This document shows positions 1-64,000 of a DNA stretch of 64,000 nucleotides, in pieces. The position numbers and the translations under genes were made by a program. Source of the stretch: Agrocybe praecox (Eukaryota; Basidiomycota; Agaricomycetes; Agaricales; Agrocybaceae); assembly GCA_964017145.1 (NCBI GenBank), contig OZ024849.1:3472001-3536000 (forward strand), in the 5' to 3' direction. A model generated the notes under the pieces. That model was not told the origin of the DNA, searched no databases, and saw only the letters and a list, made by a program, of their open reading frames with translations. Within the stretch, counting starts at the first letter, position 1. The number at the start of each line of letters is the position of its first letter.

Positions 1-2269
1 TTTAAACAAAGGTAGAGAGTATATTGGAGATGGGCTACACCAAATTACATGCCGGCGCGTTAATAAATAATCTTGGAACATATGTTTTTATATGTTTTTT
101 CGAAATATCATCAAACATCAAATAACTTAAGCAGAACATAACCACCTACCTCTTAATTTGGCCAGTATGCTATCACTTCATATGATAAAAAACATACCAA
201 ATTTAAAAACAGGGGGATCAGAATTGAGTTCCCTACACATCACTCTCTCATCCTCCTCCTCCCTTGTACTGCCCCACACATATCTTTTGATTCAATTGAA
301 ATTCCACCTTTATTTTATTGTGCCAAAACCATAACACACTACATCATATTTAATGTTTGATAAATATATTTTGAATATTTTAGAAATTATTGTGATTTTT
401 TCATAATTTTTGGAGGTCTGTGTGACACACAAACGACAATTTTTGTCAAATTCCCAAAATAGATCTCCAAGCCAATTCGGAAATTGCAAGCACAGCCACA
501 ACCCACTGCCCTGGCCGCGTCACCAGTGTTTCCTTTCTTCCTAACCACTACCACCACCCACCGTCTGCCACCACCACATTCCATCCCCATCACACCGCAA
601 CACCAACGATGACCAATGACAACATGCACATTAGCAATGATGATGCCAATGACAACACAATGACGATGCCAACAACGCATGTCAGCAACAACGACTTGAC
701 AATGCCAACAACAACAACAACAATGATGCTATGTCAATGACGACATCACGCCAATGGTGACAACAACACGTGCAATGACGACACACCAACACCAGCAATG
801 ACATGCGCAATGATGACACGCCAACCACCCCACCAATCGCGATGGTAAATGAGCCAACAAACATGAGGCAGTGGCATTGGAGGCAAGGGCGTGATGTGGC
901 AATGTGAGAGGTGGGACATTTAGGGCGACAACAAGGTAAGTACCCTGTCCACTCTGTTTTCCCGCCCATTGCCGCTGTTCACAGGCTGGGCCCCTCTGTC
1001 CCTCTTCACCTATCCTCTTCTTCCTCCCTACCCACTTCTCCGCCCTATCCCCTCACATCTCCTCTTCCATCTGTCCTCCCCTTTCTATATTCCCTTCCAA
1101 CTGCCTCCTTACTCTGTCTGCCCTGTCTCTCTTCTTCCTCCACCTTTCCCCCTTTTGTCCCTTCCCTCTTTTCTGCTCCTTCCCTCTTTCCCCTCTTTTC
1201 TTCTCTTACACTTTCTCTCTACACCCTCCTATGCCCCTTACTTAGCTTTAATAAGTATATAAAATGCATGTATTATTTTAGATATGAATAAATTGGTTTT
1301 TATGCATTTTTGAGAGGGTCCCTCTAGAATTGAAAAATATTTTGCTAGAATTATATGAGAATTACGAAAGAATATGAAACTATGCTGACGAGATTACCAG
1401 AATTATACATGTATTTGATAGAAATTTGCCAGAATTAGTTTGAATTAGCTGAATTTAATGCAAACTAATGCGCGTTAACTCATTGGTCTACAGGACACCT
1501 TTCTCCCAATGATACCTGGGAGAATTGACTAGTGTTACATCATTTTTGATCCCAACACCTCTTAATGATATATAGGTTGATCTAAAGATATATAGGACAA
1601 TATAAATCACATGTGCTTTTTCCTGATGTTCCCCATTCTTTTCAGCACAGTTCAGCTTCAGTATCACTCTGGGACACTCTCAAACACCTCCCAAACGTTC
1701 TCAGACACATCCTGAACATTTTCGAACACTTCTCAAACGTTCCTGAACCTACCTTGAGTGTCCTCGAACATCATATCTCATCTTGTACTTCATCTCTCGC
1801 TTTGTACCTCATATCTCGGCTCAAATCTTCATATCTCAGCTCGTATTTCGTCTCTTGGCTTGTGCTTTGTCACTGCACCTCATATAGTTGTGTATATTGT
1901 CTGCACACTTTGCCCCTCGACATTCCGTGCAACGTCTCGCTCGCCCTCAAGCTCACCTGTTTCGACTCTCGCTCACTTATATTCGCCTCGTAACATCTCA
2001 AAAATGTATTCATCTCTGCTGGGACGCAGCCCAAACCTTGTCTCGCAACTCCAGAGCACCTCACAACAATTTCTGAGTGTCTCTTTTTGTTTTGTTTTTG
2101 TTTAGCTCATGCTTCGAACCCCTCTCTTATTCCTGCACTCAGCTTGTCATTCGCACATCAACACCCTTGGTGACTATGTGACATTAATTCTGTGTTTTGG
2201 ACCATCAGATAGTTATTCCTCCCAACGTGTGTGTAATATTTATAAATCACACCCATCTAATCTGACAAA
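1..2269. other. Gene-poor, low-complexity DNA
   Basis: No convincing gene. Bases 595-840 are an imperfect CAATGACGACA/CCAACAAC simple repeat. Bases 985-1240 are strongly pyrimidine-rich on the plus strand and create long but meaningless Ser/Pro/Leu frames. Bases 1660-1860 repeat degenerate units (ACACTTCTCAAACGTTC-like, then CTCATATCTCGGCT-like). Confidence 0.6.
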
Positions 2270-3010
2270 TTGATTCAGGGTAAATTAGAGCATAGACATG
2301 TCAAGAAGTTCTACATGCGGACTAATAAAGATCAAACATTTGAGCTTCAGCTGTCCAAGCCTGAAAGACATAAAAGAGCTTTATGTCTTATAACTAAACA
2401 TGTTGAAAAGACCACAAATCCCATCTCTGGCAGACCAGCGATACCTTTCGAGGAATCAGATGTGTTGCCACATGTTGCACCGCATGTCCATCACCATACC
2501 TCAAATACCTAACACCATCATATAATTTTTTTTTGAATGGCTTCATGCCAATAATGATAATTGAGCACTCAAGGTATGTTAATAAATATTTTAGATGATA
2601 ATAGATTATAAAAGACTTACAAATTTCAGGATTTTGTTCTGAGGCTGAAAGACCACCTCATATGGTGCCAACATGAAAAAGATATTCACCTGTATTTACT
2701 GAAAGAGATGGTCTTTGGAATATTCCAGTTAGCTCAGGAGGTCCTAACTACACTCTATAATCTCAAAAAAAAGTGATATATGACAACTGTTCTGAGTTGA
2801 AGGGAAAGTACAAGTTAATGTAGACAGTAATATTAACAACTCTGACTATGCGATGATGGATTTGGTAACATAATTGAAGTGGTAATGCAATTCTAGATTG
2901 GACAGTGTTATATAGAAATCTGTGACAGAAAGTTGAACTTCTGTGAGATGGAATCTTGTTAGCTTTAATTGAGACTAAAGGTTATGTACTTGGATTGAGA
3001 AAACAGACTT
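2270..3010 (+). pseudogene. Relic of a DDE transposase C-terminus
   Basis: The frame at 2270-2512 reads LEHRHVKKFYMRTNK and then an HKRA stretch. This resembles the GELEHRRVKRFYARTNK signature near the C-terminus of Agaricomycete Plavaka-like transposase proteins, as I recall it. After a gap (probably an old intron plus damage) a second piece near 2630-2780 reads FVLRLKDHL and a hydrophobic tail, again in the expected order. There is no upstream catalytic region and the frame is not continuous, so this is a decayed fragment. The family name is recognition from memory; it could belong to another fungal DDE family with the same tail. Confidence 0.45.
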
Positions 3011-3574
3011 CTTGCTTAAGTAATAAAAATGAACAACAGTGTTTCAGGTAGTATATACTGTATACTCCAAGCTTGTATTCTATACAACTTGAAGATATAA
3101 GCAGAAGTACACAGACACAGAGTCTAGTGTTTAAGTTAGTAATAAAATCAGAAGAGAAAAAAAATAAGATGTTTCTCTCTTTGTTCCAAATTTTGGTGCT
3201 CTTTTATACTTTTCTTGAGCACAGCCCAATTTTTTCCATGACTTGGAAACAAGTAGAATGCAGGAGCTACATACCCTTTTTAAGCAATCACTATACAGAA
3301 CTGCTGTGTGCTACTATAACAATGGTATGATGGTTCACAAGGTTACACAGGGCTGTGTGTATGGTTACAAAAAGTGCTCAAAGCTGTGCATAACTTCTAT
3401 CATTTCTGGCTGATATCCAAATATGGAAGTTATTTCCCAATTGGAATATTTTCGCTTTTTTACTATGTTTCAAAGAGATTGAATCCATTATTCTTTCTAT
3501 ATCAGATACTTATAGACCCTTCAGATGGTATAAGAGCCTTATAAAGAAGTTTTAAGGCATAAAAGTACAGAAAA

Positions 3575-3965
3575 GGTTCGCTTTTTTGATGAGTTTATAA
3601 ATAGGTCAGATTATTTTGAACATTATCCAAGTACAGATTCTTGCATCCATCCCATAACTGATACTTTTGGGCCTTTTTTGTGTCTTATAAATTATGATAA
3701 ATCTATTAGAATCTATATCAGCTGTTTATTTGGTAAAAAAAGCGCCCAGAATGTAATAAATCACAGACTTGGTTCGCTTTTTGGACTCATTTATAAATAG
3801 GTCATATTATTTTTGAACATTATCCAGATGCACTTTTGTGCATCCACCCTTTCCCTTTGTATTTATGCATTTTTAATGGTCTTATAATTCATTATAAATC
3901 ACTAGGACCTATATCCACCTTTTTTCTTGGCAAAAAAGCACCCACAACACAAGAAATCAGACATT
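3575..3965. repeat. Two-copy degenerate tandem repeat, ~195-bp unit
   Basis: Two adjacent diverged units begin with GGTTCGCTTTTT (about 3579 and 3771). Both continue with TTTATAAATAGGTCA, GAACATTATCCA, a TGCATCCA block and an AAAAAAGC(G/A)CCCA block. No coding potential is seen. Confidence 0.7.
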
Positions 3966-4004
3966 GTAACCTTTTAGGAAATTAATCATGTGACATATTC
4001 CACA

Positions 4005-4290
4005 GCCACACATTTGATAAGATATGATAAGATAATTCATTAGCATAGCCACAATCAAGATAAGATATTTAATAACATAGCCACAAGTTAGATAAGATAT
4101 TAAAAACATAGCATAGCCACACATCAGATTAGATATGGTTACATTGTCACACTTTTTCTAAAAATGTTTTTAAAATATGTGAAAATGTTTTAAAAGATAT
4201 GAAAATGTTTTGAAATGTAAAACATTTTTGAAAGGCAGAAATGTTTTGAAAGAAATGTTTTGACAAGAATGTTTCTACAAAACATTCTTG
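4005..4290. repeat. GATAAGATA / ATAGCCACA and AAATGTTTT simple repeats
   Basis: About five GATAAGATA-like words alternate with CATAGCCACA between 4005 and 4145. An AT-rich run of AAAATGTTTT words follows to about 4290. GATAAG is also the GATA-factor core, but with no gene nearby this looks like ordinary low-complexity DNA. Confidence 0.55.
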
Positions 4291-4839
4291 TAGGACCTTT
4301 CGGGTCTATTATGCAACATTGATTAATTAACCTAAGAGACTAAATTACTGGTTCACTGAAGTGTGACGATAACTTTCTTGTATTTTGAGTAGGCAGATAC
4401 AATGGTTTTTATACTAGTAAGGTAAATAAAAGAAGTAAAATTGAACCATATAAAAGGTAGAGATAGAAGCTAACAAAATAAATGACAAGTCCAAAGAAGT
4501 ATCGTAAAATGTTGAGAAAAGGGGTCCAAAATGCATAAAACAATGAAATAGAGACATATGAGCACATGTAATTTGTTTATTGACGTTTGTAACCCTGAAA
4601 TAAGTGTCTCAAATGGAATAGCAAGGTATACAAAGTTCCATAAAGAGTTTGGGATTGAATAAGCGACATTCGAGCGACCGGCAAACATGAGAGGTCACGT
4701 GGTGCTTTCTGAGCTCAAAGACCGACATATTAATGATCGAGAATGGTTCATTATTGTTTTAGCCAGGTTAACAAACACTATTTGCAGGGTACCGAACATG
4801 TTAGATCCCTATACAAATGAGCAAGCAACACTCAAGAGT

Positions 4840-5329
4840 GGACCAGTTGAGTGATGATGTAATTTGGGCATCTGAGCCTCGCAAGTCGTTCAGTGGAGTT
4901 GTTACTCTTCCGGTGCATGTCAAATACATTCATTAGTGATCGTAGAGTGCCTCCAAATGTTCTTGAACTTCCTGGACCTCTACAAAGTCATCCGAGCGGT
5001 ACTGAACTCATTTGAGCCTGTAGGGTCGTCTGGATCCTCGAGTCTTGTTCAATGGAGTCATTACTTGTTCGGTGGATGTGAAATATGTTTATTAATGTTG
5101 TATGAGTGTCCTAGATTGCTCTGTAAGAATGTCGAACCAAGGGGAGTGCATTGTGGATAGATACAAGATGCTCAAGGTTGTGTAGCTCATGTAATGACGT
5201 CACTTTGGGTCCCAGGGCCTCGAGAGTCGTTCAGTGGTGTTAGTACTCGTTCAAAGTGCATGAAATATGTTCGTTGAGGTTCGTTGGATGTTTCTGAATG
5301 TTCCCTGGTATTTTGTGAGCTTCCTGTCA
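4840..5329. repeat. Degenerate tandem repeat around the LTR element insertion site
   Basis: Three diverged units share GATGACGTCA-like, GAGCCTCG(A)GAGTCGTTCAGTGG and GAAATATGTTCATT-like words, at about 4850-4990, 5010-5125 and 5195-5315. The Ty3 element inserted at the end of the third unit, and the interrupted context resumes at 11741. Confidence 0.55.
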
Positions 5330-5334
5330 GGGTT

Positions 5335-5790
5335 TCTCTATTTTTCTCTATTTTTCTTTATTTATTTCACATTTTTCCCTTTGATAGATGTGTAGATATT
5401 TTATCTGTTTCATATCTTTGATTATCTCTTGATTATTTCTTTTGATTAGATACTTATCACTTTAATTTCCCATGAGCATAGCCTCATCCATTCTACATCA
5501 TTTCACATCATTCTTTTACTTTCTTTATGATGTCATTGCCTTATTCATCATTCCTTTCTATGATGTCATGGAGGAATATTCTAGAATAGTTGTAGGGTAT
5601 ATATACTGGACATGTATGTAGCTGTAGCCCCAGCTTCAATCTCTTAGGATATCCACTATGATTGGTGTGATCTCTTAGAACCATTGAGTGTCTCTCTCTT
5701 CATCTCTCTTTCTCTCTTTCTTTTTCTCTCTCTCTCTTGCTTTGTCTTTGTTGGTGGCCTTGTCACACTGATTTTAGTGTTGCCCTGACA
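5335..5790 (+). repeat. 5' LTR (456 bp)
   Basis: Terminal 8-bp inverted words are TGTCAGGG and CCCTGACA. A TATATA box lies near 5598 (GGGTATATATACTGG), and a CT microsatellite at about 5690-5740 differs in length from that of the 3' LTR. The transcript probably starts downstream of the TATA box. Confidence 0.93.
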
Positions 5791-6295
5791 GAAGATTGAA
5801 GCTATTTTAGACAACTCCACCACTCACTATTCATCACCTCACACTTATCTACACCAATCTATTCATCTCTCTTTCCACCATTTGCTCCCACATCCTCTCA
5901 TCACATATATCATCCTCTTCATCATCACCAACCCTTCAACCTCCAATACCCTCACAGTCTTCTACATCATTTCTCTCTCCCCAATTTCAGCATCTCCTCA
6001 AGACACCTCTCTTTCTACTGGATTGCTCACTCTCTGCTGTGTGTTGTGTGTGAATTTGTAGATAGGGATACCAACTGTTGAAGCAGATTCAGGCCAACTG
6101 TTTCTGTCTTTGGTGGTCTAGGAAAATACCAGGTAGTCAACCCTGTGATCCTAGGTTTAGACCCACTGTGTTTGGGGTGACAACTGGGTATCCATTACAT
6201 AGCCTTTTTTAATTACTTAGTATAGTCTCAAGGGCACTTTTTGTAGATAGCTTCTCCCACACACACCAGAGAGCCTCTACTTTATCTGCACCAAG

Positions 6296-9200
6296 ATGGA
6301 CACTACCACTACCCCTACCACTACTCTTCCCTCTGTGGAGGAGCTCCTTCAACAAATCTCTCTCCTTACCCAGGAGGTGGCTCTCTTAAGGCAGCAGCAG
6401 CAACAGTCAGTCACACCTCCAACTACTCAATCACCATTCTTCTCTGCTGCTAGAGAAGTCCATCCTTCCTCTGCCAATCATGGTCCCTTTACCTTTGGTT
6501 CACAGTCTGGAATCAAGGTTTCCCCCCCTGAGCCATATGATGGCTCTATGTCAAAAGCAGAAACCTTCCTCAGCCAACTCAAGTTATATTTCTATGGGAA
6601 GGGGATTACAGATAACCTTCAAAAGGTTGTTTGTGCCCTGTCCTATATGAAAGAAGGCACTGCTGGGAAATGGGCACTTGACAAAACTAAAATTCTGGAT
6701 GGAGATTATTCCAAAGAAGGCCTTTGGAATGACTTTGTCTATGAATTCAGGGAAGTCTTTGGAGATCCAGACCCTGCTAGCACAGCCAGACACAAAATGA
6801 ATCTTCTGAAGCAGGGAAGTCAAACTGCTGATGAATATGTGGCTAGCTTTAGGGAATTGGTCTCTGATACTGGGTACAATGATGCTGCTTTGGTTGAGAA
6901 GTTTCAGACTGGGCTAAACAGATCACTCAGGGAAAAAGTTTACAATGTCCCTGATATGCCTAAGACTCTGAATGGCTGGATCTCTTGGGCTACCAAGCTG
7001 GACAGGCAGTGGAGACAGATGGAAGCCTTTAACAAGTCTACCTCCACTGCTTCTTCTCCTTTCTCAAAGGCTCCTAAACCTCAGCCTAAGCCAGCAGCCC
7101 CTAGTCCTTCCTTTTCAAGCAGTCAGACAGGTTTTGTTGCTCAGGCAAAGCAACCAGATGTTGTTCCCATGGAAGTTGACTCTGGATGGAGGTCAGTCAG
7201 GCCACTTATCTGCTTTAAGTGCAGAAAGCAAAGACATAAGGCTGCTGACTGTAGATCCTCAGTCAACATCAATGCTATGAACCATGAAGAGTTGAAAGAC
7301 TTCTATGGGAAACTCATCAAGGAAGAAGAAGAGAGACAATCACAAGATCAGAAGAAGAATTTAGAGGCACCATTGGTGAAGGACATGTCCCAATGGAATA
7401 GATTTAATGTATTAGAAGATGAAAATGATAAAGTCAATCCCACCTCTTCTGAATCTGATACAGAAATCATGTTCTCAAATTCTGATTCTTCTCTTTCTTC
7501 TACTCCTGAAAGGATATACATCTTAGGGCATAAGCCAAAGGCCTCTACCCATTTGTCAGTCATTCTCAAGACAATGGACACAGGAAAAAGGCTGTCTGTG
7601 GATGCTTTGCTTGACTCTGGAGCTACTGGTCTTTTTCTGGACACTGGGTTTGTAAAATACCATAATCTCAACACAAGGAAACTTCCTAGAGCTATTCCAG
7701 TCTACAATGTTGATGGTACTCTCAACAAAAGTGGCTCTATTCATGAGGAAGTGGACTTGATTATGGTGTACAAGAACCACACAGAAAAGGCTACCTTTGC
7801 TGTATGTGACTTGGGAGACAAGACTGCTATCATTGGACATACCTGGCTCTATCTACACAATCCTGATGTCAACTGGAAGTCAGGTGATGTCCAGTTTACT
7901 AGATGTCCATCTGACTGCCATATGGAAGTAATTAGAGCCAGGAGGAAGAGACAGAGGATAGCTGCAGTACAGAGAAGACAGCTCCCTCAGTTTGATAATG
8001 AAGGTGTAAATCTTGTAGATCAGTCACCTGATTCTGACTCTGAGATTGAGCCTGAGGATAGGATTTTTATTTCTTATCTCTATCCTCAGAAGCAGTCTAT
8101 TAATGCTATCTCAACTGTGTCCCAGAAATTGGCAGAAGAGTCTCACCAACAGGCTGAATCCCCAAAGAAGACCTTTGAAGAAGCTGTTCCCAAGCATTAT
8201 CACCAATTTAAGGGAGTTTTTTCAAAGGAATCCTTTGACAGGCTACCTGACATAAAGCCTTGGAATCATGCTATTGAGCTAAAGCCTGGGTCTGAGCCTT
8301 ACAGATCAAAGATTTATCCTCTTTCACCAAATGAGCAAAAAGAGCTTGATGCTTTTTTAGAGGAGAATCTGAAGTCTGGTAGGATTAGACCATCCAAGTC
8401 ACCTATGGCATCCCCTGTATTCTTTGTTAAGAAGAAGGATGGCTCTCTTAGACTAGTTCAGGACTATAGAAAGCTAAATGAAATGACCATTAAAAACTCT
8501 TATCCCTTACCTCTCATTTCTGACATCATTACCAAACTCAGCAAAGCCAAGTATTTCACCAAGCTGGATGTCAGGTGGGGCTTTAACAATGTTAGAGTTA
8601 AGGAAGGGGATGAGTGGAAGGCAGCTTTCAGAACCAATAGAGGGCTGTTTGAACCACTGGTCATGTTCTTTGGCTTGACCAACAGTCCTGCAACCTTTCA
8701 AACTATAATGAATGTCATTTTCATAGAGCTCATTGATGGCAATGTGGTCATTGTCTACATGGATGACATATTGGTCTTCACTGAAACTCTTGAACATCAT
8801 AGAGAGGTAGTCAAGAAAGTCTTGCAAATCCTAGAAGAGAACAAACTCTAGCTCAAAGCAGAAAAATGTGAATTTGAAAAGGAAAAGATTGAATATCTTG
8901 GACTTATCATTTCACAAGGCAAGATTGAAATGGATCCTGTCAAGGTAGAGGGAGTCTCTAAATGGCCTGAACCTGAGAATGTCAAGGATGTTCAATCATT
9001 CTTGGGATTTGTCAACTTCTACAGAAGGTTCATAGAGGATTTTGCAGACATTGCCAAGCCACTTCATGAATTGACAAAGAAAGGGACAGTCTGGAGATGG
9101 GTACATAGACATCAGGAAGCATTTGACCAGCTAAAGCTTAAGGTCACATTCTCCCCTGTTCTAATCTTCCCTGATGACAACAAACCTTATAAAGTTGAAG

Positions 9201-11254
9201 CAGATAGCTCTGATTATGCTACTGGAGCTGTATTGTCTCAGGAAGGTTTGGATGGAAAATGGCATCCTGTGGCATTTATGTCTAAGTCTCTCTCTGAAGT
9301 AGAAAGGAATTATGAGATCCATGACAAAGAAATGCTGGCTATTATCAGAGCACTAGATGAATGGAGACATTATCTTGAAGGGACTCAACATACCTTTGAG
9401 ATTTGGACAGACCACAAAAATCTAGAGTACTTTATGACTGCCCAGAAGTTAACCAGAAGGCAGGCCAGATGGTCACTCTTTTTGTCCAGATTTGATTTTT
9501 CTCTTCATCATAGGCCTGGTAAAAAGTCCTTAAAGCCAGATGCATTGTCTAGGAGATCAGACCATAAGAAGGGGGAGAATGATAATGAAAATGTAGTTCT
9601 CCTCAAACCTTCCTACTTCAAGATCCAGGCTCTCAAACAGGGTCATACCACATTGGCTGGTCCAGAGACTGATCTTCTCAAGAAGATTAGAGAAGCAAAG
9701 GACTTTGATGAGAAAGTGGTCAAGGCAGTACAGGAGATGAAGAAGTCTTCAACCAAGAAGATAGATGGACAGGAATGGTCAGAAGAGCAAGGACTTATTC
9801 TCTACAGAGGAAAGGTGTATGTTCCAAAAGACAAAGACCTTAGAAGGAAGATTGTGGAACTGCATCATGATGCCTACATTGCTGGACATCCAGGAAAATG
9901 GAAGACAATAGAGTTAGTCTCTAGAAATTATTGGTGGCCAGGGATGTCTCATTATATTGCAGCCTATACCAGAGGATGTGATAAATGTAACAGGACCAAG
10001 ACATTCCCTGCTAAACCTGTTGGCTTCCTGACTCCAACTGAGATTCCTTCTGATGTCTGGCAGACTATTTCTGTGGACTTTATCACTGGCTTACCTGAAT
10101 GTCAAGGGTATAATGCCATCATGATAGTTGTAGACAGGCTTAGCAAGATGATCCACATTATACCTACCACAGATGAGATCACATCTGAAGGTACTGCTAA
10201 GCTCTACAGGGACTATGTTTGGAAATTGCATGGTCTACCTATCAAAATCATCTGTGATAGAGGTCCTCAGTTTGTCTCCAAGTTTATGAAAGAGCTTAAC
10301 TCTATACTTGGTATTCAGACTGCTTCATCGACAGCCTACCATCCTCAAACTGATGGTCAGACTGAGAGAGTCAATCAAGAAGTAGAACAATATCTCAGGC
10401 TCTTCATAAACCATAGACAGGATGACTGGGTAGAATGGTTGGCCTTGGCTGAATTTTCCTACAACAACAGAGTTCAGGCCTCTACCAGACAGACACCATT
10501 CATGCTCAACAATGGTAGACATCCAAGAATGGGCACAGAACCTCTCAGAGACAGCAAGATGGACACTGTAGATACCTTTGTGAAAAACATGGAAGAGGCC
10601 AGAAGAGAAGCAGAGTCTGCACTCAAAAAGGCTGCTGATGATATGGCTAAATTCTATGATAGAAACAGAGGTACTCCCACAAAATTCAAAGTTGGAGACA
10701 TGGTTTGGTTGGATGGAAAGGATCTGAAGACTGATAGGCCTTCCAAGAAATTGGATGACAAGAGATATGGACCATACAAAGTCACCAAAGTTGTTGGTTC
10801 AAATGCCTATGAGCTCAAACTCCCTAAAACCATGAAAATTCACCCAGTGTTCAATGTTGTCAAACTCATGCCCTACCATCCTGATACTGTTGGAAGGAAG
10901 CCTCCCTCTAGACCTCCACCTGTCATTAAAGGAGAAAATCCTGAATGGGAAGTTGAGTACATCAAGGATAGCAGATTATTCAGAAATAAGCTGCAGTACT
11001 TGGTTAAGTGGAAAAACTATTCAAATGAAGAAAGCAGTTGGGAACCTGCTGAGCATTTGAAGAAGGCAGCCAAATCAATCAAAGAGTTCCATGCCAAGCA
11101 TCCAGCTGCACCCAGAAGGATTTCTGCTCTTACTTTTGATAGACTTTCTTTTTCACCTTTAATTAACTTCACTGAACCTCCTCCTCCTCTGAAACCCTCT
11201 AAACTTACTCATACATGTGCACATTGTGGGAAATGTGCCTTAGAGAGGGGGTGA
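6296..11254 (+). pseudogene. Chromovirus Gag-Pol, one frame broken by a single TAG
   Basis: The frame runs 1653 codons with one internal stop, TAG at 8849-8851 (codon 852), about 30 residues after the YMDD motif. The frame is the same on both sides. In order: Gag with a CCHC knuckle near residue 306 (C-x2-C-x4-H-x4-C; the usual glycines are replaced); aspartic protease DSGAT near residue 440; reverse transcriptase with QDYRKLN and VYMDDILVF (about 821); RNase H with DSSDYATG and WTDHKNLEYF; integrase with an HHCC-type finger (HHDAYIAGH then CDKC) and a DDE triad (VDFITGLP, CDRGPQF, TERVNQE); and a chromodomain near residues 1550-1600 (YLVKWKNYSNEESSWEP). Chromodomains direct integration to marked chromatin. 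Gag, protease and the first half of the reverse transcriptase could still be made from this copy. Confidence 0.93.
11242..11254 (+). other. Polypurine tract
   Basis: The purine run AGAGAGGGGGTGA directly abuts the 3' LTR start at 11255, as expected for the plus-strand primer of reverse transcription. It overlaps the last codons and the TGA stop of pol. Confidence 0.75.
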
Positions 11255-11645
11255 TGTTAGGGTTTCCCTATTTTTCTCTATTTTTCTTTATTTATTTCAC
11301 ATTTTTCCCTTTGGTAGATGTGTAGATATTTTATCTGTTTCATATCTTTGATTATCTCTTGATTATTTCTTGATTATCATTTGATTAGATACTTATCACT
11401 TTAATTTCCCATGAGCATAGCCTCATCCATTCTACATCATTCCACATCATTCTTTTACTTTCTTTATGATGTCATTGCCTTATTCATCATTCCTTTCTAT
11501 GATGTCATGGAGGAATATTCTAGAATAGTTGTAGGGTATATATACTGGACATGTATGTAGCTGTAGCCCCAGCTTCAATCTCTTAGGATATCCACTATGA
11601 TTGGTGTGATCTCTTAGAACCATTGAGTGTCTCTCTCTTCATCTC

Positions 11646-11682
<37 letters not shown>

Positions 11683-11735
11683 TGCTTTGTCTTTGTTGGT
11701 GGCCTTGTCACACTGATTTTAGTGTTGCCCTGACA
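11255..11735 (+). repeat. 3' LTR (481 bp)
   Basis: Near-identical to the 5' LTR. It differs by C/T at the fourth base, a short TTGATTATCA-type indel near 11370-11385 and a longer CT microsatellite (about 11628-11683). Confidence 0.93.
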
Positions 11736-12007
11736 CTTCCCCGAAGTCATCTGAACAATGGGACTCGGTCCGACGCTATTCATAGCTCAAAAATGAATTT
11801 TCAGAGCCTAGAAAGGCTTGGGGCACATCAGCGTGTAAGTTATAAGTGCAGAGATTGAAAAGCTTCTCGAGCTTTCCTGGATTCTCTGTTGTTTTTTTCC
11901 CTTTCTTGATTTTGTTTGTCTTTTGTCCTTTCTTTGCAACATTTGCCTTTTGCTGCATATGTGCAGCTTCCTCATTTGGAAGTTCCTTTGTCACGTAAAA
12001 GGGAAAT

Positions 12008-12038
12008 TATGGCAACAGGGACCCGCCAGCTTCGAAAT
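12008..12038 (+). repeat. Terminal inverted repeat, left end
   Basis: 31 bp, perfect inverse of 17838-17868. The last two bases of the match are followed by two mismatches and then AACTT shared by both ends. Flanked on the outside by GGAAAT. Confidence 0.9.
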
Positions 12039-12680
12039 CCAACTTGTTTGGCTTATAGCCGAACTTCGGCTTTCGATAATTTACATTTTATTTTGCATAC
12101 CTAAAATTACAAATCAACTTCGTGTACGCCCGGGTAAGTTTCCGATGTCTGTTCTTGCCATCTCCAATTCTCTCACCTTGACTTCTGACTTCTGCTTTCT
12201 GTTGTCGCTCGGCTAGACTGAGTTGGCCTGTTCTCTCCCCGTGGGCCGTGAACACCATCAACCAGCTGCTAGCAGTGCCCTTATCCACATGATTGACATG
12301 GTCTGATGATGATGGTCTTATGCCGAGCTGTACAACACTGATAGGCAAGGGTTAGTAAGTGATCCACTGAGCAGTTGTATCCAGGAGGTAAGTGGTACAC
12401 CAGAGCTTGGGAAATCTCTGCCCATCTACTCAAGTCTCTCTCTCTGATAGGTATGCTTGGATTTCTGAGGTCCAGCTGAGGTCACCATTCGGAGAAGTTT
12501 GGTACTAGTTTGTGAGTTTTCTCTTTATGTTGTGCTGCGCATATATCTTAAACCATTGCTTAGACCTATCGCTACAACATGGTTGCCCAAGAAAACATGT
12601 TATATCATTTGTTTTTTACGAGTATATGTACACCCTACTACTTGAACACGACATCTTTGCTTTTCTGTCTGGTTAGTGGA

Positions 12681-15515
12681 TCAATCATGATGGGATTGTG
12701 CTTGGGACCCCATTGGGTTCCTCTGAACGGAACGGCTCTGGCTGGGAAGGAATAAAGGTATCTTGGCATTATCCTCGGTGGTTGGCTGGCTCCGGTCTCT
12801 CCCAGATCTTGTGTCACTTGGGTTATAAGGAATGTCGGATTGTTCGCACTCATCATATTCGGTGGGTAAATCAAAGTATTGACAGTATTTGTTGCATTTG
12901 TGATCCTTTTCAAAGTTATCGAAGCCTTTGATTAGGTTTCCTCCTGCAAAAATGGGGCCGAGGTTACTGTATTTCACTTGTGAGCGACTCCTGTGCTGTA
13001 TTGTCATTATGATTTAATAACATACATGTCTGTCAGAATTTGGGGATCCGTAAGGAGATCTTTGTTTCCTGTATCAGTGGTGACCAGATCCATAAGCTCC
13101 TACTATTCGAGGTCGTCAAAGTCTGAGCTTACCTTGCAAATCAGAAAAAAAGACCTTTTTGTCTGATTTGTAGTACTGTAAATGTTGCGCGAATGCGAGG
13201 AATTCTGCACGATCCTGAGCTTCTGCGTCCGAAGAACGGATAGGTACTGCTGATGTATTGTTTAGGTATTTGCGAAATGGACCGCCTGGACCATTAGTTG
13301 GAATGAGTTCTTCGAGGAGGTAGTACTTGAGGTTGTTTGGATCGTTTCCCACGCGCTCGATGGCCAGCGCGATGTCGACAAAACGCATACGAGGCAAGAT
13401 AATTTCATTTTTTTCGTCAGCAGGTTTTTTCTGCACGATGCGGTTAATGTGCGTGTACACCATTTCGAGAAGTGCTCCCGCCCAAACAATACATCCAGCT
13501 TCCCCGACCAAAACCTGCATTTGTTTTGTCCCTTCGTAAGCAATATCCTGCATTGCTCTGGATTTTTGATCAAGCTGATTAACACTTGTGATGTCCTTGA
13601 CCTTCGTATAGAATGCCTGTTTTGCAACAATATTGCGCGTGTCCCCAAATATCACTTCACTTGCAGTGCCGAAATATGCGACTTTAAATCCACCTTTCTT
13701 CATTTGTCCCGTATTCAGGTATAGGTCAATCTCCTGTGGTTCGTCAAAGTTGAGTTGGCTTTTCCAATCATGATTGTGCAACAATTCGTTGAATGATAGT
13801 TTTTTTAGCTTGAAAACTCTTGCGTGAATCAATTTTGAATTAACTAGAGAAAGCGCAGTTAGGTATGTATCATACACATTTCAATTAAATTAACATTCAT
13901 TACTCACACATTCTGTTAATCTCGCGGTGTGTAGGTTGTTTCTGTGCTCGAAGAGCCTCAAGAAGCATCCCTTGGTTTTGGGAAATGCTAATGGTTGGTA
14001 CCGTTTCATTTATGCCTGTCAGCTCTGATGAAAGCCGAACACGTTTTGAGGCTGGCTCTGTCCCCTCAATCATGTCGTTGGGCTAATGATTATTGAGTTA
14101 TTAATTAATGTGAATGATACATTGCGATATAGATTACCTGTGCTCGAGCGCACGGAACAGAAACATTTCTAGATTTTGAATGGTTAGATATCATCTGAGC
14201 CTGACCTCCACTGGGCGCATTGTTTTGTTTTTGGATCTGTTAATGCAGATAGTGAAAGGTTAGAAAAGAAACTCTTCTTCTGTAAAATTGATACAATACC
14301 ATATCCATGACAGGCTTGTGACCTTCGTAAATCCTAGTATTGCTTCTATGCTCATCCTCCGCTGCTTGATCTTGGGCGACTCTCCAATCAATATATCTTT
14401 CAAAGATGGAATTAGGGATATGAAAATGCACGATTGCGCGTCCGCCTTTGAAAACTGGTAACACTGTATTTTTTCCTTCTTTCCAGAATTTCGGTGTATT
14501 AATGGCATCTATATCAGGTGTCTTTGGGTGAATTTCTGCCCAGTCTTTAGTTCTCATCACAATATTATCCATCGGGAGCAGGTAACCGTTTGAAAAGGTA
14601 TTCCATGCAGGTAGAATATGTTTATATAGAGATGATTTCAATGCATCAGCACCTATGCGTACGGGAATGTTGTCCACAGCCTGCAGGACATCCTGCAAGA
14701 TTTCGTAAAAGGTAAGTTTTAGAATTTATAAAATCAGAATCAATTTGTACCCCAATTAATATAGGCCTCGTTTTTCCAAAGGGCATTTGTACCATTCGTA
14801 CTTCAACAACAATGACCGGTTCGGTACTTTGTGAGTATGCTTGACTTGCAATTTTTGCCCGAACAGATGGGTATTGAAGATAATTGGATGTATATCCCGG
14901 TGCGCTTGGAATAGAAACTTGCATTTGCTTGTAAACGGGGGAGATTTGCTGGACTTGATGGTTGATTCCTGGTAATTGCACGGCTACACCTTGGTTTGGA
15001 AGTCCTGATGTACTATAGGACGATAGAAATGTATTTCCAGTGGAACTTCCAGTTAACCTTGACGTTCCTTCGAGTACTTGGACTCCAACTTGTTGGATTG
15101 GAAAGGACGATACTATCAAAGTCTCTATGTTAGATCATCTATGCTTGGTACATACATTACTGTTAAAATTGAAGTAAATCACCTCCTCTTTGTGCACGGA
15201 CAACCTGCTGCTGGATAGCATTTGGGTTTTGAGAAGGGGCTGCTGTTCCCAACATACTTATAGTTAGTATAAAATACCGAGCAACACCCGTTAGATATGC
15301 AATTTACCTATATTATCAATCCGACGTGTACTTTTTTTCGACTTGTAGTAGTTATAACAGCCCGGGCAAAGTGCTCGAGTACTTTTTCCTTGCCTGTTGT
15401 CGTGCATATACTCTAATTTGGTACCAGGAGGATAAACCTTCTGGCATGTGTCTCGTTCGCTTTCACATATGGCATTCTTGTTGATATCCTTTGGGGTAAA
15501 GTCTGCGGAGTACAT
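12681..15515 (-). CDS. α-kinase domain protein inside a transposon
   Basis: An atypical (α-type) Ser/Thr kinase spread over about eight exons. The probable start is the ATG at 15515. The N-terminus has a cysteine cluster (C-x6-C, later C-P-G-C) that may bind zinc, then a Gln/Ser-rich linker (15140-14750), then the kinase. α-kinase residues I can see: glycine-rich KKGGFKVAYFG, the lysine in NIVAKQAF, YLLEELIP, FAQHLQYYKS, the catalytic SDLQG (about 13131-13145), LLTDPQILTD in a small exon near 13030-13080, and the zinc-binding tail KDHKCNKYCQYFDLP (H-x-C-x3-C). All key positions of the TRPM7/MHCK fold are present, so the kinase is probably active. Introns cluster between 15300 and 13000; the exact N-terminal exons are uncertain. 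It follows the transposase on the same strand with about 130 bp between them, inside the same TIRs. Substrate unknown. Confidence 0.82.
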
Positions 15516-15647
15516 GGCATCAGGCAAGGTCAAAGTCAGATTCAAGGAAAGAAAAATAGTTTTTGTACTCTAGGGCTAATATTTACGCTTGATCCGCACT
15601 CAAATTTGATTTTAACGTAAGCAAAGTATTTTTATACACTGTAGGCC

Positions 15648-17502
15648 CTACCCATCATCGTCCTCTTCACAGTCGGTAAAATCAGCAAATTCCCGCAAAT
15701 CCTCTTCAACTTCTTCACATTCATCTTCAGTGCTGATTGCAATGCCAGAAGAGCTACCAGCTGATGGTGGATTGGTTAGTCCCCCGTAGTAGAGGTACCC
15801 TAGTTCGCCGACTCCATTATCTCTGTAACGAAGGTCTTGAAGGTTTTCTGTAAGTGGAATGCGTTCTTCTAGGCCATTGTCAGCCATTTGAATAGCTTGT
15901 GAAACGCATGGATCCTCTGGAAGACTTTGAAATAGAGACAACATTGAGTCATAAATATCCCAAAATGTCCTTGAAGAGACGGGAGGGCGCCCAATAGATG
16001 TGTATAACCTATTCACTTGCTCGTCAAATTCCTGCGGTACTAGTTGAAATATTGGGAGATGGCTCGGGGACCATCTATCTTCCATTTCGTCAAATAAAGG
16101 AGTGGGAACCTCAATCTGTAAATAACCCAAATTTATTAGACCTGTTACTATCGAAATTACTATGACAAATATTTACCTTGAAGTCCTTTGAGTGAAATAA
16201 ATGTGGCTTTGCATTGATCAGATCGGGGATTCCTTGAGGTAGTATCTTATGTTTATCAGCCCTTCGTGGACTAGTATTGAATTGATTGACCCATGTATCG
16301 AGTTCAGCCTGTAGCCATGGAATAGCAAGCCATCGAAAGAGTAACCTAAATATGGTTAATTATTTACCTCACTATTAGAGTGTAACTGAATTACCTTTCG
16401 ACGGGGTTGTTTGGATCATACAAGCCTGTGTTAAGGCCATGGTCAAGAATAGTTTCAAATCCAGGCGTAAAGTTGCGACGAAACCCAGACCAAGCAATTT
16501 CAGGTTTAATATTGCTCTTATTAAAGCACCAGCGATGTTGCAACGTTTCTTGTAGAGAAGGATCAAGTTTATGACGGATAGCAGTATGCGCATTTGCTAC
16601 TGCATACATTTCCCAGCCACGATCACTTTGAGTAACAAGTGGTACACCTACAAAACCAACAACATCAGTCTTTGTGTTTAAGCGCCGAGACTATACATAC
16701 CCTTATTCTTACGCCCTGCTTCGATATAATACTTTGAAATCAACCGTGGGTTACGGTTCGACCACCATACTTTTAACCACACAATACGGCCGCAGTATGG
16801 ATCAAGTCCAATATGCAACCATAGTCCAAACTGCTTCCATTTGTCATGCTGGTCGCATGTCCAAATGTCCATAACACCGGCAGCCCAAAAGCGTTTGCGT
16901 TTAAAGCTTTTGCGCTTTCGAAACGCCACAGCATCTGGCTCTGTAAGTGTGAGATATGCCGCTACTGTTTTTCTTTCCTTGTATTTGAGTTTGAGATAGG
17001 TTAATCACAAGGCAAACACTTACTCTGATACTTTGAGAAGATACTCCTGCCGTAGATGGGTTACCAAACCGCGTGCACCCTTGTTCGGAAATCGTTCCTT
17101 GACTTCATCAACAAACGGAGAAATGCTTGCGAAAGTTTGTTTCTGCTGGCGTGTATTCAATAAACCCCACAGCTTTCGACGTCTCTCAAGAGAACGAAGG
17201 CTGTTCAATGAAGGAGTTAACCAAAATTTGAATTGGACACGAAGTACTCGAATTAACATACCTGAGACCATAACGAGACTGGTCAAAGTGTTCAATGGCA
17301 TGCTTCACAATATCTTTATCTGAAAGACCCATTTTCCAGTAGTAGAGAACGACAGGGTATAGATCACGGTCAGGTGCTATAGAATTATGAATGTTAATCC
17401 CAAATTTCTTAGAAGAAAAAGGTCAGAATCCTGCTTACGAAGTGGTTTGTGCTGATTAGAGCGCTTAGAAGCATTTGAAAACAATCCCTCGAGCTCTGAC
17501 AT
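15648..17502 (-). CDS. Integrase-like DDE transposase
   Basis: A protein of roughly 550-600 aa in several exons. The proposed start is the ATG at 17502 (MSELEGLFSN), because its first exon splices in frame into PDRDLYPVVLYYWKMGL. Next come a helix-turn-helix-like stretch (LSDKDIVKHAIEHFDQSRYGL), a second helical segment (RSLERRRKLWGLLN), and the integrase-like core: VMDIWTCDQHDKWKQFGLWL, LDPYCG, LKVWWSNRNPRLI, then TQSDRGWEMYAVANAHT, HRWCFNKSNIKPEIAWS and FTPGFE. The Asp in MDIW/DQHD, the Asp in TQSD and the Glu in KPEIAW are candidate DDE residues. The tail is acidic and ends at 15648. This is the fungal integrase-core family common in Agaricomycetes (my recognition). It presumably cuts and joins at the TATGGC termini. 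I saw no stop or frameshift in the exons I followed. Confidence 0.85.
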
Positions 17503-17837
17503 GATTCACATTCACAGTAGAACCTCTGTATGCTACGCAGAACTGGAGTCAAAAGACTAGTAAAGGGGCCATAATAAATATACAACTTGGGAACAACAGC
17601 CTGTGTAGTCAAAACCTGAAGGTCTGCATTTACCTGGTTTCACATACAAAGATTGGTATTACGACTTGAAGAAAAGATGTTTATAATGGTGGATGATACA
17701 ACACTGATATCGAGGTGTCGAAGGCAAATTGGAAAGCTGGGTGACGCGGCCAAAATCTGCTGACAAATATTTTGATGTTACATTAGCAGCCGAGAATTAT
17801 AAATATCCGGCATGAACAAACACACCTGCTAAGTTAA

Positions 17838-17868
17838 ATTTCGAAGCTGGCGGGTCCCTGTTGCCATA
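17838..17868 (-). repeat. Terminal inverted repeat, right end
   Basis: 31 bp, perfect inverse of 12008-12038, followed outside by the duplicated GGAAAT. Confidence 0.9.
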
Positions 17869-17874
17869 GGAAAT

Positions 17875-18359
17875 ATCTTCTTTGCAAAGTTGTAAAGCTG
17901 CTGTCCTAATATTCAAGTAGTTTGCTGCAGGCTATTCAGGGTAGAAGTCATGTGAAGGCATAGTTTGGCTAATGCATGCTAAGTGCACATTATAAATAAA
18001 TGATCTAGAAAAAACACATTGTACTTTTTGTTTGGTAAATGGCCTTTGAAAATGATATCGAACATTAGACAATCTTCAGTGACTTGAGTTTGAATTGCAA
18101 AAAAAGACTACACCTGAAGTAAGTCTTCAAAGTCTCATGCTGCCAGCTTCTTCATTGATGATATATTATTTTATTTGAAAACCACCAAATTGTGCTTCTT
18201 ATAAATGTAGAGACACAACAACACCTCCAGTTTAGGTATTGGATGCATCCATCACCTACAGTATATAGAATTTTTACCAAGTGCGTAAATATTACTCTGG
18301 TAGGGACTTAAGATTTATATTTTAGTAGATCTTTGACCACCTTGCTTTTGATACTGCAA
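17875..18359. other. Intergenic, nothing recognised
   Basis: AT-rich DNA between the transposon and the TatD pseudogene. It may contain the lost C-terminal part of TatD, but no readable match was found. Confidence 0.5.
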
Positions 18360-19276
18360 GTCTGGAATGGGACCAAGGAAAAGGTGATCACACTGTACCT
18401 GTGATGCCAATACACAGATTTGGGAAATAGTCTAATAGCCTCTGTGCAAGCTCCGGTGTGTCGGTGAAGCAATGTACATAGATCTGAGAGTTGGGCATCA
18501 TCTCCCCCAAACTAAATTTCGTGTTTATGCCATATGCAATACCTTATGGTCCCTTGGTGCTTCAGTCTTCAATATCCTCTCTGTACTATCCTCGTCTGCT
18601 TCTCATGTATGGATCATAAGTGCCTTACCAATCCTAACGGCATGCCTAAGCTGTTGTGCAAAGACATCCCTCAGTGGATCTCCCGCAGAGAGTGGTCATG
18701 GTGGTAATTGAGCCTGATCTCACCCCAACCGACACAGTGTGGATAGTTCATTGCTTCTAACCTAGTGGATGGTATTTCCAAGTTGGGGAGGTTTTTGACT
18801 AGTAAATTTATTGTAAGGAATGAGTGTGTATTTCGCAATAAGAGGAAAAGCTCACAGATGCATGCCTAGTATGTTCGATTGAACAACACATCACATAAGA
18901 ATCTGTCAAAACCTCAATTAGCAATAAACTATAACACACCCATAACAAACCAATACTCCAATCCACCCCACTTCTTCTTATCTCTACTGCCATCCATTGC
19001 AGCATCTGCCCACACCCTCCACTCCTCCCTCATAGGCGGCACACACCACACATCCACGACTGCAGCCACGTTCCTACCCGCATACATACATTGCCCTGAA
19101 GAACTCGAACGAGTCAAGGTGCTTCCCGTGTTTGTATTTCTCGCGGTACTCCTGGAAAGTAAGGATGAAATGGGCGTGGGTGTCGATTATAGGAACAGAG
19201 GGCGGGGAGGCTGACGTGGATGGGGTTCTGGGAGGAGGCGGTCTTCGGATGGGGGTGAGGAGGTTCGTTTGCCCAT
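18360..19276 (-). pseudogene. TatD-family metal-dependent hydrolase, decayed
   Basis: TatD proteins are Mg-dependent 3'-exonuclease/hydrolases; fungal versions are Scn1-like. Pieces in the right order on the minus strand: an ATG at 19276, then IIDTHAHF (the HxH metal motif) about 80 bases in, AGRNVAAVVDVW, KKKWGGLEYWFVMG, HCVGWGEIRLNYHHDHS, DVFAQQLRHAVRIGKALMIHT, EADED, and QIYVHCFTDTPELAQRLL with FPNLCIGITG. Lesions: the ATG frame and the HAH frame differ; a TGTA duplication at 19081-19092 shifts the frame after RAMY; a TGA (18603-18605) replaces the expected Arg between MIHT and EADED; one more frame change precedes YVHCF; the C-terminus is missing. An intron after WFVMG is likely original. 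Dead gene, fairly recent given how readable it is. Confidence 0.75.
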
Positions 19277-20158
19277 TGTAGTAGTGGCAGTAGTGTTTTG
19301 TTTGGATTGGAAGTTGTTGGTGGGTCGATACGAGTTGGGTTGAAATTCTCCGGAGTTATAATGAGCCCTTTAGAGTCCGTGGCTCATCAAAAAAACATGA
19401 CTCACATTCACATCTAGATCGGAGCTACGGAGTCGGGACGATCAAGTCGAGTCAGAGGTAATGTCAAGATGATGAACTGGCGTTTCTGTGAATATGTATC
19501 AATAAGTGTGTACGCTCATAAGTATATGTCGAGTGAGATGTACTTATTCGGCTTATTGCCCAAACTGACGCGGGATAACATATAGAGAGGAGAATCACCA
19601 CCCAATGCGACACCGTCGAGTCCCATAATCCATTTATAGCAGAACGCGCGAGGCAACGCGACGCGAAGGATCTGTTGTATGATCCCATCATACCATCACG
19701 ATTCCGATTCACGAGCCTCCGCTGAGCGCTGAGATTCGAGAACATTAAATTAGAATGAGATCCAGAAATGAGATTGTGACCGAGATGTATGAGGACGTAT
19801 GTAAGTAAGGATTGATCATGATTAATGATCCATGAAAGCTTCATGTGGGGTTGTCATCAATGATAGTGATAAGGAATGGAGATAAGTTCTTGAAATAGAA
19901 GCGAGAAAAAAATATCAGATACGGGGGACGGGACCGAGAAGGAGGGGATTGAAGGAAATAGTTGATAAATAGCTGGTCATGGAAAAGCATAAATATTTAA
20001 TACTCGAAGATTGTTCGCGAATACGGTTATTTGCCAATCGATAGATCGTGTTTCATTATCAACAGTCCTAGAGAAAGTATCAGACCGAGAGGGAGCGCAA
20101 AGTAAATAGTTGAAAGTAATACTTAGTTGAGTGAAAGAAAGAGGGTTCGTGAATATTG
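19277..20158. other. Intergenic, nothing recognised
   Basis: Holds the shared start region of the TatD pseudogene and the 3' flank of the BTB gene. A 126-codon minus-strand frame (19464-19844) has no recognisable domain and unremarkable composition. Confidence 0.5.
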
Positions 20159-21436
20159 TCAACAGTTCTGTACACTCTTCAAATCCTCCCAAGCAGGAAG
20201 CTCGAACCACGTCGGCAAATACTTCCACACCTCCTTCCTCCCCTCCAGATGCCTCGCCTGGCAATACGCCACGCAGTCCGCACATATATTCAGGCCATGC
20301 CACCCCTCGTACGCCTTCAGTGGATGCGCCCCCCCCTTCTCAATCTCGTGCCACTCCGCATGCGGGCCGCGCGCATGCGCACACAGCGGTGACTGACACA
20401 CAGGTGAGCGCTGGAAGAGCAGCAGAAACTTGTGCGAGAGGCTCATCTGTGCCCACTGGAGCCTCTCCCGCCCGATAAGGACGATCATTTTGTCCCGCCA
20501 TGATATATCGGTAGGCCTGTCTTTCAAGAACCGCTTGTGCGGGAAGCGCGAGAGGCAGTAGTAGGCGTATGGGAGCACTTCGAGGACGGAGTTCTCCTTT
20601 GCGAGGGTTATGGCGCGCATGATCGTGTCGGAGCGGTATCGGTCGGTGTTGGAGATGGACTTGGCTTCGTACCCCGCGAATGTGCAGGGTAGTTTGGCGA
20701 GGAGGAGGGATATGCAGCGTTGGCGGATGTAGCGGATCATGTACTTTGTGCTTAGCCGCAGAATACCATCGATGAAGGATAGGATGGAGTCGAGGTCGGA
20801 GTCGGCGGATATGAATTCGAAATGGCTATGAAATGAATGAATGAATGACGTTAAGGGTGGTTTACGAGGTGGGTGTACGCACTCTGGGACATAAACAGCT
20901 TTCAACAGATCTACAAAGTCCTTCACCGTATCATGCAGCCGCACAACATGACATTCCTCAATCATTTCCTCCCCAGCCGGCTGCGGTACCGTGAACAAGT
21001 CGCGAAAAACCTCAGAGTGGCTCGCAAGGACCGTTTGATGAACACGGAATAGCGTGTTCTCTACATGAAGGACAATAGAGCCATCGTACATCCAAAACTG
21101 GTCATGGCGGGTCGGAGGTTCGGGATTTGGGGTAGGTGGCGCGAACGTGGAACTTGTGTCTTCCTGGGAAGAGGAGCTATAGGGCGATAAGTCGGTCGAT
21201 GTGGACCACATAGTCAATGGGCGAGAGTCGGTAGCAGTGCTGTCGTTTGAGCGCATAGTTATGAGAGCTAGTTGGTCTCGCGTGGATGACAATGGTCTTG
21301 AACGAGCTGGTAACCTTGACAAATCGACAATGGCGGGTTCTTCTTCAATCACATCCCCCATCGCTTGATCCCCTGAATAATCCAAGCCCTGGCGAGATGT
21401 AGTAGGAGGAGAAGAGGAAGAAGGAAAAGAGACCAT
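20159..21436 (-). CDS. BTB/POZ domain protein
   Basis: BTB domains mediate dimerisation and often act as cullin-3 adaptors; Agaricomycetes have many of unknown role. The ATG at 21436 starts a Ser/Pro-rich leader of about 105 residues. The BTB core follows: FWMYDGSIVLHVENTLFRVH, QTVLASHSEVFRDLF, VVRLHDTVKDFVDLLKAVY. After it come a helical extension (IDGILRLSTKYMIRYIRQR, ITLAKENSVLEVLPYAYY) and a Cys/His-rich tail (CQSPLCAHARGPHAEWH, CADCVAYC) that may bind metal. The frame is open for 425 codons, but 20826-20882 (57 nt, GTGCGT...CATAG, a multiple of three) looks like an intron, giving 406 aa. Family members often have an intron between the BTB core and the helical part. It is divergent from the Zn2Cys6 gene, 566 bp between starts. 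Confidence 0.85.
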   Translation of the reverse strand: MVSFPSSSSPPTTSRQGLDYSGDQAMGDVIEEEPAIVDLSRLPARSRPLSSTRDQLALITMRSNDSTATDSRPLTMWSTSTDLSPYSSSSQEDTSSTFAPPTPNPEPPTRHDQFWMYDGSIVLHVENTLFRVHQTVLASHSEVFRDLFTVPQPAGEEMIEECHVVRLHDTVKDFVDLLKAVYVPECVHPPRKPPLTSFIHSFHSHFEFISADSDLDSILSFIDGILRLSTKYMIRYIRQRCISLLLAKLPCTFAGYEAKSISNTDRYRSDTIMRAITLAKENSVLEVLPYAYYCLSRFPHKRFLKDRPTDISWRDKMIVLIGRERLQWAQMSLSHKFLLLFQRSPVCQSPLCAHARGPHAEWHEIEKGGAHPLKAYEGWHGLNICADCVAYCQARHLEGRKEVWKYLPTWFELPAWEDLKSVQNC

Positions 21437-22002
21437 TTCAAGTAAAAATCCGACGGGACTTTCTCACTAGTGGTCCATTGCAGAAGAAAAGAAGAGAATG
21501 CCCCTTTCGGCAAAAAAATTGCGTCGCCTTGTGCACGAACGCCGGGCCACATAAAGACAGACGTCGGCACATACATTTCTTTGAAAATCCCATTGGACGT
21601 GTTGTTCCAAAAGTGTGGCGGCGGTTACATTCTGCAATGCACAGCACGTATAGTGGTGGTTGGAAAAAAAAACAAAGTGGCCGATGACAATTACATACCA
21701 CGCATGGGAATTATTTCGGCCTCGCGGAATCAATATTCCTCCGGACTTGCCGCCCCGTCTTGATTGGACATAAATATCCCGCCCGAGTCCCGCAGTGCGA
21801 AAATTCCAAATTTGGACGTCGGTCGCGACGACGACGAAAGAAATCCTAGTACAGTGCTGCTTGAAGCTTGAAGAGGAATCGCCGACATCTAAATATGTTG
21901 CATCAAGCCCAAAGACCATAATGCCCGAAATTCCCCCTCGTGAGAACTCGGTCCGCTTTGTCATTACGTCGTTTCCCTGCCTGGAAACATACCGACCGAC
22001 CA
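21437..22002. promoter_or_regulatory. Divergent promoter region shared by BTB and Zn2Cys6 genes
   Basis: A 566-bp gap between the two divergent start codons must hold both promoters. Both strands are fortuitously open over most of it (up to 188 codons), but those frames match no family. No clear TATA box was seen. Confidence 0.5.
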
Positions 22003-23662
22003 ATGCCTCCCTGTAAAGGCCACAAAAAGTCAAGATACGGATGTGTCGTATGTAAACGACGGAGAATAAAGGTATATATATATTTTCAACCTCTTGGAAT
22101 GACTTAGTTCATTCTTGTCCGAGGGTTAGTGCGACGAGACGCGTCCAACATGTCGGAGGTGCGCCATACACGGTGGGTCACTTTTGTGCAAGTATTACAA
22201 CAGCGACGATCCATCCACTGCAACTCCATCCGCATCTACCTCGGAGCAGTCACCCAATGAGGGCGCAAGTTCTAGTTCTTCCAGAGACGATGCCCACGTT
22301 TCTTTGTCACCGACGCAGGGCTCATCCGAACCCCCAATTGCGTCGAGCTCTTCCCAAGTTTTACGACTGTCCGAGTCTATTTCAATGGCCTTATCACATC
22401 TGCCCACCACCTACCTCGAGCCAATCCCAATGCAAGGAGAACACTCTTATCAAAGCATCGCGCTATTCCGATACTTCATCTCCGTAACGTCAACAACACT
22501 AGCCCTATCCTCGCACGATGACTCCAAGCACCTCTGGTCGCAAGTAATACCCACCTTGAGCCAAGCGCACCCCTTCCTTTTACACTCAATCCTCGCAATA
22601 ACCGCGGCGCACATCGCCAAGATGTACATGGGCGTCGACCCCATCAAGGAGGGGGTCGTCAAGCATTTAGAGGAGAAACATTTCCGAGAGTCGATGCATC
22701 TCCTGCGGGGGGAGATTGCGGGGGGCATACATGAGCTGAATTGTCATTCAAGCTTTGCGGCTAATACGATGTGTATTTTGTATTTGATCTCGCGACGCCA
22801 GGAGCCGTTACCATTACACGCGAAGCTCGACGCATCGTGGGCGTTCCACATCCGACAGACGTGCGTTGCTCTTCATGGGATCATCTCCCTCATCCAGAAC
22901 GGCCCCATCGCGCGTCTTATACAGGAATTCCCGCTAATCCATTCTTGTAGCAAGCCAATTAGCAGGAATGGCGAAGCCATGTTCGCCCGTCTCTATTCGC
23001 TTTGCATCGATTTTACCCTCCTCGGATCGGCGGCTGCAGCGGAGATGGAGGACGTTGACGTCGCCACCGCGTACTACACGACACTATACCACCTCCGAAA
23101 AGTATGGTGCCAACTAGAAGACTGCTGTATCTCCTCTTCGTTACGCCCCGGCGACAACTTGAATGACAATGGCAATAACCAAGTTGGACTCTTTGGATTC
23201 AGAGAGAACAACTCGAAACACCCAGGATCGCTCTACTCCGCCATCCTTTTCTGCGTCCGCGACACTCCAGCTGTATTCTGGGACCAAGTACGAAGCAAAA
23301 GCCCCAGAGCGCTAATCATATACGCGTATATCTGCATGTGTTGGGAAGGGCTCGACTACGGGTTAGGAAAGATGAAAGAGCTCAACGATAATACCAATAC
23401 GGACGGGACCCCGGCCAAGGGTAACGAGGCGAAGATGAATACTATGAATACCCTAGTTGGTGGGCGGTGGTGGATGGAAGGTAGGGCCGAGATGGATCTG
23501 AAGGGTGTGCAAGACGAGTTGGACGCTGTGGCGAGTAATGATGCGGAGAAAGATATCTGGAGAGAGTGGATGAGGGGTGCTTGGGAGGTTATGGATAGTT
23601 TGAGGCAGGGTCGGTGGCTCGACAACGACGACGATGTTGTTCGGAATCGATTTCTTCCGTGA
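22003..23662 (+). CDS. Zn2Cys6 fungal transcription factor
   Basis: Two exons: 22003-22071 and 22130-23662, with a 58-nt intron 22072-22129 (GTATAT...GGTTAG), giving 533 aa. The intron splits the DNA-binding domain. Joined, the cysteines are C14-x2-C17-x6-C24-x6-C31-x2-C34-x8-C43, a canonical binuclear zinc cluster of fungal regulators, with the usual basic loop KRRRIK. A Ser-rich linker (about 50-115) follows, then a helical middle domain (SILAITAAHIAKMYMG; KHFRESMHLLRGEIAGGI) typical of sterol-uptake-control-like (UPC2/ECM22-type) family members in basidiomycetes. It acts in the nucleus. Target genes are unknown; neighbours give no pathway. The first exon is easily missed because the large second-exon frame alone looks like a gene. 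Confidence 0.9.
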
Positions 23663-23915
23663 TTCCTACGATGTATTTATGTTTTGTTGATACAACGTAT
23701 GTACTACTTTTGATGTACCAATCTTCTTCTTTTCTCGTTACGCTATATTTAGAACTAATTTGGTTACATCGCATTGCACCTCGTTGACGGTAAGATTGCT
23801 AAGTATTAGCTAGTGAGTAACTGTAGTCCATTTGTACCGTATGTGAATTTTATAAAAAAATTTGGTCCCAAGTCAAACCCATGTTGCACCCTTCTTGAAT
23901 GTACAATTTCCAACC

Positions 23916-24181
23916 ATGCCGCCTCGAGAGGACACGAAATGGTGCAAAGGTCGCTCTGCGTGCAAACGAAGGTAAATTTTGAGTATGGGCCAATTTGTAA
24001 GCTTTTTTCTGCGCCGAACACCTTTGATTCTAGGAAAGCCCTCTACACGGCCATTCTCCAATTCGTACTACGTGCGCCCTCACAATTCTGGAAATCTTCG
24101 GAGACTGGAGGTGCGGAGACTAGGAGTGTTATGATGAAGGTTGCTCGGCTACTCGGTGGACATCAGGGCTCGTCAGGTTAA
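23916..24181 (+). pseudogene. Truncated Zn2Cys6 regulator copy
   Basis: At 23916 an exon-like piece starts MPPREDTKWCKGRSACKRR and runs into a GTAAAT donor. This mirrors exon 1 of the upstream factor (MPPCKGHKKSR...CKRRR). About 60 nt later the frame reads KALYTAILQFVLRAPSQFW, matching the upstream protein's GSLYSAILFCVRDTPAVFW. Everything between these parts is missing, so a tandem copy lost its middle and most of its zinc cluster. No function expected. Confidence 0.65.
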
Positions 24182-24952
24182 ATTTGGTCGGCGTCGAGGA
24201 AGATTTACGCATCCAGGGAGTCTTGGAGCCTTGGAGGGAGCATATAAAGATAAATGGCGCTTGAAGTGTGTTCGGGAAGCTATGAGAAGGGTGGTGGTGG
24301 CTCAAAGTTGGTGTTGACGATGAGTCGAATCGTCCCCGAGACCTAACCAGCTGGACGCGGACATGGAGTCGCAGGTAATGCCCATTCTACATTTGCGTAT
24401 GAATGGGCGGCGGACTGCAGACTTGTTCGAGAATGCGGAAGACTTAAATTGTAATTAGCATTCGTGGCAAATTCGTGCTGTCGTAGTTTGTGATTACTCT
24501 CGATATTCACACCCATATGTACTGTATACTTGATCTCAACGAGAATATATTTCTATACAAATTTCTTCAAGGCAGGGATTATGCTTGGATTAGCCGCCCA
24601 TAGAGAACGGTGGTTTATTGCTTCCGAGATCAATTATCAAGCCAGGACTGCCGAGCTCCCGTCAATAACGGCGCACAGCTGTTTGTAAGTGTTTGACAAT
24701 TAGAACCCCCTATTAATTTTAATATTCTCATCTCCCTACCTTTCTGTGTTCCTACCAGCGGCGGCCATCCTTCACCGAGATATTAAGTGGATTACGACGC
24801 TGGACGGTCTTGATAAGCCACGTACTAGTGCACTGCAAATGAAGCGTAATTCCGCCGACGCCACCGACAAGGTCCACGAATGGTGTCAATGAGGTTATCG
24901 GTATTATCGCTGGAGAAGTGATCAAGGTTGCCACGCTATGCAATGGTACATC
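24182..24952. other. Intergenic, nothing recognised
   Basis: No gene, repeat or RNA structure recognised. It contains the promoter of the FAD oxidase. Confidence 0.5.
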
Positions 24953-24959
24953 TATATAA
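24953..24959 (+). promoter_or_regulatory. TATA box of the FAD oxidase gene
   Basis: TATATAA lies 46 bases upstream of the ATG at 24999, in an otherwise GC-balanced stretch. The spacing suits a short 5' leader. Confidence 0.5.
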
Positions 24960-24998
24960 TAGTGGGGAGCTCGACGACCGTCTTCAGTATCTATCATT

Positions 24999-26900
24999 AT
25001 GCGGCCACTTTCGCTTGAGCTCTTCGCGTTGTTGACCCTATTCTTTGCTACTGCTTTTGCCGATCTTCGCTCAGACCTGACTGGGAAGGGTTTTGATGTA
25101 TCCTTTCCCGGAGACTCCCAATATTCCTCTCTGAGTCAAACGTGTGCGTATTTTCTGTATACTCCTATAACAAACTTGGACTGACGGCATGTCCAGATAA
25201 TCGTCGTTATAATTTCAGGCCTGCGGCAATCGCTCTTCCAAGGACGCCCCAGCAAGTATCAACTATCATAAAAGCGAGCACTTCCAACAACTTACAAGTG
25301 GTAGCTCGGAGTGGGGGTGTACGTCTTCCCATTGTAATGCTCTCTACGTAAACATGACGTCTTGCATTTATTCAGCACAGCTATGTCGCAAATGGCCTCG
25401 GTGGAAAGAACGACTCCGTTGTTGTCGATTTACGCAACTTGAACTCGGTTTCAATTAATCCTTCGACCCAAAACGCAGTCGTTGGAAGTGGAAATCGTCT
25501 TGGGGATATAGCCCTGGCGTTAAATAAGCAGGGAAGGGCAATACCTCATGGAACATGTCCGTACGTTGGAATTGGAGGCCATTCCGGTGTGTACACCTGC
25601 TTTATCGCATTTTTTATACTCGGTACCACAATGGATATTACGTCTGATAGGTTATGGTGGTTATGGTTTCACCGCTCGTATGTGGGGATTAACACTCGAT
25701 AATATCCTGTCCATCGATGTCGTGCTCGCGGATGGATCGATTAAGACGGCTTCTAGTAACTCTAACGCAGATTTATTCTGGGTACGTCGATCTTGGTTCT
25801 ATCGTGATCTAGTCCCTCGTTCAACAATACCTGCAGGCTTTACGAGGAGCGGCGGGATCGTTCGGAATAACAACTTCAATCACATTTAAAACGCACCCAG
25901 CACCCGCATCCGCATCTATCATTGGATACGATTGGGACCTATCCGCTTCTGATGCTGCAGATGCGTTAGGGAAGTTTCAAAACTTTGTGAATACCAACAT
26001 TCCAAAAGAATTTGGTCCGGAGTTGTCCCTCAACAAAGGCTCTACTGCAGGTCGTGTTCGCTTCCATCTAGGCGGGGGATGGTACGGGCCTCCTAATGCC
26101 TTGAATGCGGTTCTCCAACCGTATTTAAGTCAGATGCCGAAGCCAAAAAGCAGTGGTATAAACTCTGGGACCTACATTGATGGTGTGGCTTCGTTGACAG
26201 GAGGTTTACCTCTCAATACTGCGTCTGGTCAAGACCGCCGCGATACATTCTATGCCAAGTCATTGACCATCCCGCAAAGCTCACCCATTGGCGATCTGTC
26301 ACGCAAAGTCTTTATGAAATACTTGTCAAACGAAGGATTCAAAGCTAGCACAGTACGTTTTGTTGCCTCTCTTGCGTCGTTTTATTTATCATTCTTACAT
26401 ACCAGTTCTTCTTATAATTAGGAATGATTTGTACAGGTGGAACTCTACGGAGGCTCAAATTCGGCCATCAGTATTGTTGGCGCAGATGCCACCGCTTATG
26501 CTCATCGGTCTGCGCTGTTTACAATCCAGTTTTACTCATTCAGCCCCAATACTCCTTACCCATCCAATGGATTTAGCTTCGTGGATGGTATGGTCAATAG
26601 CTTAGTGAGTAATGGACCATCTGGATGGGACGTTGGGTAAGTATCGTTCTATTTACTTGATTTTGGGATTAAGTGTTCACGTTTTCCTACTAGGGCGTAC
26701 CCAAACTATGTCGATGATCGCTTGGAGAACTGTGAGCGAATACATTCTGCCATTAATTTTCGATTAATGAATCTCATTCGCCATCTTCAGATCAACATAT
26801 GTATTTCGGATCTCATTACGCCCGTCTTCAGACACTCAAAAAAACCTATGACCCTCGGGGGGTATTCACCTTTCCCACAGGCGTTCGAGCAAACGCCTAG
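24999..26900 (+). CDS. Secreted FAD-linked oxidoreductase (BBE / glucooligosaccharide-oxidase type)
   Basis: Eight exons: 24999-25143, 25197-25318, 25376-25586, 25651-25781, 25837-26352, 26437-26636, 26694-26731, 26791-26900. They total 1473 nt and 490 aa, with every junction GT/AG and in frame. A signal peptide is clear (LELFALLTLFFATAFA, cut near 21). The FAD-binding part has VVARSGGHSYVANG, whose His90 should carry the 8α-FAD bond, and HGTCPYVGIGGH, whose Cys150 should make the second (6-S-cysteinyl) bond. It is therefore a bicovalent flavoenzyme. GYGFTARMWGLTLDNI and ALRGAAGSFGITTSITF follow. The C-terminal BBE motif AYPNYVDDRL ... YFGSHYARLQTLKKTYDP is complete. Relatives oxidise sugars, oligosaccharides or aromatic alcohols with O2, releasing H2O2; the substrate cannot be read here. 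It looks intact. Confidence 0.93.
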
Positions 26901-27180
26901 TAGTCAGCCCATTTCTTATAAACGATAGGCGGAATAAAAGCGAACAAGGTATAAGGTTTCATTAAGGATCGTAATTCAAGACAGCATACAAAAAAATCCT
27001 AACGTACTTTCATTCAAGTTCGGAATATAATTATGCTCTTCTGGATTGAAGGGATCGGGTAATAGACGGAAAAACTGAAGTGAAGTAGCAAAATGATTAT
27101 AGAAATACTCACGGTAGAGCGTCTAAAAAATTGTATTACAGTGCGAATGATATAGTCGAAGAAAATGGACGATGATGCTG

Positions 27181-28972
27181 TTAAGACCAAAGATTTCCAG
27201 TGCGGCGTTTTGCCTTGACAATCTGTAAGATCCCGAGTTGATAGCCTAGCATGAGTAGTAAGTCCTCGTTGACGTCCTTTTCACGGCAAACGTGTTCGAA
27301 TTGCGTTATGGTTGTGATTTCGCGTCCAGATAGAATTTTGTCCCAAATGTCTTGACCCAAGCGATCCCTGATGCTGAGTATCAAAGAACACATGTCTTTG
27401 TGGGACAAGCGAGGATCTTTCCACGCTTTCTTCTGACACTACGGGTGGGTTAATAAGAGGAGCGAATTGATGTCATATTACTCACTTCTATGCTGCAATA
27501 TGGAATGAGGACACACTTGGCGCATAGACGTGTCCTCATTCCATCTGCAATTGGCAAGGGGCAGTCGGGATAGAGGCAACCCCAAGTACGGACGCCCAAT
27601 AGCCTCACCCAAGCCATGGTTAACTTTTCTCTATAACTTTTATTGAAGAAGTTATTTACAGTTCCCGAATTGCCCTCGGAGTTGTCAGGGCGGGTGCGCT
27701 CCCCACGGGGTCCCGACTCTTCCAACAGAGCAATTTCTATAGGTACATGGCCAATTTCCGAGCTTGGATTTGCACGCGCACAAACTGAGGAAAGGCGGTC
27801 GAAGATTGGTTTAAATCGGCCATCATTTGTGGCCAGAACAAGGGATAGATCTCCTCTACATACGACCATGCGTCCTTTGGCATGCTCGATCATATACCAC
27901 GTACGCAGGACGGCGATGCAGAACGTATCGACCCGGCTGACGATTTCTTCATAAGCAGGTGCGATTTTTTCATCAACAGGTGGAGGCAATACCATCCCAG
28001 CATCGGCCAATGCCTTGAGTTCGGTGTCAAATTCGTCCAGTAGCTCGTCGAAGTGGAGGATGGCGAGAACGAAAGGTAAATCGTGCTTGAATGAGCCGTC
28101 TTCTGAAGGCCGGCAAAGCTCGTGGCCGAACGTATCATACACCAGGGAGAATAAGTAACACATCCTATAGGCCATGTTTCGTTCGAGAGGTGGGGATTCG
28201 ATGCCCCAATTACGGATAGCGTCAATCGTGTGCTCGACTCCGAATGGAAGAAGATCCTCAGCACTACGAGGCCACTTCTGGGAGTGAAACCTGTTGGGCG
28301 TCATTTTTAGGAGTGCAAAGTTCATCATATCAACCATGAGTTCGGCCATTTGAGCTATGACAGCGCCTGGAGGTACTTTGGGCAGTCCAGACATAATATC
28401 GGCTTTCGCTGGGATGCCGAAATGCGACAATTTTCGAGCACAGCACCTATGCCGATCTCGCACCCTCTTCAGGTCCATGTTGCATCGACAGGCAGAGAAA
28501 TGAGCTATCATCTTCTGATGTTCCGGAAGAGTCCTACAGCGAGTGAGAAAGTGCACAGCAGCACGAAGGAGGTCGGATTGCTGTGACGCAAATTTGGTCT
28601 GCGCCTCGAGTTCACGGCGATCCATTTTCAGGCCTTCTGTTATACAATCGATTGCATTGTTGATTATCCACACGCAGACGTTCGATTCCATTGGAGCTCG
28701 CATGATGGATGTCAACAATTCAATGGATGTTTTCAAACACTTATGCGGGCTGCTGCTTCCGGCATTTGCGTCCACACGGATAGTATTGGGGACAGAAAGG
28801 GTAAACCTTAGCACTGTAATATGATTCAGTTCGTTAGTTGTGTGAGCTGGTATAAATGATCTATGGGCTTACTCGCGACCGCAAAACACTGGAATTCTGG
28901 CAAGGTGATGAGGGTGCGGAAACAAGCAGCGATAATGTGACAAATCACGCGTGCCAACTTGGTTATGTGCAT
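27181..28972 (-). CDS. MYND zinc-finger protein
   Basis: Three exons on the minus strand: 28972-28873, 28813-27486, 27438-27181, total 1686 nt, 561 aa. The first exon (MHITKLARVICHIIAACF...) is inferred from a GTAAGC donor and a TTACAG acceptor that join in frame. The body is helical with no recognised catalytic motif. A MYND finger sits near residues 446-493: CLYPDC, LCAKC, PYCSIE joined across the last intron to CQKKAWK, then H and C in SHKDMC. The intron inside the finger explains why it is not visible in one frame. MYND fingers bind proline-rich peptides or partners; Agaricomycetes have many such proteins of unknown role. A final ~70-residue tail has no match I recognise. Confidence 0.85.
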
Positions 28973-30936
28973 AATTATTAAATTAATTAATCCATTTTAT
29001 TGTTAACTTTTAAGTATGTAATTATCAGATTAGATAAGGAGCGCGTACTCTAACTTGATTTGGTGCTAATTATATCGCTTGACTTAGAGCTAGGCGATTA
29101 CCTAAGTAGCATCCTTCTGGTTATCGTTGTCTTGTAAGTTGTAACAGGAAAAGGGCTTCGAAAGTGATGGTTTGACTTCCTAGGTAGAAGTGACATACGG
29201 GCTTCGGGATGGACCTGGGCTTGTACGCATGGCTATATTTACTGTTAGATGCGTTGATACTTGATGCTATCAATTATTTAGGGAGGTTATCAATATCGCG
29301 CCGAGTTTTTTTGACGGACTGCCAGCCTTTTCTATATTACTCTAAATCAAAAACAGCTGCTCTTTGACGTTCAATGGAAAGGTTGGAAAAGGATATTAGT
29401 ATATCGAGCTACTTACAGCGAACTTCTGTTTCCAAATGTTTCCATTTTGACGATTGGTAATATCATTCTCGGTTATGAAACGAACACAGCTATATCTTAA
29501 CGCGTACGAGCTTCACTGACTAGGGCATGATGTTCTTACTTTGCTGTGTTGTCAGCTCACCTCGAGGTGCACGCGTAAGCAGTGCGGGTTCCAATGACTT
29601 GTGTCATTTCGAGATGTATTGTTGAACTCCAAAAGATATAATTTTCTGATCAATTTGATGGACGACGGGAGCAAACATTAGGATAGGACTCACATCCTTA
29701 CGTAGAATATTTGTGGTTGAAACGCCAAACCTTTAGGGATATTACAAGTACTGCGTTTCCCATTAAGTACGATTGAGTTCTCGTTAAATATATATATATA
29801 TAAACATACTAAGGCTTTGAGAGAAATTTTCACAACGCAACTTGGGGTTTAAAAAAAATGCAGAAAAAAAAGATGTTCGAAAAGTACAAATTGAAAAAGA
29901 GACAAGGGGTGCTCCCAAGTTCCCACGATAATTCTTCGACATTTGGCCGTACCGGGAAAACGAAGCGTGCGTCAGCCTCGCGAGCACCAACGTCCGTACG
30001 GTCCAGCCTGCGCGCAATCCCGATCTTCCGATAAGAATACGGCGATAAGAGTGCAAACCTATTTCTTGTTCGGAAAAGTGGTCTTAAGAGATGCTATAAC
30101 TGCAAAATCGGTGAGCTTACATGTTCACATAAACAAAGTGGAAAGAAATTTTGCTTACCCTTTGTCTCTACAGAATATGTTTATTCTAAAACCCTTAACA
30201 TTTAACTCTTGCTTAGTTCACAGAAGCAACTAGTGCTGTAGAAGTTCCCCGAGAAATCTGTAACTCAAACGGAGGTTCTGTCGGAAGGCATTCAACGATG
30301 AGGTTCGGTAGGTTTTGGATTGGTGCGTACCATCGATGTTTTCCTTTCTTTCATCATTGCTGGCCGAAATGGTCTCACCAGACGTCTGTCTGTCCCAATT
30401 GGGAGTTGGGACGTTGCCCGTCTCCGACGAATTTGCTTACAGCCAATCCGTGTTATATTATTTTTAATGTATATCTCGGGTTTGACGCTTTGATCATCAA
30501 TTTCTCACGAAGGAGCTCTGCAAATTAGTGATGTAGATCCGGAGGCCATAACGTTTAAGGATCTCTCGGCAAGATAATTGCTCCCCGGGCTATATTTAGT
30601 ACCTTGTCAGGAACAGAAGAGCGAAGAGTGACTGTCGAGTACGTATCTGAAGTAGAAGCTTCTGTCCTCTGGACATAAGGTTATGACGAATTTGTAGTGA
30701 GCCTCTGATCCATGGCAACCATTCATGACTGCCTAACAATACTGCTTATCGTAAGGTTAACTACCTTCCCTGATGCTTGCCTCGACATCGTTATCCAAAT
30801 GGAGGAGATCGAGAAGATATCACACGATATGTCATTGTTAACGTCAACCCCCAGATTTATATAACATGTATATAAGCTTTCGAACAGATATGGGCTGGAT
30901 TCGTGGCCGTTCGTTCCCTTCCCTCTCATACCCAGC
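28973..30936. other. Intergenic ~2 kb, nothing recognised
   Basis: No frame longer than about 96 codons, no repeat structure and no conserved motif recognised. Small frames around 29784-30233 and 30298-30528 have no supporting splice pattern or domain. Confidence 0.55.
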
Positions 30937-32220
30937 ATGTCACTACTGGATAATGACATGTCTTCGCTTGAATTGCAGCGGGCATTCGCAAATGCTGAGT
31001 TGCACTCAACCTTGTTGCTTCATCTCTTGATGGGTATGAACCGTCGTATTGAAGCAGGATGTGATATCTCACACATTAATAGGAATATACACGGGAGTGT
31101 ATGCTGCAACAGTTCGCATTTATTGTACGTCCTCTGGCATCCTTTTTTTCCCTAATCAGGGACGATAACGTGAGTCTACAGGTACGAGCTATCAGGCTGG
31201 CGCACCACATACGCGAGTCGTACTTGGTGCCCTGACAGCTCTGTACAGCACAATCCTGGCTGAGACCTGCCTCAATTGGTATTTCATTGGATCTGATGGC
31301 ACACCAGTTATGCACGTCGTATTCGATATCCTACCAAAGTTCGAATTTTTGCTCGCCGATGGACTCATGGTAGCGTGATTCCTCTTTGATCTTATAAAGA
31401 GACAGTCCATTAATGAAAACTCGTACATGAAGGTGTGGAGGTGCTTCCACGCGTCCGGACAAGGTGATCGTCTCTTCCTCTTACCCATGGGGTTGTATAC
31501 TCTCGAATTCGGTAAGAGATTATGATCATATCTCTACTGTACTTCTGTTCTAACATTATGAAGCACTCTCCATTGTCTATATCGTCCTAACCAGCCTGAT
31601 GAATCTACAACCCGGCTTCGAAACGGAAGAAAGATCAAAACAACTTGGGGATATACAGGGTACTCTGTATGCAGCGGTTGCTGCGACCAGCCTAATATCG
31701 TCACTTATAATCTGCCGCAATATCTACGTCAAAACCGCCGCGAATCAGCAATTTCGAAGGCGGTACAGGCACATCATAGATATTCTCGTCCAGTCCGCAG
31801 CTATTCATTCGACTTCCATGCTCCTTGCTGCAATTTTGCAATACTTGGAAACAGGTCATAGCACGAAGTCCACCAGCATTGATGTCAGCCTCTATTATTT
31901 CATTCCGCTTTCTGTTCCTGTGCTGGTGAGTAACATATTTGTGGATGTGTATTCTCGTATGTTCATTACGTGTTTAGGGCCTTGCCCCTACTCTCATGGT
32001 CGCCCGATTAGCTGTTGCGTCACATAAGAGGGCTCAAGATGAAACATCGGTTTACATGTTGTCTGGACTGACGCACCAGCTACACAAACTTGAATCCAAG
32101 GTCGATTTCTCGACTGTTCAGGGGCACCATCATGAAGAAGAAGACGACGATTACGAGGATACCATTATAGACATTCGTTCAATTTCGAATACGACTCGAA
32201 CGTCAGAGGAATGTGTTTAG
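30937..32220 (+). CDS. Multi-spanning integral membrane protein (Agaricomycete family)
   Basis: A gene of many small exons. Exon 1 30937-31033 (MSLLDNDMSSLELQ), exon 2 31083-31124 (IYTGVYAATVRIY), then a piece near 31200-31370 (RVVLGALTALYSTILAE...FEFLLADGLM), a very small exon near 31434-31463 (VWRCFHASGQ), a larger exon about 31561-31925, and the last from about 31978 to 32220 (GLAPTLMVARLAVASHKRA). The order LADGLMVWRC, RRYRHIIDILVQSAAIHS, GLAPTLMVARLAV matches a large Agaricomycete family of six- or seven-pass membrane proteins of unknown function. The acidic C-terminal tail (EEEDDDYEDT) would be cytosolic. The junction near 31160-31210 could not be settled, so an inactivating change there is possible. 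Role unknown. Confidence 0.7.
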
Positions 32221-32319
32221 ATGTTGTAATTATAACATTGTATTATATCCCATTTGGAAGCAAAATTTAAGTTGAAACACGCGGTATCATGTCTGTTTGG
32301 CTTCAGAAGTATCCGAAGT

Positions 32320-32570
32320 TGTAAATACCGTAGTTCAACTTTCAATGTTCAACGCTCAATTTCTGACGTCCACCCACGAGCACGACATGAAACACAGTCT
32401 ATTATGTATTGTGCTGTCCACTGTTCACCGACACCATGGAAAATAGGAACACAGAAGAGAGAGAGGCGATGAAAGATAACCTAAGAGATGAACACTGAGA
32501 CATGAACAATAGAATAACAGGGCGTCTAATAACGCTACAGTATTCTGTCATGGATGCGTCTGGATGGACA
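32320..32570 (+). repeat. Fragment of the dispersed purine-rich repeat (copy D)
   Basis: Words such as TTCAATGTTCAACG, GTTCACCGACACCATGGAA, GAACACAGAAGAGAGAG and GGGCGTC match in order the region 59130-59360 of copy C and 44480-44640 of copy B. Only this short part is present. Confidence 0.6.
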
Positions 32571-32701
32571 AAAAGTTGGCATGGCATTCGTCAATACGTG
32601 CCTGTGCTATTCTTATTCCCAAGCGTCCATCATGTTTCTGCCAATCGTCCCCTTGATTGACGTCTCAGATCTCATAGCGGGTCCTTTTATTGGTTTCTTT
32701 C

Positions 32702-32967
32702 TATGGCGGTCATTTGGGGTAAAAATTCCCCGCGCGATTTTTACCTTTTCTGCGCAATTTTAGGCCATTTTGAAGCCTTATATCATCTAAGTACAATTAT
32801 TTTCTCTTATGTGCGCGGGGAAAAAGTTGCGCGCGTTTTTTGGTTGGCGCGCAATTATTTTTTTTTGGCACAAGTGAGGCGCGCGCACATGTCAAACTCC
32901 GCGCGCACAATTTTCTTTCACCCCAGCGCGCAATATTGTTGGCTTCCAGGTGCGCGCAATTTTGACC
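32702..32967 (+). repeat. Left inverted arm of the foldback element
   Basis: About 266 bp, ending ...GCGCGCAATTTTGACCC, inverted at 33378-33643. It could form a very long hairpin if transcribed. Confidence 0.88.
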
Positions 32968-33377
32968 CCGTATATTAGCACGCGCACATACAGGAGTTTG
33001 TATGTGAATTGTTTAACAGCCAAATATTAGCAAAGATCCAACCATTAGACCGAAGGTACTGACTCCGTATAGTGAAACAAAACGAGTGTATTTATTGACA
33101 TATATGTTATTTACGTAGTCCGGAACTTGGAAGTACTAATTAAAGTAGTTAGAAAGGCAAGTATGTAGTTATATGAATGGCTAAAGTAATTAGTGGTCAC
33201 TGGCGGACCCAAATATTTACAAGATTCACTATTACAAATAATATAAGTGACTGATTGCGAACGGAAAGCAAAGCAAAATGAGAGTAACGAGCGCAGGAAA
33301 ATGACCAAAAAATAATGAGACGAGTACGAGTAAGACGAGCTGGTTCACGCGCAAGGGTTAAAACGAGGGGGAGGTGT

Positions 33378-33643
33378 GGGTCAAAATTGCGCGCACCTGG
33401 AAGCCAACAATATTGCGCGCTGGGGTGAAAGAAAATTGCGCGCGCGGAGTTTGGAATGTGCGCGTGGCTCATTTGCGCTAAAAAAAATAATTGCGCGCCA
33501 ACCAAAAAACGCGCGCAACTTTTTCCCCGCGCACATAAGAGAAAATAATTTGACTTAGATGATATAAGGCTTCAAAATGGCCTAAAATCGCGCAGAAAAG
33601 GTAAAAATCGCGCGGGGAATTCTTACCCCAAATGACCGCCATA
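33378..33643 (-). repeat. Right inverted arm of the foldback element
   Basis: Reverse complement of the left arm with scattered substitutions and no large indels. Confidence 0.88.
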
Positions 33644-33865
33644 TCTTTCCTTCGAACCCCCATCCGCTAGCCGAGGGTCCCTCATCATCGGGCACAATGA
33701 GCTCGTATTACTTACATGCTTATGTACTAAATATATTGCATTATTGAATTTCTTTACAAAGTGTTGTACACTACTCATAGAACACTACACAACATAGGCA
33801 GAGGTCGGCAGGCAGGGGGCGGGAGGGACGGTATAGGTGGTGTGTAAGCGGGGGGACGGCACGTT

Positions 33866-36350
33866 GTGGCATTGCAACCTACACTAGTGAGATTAGTTTA
33901 GATCATGTAAAGATATGTGACCACGACACGTACATAGCCGAATTCAATCATCCTTTGACTGCTACAGCCATCGTGCGAGCCTGCTCGACGCGCCTCCGAG
34001 CTCATCTACGCCATTCAGCTCGATCCTGGACTGCTTCAAGGTGGAACCCTGCCAGCAAGCCGAGATGGGACAGTGGGACAGAAAATACCGAAAGCGTACG
34101 TAGCGCGCTATACTTACGTTTGCACACGGGAATTGGGACTTAGTAGGAGTAATTAGCGTTTGAGGGGAAGGGTAGATAATGGCCACATATACGTTATTCA
34201 TGTAAGCTGACTCTACCGACAACGAGTGTACAACGAAAAGGGAAAAGAAGAAAGGAAAAGAAGAGAATCGCGACATACATGCGTACCTAACACCAGTCGC
34301 TCGATGCAGAATTTATCACAGACTGATATCTCACGAGAATGCATCCACACCCCTACTATCTGCTTCTCGAATTTAATGGCCCGGTAATCGTCTTGCATTT
34401 TGCTGAGAAGTAGTAATTCCTAATTTCGACTCGGTTATTGTAAGCAGAGATTTGCTGAAATATGAGTGTGTTCGTTGCATCCTCCGCCGTCATGCTACAG
34501 CTCGTAAGATCGTTCAGTCATTCATTTGTCTGTAATGGAATGATGTTGAAAAAAAGGATATGAAAGAGATGCTCATTCAGAAACACGAAGATGAATGTTC
34601 GAGAGAAAAAAGTCGAACCAGAGACTACACGAAAGCGGGAGCAGAAAATCACAACCATGCAAGTACTTGGCTTCCAGTATTACTGGTGGACGTCTCGGTA
34701 CCCTCAGAGGATAGTATACTAGAATTCTTGAACGACTGAACGAACGAGCGAGAAAACGAACGAACTCGATGCGGCCGACGTCGACCGAGTGGCGAGCGAT
34801 GAGAACCAGGAGCAACATGACTAGACCATATCCAGAAAGTCATCCAGAAAGCATGAAAAAGCGCGGCCGGCGGAAGCAAAAAATCACTCGCTCATGCTAG
34901 CGCGCGCCAGCATCCCCATGAGCTTGGCTGCCATTAATGAGTGAGCGAACCTAAAACACAAACCAAGGGTAAAAAAAAATGACGATCGATGAGCGATGCG
35001 ATGCAGCGGGTGTCGACGGAGCGACGAGCAACTGGAGCAGAAGCAGTATAACCAGAACCATACCCAACTGGGGTCACGGTGTTTGACTGGACGAACGAAT
35101 ATAGCGGTGGTTAGCCGACCGAACGGTAGATCGAGCAGCAGGAGCAGCATACCCATGTCGTTATCCATTTATTCATGAACCTGACTGAAAGGCACGGTGG
35201 GAATACGCCAGCCCATCGAACTTATCCAGCTTGAGCAGATTTTCGTATTCGAAATCAGGAGCGTGCACAGGGATCGAATGCAGATTTTAGATGTCGAGGG
35301 TTCAACGCTGGTGTACAATGTTCAAGACCCGCCTGAGTCAAGTAACGACAAGGCTCTGCACAACAAATGTTTGTGCTGTGTTGGACCAATATGCTCGTGT
35401 TATGTTGCACGGAGTCCTCGTCATAGAAGCGAGGCGGCAAACGGGAGAGAGAGAGAGAAAAGGCCGTCGAGTGACTCGTGTTGTTGCATCATGCATGTGT
35501 CTTAGATAAAAGGAAAGGTTGTATACAGGAGATATGGTGGGAGGGAGATGTTGGCGTTGAAGAGAAAAAGGATGCAAAGAAAGAAATATAGAAGAAAAAA
35601 GAAGAAAACAATAACGAGGCTGGAAAAACAAAAGGAAAAATGAACGAATCAATACGACGAAAGACGCAGAAGAGGTATGGAAGACGTACGAAATACTCAT
35701 TCACGCAAACGGAAGAGCAAACGCTCGCTGCCCTAACCAGCCGGGCCCCTACGACGGCAACAGCACCTTACGCGCAGCGAGGTGGATGACCCAGCCTGTG
35801 AGACGTATCCTCGTAAAGTCGTACTAGTAATACCACTTCTCTCTACCTACTGAGGAATGAGAGGATGAATCAGTGACGGAACAGGAACAAAATGAGGATG
35901 AAAGAGAGAACAAGATATACGGGATAAATTGCTTCAACACGTCATCGAATGAAGTCTGGATAGAGTTTGGCAGGAAGAGCCCGGAGGAAGAGTGAAAGCA
36001 AATGATGGGAAGAAACAAGGAAAGAACAAGAAGGAAAAGAGAGGAGGGAAAGTTGCCCACCGGGAAGGGAAGAACCGTGAAAGGCGGGAGTGGGAGTGGA
36101 GAAAATGGAGGGGGTGAAGAGAGAGGGGGGTGAATTTTGGCATGTATGAAAGTGACGGAGAAAGGGATGGGACAAGCGGGAACGAGAGGGGATCACAATA
36201 TACGGGTGGAGGACGAGCATGGAAGTCAACGAGGTCGAAATGCACCTGTGCCGGAACATTCATTCAAGTTTTAACGCAGAGTAGAGGTCAGAGAAGAGAT
36301 GTAAAGAGAAGAGTGATATGGGAACACAATATTTAGGGCAGAGTTGAGAG
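33866..36350. repeat. Dispersed purine-rich repeat, copy A
   Basis: Begins with TTGTGGCATTGCAACCTACACTAG and ACGTACATAGCCGAAT, as copy C does at 57565. It then holds internal sub-repeats with GCGGCCGACGTCGACCGAGTGGCGAGCGATGAG-like and GGAGCAGCATAACCATACCC-like words (34750-35165). A block at 35165-35290 matches 58915-59050, an AGAGAGAGAGAAA...GGCGTCGAGTGA block lies at 35445-35475, a GGCAACAGCAC...GCGCAGCGAGGTGGATGAC block at 35757-35795, and long GAAAGGA/GGGAGAG purine runs end it. The many frames called on either strand are artefacts of this composition. Class unknown. Confidence 0.7.
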
Positions 36351-38415
36351 CACGCGTCTAGTTTTGACGAGCGCCGTGCAGCGACTGCGATGACAATGTC
36401 TTTCGTAGGTGGTTTTAAGTAGTAGTCGGTTTCTTTAAATTTGAAATTTTTGGGAAAGCGGGGAAAGCGGGGAGAAGGGAAGGGAGCAAAGAACAACAGG
36501 TGCCACAGACGAAAGGAGAATCCGACTCGAGAGGTTAACTAAACGCGTGTTATGAGTCTTTTACGTAAGTAAAAGGGAGTTCTTTGTAGGGACCGTTTTT
36601 TGTTACGCTTTTGATCCCCAGTCAAATATTTTTGATGGATTTACTTTATCCGCGATAAGGGGCCGAAGGGCCTCTTATCTTAGGATAAGATGTCCAGGAA
36701 GGAAGATCGTCGTCCTTTTCTGGACCTCTTCTCGGACCTTCATTTGCGCCCCTATTACTTTAATATGGCAATATATACCTTGCTTCAAGATTTTTCGTTC
36801 TTCTCGTCGCTCTTTCCTGCTCCTCGAGTGCGAAAAAAGGACCTGCTCGCTCTGCCTGCTGTTTCAACTCTCTCGCAACCTTTTTTCGCTCCCACCCACC
36901 TCTCCTCTTCAGTGTTTGGTACAGCCACTGGGCAGCCGCACCGGTTCGCCTGGGTCATCCCAAACATTCAAGTCTTGGCGGATGGCTCCCAACGACGCGC
37001 TCTCTTTTGAGTCGAATCGTTTGGGACGCGTTTTCGATCAGTCACGTGAACTGTCAGACGCGCTTTCTCAGCACGCCACCGCCCAGACTTCCGCAACCTC
37101 CCATTTATCCTGTCACACGGATTTATGGGTTTACATATCTAATTAAATATATTTCATCTCATGGAATAAACATATGTATGCACCTTCCCTCTCTGAACAA
37201 ATCTGACGATGAACATGGGTGGGTGAAAGCAACATCCCCGCCACTGTGGCCATCCCTCCTTGCTGTTGCCATCTGCTGCTGTTGTGTTTTTTTACATACG
37301 TCGGAGATGGTTCTGCTGCGGTAAGATCTTGGTAAGATCCATGGCACCTCATCGATGACTGTCGCCGTCCTATCTGGTTCGTGCTTGTTAGTAAAACCTG
37401 AGGAGAGAGGAGGATGAAGGTGCATAGTTCGGTCGTTGTTGTTCTCAGAATCGCTGCGACACCGGCCAAATTGTTGCAAAGACGGGAGGGGCAGCTGGCC
37501 GTCATCATTATCATTGTTGTTGTTGCCGAGCCACCGCACACATCTCTATCAAACGGGGAGGGGTGAGGTAGGGTTGTCGTTGTTGATGGTGTTGGTGGTG
37601 GTTCATGAATTACTCAGAATGATAACATCAACTGCTTATGTGCAGGGGGCTAAAAGTCAAAACCTAATCTGTACCTAATCTACACCACAGTACTGCTACA
37701 CGTTTATGAGTGTCCGTTCGATTATTACTCCGCGGGGCACTCAGGGTCGGGTAAAATGATGAAGTTAAGCTCAATAAAGTAATAAATATCATTTCTGCCG
37801 ATTAGATATGATTTCAAAGAAACATCTTATCGTTATCTAGCCGTCTGAGGTGTCCGGGTCCGGTTGAGGGCGACAACACTTTAAAAAGTGCTTTGCTAAT
37901 GCATGTCCGCCGATGACTTTATAGAGCATTTCATTTAGTGTTTGTTCCACATGCGTAATACGGTGAGCGCATACGACTTACTTATGTTGGGGAATTTATG
38001 GGCCTGACCCTTGGCCTATGCCTTTTCAGGCTACCACGTACGTTATTTGACGTTATTCAGGCGGAACTTTACAGTTACCTCACAGTAGCTGTATCAGGTT
38101 GTGCGGTGTGTCTGAGTTTGAAATCTCACGGTACAGTCGTAGTCCTGAGTCACCTCACATTGGCTGCGCTGCAGCGGCAGCATTACTCCACTGCCTATCC
38201 GTACAGTTGGCGTACTGAAACACCGAGCGTCCGTGCCCCTTTTTGGCTATATTGATCATTTCTAGTAAGCTTTTAATCCCCACTTCGGAACTCCCTTTCC
38301 CCTCGATTGCTTTAATATAGGCACGCCTAAAAAAATGTAGCTCATTTCGGTGAAGTTTGAGACAGAAACTTAAAAAGCAACTTTATTTTTTAATCAGAAC
38401 TGAGCATATGACTAA
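36351..38415. other. Intergenic ~2 kb, nothing recognised
   Basis: Frames up to 132 codons exist (37143-37541, both registers, Gln/Asn-rich) but lack domains and splice support. An isolated TATGAGTGTCCGTTCG at about 37708 resembles the left terminus of the element starting at 38416; no partner end was found. Confidence 0.5.
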
Positions 38416-38473
38416 TATGAGTGTCCGTTTGTACATTTATGATTTTTTACATACATACTCAAATTTAAATATT

Positions 38474-38680
38474 GTCGACCATTTAAGTAAGATTGTCGAC
38501 CATTTGAGAGAGATTGTCGACCAAAAGATTAGATTGTCGACCATAAAATCTCATTGTCGACCATCAAAATCTTATTGTCGACCATCAAAATGCATTGTCG
38601 ACCCCAAATTTTGTATTGTCGACCACCTAAATGAATTGTCGACCACTTGCATTAACGAATTGTCGACCACTCTCGCCTAA
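38474..38680 (+). repeat. Left array of ATTGTCGACCA, 10 units
   Basis: Ten copies of ATTGTCGACC(A) at ~20-21-bp spacing with variable AT-rich filler. The core GTCGAC is palindromic. Regular spacing of about two helical turns suits cooperative binding on one face of the DNA. Confidence 0.9.
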
Positions 38681-39020
38681 CATGATTTTAGCATGCCGTT
38701 GCAGCCGGTCTCGCCTAATGCCAATTTTGATGCGCATTTCGGCATTCCGGCGTTGATAATAATTTAAACTCAGCTTATGCGCGTCGCGCAAGACTTAAAA
38801 TTATTATTTCTTGCTTTTTATATTTTACTTCTTACCTTATGAAACAATTTTGCACATACATACTAAATAAAACAAGCGGCTTATACCTTAATATCCATTG
38901 TACAGACATTTCGTACGCCTGTCAAGTCTTGGTCAAGCCCCTACCATCAAGATTTCTGTGGGGTGAGCTGGTATTTACATTAATAATAGCTTCAGACATT
39001 GGAATTATGTGAATGAAACG

Positions 39021-39560
39021 TGATGACGCACGTCTCAGTGACGCGCCTGTCACACGACGTTACAACTGGCTGGCTGCAGGGACTTGACTGGCTTTCCGCT
39101 CTCAGAAAGACCTGGTGTCGGTTTTTTTTGGCGGAATATCTTTATTGTATAGTCATATACATATGTCCGGAGTCTCATGTAATTCTGGTTCATTGGCGAA
39201 GCGCCACGAGTAGATACAGCAACGAGCGGCGATGTGCGCGTTGGACGCATACTGCGTTCCCACGGTTCATCTTCATACAGTAAGATAGCTTTCAGCTCTC
39301 AGAAGGACCTGGCAGTGTCGGTTTTTTTTGGTGGAATATCCTTATTGCATAATAGTCTACATATATACAGAGTTTTATGTAATACTGGTTCATTGGTGAA
39401 GTGCTATGAGTAGATATAGCAACGAGAGGCTGATGCGCACATTGGGCGTATGCCGCATTCGCACGGTTCCATCAGCGCGCGAAATAAGTGATGACGCAGG
39501 TCTCAGAGTGACGTGTTTGTCACATCATGTTACAACTGGCTGGCCGCACGGACTCAACAG
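39021..39560 (+). repeat. Internal direct duplications X-Y-Y'-X'
   Basis: Block X (TGACGCACGTCTCAG... ACAACTGGCTGGC) at about 39021-39085 recurs at 39490-39555. Block Y, from CTCTCAGAAAGACCTGG to CGCATTCGCACGGTTC-like sequence, at about 39098-39270, recurs at 39293-39472. Identity is moderate. Confidence 0.75.
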
Positions 39561-39825
39561 GTGCACAAACCGTCTGTACCAAGTAGATTATGTTGAAATA
39601 TTATAAACAGCTTGTGTTAGCTAATATTTACATGGCAAAATTGTTTTGTAAGGTAAGGAGTTAAATAAAACGAGGAAATAATAATAATTCTGAATCTCGC
39701 ACGACGCGCATCATGGCTGAGATTAAATTATTATCAACGCCGGAGTGCCGAAATACACATCAAAATTGACACTAGGCGAGACCGGCTGGAACGGCATGCT
39801 GAAATGATGTTAGGCGAGGGTGGTC

Positions 39826-40070
39826 GACAATTCAGTAATGCAGGTGGTCGACAATTCATTTAGGTGGTCGACAATGCAATTATTTGGGTCGACAATGCAA
39901 TTATTTGGGTCGACAATAGCATTTTTATGGTCGACAATCCAAATTGATGGTCGACAATAAGGTTTTTGTGGTCGACAATCCAATTTGATGGTCGACAATC
40001 CATTTGAAGTGGTCGATAATCTTACTTTAATGGTCGACAATTAGACATTATTGGTCGACAATAGCAACAT
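39826..40070 (-). repeat. Right array of ATTGTCGACCA, ~12 units
   Basis: About twelve copies of TGGTCGACAAT on the plus strand, the inverse of the left array. One is degenerate (GGTCGATAAT). The number and filler sequences differ from the left array although the flanking TIR blocks match. Confidence 0.9.
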
Positions 40071-40565
40071 TTGAGTATGTATGTAAAAAATAATAAATGT
40101 ACAATCCGGCACTCATACATACCCGGGATCACACAACTGAGAATGAATATGATCGTTATATGACTTATACATACTTAGAATGTGGAAGGCTGTGATGGCA
40201 GTTAACTTGAATCACAAGATACTTCTCAATAGAAGAGGGCAAAGAGAAATATGCGAGCTTTCTAGAGCGCATATCTCGCAAGTTGCTCGCAAGTGCTCTC
40301 AGATTCGCGCACTTGTCGGAGTTTAAAGACGAATGCTGGACGTATTCATGTTCATTTAACCACGTCCTCCGTCACCAAATATAACCGTATTCTGACGACT
40401 CTTGAATCTGGTGTGTAATCACATTTTTTGGCGTTTATGTACGCCCGAATGTAAAAATAGATCGCCCTCACTCACACTGCTAGTTGAAAATGGGCGGACT
40501 TTGGGAATACACCAGAAATTTCTCAAAAATGAGTCTTCATGGGATTGCATTCATGGAGCCAGCGA

Positions 40566-41276
40566 TCAGTTAGAACTCGAGATAGCATTGCGCATGGAAG
40601 AACTCACAGGCGACATATTAAGCTCTGCAGCAATCGGCAAAGCTTTGTGGAGGGGATGGTTATGTGTAAAGCTGTCCGGGTTCTTGGGAAACATGTCTTC
40701 AAAAAGATCGCGTGCAAATTTGCGGATGTTCGGAAAATCAAGCTGTTGAGGGATAGATATCAACAATAGTGACATGATATGGGATGCCGAAGATTCCTTG
40801 CTCAAAGGACTTGTAGGTCGTCAGTTTTGATTCTACAAAAGGGGATATGGAAGGCTATGAAAAGGTGAATTGAGCGTGCCACAGGATCACACATGCTTTC
40901 TCCATGACTCCAGCCCACAGAAAAGACAGCGAAAAAATTTTAATAATAAAATAGACACTTACATATCCTGGTATAGATGCTGCAGCAGAGCCTCCACGTC
41001 CTGGGACCTGATGTTTAACTCCGGCTCGAGGATTACATACTTCGCGGCATCGCGATTTTCATCATTACAAACACCAGAATTCTGTTGGGTGGCACCATAG
41101 CTATGACCCTCTTTTTATGTCTCTAATGCTGAGAAGAATTTTGAGTACTGCGATAACAAGGTATGATGGACCTTAAATCTCTGGACTTCCACGTTCAAGA
41201 CCAGGGAGCCATCTGGGAACCGGTAGATGGGATGATTGTGGACCACAGCTTCTTCATTAATCATATGCTGATCCAT
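40566..41276 (-). pseudogene. BTB/POZ protein, broken by a stop codon
   Basis: Starts MDQHMINEEAVV at 41276. The BTB core reads HPIYRFPDGSLVLNVEVQRF, KVHHTLLSQYSKFFSALE, then a TAA (41115-41117). The same frame continues past it with VILEPELNIRSQDVEALL, QHLYQDM and a GTAAGT donor at about 40965, so the stop lies inside what was one exon. After an intron the last part reads PNIRKFARDLFEDMFPKN, HKALPIAAELNMSPVSSSM, like the helical extension of the BTB gene at 20-21 kb. Similar architecture but clearly diverged from that gene. Without the stop it would be about 200 residues. Confidence 0.7.
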
Positions 41277-41855
41277 ATTGGAAAGGTGTGCCCTTGTAAG
41301 GTAGGAAGAAAAGATGGACAACATACGGTCACCGAATTCGATCACCGGCCGCCAGTCACACAAATCACGGGATTTACGATCCTACCTTATCAACGATTGA
41401 CTTGGTCAATTATTGTTGACCACGCTCAATAGAAGGCATACAAGTAACACAAAAAGGACCATAGATCACTGCACCAGAGGTCAGCCCCGTTATTGACATG
41501 ATCGTCATTTAAACTATTCATTGAAACAGGAAAATGCCAGTGGGCCATAAATATCTAGATCGCGGTACCCGGGGTCAACAGTAACATAAATACGATCGTT
41601 ATTTACTTATTCTTATTATTTAACTTATTCTTAGAATATGACAGGCTGTGGGATGTTTTCTCATAGTAATAGTACCACCCCGCCTTCCGCGGTACTAATA
41701 GACGAAGCTAATGGACCATTCCTATTTTTACTCACTCGGTACTTATACCTATGCTCTTTGGCACCCTCTGCAGAAGTTGAAGTCTCTTTCCTTCTCTCTT
41801 TTCCCCAATCATATCGTACTCTCTATCGCCTGTGCTAAACAGAAGCTTCGGAATA

Positions 41856-42523
41856 ATGCTCCTTCTTTCAACAGCACATAGGGGCCGCGTTCTCAGACGA
41901 AGGTTGCGCCTAATTCGACATCGACGATATTCAGCACGTCGTCGCTTGCTCATGGGCGCTAGCTATTTTCTCAAACTGGACCGCTCTTCCTATACTACAA
42001 AGCAATGCAATATCCACATCCATGGAAACATCAATATCGGCCGAGTCGATAGCTTGTATGACCATTCCCATTCAACAACCAATTCGTTCATGAATTCAAA
42101 CAACGCGACCACTACCACTATCCAGGGGTCCTTCAATGACAATTCCAGCTCTGCAAATATTGTAATGGGTACAGGTATACCTATGTTGATTGCCACATAG
42201 AGACACGCTTACTGACTCCTGGATTCTAGAGAACCAGAATTCAACATCGAAAGCGTAAACGAGATTCGCGTCGACGTAGACGATAAGACCCCTGGAGGTT
42301 CGTTCCTTTTCGCTTTCCTACTTAGATATATGAGCTAAGTACCTCTAACTTTGCAGGCAATTTTATGAGGGGTTGCATAGAACGGTACATATTCGCGGCC
42401 AGATTCTTTCATTCTTGTCAAGCTTCAATCTTTTCCTTCGGAGCTGGCATGATAGTAGCATATCTGGCTTTATCTTACTTGCAAAGGGCGCCTGTGGGAA
42501 GGCGTGGCTCTACAAATGGCTAA
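41856..42523 (+). CDS. Tail-anchored Asn/His-motif protein, family member 1
   Basis: I do not recognise this family. Three exons: 41856-42174, 42232-42297, 42357-42523, total 552 nt, 183 aa; all junctions GT/AG and phase 1. Order: Arg-rich N-terminus (RGRVLRRRLRLIRHRR), the segment CNIHIHGNINIGRV with alternating polar/Ile residues, an Asn/Ser/Thr stretch (HSHSTTNSFMNSNNA, TTTTIQGSFNDNSSS), an acidic exon 2 (EPEFNIESVNEIRVDVDD), and a C-terminal hydrophobic segment (IFSFGAGMIVAYLALSYL) followed by about a dozen mainly basic/polar residues. No signal peptide, so a tail-anchored membrane protein with its bulk in the cytosol is inferred. The repeated N-x-N/H-x-H pattern could form β-structure or an amyloid-like motif. 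Paralogues lie at 56727, 61091 and 63104. Confidence 0.7.
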
Positions 42524-42661
42524 TTTATCGGAACATAAGAACAATGCATAGCGTAGGACTAGACAGCTTACCTGCCAGATATATGATGTTTTGTAGAATA
42601 CGTTTTATTTGTTTTGAAGACTGCCACGTCGGGCTTGAAGATGGATGGACACTCCATCAAT

Positions 42662-43005
42662 GACCGATATACAAACATAAAGTGTGGTGATAGGGAGAAC
42701 AATATCCTCTCCCTATTATCCGTAGGGAAAACGAAAACGAAGTGTGGTGATGGGGAGAACACTTTCCTCTCCCCATCAGTAACAGGGAACACAAAAATAA
42801 AGAGCAGAACGTTCTCCTTTCCCCATCAGTAACAGGGAACACAAAATTAAGGAGGGGGACACTTTTCTCTCCCCATCAGTAACAGGGAACACAAAAATAA
42901 AGTGTGATGAGGCAAAAACTGTCCTCTCCCCATCACCAACAGGGAAAACAAAAATAAAGTACGGTGGTAATACGGAAAATGAAAGTAAAGTGTGGGTAAT
43001 TGGAA
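42662..43005. repeat. Minisatellite, ~60-bp unit, about five copies
   Basis: Units read roughly AAAGTGTGGTGA(T)GGGGAGAAC, a TTTCCTCTCCCCATCAGTAAC block, then AGGGAACACAAAAAT. The second half (CCCCATCAGTAACAGGGAAC) is best conserved in copies ending near 42840, 42895 and 42955. It lies about 140 bp downstream of family member 1. Confidence 0.85.
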
Positions 43006-43559
43006 CGACATAATTGAGTGTCAAAGCCTCAAAGGGGAACGAGGCATATAAGGTTCAGTGAATTTCAATTCGCACCCTCTACCCTCTTCGATCTATCTTG
43101 AACACTGCCGTTGATGACATCTGTTCTTTGGATAAGACAATGTGATGATCATACGAATGGACTTCCGAGATGTCGATATTCGAGAACCCTCAGTGTGTCC
43201 TCGGAATACACCAAATAAAGTAGCAAAGCGGACGAGGACGTGGACGATGACAAGAACGAAGATTGCAAACTGGGATATTATTACAACCGGACACTTTTTT
43301 TCTACACCCAACGAAGCAAGCACAGTCAAAGGCCAAGGCAAAAACAGACGCATTCGGCTCGGTACACAGACTGCAGGTAGACAAGGAATCTAATCTAATC
43401 ACAAGACGGTTCGGGCAGTCCGAGGTTGGACTGCGCTGCAACACGACAAATTTTCATAACACCATCCAAGTGTCCTTCGTCGACCAGATCGCGAACATCC
43501 AGCCCAGCCAATCCCAGCCAATCCAAACGGAACAGCAGAACATAATGGATTTAACTTGA

Positions 43560-45450
43560 CCCCACCGACTCGTAGAAAAAAAGCACGAATGAAAGGGGCG
43601 GAAGGAAAAGAACAAGAAGATGAAGGAGGAAAATTGCGCCATGACGTGCATACGTGCCTAACGTCATTCGTTTCGTTGAAACACCCATAGGGTAGTCTCG
43701 CCGCCAAAACCCAACGTCGATGCAGGAGCTCCTTGGGTGCTCGTACTGGTGCACGTTGGAGCATCCCCCAAGTAAGAAGACCGCTATATCCGGCCAGTTG
43801 GATGCTTGAACAAACCGACACGACACGACCGAATGGCGAGGGCTGAGCGCGGCGCATCGGGAATAGCATACCCATACCCATTTACTTTGAAGTCGCCCCG
43901 AACACGAAATAAAAAAATAAAAGCAGAAATTCGCGACCATGCATACGATTAGTTGGTAAATGCGGTGGAAGGATCTTCATGAGCTGTCCTCGAGCATAAA
44001 ACCAAAACCAAGCGTAAAAATAGTGATGAATCATGAATGTTCAACGAGCCGATGTCAACCAAGCGACGATCGAGCATCTGCAGCAGGAGTAGCATAACCA
44101 TACCCAAATGGAGTGCTGGAATGAACAAACAAATGAAGAAAAAACGAAAGAAAAAAACGAAAGAAAACAAGCGATGCACAAGGAGGGCGAGACTCGGACG
44201 ACGCGACGCGACGCAGTCGAACGACCGGGCAGCAAGAGCACTGGCAGCGCTAACCACGCATAATAAAGTCCTCCATCGGATACGCAAGTTTATCTAGGTG
44301 ATAAGACTTGAGCACATAATCGTATTCCAAGTTAACTAGTAAGCGCTTATGCTTGCAGCAAGATACGCAACGAAACGACATTTGGAGGGCTAGAGTCCAA
44401 CGTTAGCATCAACATAAGTGTTCGGCATTTCAATTTCAACACTCGCCTAAGTCAATACAGTAAACGACGGGCCCATCCATAACACTGTGTGACAACGTCT
44501 GTGTTGGGATGTTGTGTTCTCCACTCCTGAACGGTGCTATGGAATCAACAAACAAACCAGAAAGAGAGGGGTGACGAAAGAGAGAGGCAACGAATGACAG
44601 CCCGAGAGACTGAGATCGAGACACCGGGGCGTCGAGTGATTCGTGGGGTTCCGTCATGCATGCGTGTCTGCCATTTGGATGGAAGGAAGGGTGATGTAAA
44701 AAAGGGACAAACATGGAGTGAGATAGGTCAGGCTCATTAGTTGGAAGAATAAGAAGGGAGGAGAAAGCGAAGGGAGGGAGGGAGGAGAACAACATGAAGA
44801 GTGCAACAAAGAAAGAAGGAAAAAAATAACAAGCAGAAGGTATTACCTCATGCGCTAAGCGCTAAGCACGCATGTACACGCTCGGTGGCATAACAAGTCC
44901 ATCAACGGCGGCCGCAGCGCGTCAAGCGCAGCAATGTGGACGACCTAGCCTGCGAGTCGTCTCTTCGTAGAGTCGTCCTAGTCGTACTGGATAAGCATGC
45001 CCTATACTCAATCAGACTTATGGAAATTGACACGCACACACGGTGTACGGAAAGAGGGGGTTCTATCCAAGCCCAGGTTGATAAGGATGACGGAGAGAAT
45101 AAGATAGACGGGATAAGGTACTTACTCCAGCGCGTCATCGGGAAGGACAAGGTGGAGAAAGGAGGGAAGGGAGAAAGGAGGGAAGGGAGAAAGGAGGGAA
45201 AGCGAGGAAGGAGGGAGGTGCAACAAGCAGGAAATAACTACAGAACATGACAGGGGAGGGGAGAGAGGGAGAAGGGATAAGGGAGAGAGGGAGAGGTTTG
45301 GAATGTTTGAAAAAGACGGCGAGGGGAAGGTGGTCAAGAGAGAACGGGCCCAGGCCCCAGTTCATTTCAACATGTGTTGTGGCATTATTTGGCCAATGTT
45401 CCCGTGACCGACTGCCGGCGAGGGCCGAAAGTAGATTAGATTAGATCGTG
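43560..45450. repeat. Dispersed purine-rich repeat, copy B
   Basis: Shares with copies A and C the CATAACCATACCCAA sub-repeats (43865-44110), GATGTCAACCAAGCGACGATCGAG words, a GAGAGA...CACCGGGGCGTCGAGTGATTCG block (44600-44645), a GACGACCTAGCCTGCGAG block (44938), GGAGAAAGGAGGGAAGG runs, and an end block TGTTGTGGCATTA...TGACCGACTGCC...TAGATTAGATT (45376-45445), also found at 60620 in copy C. Confidence 0.7.
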
Positions 45451-47575
45451 TACAGTTTGAGATACCCCAACCTGCTGCATACCGGATTGCTCCAGCGTAC
45501 GCACGGAAACCGACTTTCACACCCACAACGCGCGCTCACGATACGCATCAAGTAGGTGCCGCACATTGCCAATGTCTTATGTCTTTGTCGTTGGCTCACT
45601 TTAACGATGGTTTCTTGATTATACACCAACAATTCACCAGTTTTGTTTTATATATTGACATATCTATATGTTTTTTGTCGAAACAAACATTTCCTTCCCA
45701 TTTTCATCATTCCGGTCAATGTAAATTTGATATTTCTCTCCGGCACCATACTCCACAAGTACAGAACTTACATGCACCGAGACTGCTGCTGAGGTAAATT
45801 CATCCTAAGGCCATATTTTTACTGGTTTGTGCTCTATCACCTCGGAGTTTGTAGTACTACATCTCTTACATTTCTTCTTAACGTCATCACTTTTTTCTTA
45901 TTGTTCGAGGATTCAAACTTCCTTCTCTTTACTTAATTTATTTGCTAATTCATAGTATACTATTCTCATCAAAAAATAGCCATTTAACACGTATTTACGG
46001 TATAAAAATATAGTCTACTCTACAATGGTGTGGCGCCTCGGCAATAGAAATGACGACAGATGATTGATGTTACCCACCGGAAGCCCCATCGTGTGCCTTA
46101 TTGCATTTTCGCACTTGATAGTACATCGTCGTCGCTTTCACGCATCTGTTTAGTATGCCCACGCTAAATTTTATCATTATTCTACCTACCTACAACGCGC
46201 TCTCGAGGGATTAGACCCTGGGACGATTCTCGATATTTTACGAACTCAAATGATTCCCCATCGTTTCACAGAGTCGTATTCACTATTCAATATACGATAT
46301 ACAATAGAATTATTGGCCATTTTTGGCACTTTGGCTTGAACCTCAACCGGAAATGAGTATCTGTCACGATAAAAATAAGCCTATATATAGAGCAGTCAAT
46401 ATTTGCTCGTAGTAGTGCAGTCCAGCTTACTAACCGACGCACTGACATCCCCCATCGTTCAGTCACCCCCCGTCCTTCCTTCACATGCCCCAACATCACC
46501 CCAACACATGCGGTTCCACCTCCCTCACCCGTACAAAACACTTTCTCCGCTCTCGCACAGCTTAGGAGACTTTCCCTGGAGCGCAAACTACTCCGATTCC
46601 AATAAATTCACAGAATTCCACATCCCCTCTGCATACGTTAGTGTTAGAATTAGGGCTCTGGTTAGTGGTTAGAGATGTTGAACAAGGGGACTCAGTCACA
46701 ATGAATATGACTATAGTTTAGTTTAGCTACCTGTTGAACATTGGGAACTAGACGACGGTAAACATGTGAACTGGCCCCAGTCACGATGAATTTGACTGAG
46801 GAAAGAACACTGTATGTGGAGATTGGTAGTAAGAATAGGGAACAAGGTTTAGATAAATAATAAATAAAGAAAGAAAATTGTTCCGTCGTCCACAGAAGAA
46901 GAAAAGGTGAACGACGGAGTCTGCACGTGATGGGTGCGTCGTTATCGGACGCGCATGCATTTTGCTGTGCGCCTGAGGCACTAATGGACTAGGCGAGTCC
47001 ATATCTAAAAAGAGGTTAGAGTTGGAGCTCAGAGGTTAAGTGGATTCAGGAAGGCGGGCTCCATGCCAGCCGCTTCAGCGGCGTTTCAATTCTTTGTACA
47101 TAACTACCGGTTATTGCAATTGCCGCCAGACCGCTGGACTGATCGCCGGACATTCCAAGCCGGAATTTCCATTATACAGATGCCCTCGTAGACTCGCGAC
47201 CAGTATGTTAGGTGGTGATTTGTCGTTGTCCATTACTTAACGTTGAGTTGTTTGGCTTCCTAACATCAAGCGGACATCAAGCGGACATCAAGCGGACTGT
47301 GAAAATGGGCATCACCACCTAACGACTGGGAGTAACGGGGACGATTTTGGAGGATCCCCCAGCGTGACAAAGACTTAGTGAAATTTCGCGTTTTCCGCGC
47401 GCACATTCTTGTTCAAAATCTTTGCTCTTTCTTTACACGCTCTACAAATTGTACTTGAAACACCTTGAATATATTGTATAGACAAGTATACAGCATATTA
47501 TCTTGAATAAATATAGATTTTACCTGAGCTTGCAGAATAGGAGTGATATTTGGGTCGAAAAACTGTGGAATTTCA
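45451..47575. other. Intergenic ~2.1 kb, nothing recognised
   Basis: Only short frames. A triplicated CATCAAGCGGA word sits near 47265-47297. No gene supported. Confidence 0.5.
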
Positions 47576-47935
47576 TCAAATTGAAGTAAAATCGAGAACA
47601 AAAAGTGGAAATACCAATTTGTTGTTACCATTCAATAGCAGGTAGTGAGAGGCGCATGTGGCGAAGAGACCTGTGAAATTTTGTTGATTCCAGCGGAGTG
47701 GGGCGAACATCTGTGCTGGAGCATGAGCACAGAGGGCCAGGCACTGGTGCATTATGAAGCGGTCAACCGTCTCCTCGTATTCGGCGCAATACGGGCCCAT
47801 GGGCAAAAGCGCATACTTTGTCCAGTGGAGGTCACAGGCATGTCCTGTGAGCGCTGTGAGCAGGGTGTTGTGAAGGCTGGCAATGTCACTGAAAAACCGG
47901 CGGCTGGGAAAATCAGGTACAAGTTTGTGGCACAA
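47576..47935 (-). pseudogene. C-terminal relic of a non-LTR retrotransposon reverse transcriptase
   Basis: The minus-strand frame reads ASLHNTLLTALTGHACDLHW, then CAEYEETVDRFIMHQCLAL. This matches the pattern at the end of fungal LINE polyproteins (LLxQLRTGH...L followed by EETVxHFLLxCPAY) that follows the RNase H domain. One expected Cys of the small zinc-binding element (PYCAEYEET) is kept and others are gone. The catalytic domains are absent upstream. Family assignment is by motif memory. Confidence 0.55.
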
Positions 47936-48284
47936 ACCTATACCTTTTCAGTGGTTTTCAGTTGACGTGTAGTCGCCATTTGCTGCCCTGGGATGAAACA
48001 AAAGCAATGGGTAAGCATTGAATAGCAAGTTGGTCTGTCGGAAATTTCATAAGTGCCTAATTAGGCCAATAAGGCACTTATAGTTATTTTTGTATTATTA
48101 GGCCTAATAAGTTTCAAGTTACGCCTTATTAGACACGTTGCGAACCTAATTAGAACAAGCATCAAACCTAATCAGATGTTTCGGTTCCCGAAAATAAGAG
48201 GCAGCAACTAATTAGATCTCCGCTTATAATCAGCATTGAGGCAAAAATTATAATGACATAAGCACGTAATTAGAATGCACAGTT

Positions 48285-48365
48285 CAGGAATCGAACCCGC
48301 AACCTCATAAAGAGTATGCTGCATTATTATGCATGTGTGTCCAACACGCTACCAAGTAGGCCATC
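48285..48365 (-). other. tRNA-like sequence with Pol III box-B match
   Basis: On the minus strand TTGGTAGCGTGTTGGAC is followed about 45 bases later by GGGTTCGATTCCTG, which contains a full box-B consensus (GGTTCGATTCC). The acceptor arm does not pair and the anticodon arm is replaced by a TGCAT...ATGCA hairpin, so it is not a working tRNA. It could be a tRNA relic or the head of a SINE lying inside the Plavaka terminal region. Confidence 0.35.
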
Positions 48366-48599
48366 AGTCCTTGTATAACTTAGTAATGCGACCTAAATAT
48401 ATACCCCCATTTTAGATAATCAGTGAACTGGTTGTAATCGACTTCAAGTCGACATTATATGTAGATTTCTGGTGTTTACCATGTATTTATCATTTGTAAC
48501 GTAGAGCTTCAACTTGAATAAATTTATGGATACCCCAATCAAATTTAAAATGTACTGAATGATGACAATGCATACAATTTACATTAATGATACTACAGA

Positions 48600-50857
48600 T
48601 CAATTTGGTGCTTTTCCTCGTTGTCGCATACTCCTTGTAATTGGTGGTGCACTATCAGCACTTGTTATAGTATTTTCTAATTCTACCTTTTTCTTTGGCT
48701 TTGGCTTCGGTTTAGGTCGTGGTTTAACCTGTGGCAGTGTTGTCAATGTAGTCGAAATTTCAAGTTGATCTATAAATACCATAGTACTGGCCTCGGCATC
48801 ATTAACAACTTGACGGGATGGAGGGGGACCTGCAATATTGATGTCTGCAGGAGCACTCATATCACTTGCAAGCAATGTGGGCCCGGAAGGTGGAGGAATA
48901 ATCTATACATGTGTAATTTAGATTAGATCAAATATGATTAGATATGATTAGTACACACCTGGGGTGCCGAAGATAATGAGCCAACCATAACATTGCTCTC
49001 TGTATACGTTCGGCGAAGTGATTGTGGGTGGGACTCAGGTGGGGCTTCAACCTCAAGATATGATAAATCGTCGGTTGCGTCTGATTCGTAATTTGGTTGA
49101 TGCCGAGGTGCCGGGGGATTTTCTTGAGGGAGGTTGCTGTCCTCGGAATCAGAATTTGATGGAGATGGAGGCTGAAGATTGATGGCTTGCAGGTCCCGAG
49201 AGAGTTGGTCATCTATCCGGTTAGTGGTACCATGACTATTGTCGCTTGCGGCGGATTTACGGCTGAGTTCCTGAGAGAATATGTTGTCGTCCCATGCCTT
49301 GAGCAATCGCCGAATGTATTCCGGGTTTTCACTGGTGGCCTTAACGAGAAGTCGCTTATAATAGCCATAATCCTCCCGATAATTCCACCCAGTATTGCTT
49401 CCAATCCCAGAGCTGTCAAACCGTGTATCGCATGAGAGAATGTAGCGTGCCTAAATTTATCCCAGTGAGTATTATTAATAGTTGACGACATATCAGTGAT
49501 GAATGTGTTACGGTGTGAATGACATACCAAAATAGCCACCATCGAGATAAATCCGAAGGTAGTGCGCAGTTCTACACCAAGAAGTATAAACATGCTTTTT
49601 GCTCTTGATTTTGAGGCACCGGTTCGATTTATAGCAGATTTCCCGAACATAATACAGCGGCCGATCTACATGTTATATTAAGTCAAGTATAAAATTAGCT
49701 CAGAGTATTAATGGTATCGGAATGTAGTATTACATACTGCATATAGAATTTCTGAACAAAAGAGTTCCTTCTGAACAGGGGCATCTTGACTGACCAAAGG
49801 GTTATTGTAGTTAAAAATAGGACATAACTTTGGAGCGACGATCTCCCCTGTTACGGAGTCCTGGGTAATACCAAGAAGTGTTTTGAACTCGTCCAAAGAT
49901 CCACGTAGACTCTTCTCCTTATTCGCTGCGTCCGCCGTGACGTGGAAGAGCTGCGGCACCTGTCCTTGTAGAATATTTATGGTAATGGACCGTGCGCCGC
50001 CCATAGCGCGTCGAAACTATATTTAGAATAGTGAATCTCATCGACAATTATAGAACAAAAATATAACTTACAATTCGGGCAAACTCACTGCCATTCTCAT
50101 GGCCAGCAAGACGCATCAGGGGATGGAATTTCTTGTCAATAGTGTGCTGAAGCTCGGAAGCTATGCCATCAGGTGAGTCCACCTGCTGAGGTGGAAGTCC
50201 ATGGTAGCGGGAAGATGATGTAGGACCCCAGTGTGGCGGAATACGCACAAAATCGACGGGATCGACATATAATGATCCCATGACGAGAAAATTATGAGCG
50301 GCTTTCTCTATTTCTTTCTCCAAAATGTCGGTTATTCGGAGAATAGAGGGGTCGCCAAGATTGTCGTCGTGCAGATCTGCAATAGCAGTTTCCGGGTCCT
50401 GTTCCACATTTGAAGATGCTTTGTTCTTGCCTGGGCCCTTTCTGCGAAGCTTTGCGGTAAGAGCGGCGATTGTTTCGAGATGCTTGCGGTTTTCTTCCTT
50501 TAGAATAGCGTTCTGAAGCTCAGATTCACAGTAAGCCTGTTTGAATTTTAATTTGAGGGTTAAAATGTGTAATAGTACATTTAAACGAGATGAAATTGCA
50601 TGGTAACATACCTTATAGATTTCTTTTTTATCCAACTGGTACATGTTGGTATGAGAAGGGGAGATTGCAGATGCATGACTCGGAGTACTCCTGCCGGAGT
50701 TTACGGTTGACCCAGTGCTTGCAGGAGGTTGAGCCATGGCCGGGGGAGGCTGAGCGCTTCCGGGAGGAGCAGGACTTGGGGCAGGAGTAATAACAGCAGC
50801 GGGAACAATCAGGCAAGCTGCCAGTGTTCTATTATGTGAAGCAGACGATGGGGGCAT
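48600..50857 (-). CDS. Accessory protein of the Plavaka element
   Basis: Multi-exon gene, roughly 500-600 aa; the proposed start at 50857 is MPPSSASHNR. Order: a Pro/Ala/Ser-rich leader; a coiled-coil stretch split by an intron (YQLDKKEIYK joined to AYCESELQNAILKEENRKHL); a central region (GLPPQQVDSPDGIASELQHT ... MGGARSITINILQG ... KLCPIFNYNNPLVS ... ELFCSEILYA); a segment SKSRAKSMFILLGVELRTTF; and ENPEYIRRLLKAWDDNIF. The tail is acidic then basic, with a KPRPKPKPKPKKK run. The middle resembles a fungal domain of unknown function (DUF6698-like, from memory) that travels with Agaricomycete transposons. Role in transposition unknown. Exon edges are approximate. Confidence 0.6.
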
Positions 50858-51018
50858 GTTATAGGGAAAGATTGTTTTTTTTTGTATGATAGTTACCTGT
50901 ATATATAGTAGTACAATTATCCGACCAACTGCCATTACTAAGATAAATAAAGGTCAGTTTAACAAGTATCTATAAATTATATACTAGCAGTACTGAAGAC
51001 ACATGTATTCAATGAATG

Positions 51019-54000
51019 TTAGAATTTGATATGAAGACCCTGCTGAACAGACTTCAATCGCAACCACATGTCCTCGTCTGTTGAATCTATCACCAGACGC
51101 TCATCTGCATCAGATGACTGATCGAAGCACAATAATGCTCCCCGAATGACCGAGTTCAAATCAATAATGATTGACTCCTTTCGTGGACGAACTCTTGTAA
51201 AAGACAAAAGAGTGTCTCTTCGCCGGTTCTGCATGGATCGAGGTTCGTCAAACGGAAGAGCCAGGGCTAGCAGATATTTAATCCCATCATAGTGCAGCTT
51301 GAACATTGCTTGGAGCTGAACGAAGACGACTTCTTCCTTTGTTGCTTGAATAAGTGCGAAATCATGTCGATCTTTGTGATGGAATCTAGGATTGACGCGT
51401 AATATGTTAGTTTGAAGTTCCCAGTTTACGACGGACCCAAATTGGACTTTGAGCATCCGATAAAGAGTAATCTGTTACAGTATTCATTATGTTAATCAAG
51501 TGGAAGTGTAATATATAAATATAAATATGCAAATACCTCGTGGTTTGCTGATAAGATAACGCGTACACCTTGAGTTCGATTGGAAATATATTTATTGAGT
51601 TTACGTCGAAGGCCATTGAACTGTGGGGACTCCGTCTCAATGGACGACAAGGTAATGGGACTGTTTGGTGAGCCAAGCACAATATGATCAAAGTCGTTCT
51701 TGGATTTCTCTGAAGACTCGACGGGCGCCTCAGTAGTATTAGGCGCTTGCGGCTCGGGTTCATCCGAATCGGCACGGTCCTGGTCCGTATGTGTAGATAA
51801 TGCCTCTGCCGCATCAGCGGCAACACGGTTCCTCTCATCTAAAATGTCGATATCGGTCCTGATAATAGTGGACACAAGCTGCATCTCGTTTACGCGTAAG
51901 ATCTGCTGGTCATCAGAGAGTATTTCAGTTAAAGAAAGACAGTAGGAGCGTACCTGCGATGCCACATTTTTAAAATTTGTATGATTTTGGTAGAACTTCT
52001 TCAATGGTCCGTTTAGTTTTTCGTTTGGTTTTGTATTGTAATTTCGTGTGACCCCCTTTCGAATAATGTCTCGGAAAACATGTTGATGTGTGTGCATCTT
52101 CGGAAAGGTCCAGTTTTTCTCCGGACGTAGCTTAGAATATTCCTAATGATCAATAAAATCTGTGAGTATTTCAGTGACTCGGAGATACTACCGGAGAAAT
52201 ACTGTACCTGAACAAGCTGCTCAAATTTGAGCAGTTCCTCTTGACCACGCTTTAATGTACTGTCCGATTGAAGGGTGAGTGAGGTGAACATGTCGAGTTC
52301 TACATAACTTCGAATTACTCGAAGAAGACTGAAGCCGGCTTTGCTTGCTTGCTCGCTTAGCACATGAGCTGACGCATAGACGATAATCTAACAGCAAGTT
52401 GGGTATAAAGGTTATCCTAATGCATGTAAGAGTAGAAAGTGTACCTTGGATAAATCCTCAAATTTTGTTCCATCTGCAAACTCCCCAGTTTCACCTAGAG
52501 ACTTGAAATGATACAGGCCTGACCACGTCGGCATCTCCTGTATTCTGTTATCAAGTTAAGCCATTATTTAGACGGATAAATTAACTCTTATAATGTAGAT
52601 ACATACACTTTATCTATTTCTGTTGCACTTTTTCGTTTATTTTGTACATCTTTTTCTAGAATGCTTTTGAATTCGGTGAGCAAATGATCGGAGAATAGCC
52701 CGCCATGATATGCATGTAGACGATCCCACGATAAGGCAGAATAAACATCGGTTCCACGGAGATTCCAGAACATGTTCTATGTATAGATTCAATGGCTAAT
52801 TAAACATGTAGATCAGAAGCAATATATAAATAGTTACATTCACGTTCCGAAGTCCAACCGATTTCAGCAATTCTTCGCGGTCCGTTGCGTTCATATTCTG
52901 ACTCTCGTTATAGGTCACTTCCATTGAAATGGTGGTGCGAAGTTCATATGAAATTGAAAGGCGCGGAATATCCTTGGATGCAACAAGACATACTGGGCAA
53001 GGATGTAAAGAGCTTTGTCCACGGATAAGAGACATCATGGTTCTATAAATACAGGTGATTAATATAGACCATAGCTTTGAATCTTGCACTTACTGTTCCT
53101 CGTAGTCAGCTGATATTATCAAAATGTGTGGTATGAGCTTGCGAGTTATGCCATCAGCACACCTGACAGCGGTTCCAACTCGTGTATATGGCTCGATAGA
53201 TTTAAATATTAAAGCCACAGCTTCATGCCAAATCTCTCGTTTGGCATTAATATAGAGCCGTTTTCCTGTCTCACTTGCTAATTCTTCTGGCTAAATACAA
53301 AATGTCACGTGAATTCTCTATGTCAATAATAATACAGTCTACTGAGTACGCACAATGGGGAGCCACCCTACAAGACGAGCGCCTCCTACACCATTCCCAT
53401 TACGAATATCCACCGGAAGGTTCGCACAGCGCACCAGAACAGGATAGCCCTTCTCCGTTCCGAATGATGATAGTCGGGTTTTATCTGCGTAGAGAATGAT
53501 CGAGAACGGCTTTGCGTCAATGTGTAACTCTCCGATCATCGTCTGTATTGAGAAGAATTTAATAAGATTAAAAAAATGATTCTGAGATGATACTCACTTG
53601 AAATTCCCACCAAGCATCAGCGGTCCATGGCTCGTCAATGAGTCTCTCCCATACTCCTTCCGAAGTAAACCTGGATTTCTTGATTGCATCAAAGTGGAAT
53701 TGGCCAATGAGGTCACGATTTTTGAGTAGCTCTTCACACCATGTCCAGACTGGGCGAACCCAAGCCTTATAAGAAAGCTCTGTATTCTTGTATGGTACAT
53801 TGATTGTATGCTCTACGAACTGCGACTGAGAGTTAGCTTATTGCCAGTGTTTAAAACGATATAATAACTTACCCCGCTTGCTCGTATCTTTCTTGCATGA
53901 TCCCAGGTAGCACGTAGATCGCTGTATGAGTGTATAGATAGCGGAGAGAGATGACGGGAATTTTCCGGGATTGCTCTCCATATAATGTCGATCAGCTTCT

Positions 54001-54808
54001 CAGTTTGTTTGCGGTTGAGGTGAGACTCCAGCGTGATTTCAGCCAATTCAAAATCCTCTCTAGTGTTGAAAGGATTCCATGGTGTAGTTTGGCGGCTCTC
54101 AGCCTCTGCATTGAGGCGCTGCTGATTTTTCTCGTTCTCCTTGTCTACAAGCTCCGCATATTCAAGAAAAGTTAAGATCTTCAGTGCTACGCTTGAATTC
54201 GGATGCGACTCAATGGATATATTGTTAAGTCCTGGCGGAGGCTGCGCTGGGCTGCCGTTATCATTCGAGTTTGGGCGGTCTTGCACCGTGACAGGACCAA
54301 CACCAGTGTTCGGAGCTGTATTGTCTGAAAATTATAGAGGATTTATAATGAGTATTAGCTACACCGCATGATAGTTTGATGTATACTGACCTGTATCATT
54401 ATTAGGATCCTCTGTGGGACCGTCATGCTCCTGGTCAAAATCTGTGATTTGATGTTCAAAGTTGTGCGCCGGTATTTCATCGTTGACGGGATGATACAAC
54501 ACGTTGTCGGTGCGTGTCTGTTCCATTCCAAGCGCTTGACGTATAGCATTATTTCCTGTTTGTTTCAAAGGTGAACATATCAGCATGTGCTAATATTTAA
54601 ATCATATTGATAACATACCACATTCGTTATCTGATCGTATCAAAGTTTCCAAGGCTGATTCATTAGCTACTGGACCAACGGTGGTTCTATCTCCCTGTGA
54701 CAAGGGTCGCATCGAGCAAGAAGACACATGTCTGTGCATCCCGCGAGCTTGGTAGATCTGCCCACAGTGAGGACAAGCTTGCGCCGCAGGTTTCCTTCTT
54801 GTGGCCAT
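51019..54808 (-). CDS. Plavaka transposase, 12 exons, open
   Basis: Exons (minus): 54808-54619, 54555-54391, 54324-53873, 53819-53598, 53542-53354, 53290-53094, 53042-52838, 52776-52609, 52537-52445, 52387-52208, 52142-51537, 51471-51019. They total 3120 nt, 1039 aa, with each junction GT/AG and in frame. The N-terminal zinc finger is CPHCGQIYQARGMHRHVSSC (C-x2-C-x9-H-x4-C; a H at x12 is an alternative ligand). Core motifs follow: PWNPFNTREDFELAEI, WTADAWWEFQ, IILYADKTRLSSFGTEKGYP, RCANLPVDIRNG, SLHPCPVCLV, SWDRLHAYHGGLFSDHL, and WTFPKMHTHQHVF then RNYNTKPNEKLNGPLK. These are the Plavaka signatures; the Asp in LYADKT and the Asp/His of WDRLHAYHGGL belong to the DDE-type core. No disabling change seen. 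Confidence 0.88.
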
Positions 54809-55483
54809 TATGTTTGTTACTTCAAGTTGTTAAGAGTATTGATGTGATTGAAGTGCTTAGGAGCTAGTTAATGTTCTCTAGTCTCTACAATTCATCTTGT
54901 TATATACCTCAAAGGATATTTTAATCTCTGGTACACAAATATATACATCCCACCCACCCGAAAAAATGACATCTAAATCATTGTTGAATCATTCAAATTT
55001 TCATCAATCTGCGTTTATCTCTGTGGAAACAATCTTTTGAAAATGATTCCTCGTATTATCCCAACACTTGAGGTATGTTTCCTGTGAAAATCATGATTAT
55101 TTAAGTGCAGTATCGTGCATACTGAGTCATAAATCTCACACAATTTATCATGTATCTATCACATTGTACCGACATCCTGCTACGTGAAACTGATTTCATC
55201 CACATTCTCTGTCATGTTTTTATCATATGTATATGTAGATACTATCATGCTATGCTCTAATTCAAAGGCACCATCTATCTACTGCTGTTTGTAGTCAAAT
55301 TGTCAAATATTGTCTAAGTCCGCTTTCTGATTTAAAAATAGGGCGGCATTATTAGATGCCGGACATCATTATCAAACCTAATTATATTTGTCAGACCTAA
55401 TTATATTTTCGGCACGTCTAATCATACTAAAAACGGGCCTTATCAGGACTAAACCTGATAAGGCACTCTGGAGATTTCCGACA

Positions 55484-56726
55484 TCCTTGAAATGTACAAT
55501 AAGTGTTGATAACAAGAAAGTGATTATAGCGTTAAGTGATTATAGCGTTACGTACCTTGCATCCCATATGGTAGTTGATACTTCCTCATCCGTGCACTAC
55601 ATCCCATGTTTAACTCTGTAGCCAGAGATACGCCAATATCCCCTTTCCAAGGAATAGCCGCTGCAGCCTGCTAGCCTCCAGGCCAAGTTTCCTGATGATC
55701 ACTGATTCTGAATAGCACACTCGGGGTTTCTCAGAGTTCAAGAGGCGAAGAGGTGCAAGTTCTGGCGGCCTGGCTAAGGCGTGATCCCTGTCCAGGTACC
55801 TCTGAATCCAGACGTGCAAGAAGGGCCGACTGGCGACAGTTGAGCTTGAGTTGGGCGACGGCCTGCACTGCCAAGACATCTAAAGGGCGGGATTATGTAG
55901 CCAGATACGTTTCCAACCATTTTCTGTGCTGGAGGCTGGTGAGAGGAAGCTGGGGAGGTGGCGAACACGACCGTTATGATAGCCATCAAGGAGCAATTCA
56001 GCGAAATTTCACTAAGTTTTTTGTGACATCCGTGACCCTACTAAAAGTGCCCCGTTTGTCCCAGCCGTTACCTGGAGATGCTCGCGGCTGCTCTCGGCAC
56101 TTAGCGGAGTTTGACAGGTAACGGCTGGTCACGAGCCTAATGCCCTCGATGTTTTCGAGAACCGAGATTTATCAGAGCCAAACAAAGGCCAAATATCACG
56201 CTGAGGACATGGCACATGCCGATCCCCATTAGACTCGGCCTAATTGGCTCATTGCACGATCCCGTGATTTACCGCAATATAACTGAACGCTGCACGAGCG
56301 TAAACCACAAATAAATGTATAACCGTGTACAGAAGCATTATATGGATGCATGATTTTATATCTGGCGAGAGCAATTCTCACTGGGAAGTTTGACCTGTCG
56401 TTGTTCCGACTTAGAGACGCCGCTTTCGAAGACATATCCAGGCTAAGTTGGGCTGTCCAACATACGGTTGTCCGTATCATTAGGGATCAAATATTACGTT
56501 ATCCAACAGTTCTGGGAAGTACAAAATCGTGGAATCCTAGGCAGTTGGGTGGGATTCTGTTCAAAATGTCTGGGATTCCACTCAGTTTGGTGGAGTCCCG
56601 AGCACTTCTATCCTCTCCACCATCTTCTTCCCAAATACTCATTGCCAACAGCATAGAATGCCAAATCACTCAAGACTCTACACAGTATACGCCGTTCTCT
56701 CTCCACCACCACCCCAGCGACACAGA
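55484..56726. other. Intergenic ~1.2 kb, nothing recognised
   Basis: Frames up to 126 codons (55753-56121, 56350-56730) have no domain. A direct repeat of GGGATTC(C)A(C)TCAGTT-like words near 56540-56600 is minor. Contains the promoter of family member 2. Confidence 0.5.
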
Positions 56727-57408
56727 ATGATCCTTCTACAAAAACTACTTCTACGCAGGCGTCTTTCAGAGCTCCAGGCACGTCGCTCTCAGATCAAGCT
56801 CTTTGCCAAGAAATGGGCTCCCGCACGCGCTGAATATCATATTCATATCCATCGCAACATCAAGCGCCGCGTCAATATATATGATTATTCCGTGAAGAAC
56901 ATTTACACTAGTTCCAATAACACCACCACCACGACCGTCCAGGGGTCTTATAACCAGAACTCGGACTTGAAGACGACGTATCTCATGCCCGATGATATAT
57001 ACGATGAAAGCGCTTCCGAGTTGGCGGATGATCAGTGGACGGCTGTAGCGTCGAGTCAGGTACGTTTACTTTGCATGTGGCTCTATTGGTATGTTATACA
57101 AATCTCACGGGCCAGTTCAGCGATAAACGAAGGCGCTGATGCGAACCAAATGGGAGGTGTGGACCGGGACGATAGTGTCAATATACCTACTGGAGTTCAA
57201 AGTTAGCCAGATTCGTTGCCCAAGGGCATCAATAAAGTCACTGCAGCTCTGACAAATCAACGTTATATCTTTAGAGGAGTCCATAACTGCCTCAGAGACA
57301 TCGTGCTCAATAGCCCTTGCATCCCTTCTCATTTTTCTGTCCCTTCTCATCTTTCTGTTTGGAATCGCAGTGGGAATGATCGCAGTAGGCACTCATACCA
57401 AGCGCTAG
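56727..57408 (+). CDS. Tail-anchored Asn/His-motif protein, family member 2
   Basis: Paralogue of the gene at 41856, the most diverged of the four. Start chosen at 56727 (MILLQKLLLRRRL) by alignment with the Arg-rich start of the others; an in-frame ATG at 56658 is possible. The core reads EYHIHIHRNIKRRVNIYDYS, then SSNNTTTTTVQGSYNQNSDL, then an acidic stretch (DDIYDESASELADDQW). The last exon after the acceptor at 57275 reads ESITASETSCSIALASLL then LIFLSLLIFLFGIAVGMIAV and ends THTKR at 57408. So the C-terminal anchor is a long hydrophobic helix with a G-x3-G motif. Whether 57055-57115 is spliced or read through could not be settled; a donor at about 57204 (GTTAGC) joins the last exon in frame. 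Confidence 0.6.
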
Positions 57409-57474
57409 GTACATGCATAAATTTTGTTTTTTATTTTTGTTTAGTTCTTTCCTTCTCACTGTCAGATGAGATGG

Positions 57475-57545
57475 GCACCCAGCCGATAGTTTATTTATAC
57501 ATACGTACAAGTTTCGTGAATACTATGATGGATCTATTTATATTC
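57475..57545 (+). repeat. Conserved 3' flank shared with family member 3
   Basis: TAGTTTATTTATACATACGT, then ACA, a variable 8-10 bases, and ATACTATGATGGATCTATTT recur at 62337-62400 downstream of member 3. The duplication therefore included the 3' end; this may be the polyadenylation region. Confidence 0.7.
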
Positions 57546-57564
57546 AACAATCCAAGGCGATGCG

Positions 57565-60500
57565 CGGTGTGGCAGTGCAACCTACACTAGGCTGATTAGA
57601 TTAGATCGTGAATAGATGTATGACTCCCACGCGTACATAGCCGAATCCATTCTATCCTTTGCCCGCTACCGCCATCGTGCGAGGCTGATCGACGCGCTTC
57701 CGAGCCCAGCTACTACTTTCTAGCTGCTTTCTGGACTGCTCCAGCTGTTTCTGTGTAAATCTGAGTGTCCATGTCCTCCGAGTTACCTGGTCAAAGTAAG
57801 CTGGTGGCTAGTCCGATGCATTTACATAGAACAGAAGCTTAAGGCTAACACAGACCCCCGTCAGGTCTTTATAATGATCACGGCCATGGTCGTCCTGCAT
57901 AATCTGTTGTTCCGCGCAATTTAATATATCGTATATATCCAATAATGCATTAATGTCCCATTTTACTGCATATTACATCCGATGTTATTCCTTTTTGCAA
58001 AACCTACAAGGGCAGACTGAGATGGCGTAAATCGGCACTGTCCGGTCACGGCTAGTCACGATCATGTGATTTCAACCTATTCAAAGCGACTTTCCTGAGG
58101 AAAGGAATAAACGGTTCTGCGACCATTTCAAACAGGCAATCATCGAGGAAATGCGCACCATAAGTCGGAGCTAACGGCAGCAAACACGTACCTCCAGTCA
58201 GTCAGTCGACCACTCAAGTATGGTGAACATTTCCTTTCACCTTGCGTTATGCTGAAAAGTAAGTAGGATGTCCTCATTCCGATTCGGTGACATGGCGCGG
58301 GCATTTGCTAAGCAAGCTGAATACTAAAGTTACAAATATAAGTAATGGATAGATAAAAAGGACCTTCAAAGAATAAAAATGGGAAGGAATGCGTAGGAGA
58401 CAAAGCGAAAGGCGAAAAATGAAAAAGCCTAACATAAGGGGTATGACCCAGCAAGAAACGAGAGCGACAGGGGAACAGAACACAGGAAGTCACGAATACT
58501 GTCGATACTCATGGAGCCACCGCAGAACATAAAGGCGAATTCGGAAAATTACGACCAGACGATCTCATGGTAGAACCTGGCGCCAGGATTTTCGCGAGCA
58601 ATATTGGGATGCTTCGACGAACAAACGAGCCTATAGCTATAAGAAAACACAAGGAAAAAAAACAGTGAGGAATGTAAACGCGACGCGACGCGGCCGACAT
58701 TGACTGAATTCCGAGTGATGAGCATCTGGAGCAGGAGAAAGAGCACTGTGATCAGAACATGACTGGTATAACTGGCTAGGATGTCTGAACAAACTAACAG
58801 ACGAATGGATAAGAAATGAGAGGGTAGTAATAATAAAATCAAGCGAGGCAGGGCAAGGCTACCGGCCGAGAGGCGATGGAGCAAGCAGCATAACCAGGGT
58901 CATCCATACATCCAAGGACCCAACTGAAAGACTGACCGGACAGGAGATATCGATACACCGAAGCCCATCAAACTGATCCAACCTAAGCAGATTTTTGAGG
59001 TCCAAATCACCTGTGGGAATCCATCAGGAATCGCATCTGATCGGGATTTTGGAGTTAAAATGTTCACCTTTGACAAGACAAGGCTGCCTACCAAGCACAC
59101 CAGGAGCGCTAATCATACCCATAAACGTTCATTGAGGTTCAACGTTTAATGTTCAATATCAATGTTTAACACACCATATCTGCATCGGCCCCAGTGAAGG
59201 AATGACTAGAACGGAACCACAAAGCCTGCCCTTTGTCGTGCAGTTGTGTGCGTGTTGTGTTGTGTTCTCCGCTCCACACCGACACCATGGAACTGGCGAA
59301 GGAACGCAGAAGAGACGGGTGGCAAAAGAGAGCATGAGAGATCAAGAAATCGGGGCGTCGAGAGATCCTGCAGTGTTGCAGTATCCATGTATCTGTAAAA
59401 ACCCATGGAGAGAGGGAGGAAGATCGGTCAGATTTGAATCTTTGAAGGGTTTAAACTATAGGAAGGACGGTAAAAGGATAGAAAGGAGGTATGAATCTAG
59501 AAGGAAGGAAAGAGGGAATACGAGTATGACCAAACGAAAGAAAGATTGAGCAAATCAATAAAGCGAACGACGCACAGGCTCGATGCCATCATAAGGAGTC
59601 CATTAACGACGGCAACAGAGCTTAAGGCGCAGCGAGGTGGATGACTTGGCGTGCGAACCGCATCTTCGTAGAAAGGGAGAGGGGAGAGGTTTGGAATGTA
59701 CAAAAGAGGCGGAGAAAGTGACGGAGAAAGGAGAGGGTGGGAGGGGCGTGGAAGGAGAGAGAAGGTGAAGAAAAAAACTTGAAGAAAGATCAACGATCGA
59801 TCAACACCAAACAGAATGATAGGTAGGTGAACAACAACGTCATCAAATGAAATTATGCTGGAGTTTTGTAGGGGATAAAGCGCATGGAGAAATGAATGAA
59901 ATGAGGGGAGAGATGAAGGGAGAGCAACTGATGGGCGCAGGGGAGGAATGGGAGTGACGAGATGCCGGAAGGCCCAAAGTAGACGGATGTGGTCCTTGAT
60001 ACAACACGCGGCAAGCACCCACGCGACCGACATAGGAAACCGCGTCGCTGGATGCAAAAAGAACCTTCTTCTTCGGTTTCGTATTTGACAACGTTCATGA
60101 CGCAGACCAAGAGCGAAGCCCAAAGAGAGAAATATAGTGCGATGGGTTGGCATTGGGTGGTTCGGGGCCAGCGAATCAGAATACTTGCTGACCACGTGAT
60201 GACTTCATTCGGCTGCGCTCGTCAGTCCGACCAAAGTCCGACACTATCCAGTGCACTCCACCGGCGGTCGATCCATACCATAATCGCGTTGAGCATACTC
60301 TAGTGTGAACAATTTCCATTTCCACTACGTTGCGCATATTACCGCAAGGCATCTGTATTTGGGTTCTCCAAGTTTTTATTAGCCCGGAATTGACAGTGTG
60401 CACTATTTTTAATGCTATTTTCAATGGGAATAATATATGTAGCAGATCTTCGCATCTAGCTCATTTGGTTCGTTTATCTTATGCGTAGTTCTGGCTCGGG

Positions 60501-60670
60501 TTGACATTCATTTTGACGCCGAGATCTGTTCATACAATGGACATGTCATAACACTGCGTCTTCTGTAGAATTTTTATCTTTTCTGACACGAACGTATATA
60601 TATAAGTGGATCCATAGGTGTGGCAGTGCCCTCTGACCGACTGCCCGATCAGTACGTAGATTAAATTATA
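57565..60670. repeat. Dispersed purine-rich repeat, copy C
   Basis: The longest copy. It starts GTGTGGCAGTGCAACCTACACTAG and ends near 60670 after a second GTGTGGCAGTGC...TGACCGACTGCCCGATCAGTACG word, so both ends carry related GTGGCAGTGC blocks in direct orientation. Internal matches to copies A and B include the sub-repeats at 58680-58910, the CCATCAAACTGATCCAACC...GCAGATTTTTGAG block (58965-59005), the ACACCGACACCATGGAAC block (59276), GGCAACAGAGCTTAAGGCGCAGCGAGGTGGATGAC (59612-59646, given here as landmark words) and purine runs. A minus-strand frame of 232 codons (59497-60195) is low-complexity and not supported as a gene. Confidence 0.65.
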
Positions 60671-61090
60671 TCCCTTCCTCCGTATGTCGGGCATGCCCAC
60701 TTCCAAATATAGGATTCTCAAGCTTCTATGTGTGACGTTCATGAATAGAAGGTATCTGCGGATGGCATATGGTGGTTTGACATACGTTGTTTCTTTTCCC
60801 ATGTTTGCCAGTTGTTGTTTTTCGGTGGTTCTAAGAATAACAGTAGAGTGATAAATACTGATGAAACTGAATAACAATCAAGTTTTATTCGGGGTTCTCA
60901 GGTGGCCGACACAAATATCAACTCGGTTGGGTGTTCCGCGAACTGGTGCGATGAAGCTTGTGAATCTACCTATTTTTATTCACTTGATACTTATACCTCT
61001 CTTCCCCCTTTACCGAAATAATACCTGAGCTCCCTCTTTTCTTTCCCCTAGCAATACCTACCTCCGACAGAATATTACTGCGTCGAGATA

Positions 61091-62013
61091 ATGCCACAAC
61101 ATCCAACCTCTTACCCGCCATTGAGAAAGGAGAAGTTTTTCAGACGAAGACTGGATCTACTTCGCCGCCGTAGGCAGTCAGCTCGTTGTCGCTCATCTAG
61201 GGGGAGAAAATGGTTTCTCAACACTAAGCACTACACCTCTGCTCGAACAGAGCATCACATTCACATACTTGGAAATTTCAATATAGCCCAACTCAATAGC
61301 CATAACTATTCCCACTCAATCACAAATTCGTACTCGAATTCCAACAACGCGACGACCACCACCATCCAAGGATCGTTTAACGACAACTCGACCTCTGCAA
61401 AGCTTGTTAAGCGTACCATTGCCAATCACAATCACAATCATGGCGGAGAAGGGATTGGCTTAACAGGAGGTTCGCCCAACGATACGTTCGAGCATTCAGG
61501 TAGTTTATGCTTGCGTGGTCCATTAACACATACTTACGACTTCTCGTATTTCAGGGAACCTCAATAATCCTATCGGCAAGGTATCGGATGTAAATGGGAT
61601 TATGCCCCTCGATGATCAGGATCAGACAACCGAAGCAGGAGTAGATATATGCGAAAGCTCAGGTATGCAATGGTCATTTTGTGCTGTATTATAATACACT
61701 CATGGACACGGGCGACTCAGAAAACCAAGGCGATTCTATTAGTCATGTAGCTATTGTAAATGGGACTGCCAACGTCAACAATGAGGATCGGATCATTGAA
61801 GGTGCGTCCTCATTTCGTACTCCTATAGAAGTACGTCACTCACATAGACTTATACCGTACACAGACAAATCTATAAAGGCCTACATGCAGTACTTTGCAC
61901 TTTCAACCAGGTCCTTGTTCTCCCCACCGGCTCTTGTTACGTTCGCCTCTTTCAGCACTGGGGTGATACTTGGGTCTCTGGTAGTAATCAAGTTGAAGCA
62001 TTTGAAATCCTGA
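61091..62013 (+). CDS. Tail-anchored Asn/His-motif protein, family member 3
   Basis: The clearest member. Four exons: 61091-61499, 61555-61662, 61721-61801, 61865-62013, total 747 nt, 248 aa; all introns phase 1 and 55-63 nt, so middle exons can be gained or lost without frame change. Order: MPQHPTSYPP, the basic segment KFFRRRLDLLRRRRQSARCR, HHIHILGNFNIAQL, an Asn/Ser/Thr stretch (SITNSYSNSNNA, TTTTIQGSFNDNSTS), a His/Asn run (ANHNHNHGG), acidic middle exons (SDVNGIMPLDDQDQTTEAG; SISHVAIVNGTANVNNEDR), then YMQYFALSTRSLF and a hydrophobic anchor LVTFASFSTGVILGSLVVI with the short basic tail KLKHLKS. The tail-anchor topology is inferred from sequence. Function unknown. Its last three exons show the same phase pattern as member 4. 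Confidence 0.75.
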
Positions 62014-62329
62014 ATTAATGTGGGTGCAGTCGTACTATATTACCTGCAGCACTTCCTTTTCTTGTTCGTCATGGGGCCCCGACTTCTTCTTTCCGAGTTC
62101 AGTCGCGTTGGATATATTCATGTTATCAAACCTCCTCTTTACCTCCTCGACCTTCTCCCTTTCGGAACGAGCTTCCCAGGGCCGATGTCGCACATCTTAT
62201 CTTATCTTTGGCACCTGATCCTGCGAAATAGCCTGTGTCAATCGAGCGCAGGTCCGGTTCGAGACCAATATTATATATCTCTTACCTTACCTTTAGCTTT
62301 TTCTCCCTTACTGTCGGATGTGGCGTGCA

Positions 62330-62400
62330 CAAAGCCTACAGTTTATTTATACATACGTACAGGTTACTTGCATACTATTATGGATCTATTTATACGGAAA
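62330..62400 (+). repeat. Conserved 3' flank, copy of 57475-57545
   Basis: CAGTTTATTTATACATACGT and ATTATGGATCTATTTATACG match the region after member 2. It lies about 320 bp beyond the stop of member 3. Confidence 0.7.
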
Positions 62401-63103
62401 CGAGCCTCAAAGATAGCTTGCAAGGCTGTGTAAAGGTGTCTTTCCCTTTCCTCCTAACTATCTACTCGAAGCACCTCAGTTAGACCGGCTTACTATTATG
62501 AATCTATTTATGTGGCTGGGCGAGTTCATCTTCTGAGAGAGAAGATTTGATATTGCAAAACTGTTCATACGCTTCATCGATGGTCGGTTAACTTTCTTAG
62601 AATGTAAACAAAGGGATTTGGCACTGGAGCAAAAGGCTCTTGATACCGTTGAATCTTGATATCAATACTTAAGCGGGGAGTATGTAGTATTTATGTACTT
62701 TAGAAGCTAAGGAGCATCGGGATTACCAAACGTTAATACTTTCATGGCTTGCCGGCGGCAAGACTCAGGGAAGGGCAATGGTGGCATCAGTGTACGTCAT
62801 CGGACTAGTTCTCTTTAGGTTCCCGATGCAACAAATGAAGGATGCCAATCGACTGTCTAACTCGCCTCCCCTTGTATCTACCTAGCGATATATTTAAGAG
62901 CAGTTTAAGGTGGAGTATTCTATACCAATCGAACGATACCTCGGTCCTCACTTTGTGCTTTGAGTCTTGGTATTGGTCTACGGATATTAATATCCGTTAT
63001 AGCTTTTCACCGACACTAACCACTCCCCATAAAAGGACTCCCTCCGGATTTTTAACTTTCCCTTCTCCTCTCTCTAACCATACACTCTTTCAGCTGTCTC
63101 GTC
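62401..63103. other. Intergenic, nothing recognised
   Basis: Holds the promoter of member 4. A palindrome-like TGGTCTACGGATATTAATATCCGT sits near 62975-62998 (TACGGATATTAATATCCGTTA contains a perfect inverted repeat of CGGATATTAATATCCG). Confidence 0.5.
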
Positions 63104-64000
63104 ATGCCACAAGATTTTGATTTATCCTCATCTTCTTCGCAAAATAAGAAGGTTTTCAGATGAAGACTGGACCTCCTTCGCCGCCGCCGCCGCCGGTCGG
63201 CACGTCGTCGCACACCCAGGGGGCCCAAATGCCTTATTAACTCTAAGTCCTGCGCTTCCGCTGGGACAGAACACCATATTCACATACATGGAAATCTCAA
63301 TATATCCCAACTCAATAACTTGTACAGCCATTCCCACTCAACGACGAATTCGTACTCGAATTCCAACAACGCGACCACTACTAGTATCCAAGGATCTTTT
63401 AACGACAACTCGAGCTCTGCAAAGCTTGTTACACGCACCATTATAAATGGCAATCGCAATCATGGTAGAGAAGAAATTGGCTTGGCAGAAGATTTACCCA
63501 ATGATACGTTCGAGAATTCAGATATTTTATATCTGCATGGTTATATTAAGACAGATTTACGGAGTCTCGCCATTCAGAGGACCACGATCATCCTATCAAT
63601 CAGATACCTGACGTCAATTGGTCTAATTTGCTCAAGGCGCATCATCAGACGGATCAAGGAGGAGCTGGAGTTGAGATATGCGGACGTTCAGGTATGTCTA
63701 TGTTTCCGTGACACATTAAGTCACACTTACTGACTTTAACTATTGAGGGAATGAAGATGATTCTATCAACCATACAGCTATCGTAAATGGGATTGCAGAT
63801 GCCGAGAATGAGGATCGACTCACAGAAGGTGTGTTCTTATTTCACAACCCTCCCTACAAGTATGGCGCTTACATATGTCTCTGCCGTTTACCGAGAAATT
63901 CATGAAGGACTACATGCAGTACATCCCCCTCTCAGCCAGGTCTATGTGCTCTCTACTCGGTCGGATTTCACTTCTTTCCTTCAGCGTGGGATTGATAGTG
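63104..64000 (+). pseudogene. Family member 4, decaying, cut by the window end
   Basis: Close paralogue of member 3. It starts MPQDFDLSSSSSQNKKVF at 63104, but codon 20 is TGA (63161-63163) where member 3 has an Arg codon; a single C-to-T change would explain it. The frame then continues RLDLLRRRR, EHHIHIHGNLNISQLNNLYS, SNSNNATTTSIQGSFNDNSS. The first donor site is AT (about 63520) where member 3 has GT, so that intron cannot be removed normally. Later exons are still readable: about 63577-63690 (PINQIPDVNWSNLLKAHHQT), a third (DSINHTAIVNGIADAEN) and a fourth (KDYMQYIPLSARSM then ISLLSFSVGLIV), where the window stops inside the membrane anchor. An alternative downstream start cannot be ruled out. 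Confidence 0.7.

What the first reader, a model, noticed from the sequence alone, without database searches (positions are those of the whole stretch)
12008..17868. A TIR transposon that carries an apparently active α-kinase
Seen: perfect 31-bp inverted ends and a 6-bp target duplication (GGAAAT) enclose exactly two same-strand genes, an integrase-like transposase and an α-kinase with all hallmark residues (VAK, LEE, QH, DLQG, H-x-C-x3-C). Known: α-kinases are a small atypical kinase family, amplified in some Agaricomycetes. Inference: this kinase may be a transposon component, either captured cargo or a regulator of transposition or host chromatin, and mobility could explain amplification of such kinases.
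Basis: partly seen in the sequence, partly recalled or inferred. Interest (0 to 1): 0.9.

Follow-up and report, generated by a model that had tools for sequence, protein, structure and literature searches.

The report
Fungal jumping gene with an alpha-kinase
This is an apparently intact fungal cut-and-paste transposon whose second gene is an unusual protein kinase; in several other mushrooms related copies of the same two genes sit together, so the kinase looks like part of the transposon's own equipment, which could help explain why some fungi have many such kinases.

Summary
Window 12008-17868 (5861 bp) has perfect 31-bp inverted ends, a GGAAAT duplication and two minus-strand genes: a 505-aa DDE transposase and a ~782-aa alpha-kinase, both open through plausible introns. 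Ends, TIR length and 6-bp duplication match published fungal IS3EU transposons. Alpha-kinase genes in TET-bearing IS3EU families are already mentioned in Kojima 2025 (PMC12730594), so the principle is not new. Added here: the pair occurs without TET, on one strand, 132 bp apart. In the same genome 6 of 14 alpha-kinase loci lie inside TIR elements with 6-bp duplications (one matches 5 of 6), with at least four different end sequences; four of the six also hold transposase sequence. Of 21 kinase homologues elsewhere, 10 are fused to, next to, or apparently on the contig of a related transposase. The kinase keeps its hallmark residues and has an N-terminal cysteine module and a predicted ubiquitin-like region. 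Most likely it is an accessory gene serving the transposon; its substrate is unknown. Against: co-divergence with the transposase is not significant once close relatives are dropped, two transposase loci have no kinase, and eight kinase loci were not shown to be in TIR elements.

The parts
12002..12007 (.). target site duplication GGAAAT, left copy
12008..12038 (+). left terminal inverted repeat, 31 bp perfect (TATGGC...)
12681..15515 (-). alpha-kinase gene, 9 exons, about 782 aa: N-terminal cysteine module, Q-rich linker, region whose homologue is predicted ubiquitin-like, alpha-kinase domain
   Evidence: gene model; PF02816; homologue alignment; fold of homologue P0126
12681..13880 (-). stretch that encodes the alpha-kinase catalytic domain (VAK, LEE, QH, DLQG, LTDPQI, HxCx3C)
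15516..15647 (.). 132-bp gap between transposase stop and kinase start, same strand
   Evidence: computed from the models
15648..17502 (-). IS3EU-like DDE transposase gene, 7 exons, 505 aa, acidic C-terminal tail with ADFTD
   Evidence: gene model; PF24764; homologues; fold of homologue P0005
17838..17868 (-). right terminal inverted repeat, 31 bp perfect
17869..17874 (.). target site duplication GGAAAT, right copy

Best explanation
Shown: TIRs, a 6-bp target duplication, an open DDE transposase and an open alpha-kinase. Inferred: the transposase cuts at the TATGGC ends, inserts with a 6-bp stagger and can move the short TIR-only copies in trans. The kinase is an accessory gene of the transposon, encoded 132 bp downstream of the transposase. 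It acts for the element, most likely by phosphorylating the transposase or a host chromatin or silencing factor so as to permit or tune transposition. That last step is inference without a known substrate; I give it about 0.4 as against other services to the element.
For: Ends and duplication. Five two-ended short copies with the same TIR and five different 6-bp duplications show past mobility of these ends. Transposase sequence and kinase inside one TIR element also at C4:540961-550150, C10:3611122-3617974, TSD CTGCTG and C4:662176-666415, TSD CTCAAG. Kinase in TIR elements without an evident full transposase gene: C3:3122902-3127484, TSD ACGCAC and C6:2120846-2124244, TSD TGGGTA. Other species: fused gene models P0121, P0122, P0124, P0131; adjacent locus tags P0055/P0127 and P0070/P0140; same species and equal contig length P0005/P0130, P0057/P0128 and P0134, P0114/P0137. 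Hallmark residues invariant in the 14 kinases aligned (14 of 22 at hand), some only 22% identical to the window's. Foldseek: IstA, TnsB, MuA for a transposase homologue, alpha-kinases for a kinase homologue. IS3EU hallmarks and kinase gene in print.
Against: Not universal: two transposase loci (L039, L040) have no kinase in the 9.9 kb read, and none of the 38 PF24764 hits lies within 10 kb of any of the 14 kinase loci by coordinates; that search missed the window's own transposase, so it is a weak test either way. Eight of 14 kinase loci were not shown to be in a TIR element, four of them seen only in about 3 kb. Transposase and kinase distances correlate at r 0.69, p 5e-4 for 10 pairs, but r 0.30, p 0.20 when close relatives are dropped. 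Another repeat without a 6-bp duplication also carries an alpha-kinase. Gene order differs between elements. No expression or activity data.
Confidence: 0.7

Rival explanations
1. The kinase is passenger cargo captured from hosts, perhaps repeatedly, with no role for the transposon.
For: Some transposase loci have no kinase; PF24764 hits are not near kinase loci. Gene order differs: same strand in the window and C10, opposite in C4. Other repeats carry alpha-kinases too.
Against: A particular multidomain kinase, with middle domain and often the N-terminal cysteine module, goes with related transposases in several genera. Hallmark residues are kept in the 14 aligned.
Confidence: 0.17
2. The kinase serves the host, or is a selfish maintenance device (for example damage on loss), and does not act in transposition.
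For: Not excluded. The alpha-kinase family is reported as highly expanded in rusts (PMC4469406, passage).
Against: No partner or antidote gene was seen. A degenerate copy persists, and five of six two-ended copies of the same ends lack the kinase.
Confidence: 0.08
3. The association is accidental: a transposon landed around a resident kinase, or the TIRs belong to a nested element.
For: Only one full-length copy with these exact ends was found in this genome.
Against: Co-occurrence in three further TIR elements of this genome and in gene models of other genera. One clean 6-bp duplication at the site.
Confidence: 0.03

Closest known systems
TET/JBP-bearing IS3EU transposons with an alpha-kinase gene, rust fungi and Tuber (Kojima 2025, PMC12730594; abstract, passages and part 1 of 2 of the Discussion seen)
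   Same: 6-bp duplication, TIR over 30 bp, ends TAYGG..CCRTA, transposase and alpha-kinase genes in one element.
   Different: No TET/JBP gene found in the window element; kinase downstream on the same strand, whereas the paper gives opposite orientations for TET-bearing families; host looks agaricomycete.
IS3EU/GingerRoot superfamily in general (PMC10045372, passages seen)
   Same: TA..TA ends, usually 6-bp duplications.
   Different: The word kinase does not occur in that paper's main text.
Cellular alpha-kinases (myosin heavy chain kinase A, eEF2K, TRPM7, ALPK1)
   Same: Catalytic fold and hallmark residues.
   Different: N-terminal cysteine module and predicted ubiquitin-like region before the kinase domain; carried by a transposon.
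Kyakuja and Zisupton transposons with TET/JBP dioxygenases in mushrooms (PMC12730594)
   Same: Fungal DNA transposons with an extra enzyme gene that, as the author speculates, helps the element escape silencing.
   Different: Other transposase superfamily and a different enzyme.

Membership tests
IS3EU superfamily | 6-bp target site duplication | tested here: met
   GGAAAT; also 5 of 5 two-ended short copies, read by eye
IS3EU superfamily | ends TAYGG..CCRTA and TIR longer than 30 bp (as given for the rust families in PMC12730594) | tested here: met
   TATGGC..GCCATA, 31 bp perfect, 38 bp at 95%
IS3EU superfamily | DDE (integrase-like) transposase | tested here: met
   PF24764; in 40 aligned homologues D184 (90% or more), D243 and E285 (invariant), P0005 numbering, my assignment as catalytic; Foldseek best E 8.8e-6 to IstA, then TnsB, MuA; TM-scores of those rows are low, 0.35 or less
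IS3EU superfamily | transposase falls in the IS3EU/GingerRoot clade | not testable with these tools
   no Repbase proteins at hand
TET-bearing IS3EU subgroup | TET/JBP gene between transposase and kinase | tested here: not met
   no Pfam TET match in 9 ORFs (E 0.1); only 132 bp between the genes
TET-bearing IS3EU subgroup | transposase and alpha-kinase in opposite orientations | tested here: not met
   same strand in the window; opposite in the C4 element
alpha-kinase family | PF02816 match with hallmark residues | tested here: met
   E 6.5e-19; K, EE, QH, DxQG, DPQ, GxN or GN, HxCx3C invariant in the 14 aligned
alpha-kinase family | alpha-kinase fold | tested here: met
alpha-kinase family | kinase activity | not testable with these tools
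   needs an assay

The most novel reading that the evidence does not exclude
A branch of eukaryotic DNA transposons encodes its own protein kinase as a regulator. The kinase phosphorylates the threonine or serine of the conserved A-[DE]-[FL]-[TS]-D motif in the transposase's acidic tail, and the matching A-D-F-T motif at its own N-terminus is a docking or autoregulatory copy. The alpha-kinase expansions of mushrooms and rusts are then largely transposon copies.
Probability: 0.15. Interest if true: 0.85.

Novelty: new variant of a known kind. Interest (0 to 1): 0.5.

Why it matters
The alpha-kinase family is reported as highly expanded in rusts (PMC4469406, passage); PF02816 also stands in a domain table of a wheat-rust comparison with 2.34 and 3.5e-2, whose heading I did not see (PMC5295586). 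If such kinases travel as genes of IS3EU-like transposons, family counts reflect transposon history and not signalling need, and annotations should change. A two-gene element with its own kinase would make phospho-control of transposition or silencing testable.

Tried and rejected

Papers: PMC12730594 seen as outline and abstract, passages and part 1 of 2 of the Discussion; PMC10045372, PMC4469406, PMC5295586, PMC2838846 as passages; others as listings only. Another paper on alpha-kinases in transposons was not seen in the searches, 74 of the held library; one search listed 20 of 2,041 papers and one search listed 10 of 19, and subscription journals are mostly missing.

Full report
Observation. 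The 5861-bp segment 12008-17868 begins and ends with a 31-bp perfect inverted repeat (38 bp at 95%) and is flanked by GGAAAT on both sides. In the window the pattern occurs only there; shuffle mean 0 in 100. In the whole assembly (59 Mb, 347 contigs, unnamed) the 31-bp end occurs 13 times, all with 0 mismatches (up to 3 allowed); the reversed control pattern gave none. These are six two-ended elements and one single end on C11 whose other side matches only from base 20. The five other two-ended copies are 423-2444 bp long, each with its own 6-bp duplication, and by blastn at E 1e-3 share only the terminal 110 bp or less with the window element.

Genes. Both are on the minus strand. Transposase: 17502-15648, 7 exons, 505 aa without a stop. 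Kinase: 15515-12681, 9 exons, about 782 aa, with many equivalent splice choices in the linkers. They lie 132 bp apart. Pfam: PF24764 integrase core, E 8.9e-9; PF02816 alpha-kinase, E 6.5e-19. A model of transposase homologue P0005 (pLDDT 82.4) matches IstA, TnsB and MuA first, with low TM-scores, then retroviral integrases. A model of kinase homologue P0126 (mean pLDDT 63) matches TRPM7, eEF2K, an Entamoeba alpha-kinase and MHCK-A in about residues 420-738 and, weakly, ubiquitin-like folds in about 188-305.

Same genome. Alpha-kinase loci: 13 by PF02816 plus C4:549121 found only by protein search, 14 in all. Six lie between inverted ends with 6-bp duplications: the window; C4:540961-550150 (duplication 5 of 6, 40 bases of the two ends identical, a stop inside the kinase frame, an internal inverted repeat); C3:3122902-3127484 (ACGCAC); C4:662176-666415 (CTCAAG) and C6:2120846-2124244 (TGGGTA), with aligned segments 99.5-99.8% identical; and C10:3611122-3617974 (CTGCTG). 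Transposase sequence accompanies the kinase in four of the six (window, C4:540961, C10:3611122, C4:662176); in the two TACCG elements it is only about 25-30% identical to the window's relatives. The C6 copy gave no blastx match to transposases but aligns with a stretch of the C4:662176 copy that overlaps its transposase match. The C3 element keeps an ORF that by eye resembles a transposase tail. Of the other eight loci, four (C195, C13, C12, C4:3084900) were read over 8-13 kb without a TIR plus 6-bp duplication; the other four (C3:4165965, C4:228336, C8:2525724, C6:1644811) were seen only in about 3 kb, and no paired-end search was run on them. C195 and C13 form a repeat pair with other ends and no 6-bp duplication. 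Against universality: of the four loci found with the window's transposase exon, two (L039, L040) have no kinase in the 9.9 kb read. None of the 38 PF24764 hits is within 10 kb of any kinase locus by coordinates, but that search did not list the window's own transposase, so it can miss such genes.

Other species. The transposase has 218 homologues at E 0.001, of which 120 were listed; the named ones among them are, as I recall the genera, all Agaricomycotina. The kinase has 21. Of these 21, four gene models hold transposase and kinase in one chain (P0121 Galerina, P0122 Arthromyces, P0124 Tricholoma, P0131 Amanita), two have the locus tag next to a transposase (Pleurotus P0127, P0140), and four share species and contig length with a listed transposase (P0128, P0130, P0134, P0137; distance unknown). 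That makes 10 of 21, counted by eye. For the other 11 nothing was established. The fused models put the kinase downstream on the same strand, as in the window. No TIRs could be looked for in those species. Of the 22 kinases at hand (window included) 14 were aligned; hallmark residues are invariant in these, and the cysteine module is visible by eye in about 9 of the 14. Among all 21 homologues HxCx3C was not found by pattern in P0131, P0138 and P0140; P0131 and P0140 end at or just after the DxQG or DPQI motif.

Do the two genes evolve together? Distances of transposase core and kinase core correlate: r 0.81, p 5e-5 for 9 pairs, and r 0.87, p 0.012 for 6 strictly adjacent pairs. With Amanita added and a shorter kinase segment: r 0.69, p 5e-4 (10 pairs) and r 0.84, p 0.0014 (7 strict pairs). 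With one of each close pair dropped: r 0.30, p 0.20 (8 pairs) and r 0.49, p 0.10 (5 strict pairs). So joint inheritance is supported at short range only. Kinase distances are about 1.5 times the transposase distances.

A shared motif. A[DEVQS][FLI][TS][DE] occurs in 21 of 32 transposase tails (31 of the 120 listed homologues that reach the tail, plus the window), shuffle mean 0.2. [ASTVI][DEQSI][FI]T occurs before the cysteine module in 8 of the 8 kinases (of 22) where a pattern found that module, shuffle mean 0.28; in the fused model P0121 the counted motif belongs to the transposase tail, so 7 are independent of it. The window kinase, which that pattern missed, begins MYSADFT. The patterns were written after seeing the sequences and the sequences are related. 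It is a lead for a common partner, docking site or substrate, not a proof.

Comparison with the literature. Kojima 2025 (PMC12730594) describes rust IS3EU by 6-bp duplications, TIRs over 30 bp and TAYGG..CCRTA ends, and states that all TET-bearing IS3EU families have the TET gene between transposase and alpha-kinase, these two in opposite orientations. The window element meets the IS3EU features tested but lacks TET and has both genes on one strand. The alpha-kinase expansion in rusts is stated without this link in the passage seen. Hence: a real, apparently intact element, a variant of a kind already noted in passing, with new evidence that the kinase is a recurrent and mobile transposon gene in mushrooms. 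What the kinase phosphorylates is unknown.

Noticed in passing
window 32702-33643: Another TIR element with 6-bp duplication TCTTTC and ends TATGGCGGTCATTTGGGGTA, 942 bp, with further inverted matches inside: looks like a MITE of an IS3EU-like family.
   Followed up: partly
L036 5163-9656 (C4:543162-547655): A 1135-bp perfect inverted repeat inside the C4 kinase element lies between parts of both genes.
   Followed up: partly
L056 about 2828-5479 and L057 about 3681-5759: Another kind of repeat with ends TGATACGCGGCATTCC carries alpha-kinase sequence in two copies, long segments 81-88% alike, without a 6-bp duplication.
   Followed up: partly
L058 and L060 (about C12:335496-339722 and C4:3081513-3087122): Two alpha-kinase loci in a duplication 92-95% identical, with no TIR found.
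   Followed up: partly
L040 3620-5304 and places listed: A TATGGAAACCCGGACTGTCAAGCTT end family with many short copies, pairs about 0.2-1.9 kb apart; L040 holds a transposase relic with TSD GTTTGT.
   Followed up: partly
transposase tails and kinase N-termini: A similar ADFT-type motif stands near the C-terminus of the transposase and near the N-terminus of the kinase.
   Followed up: partly
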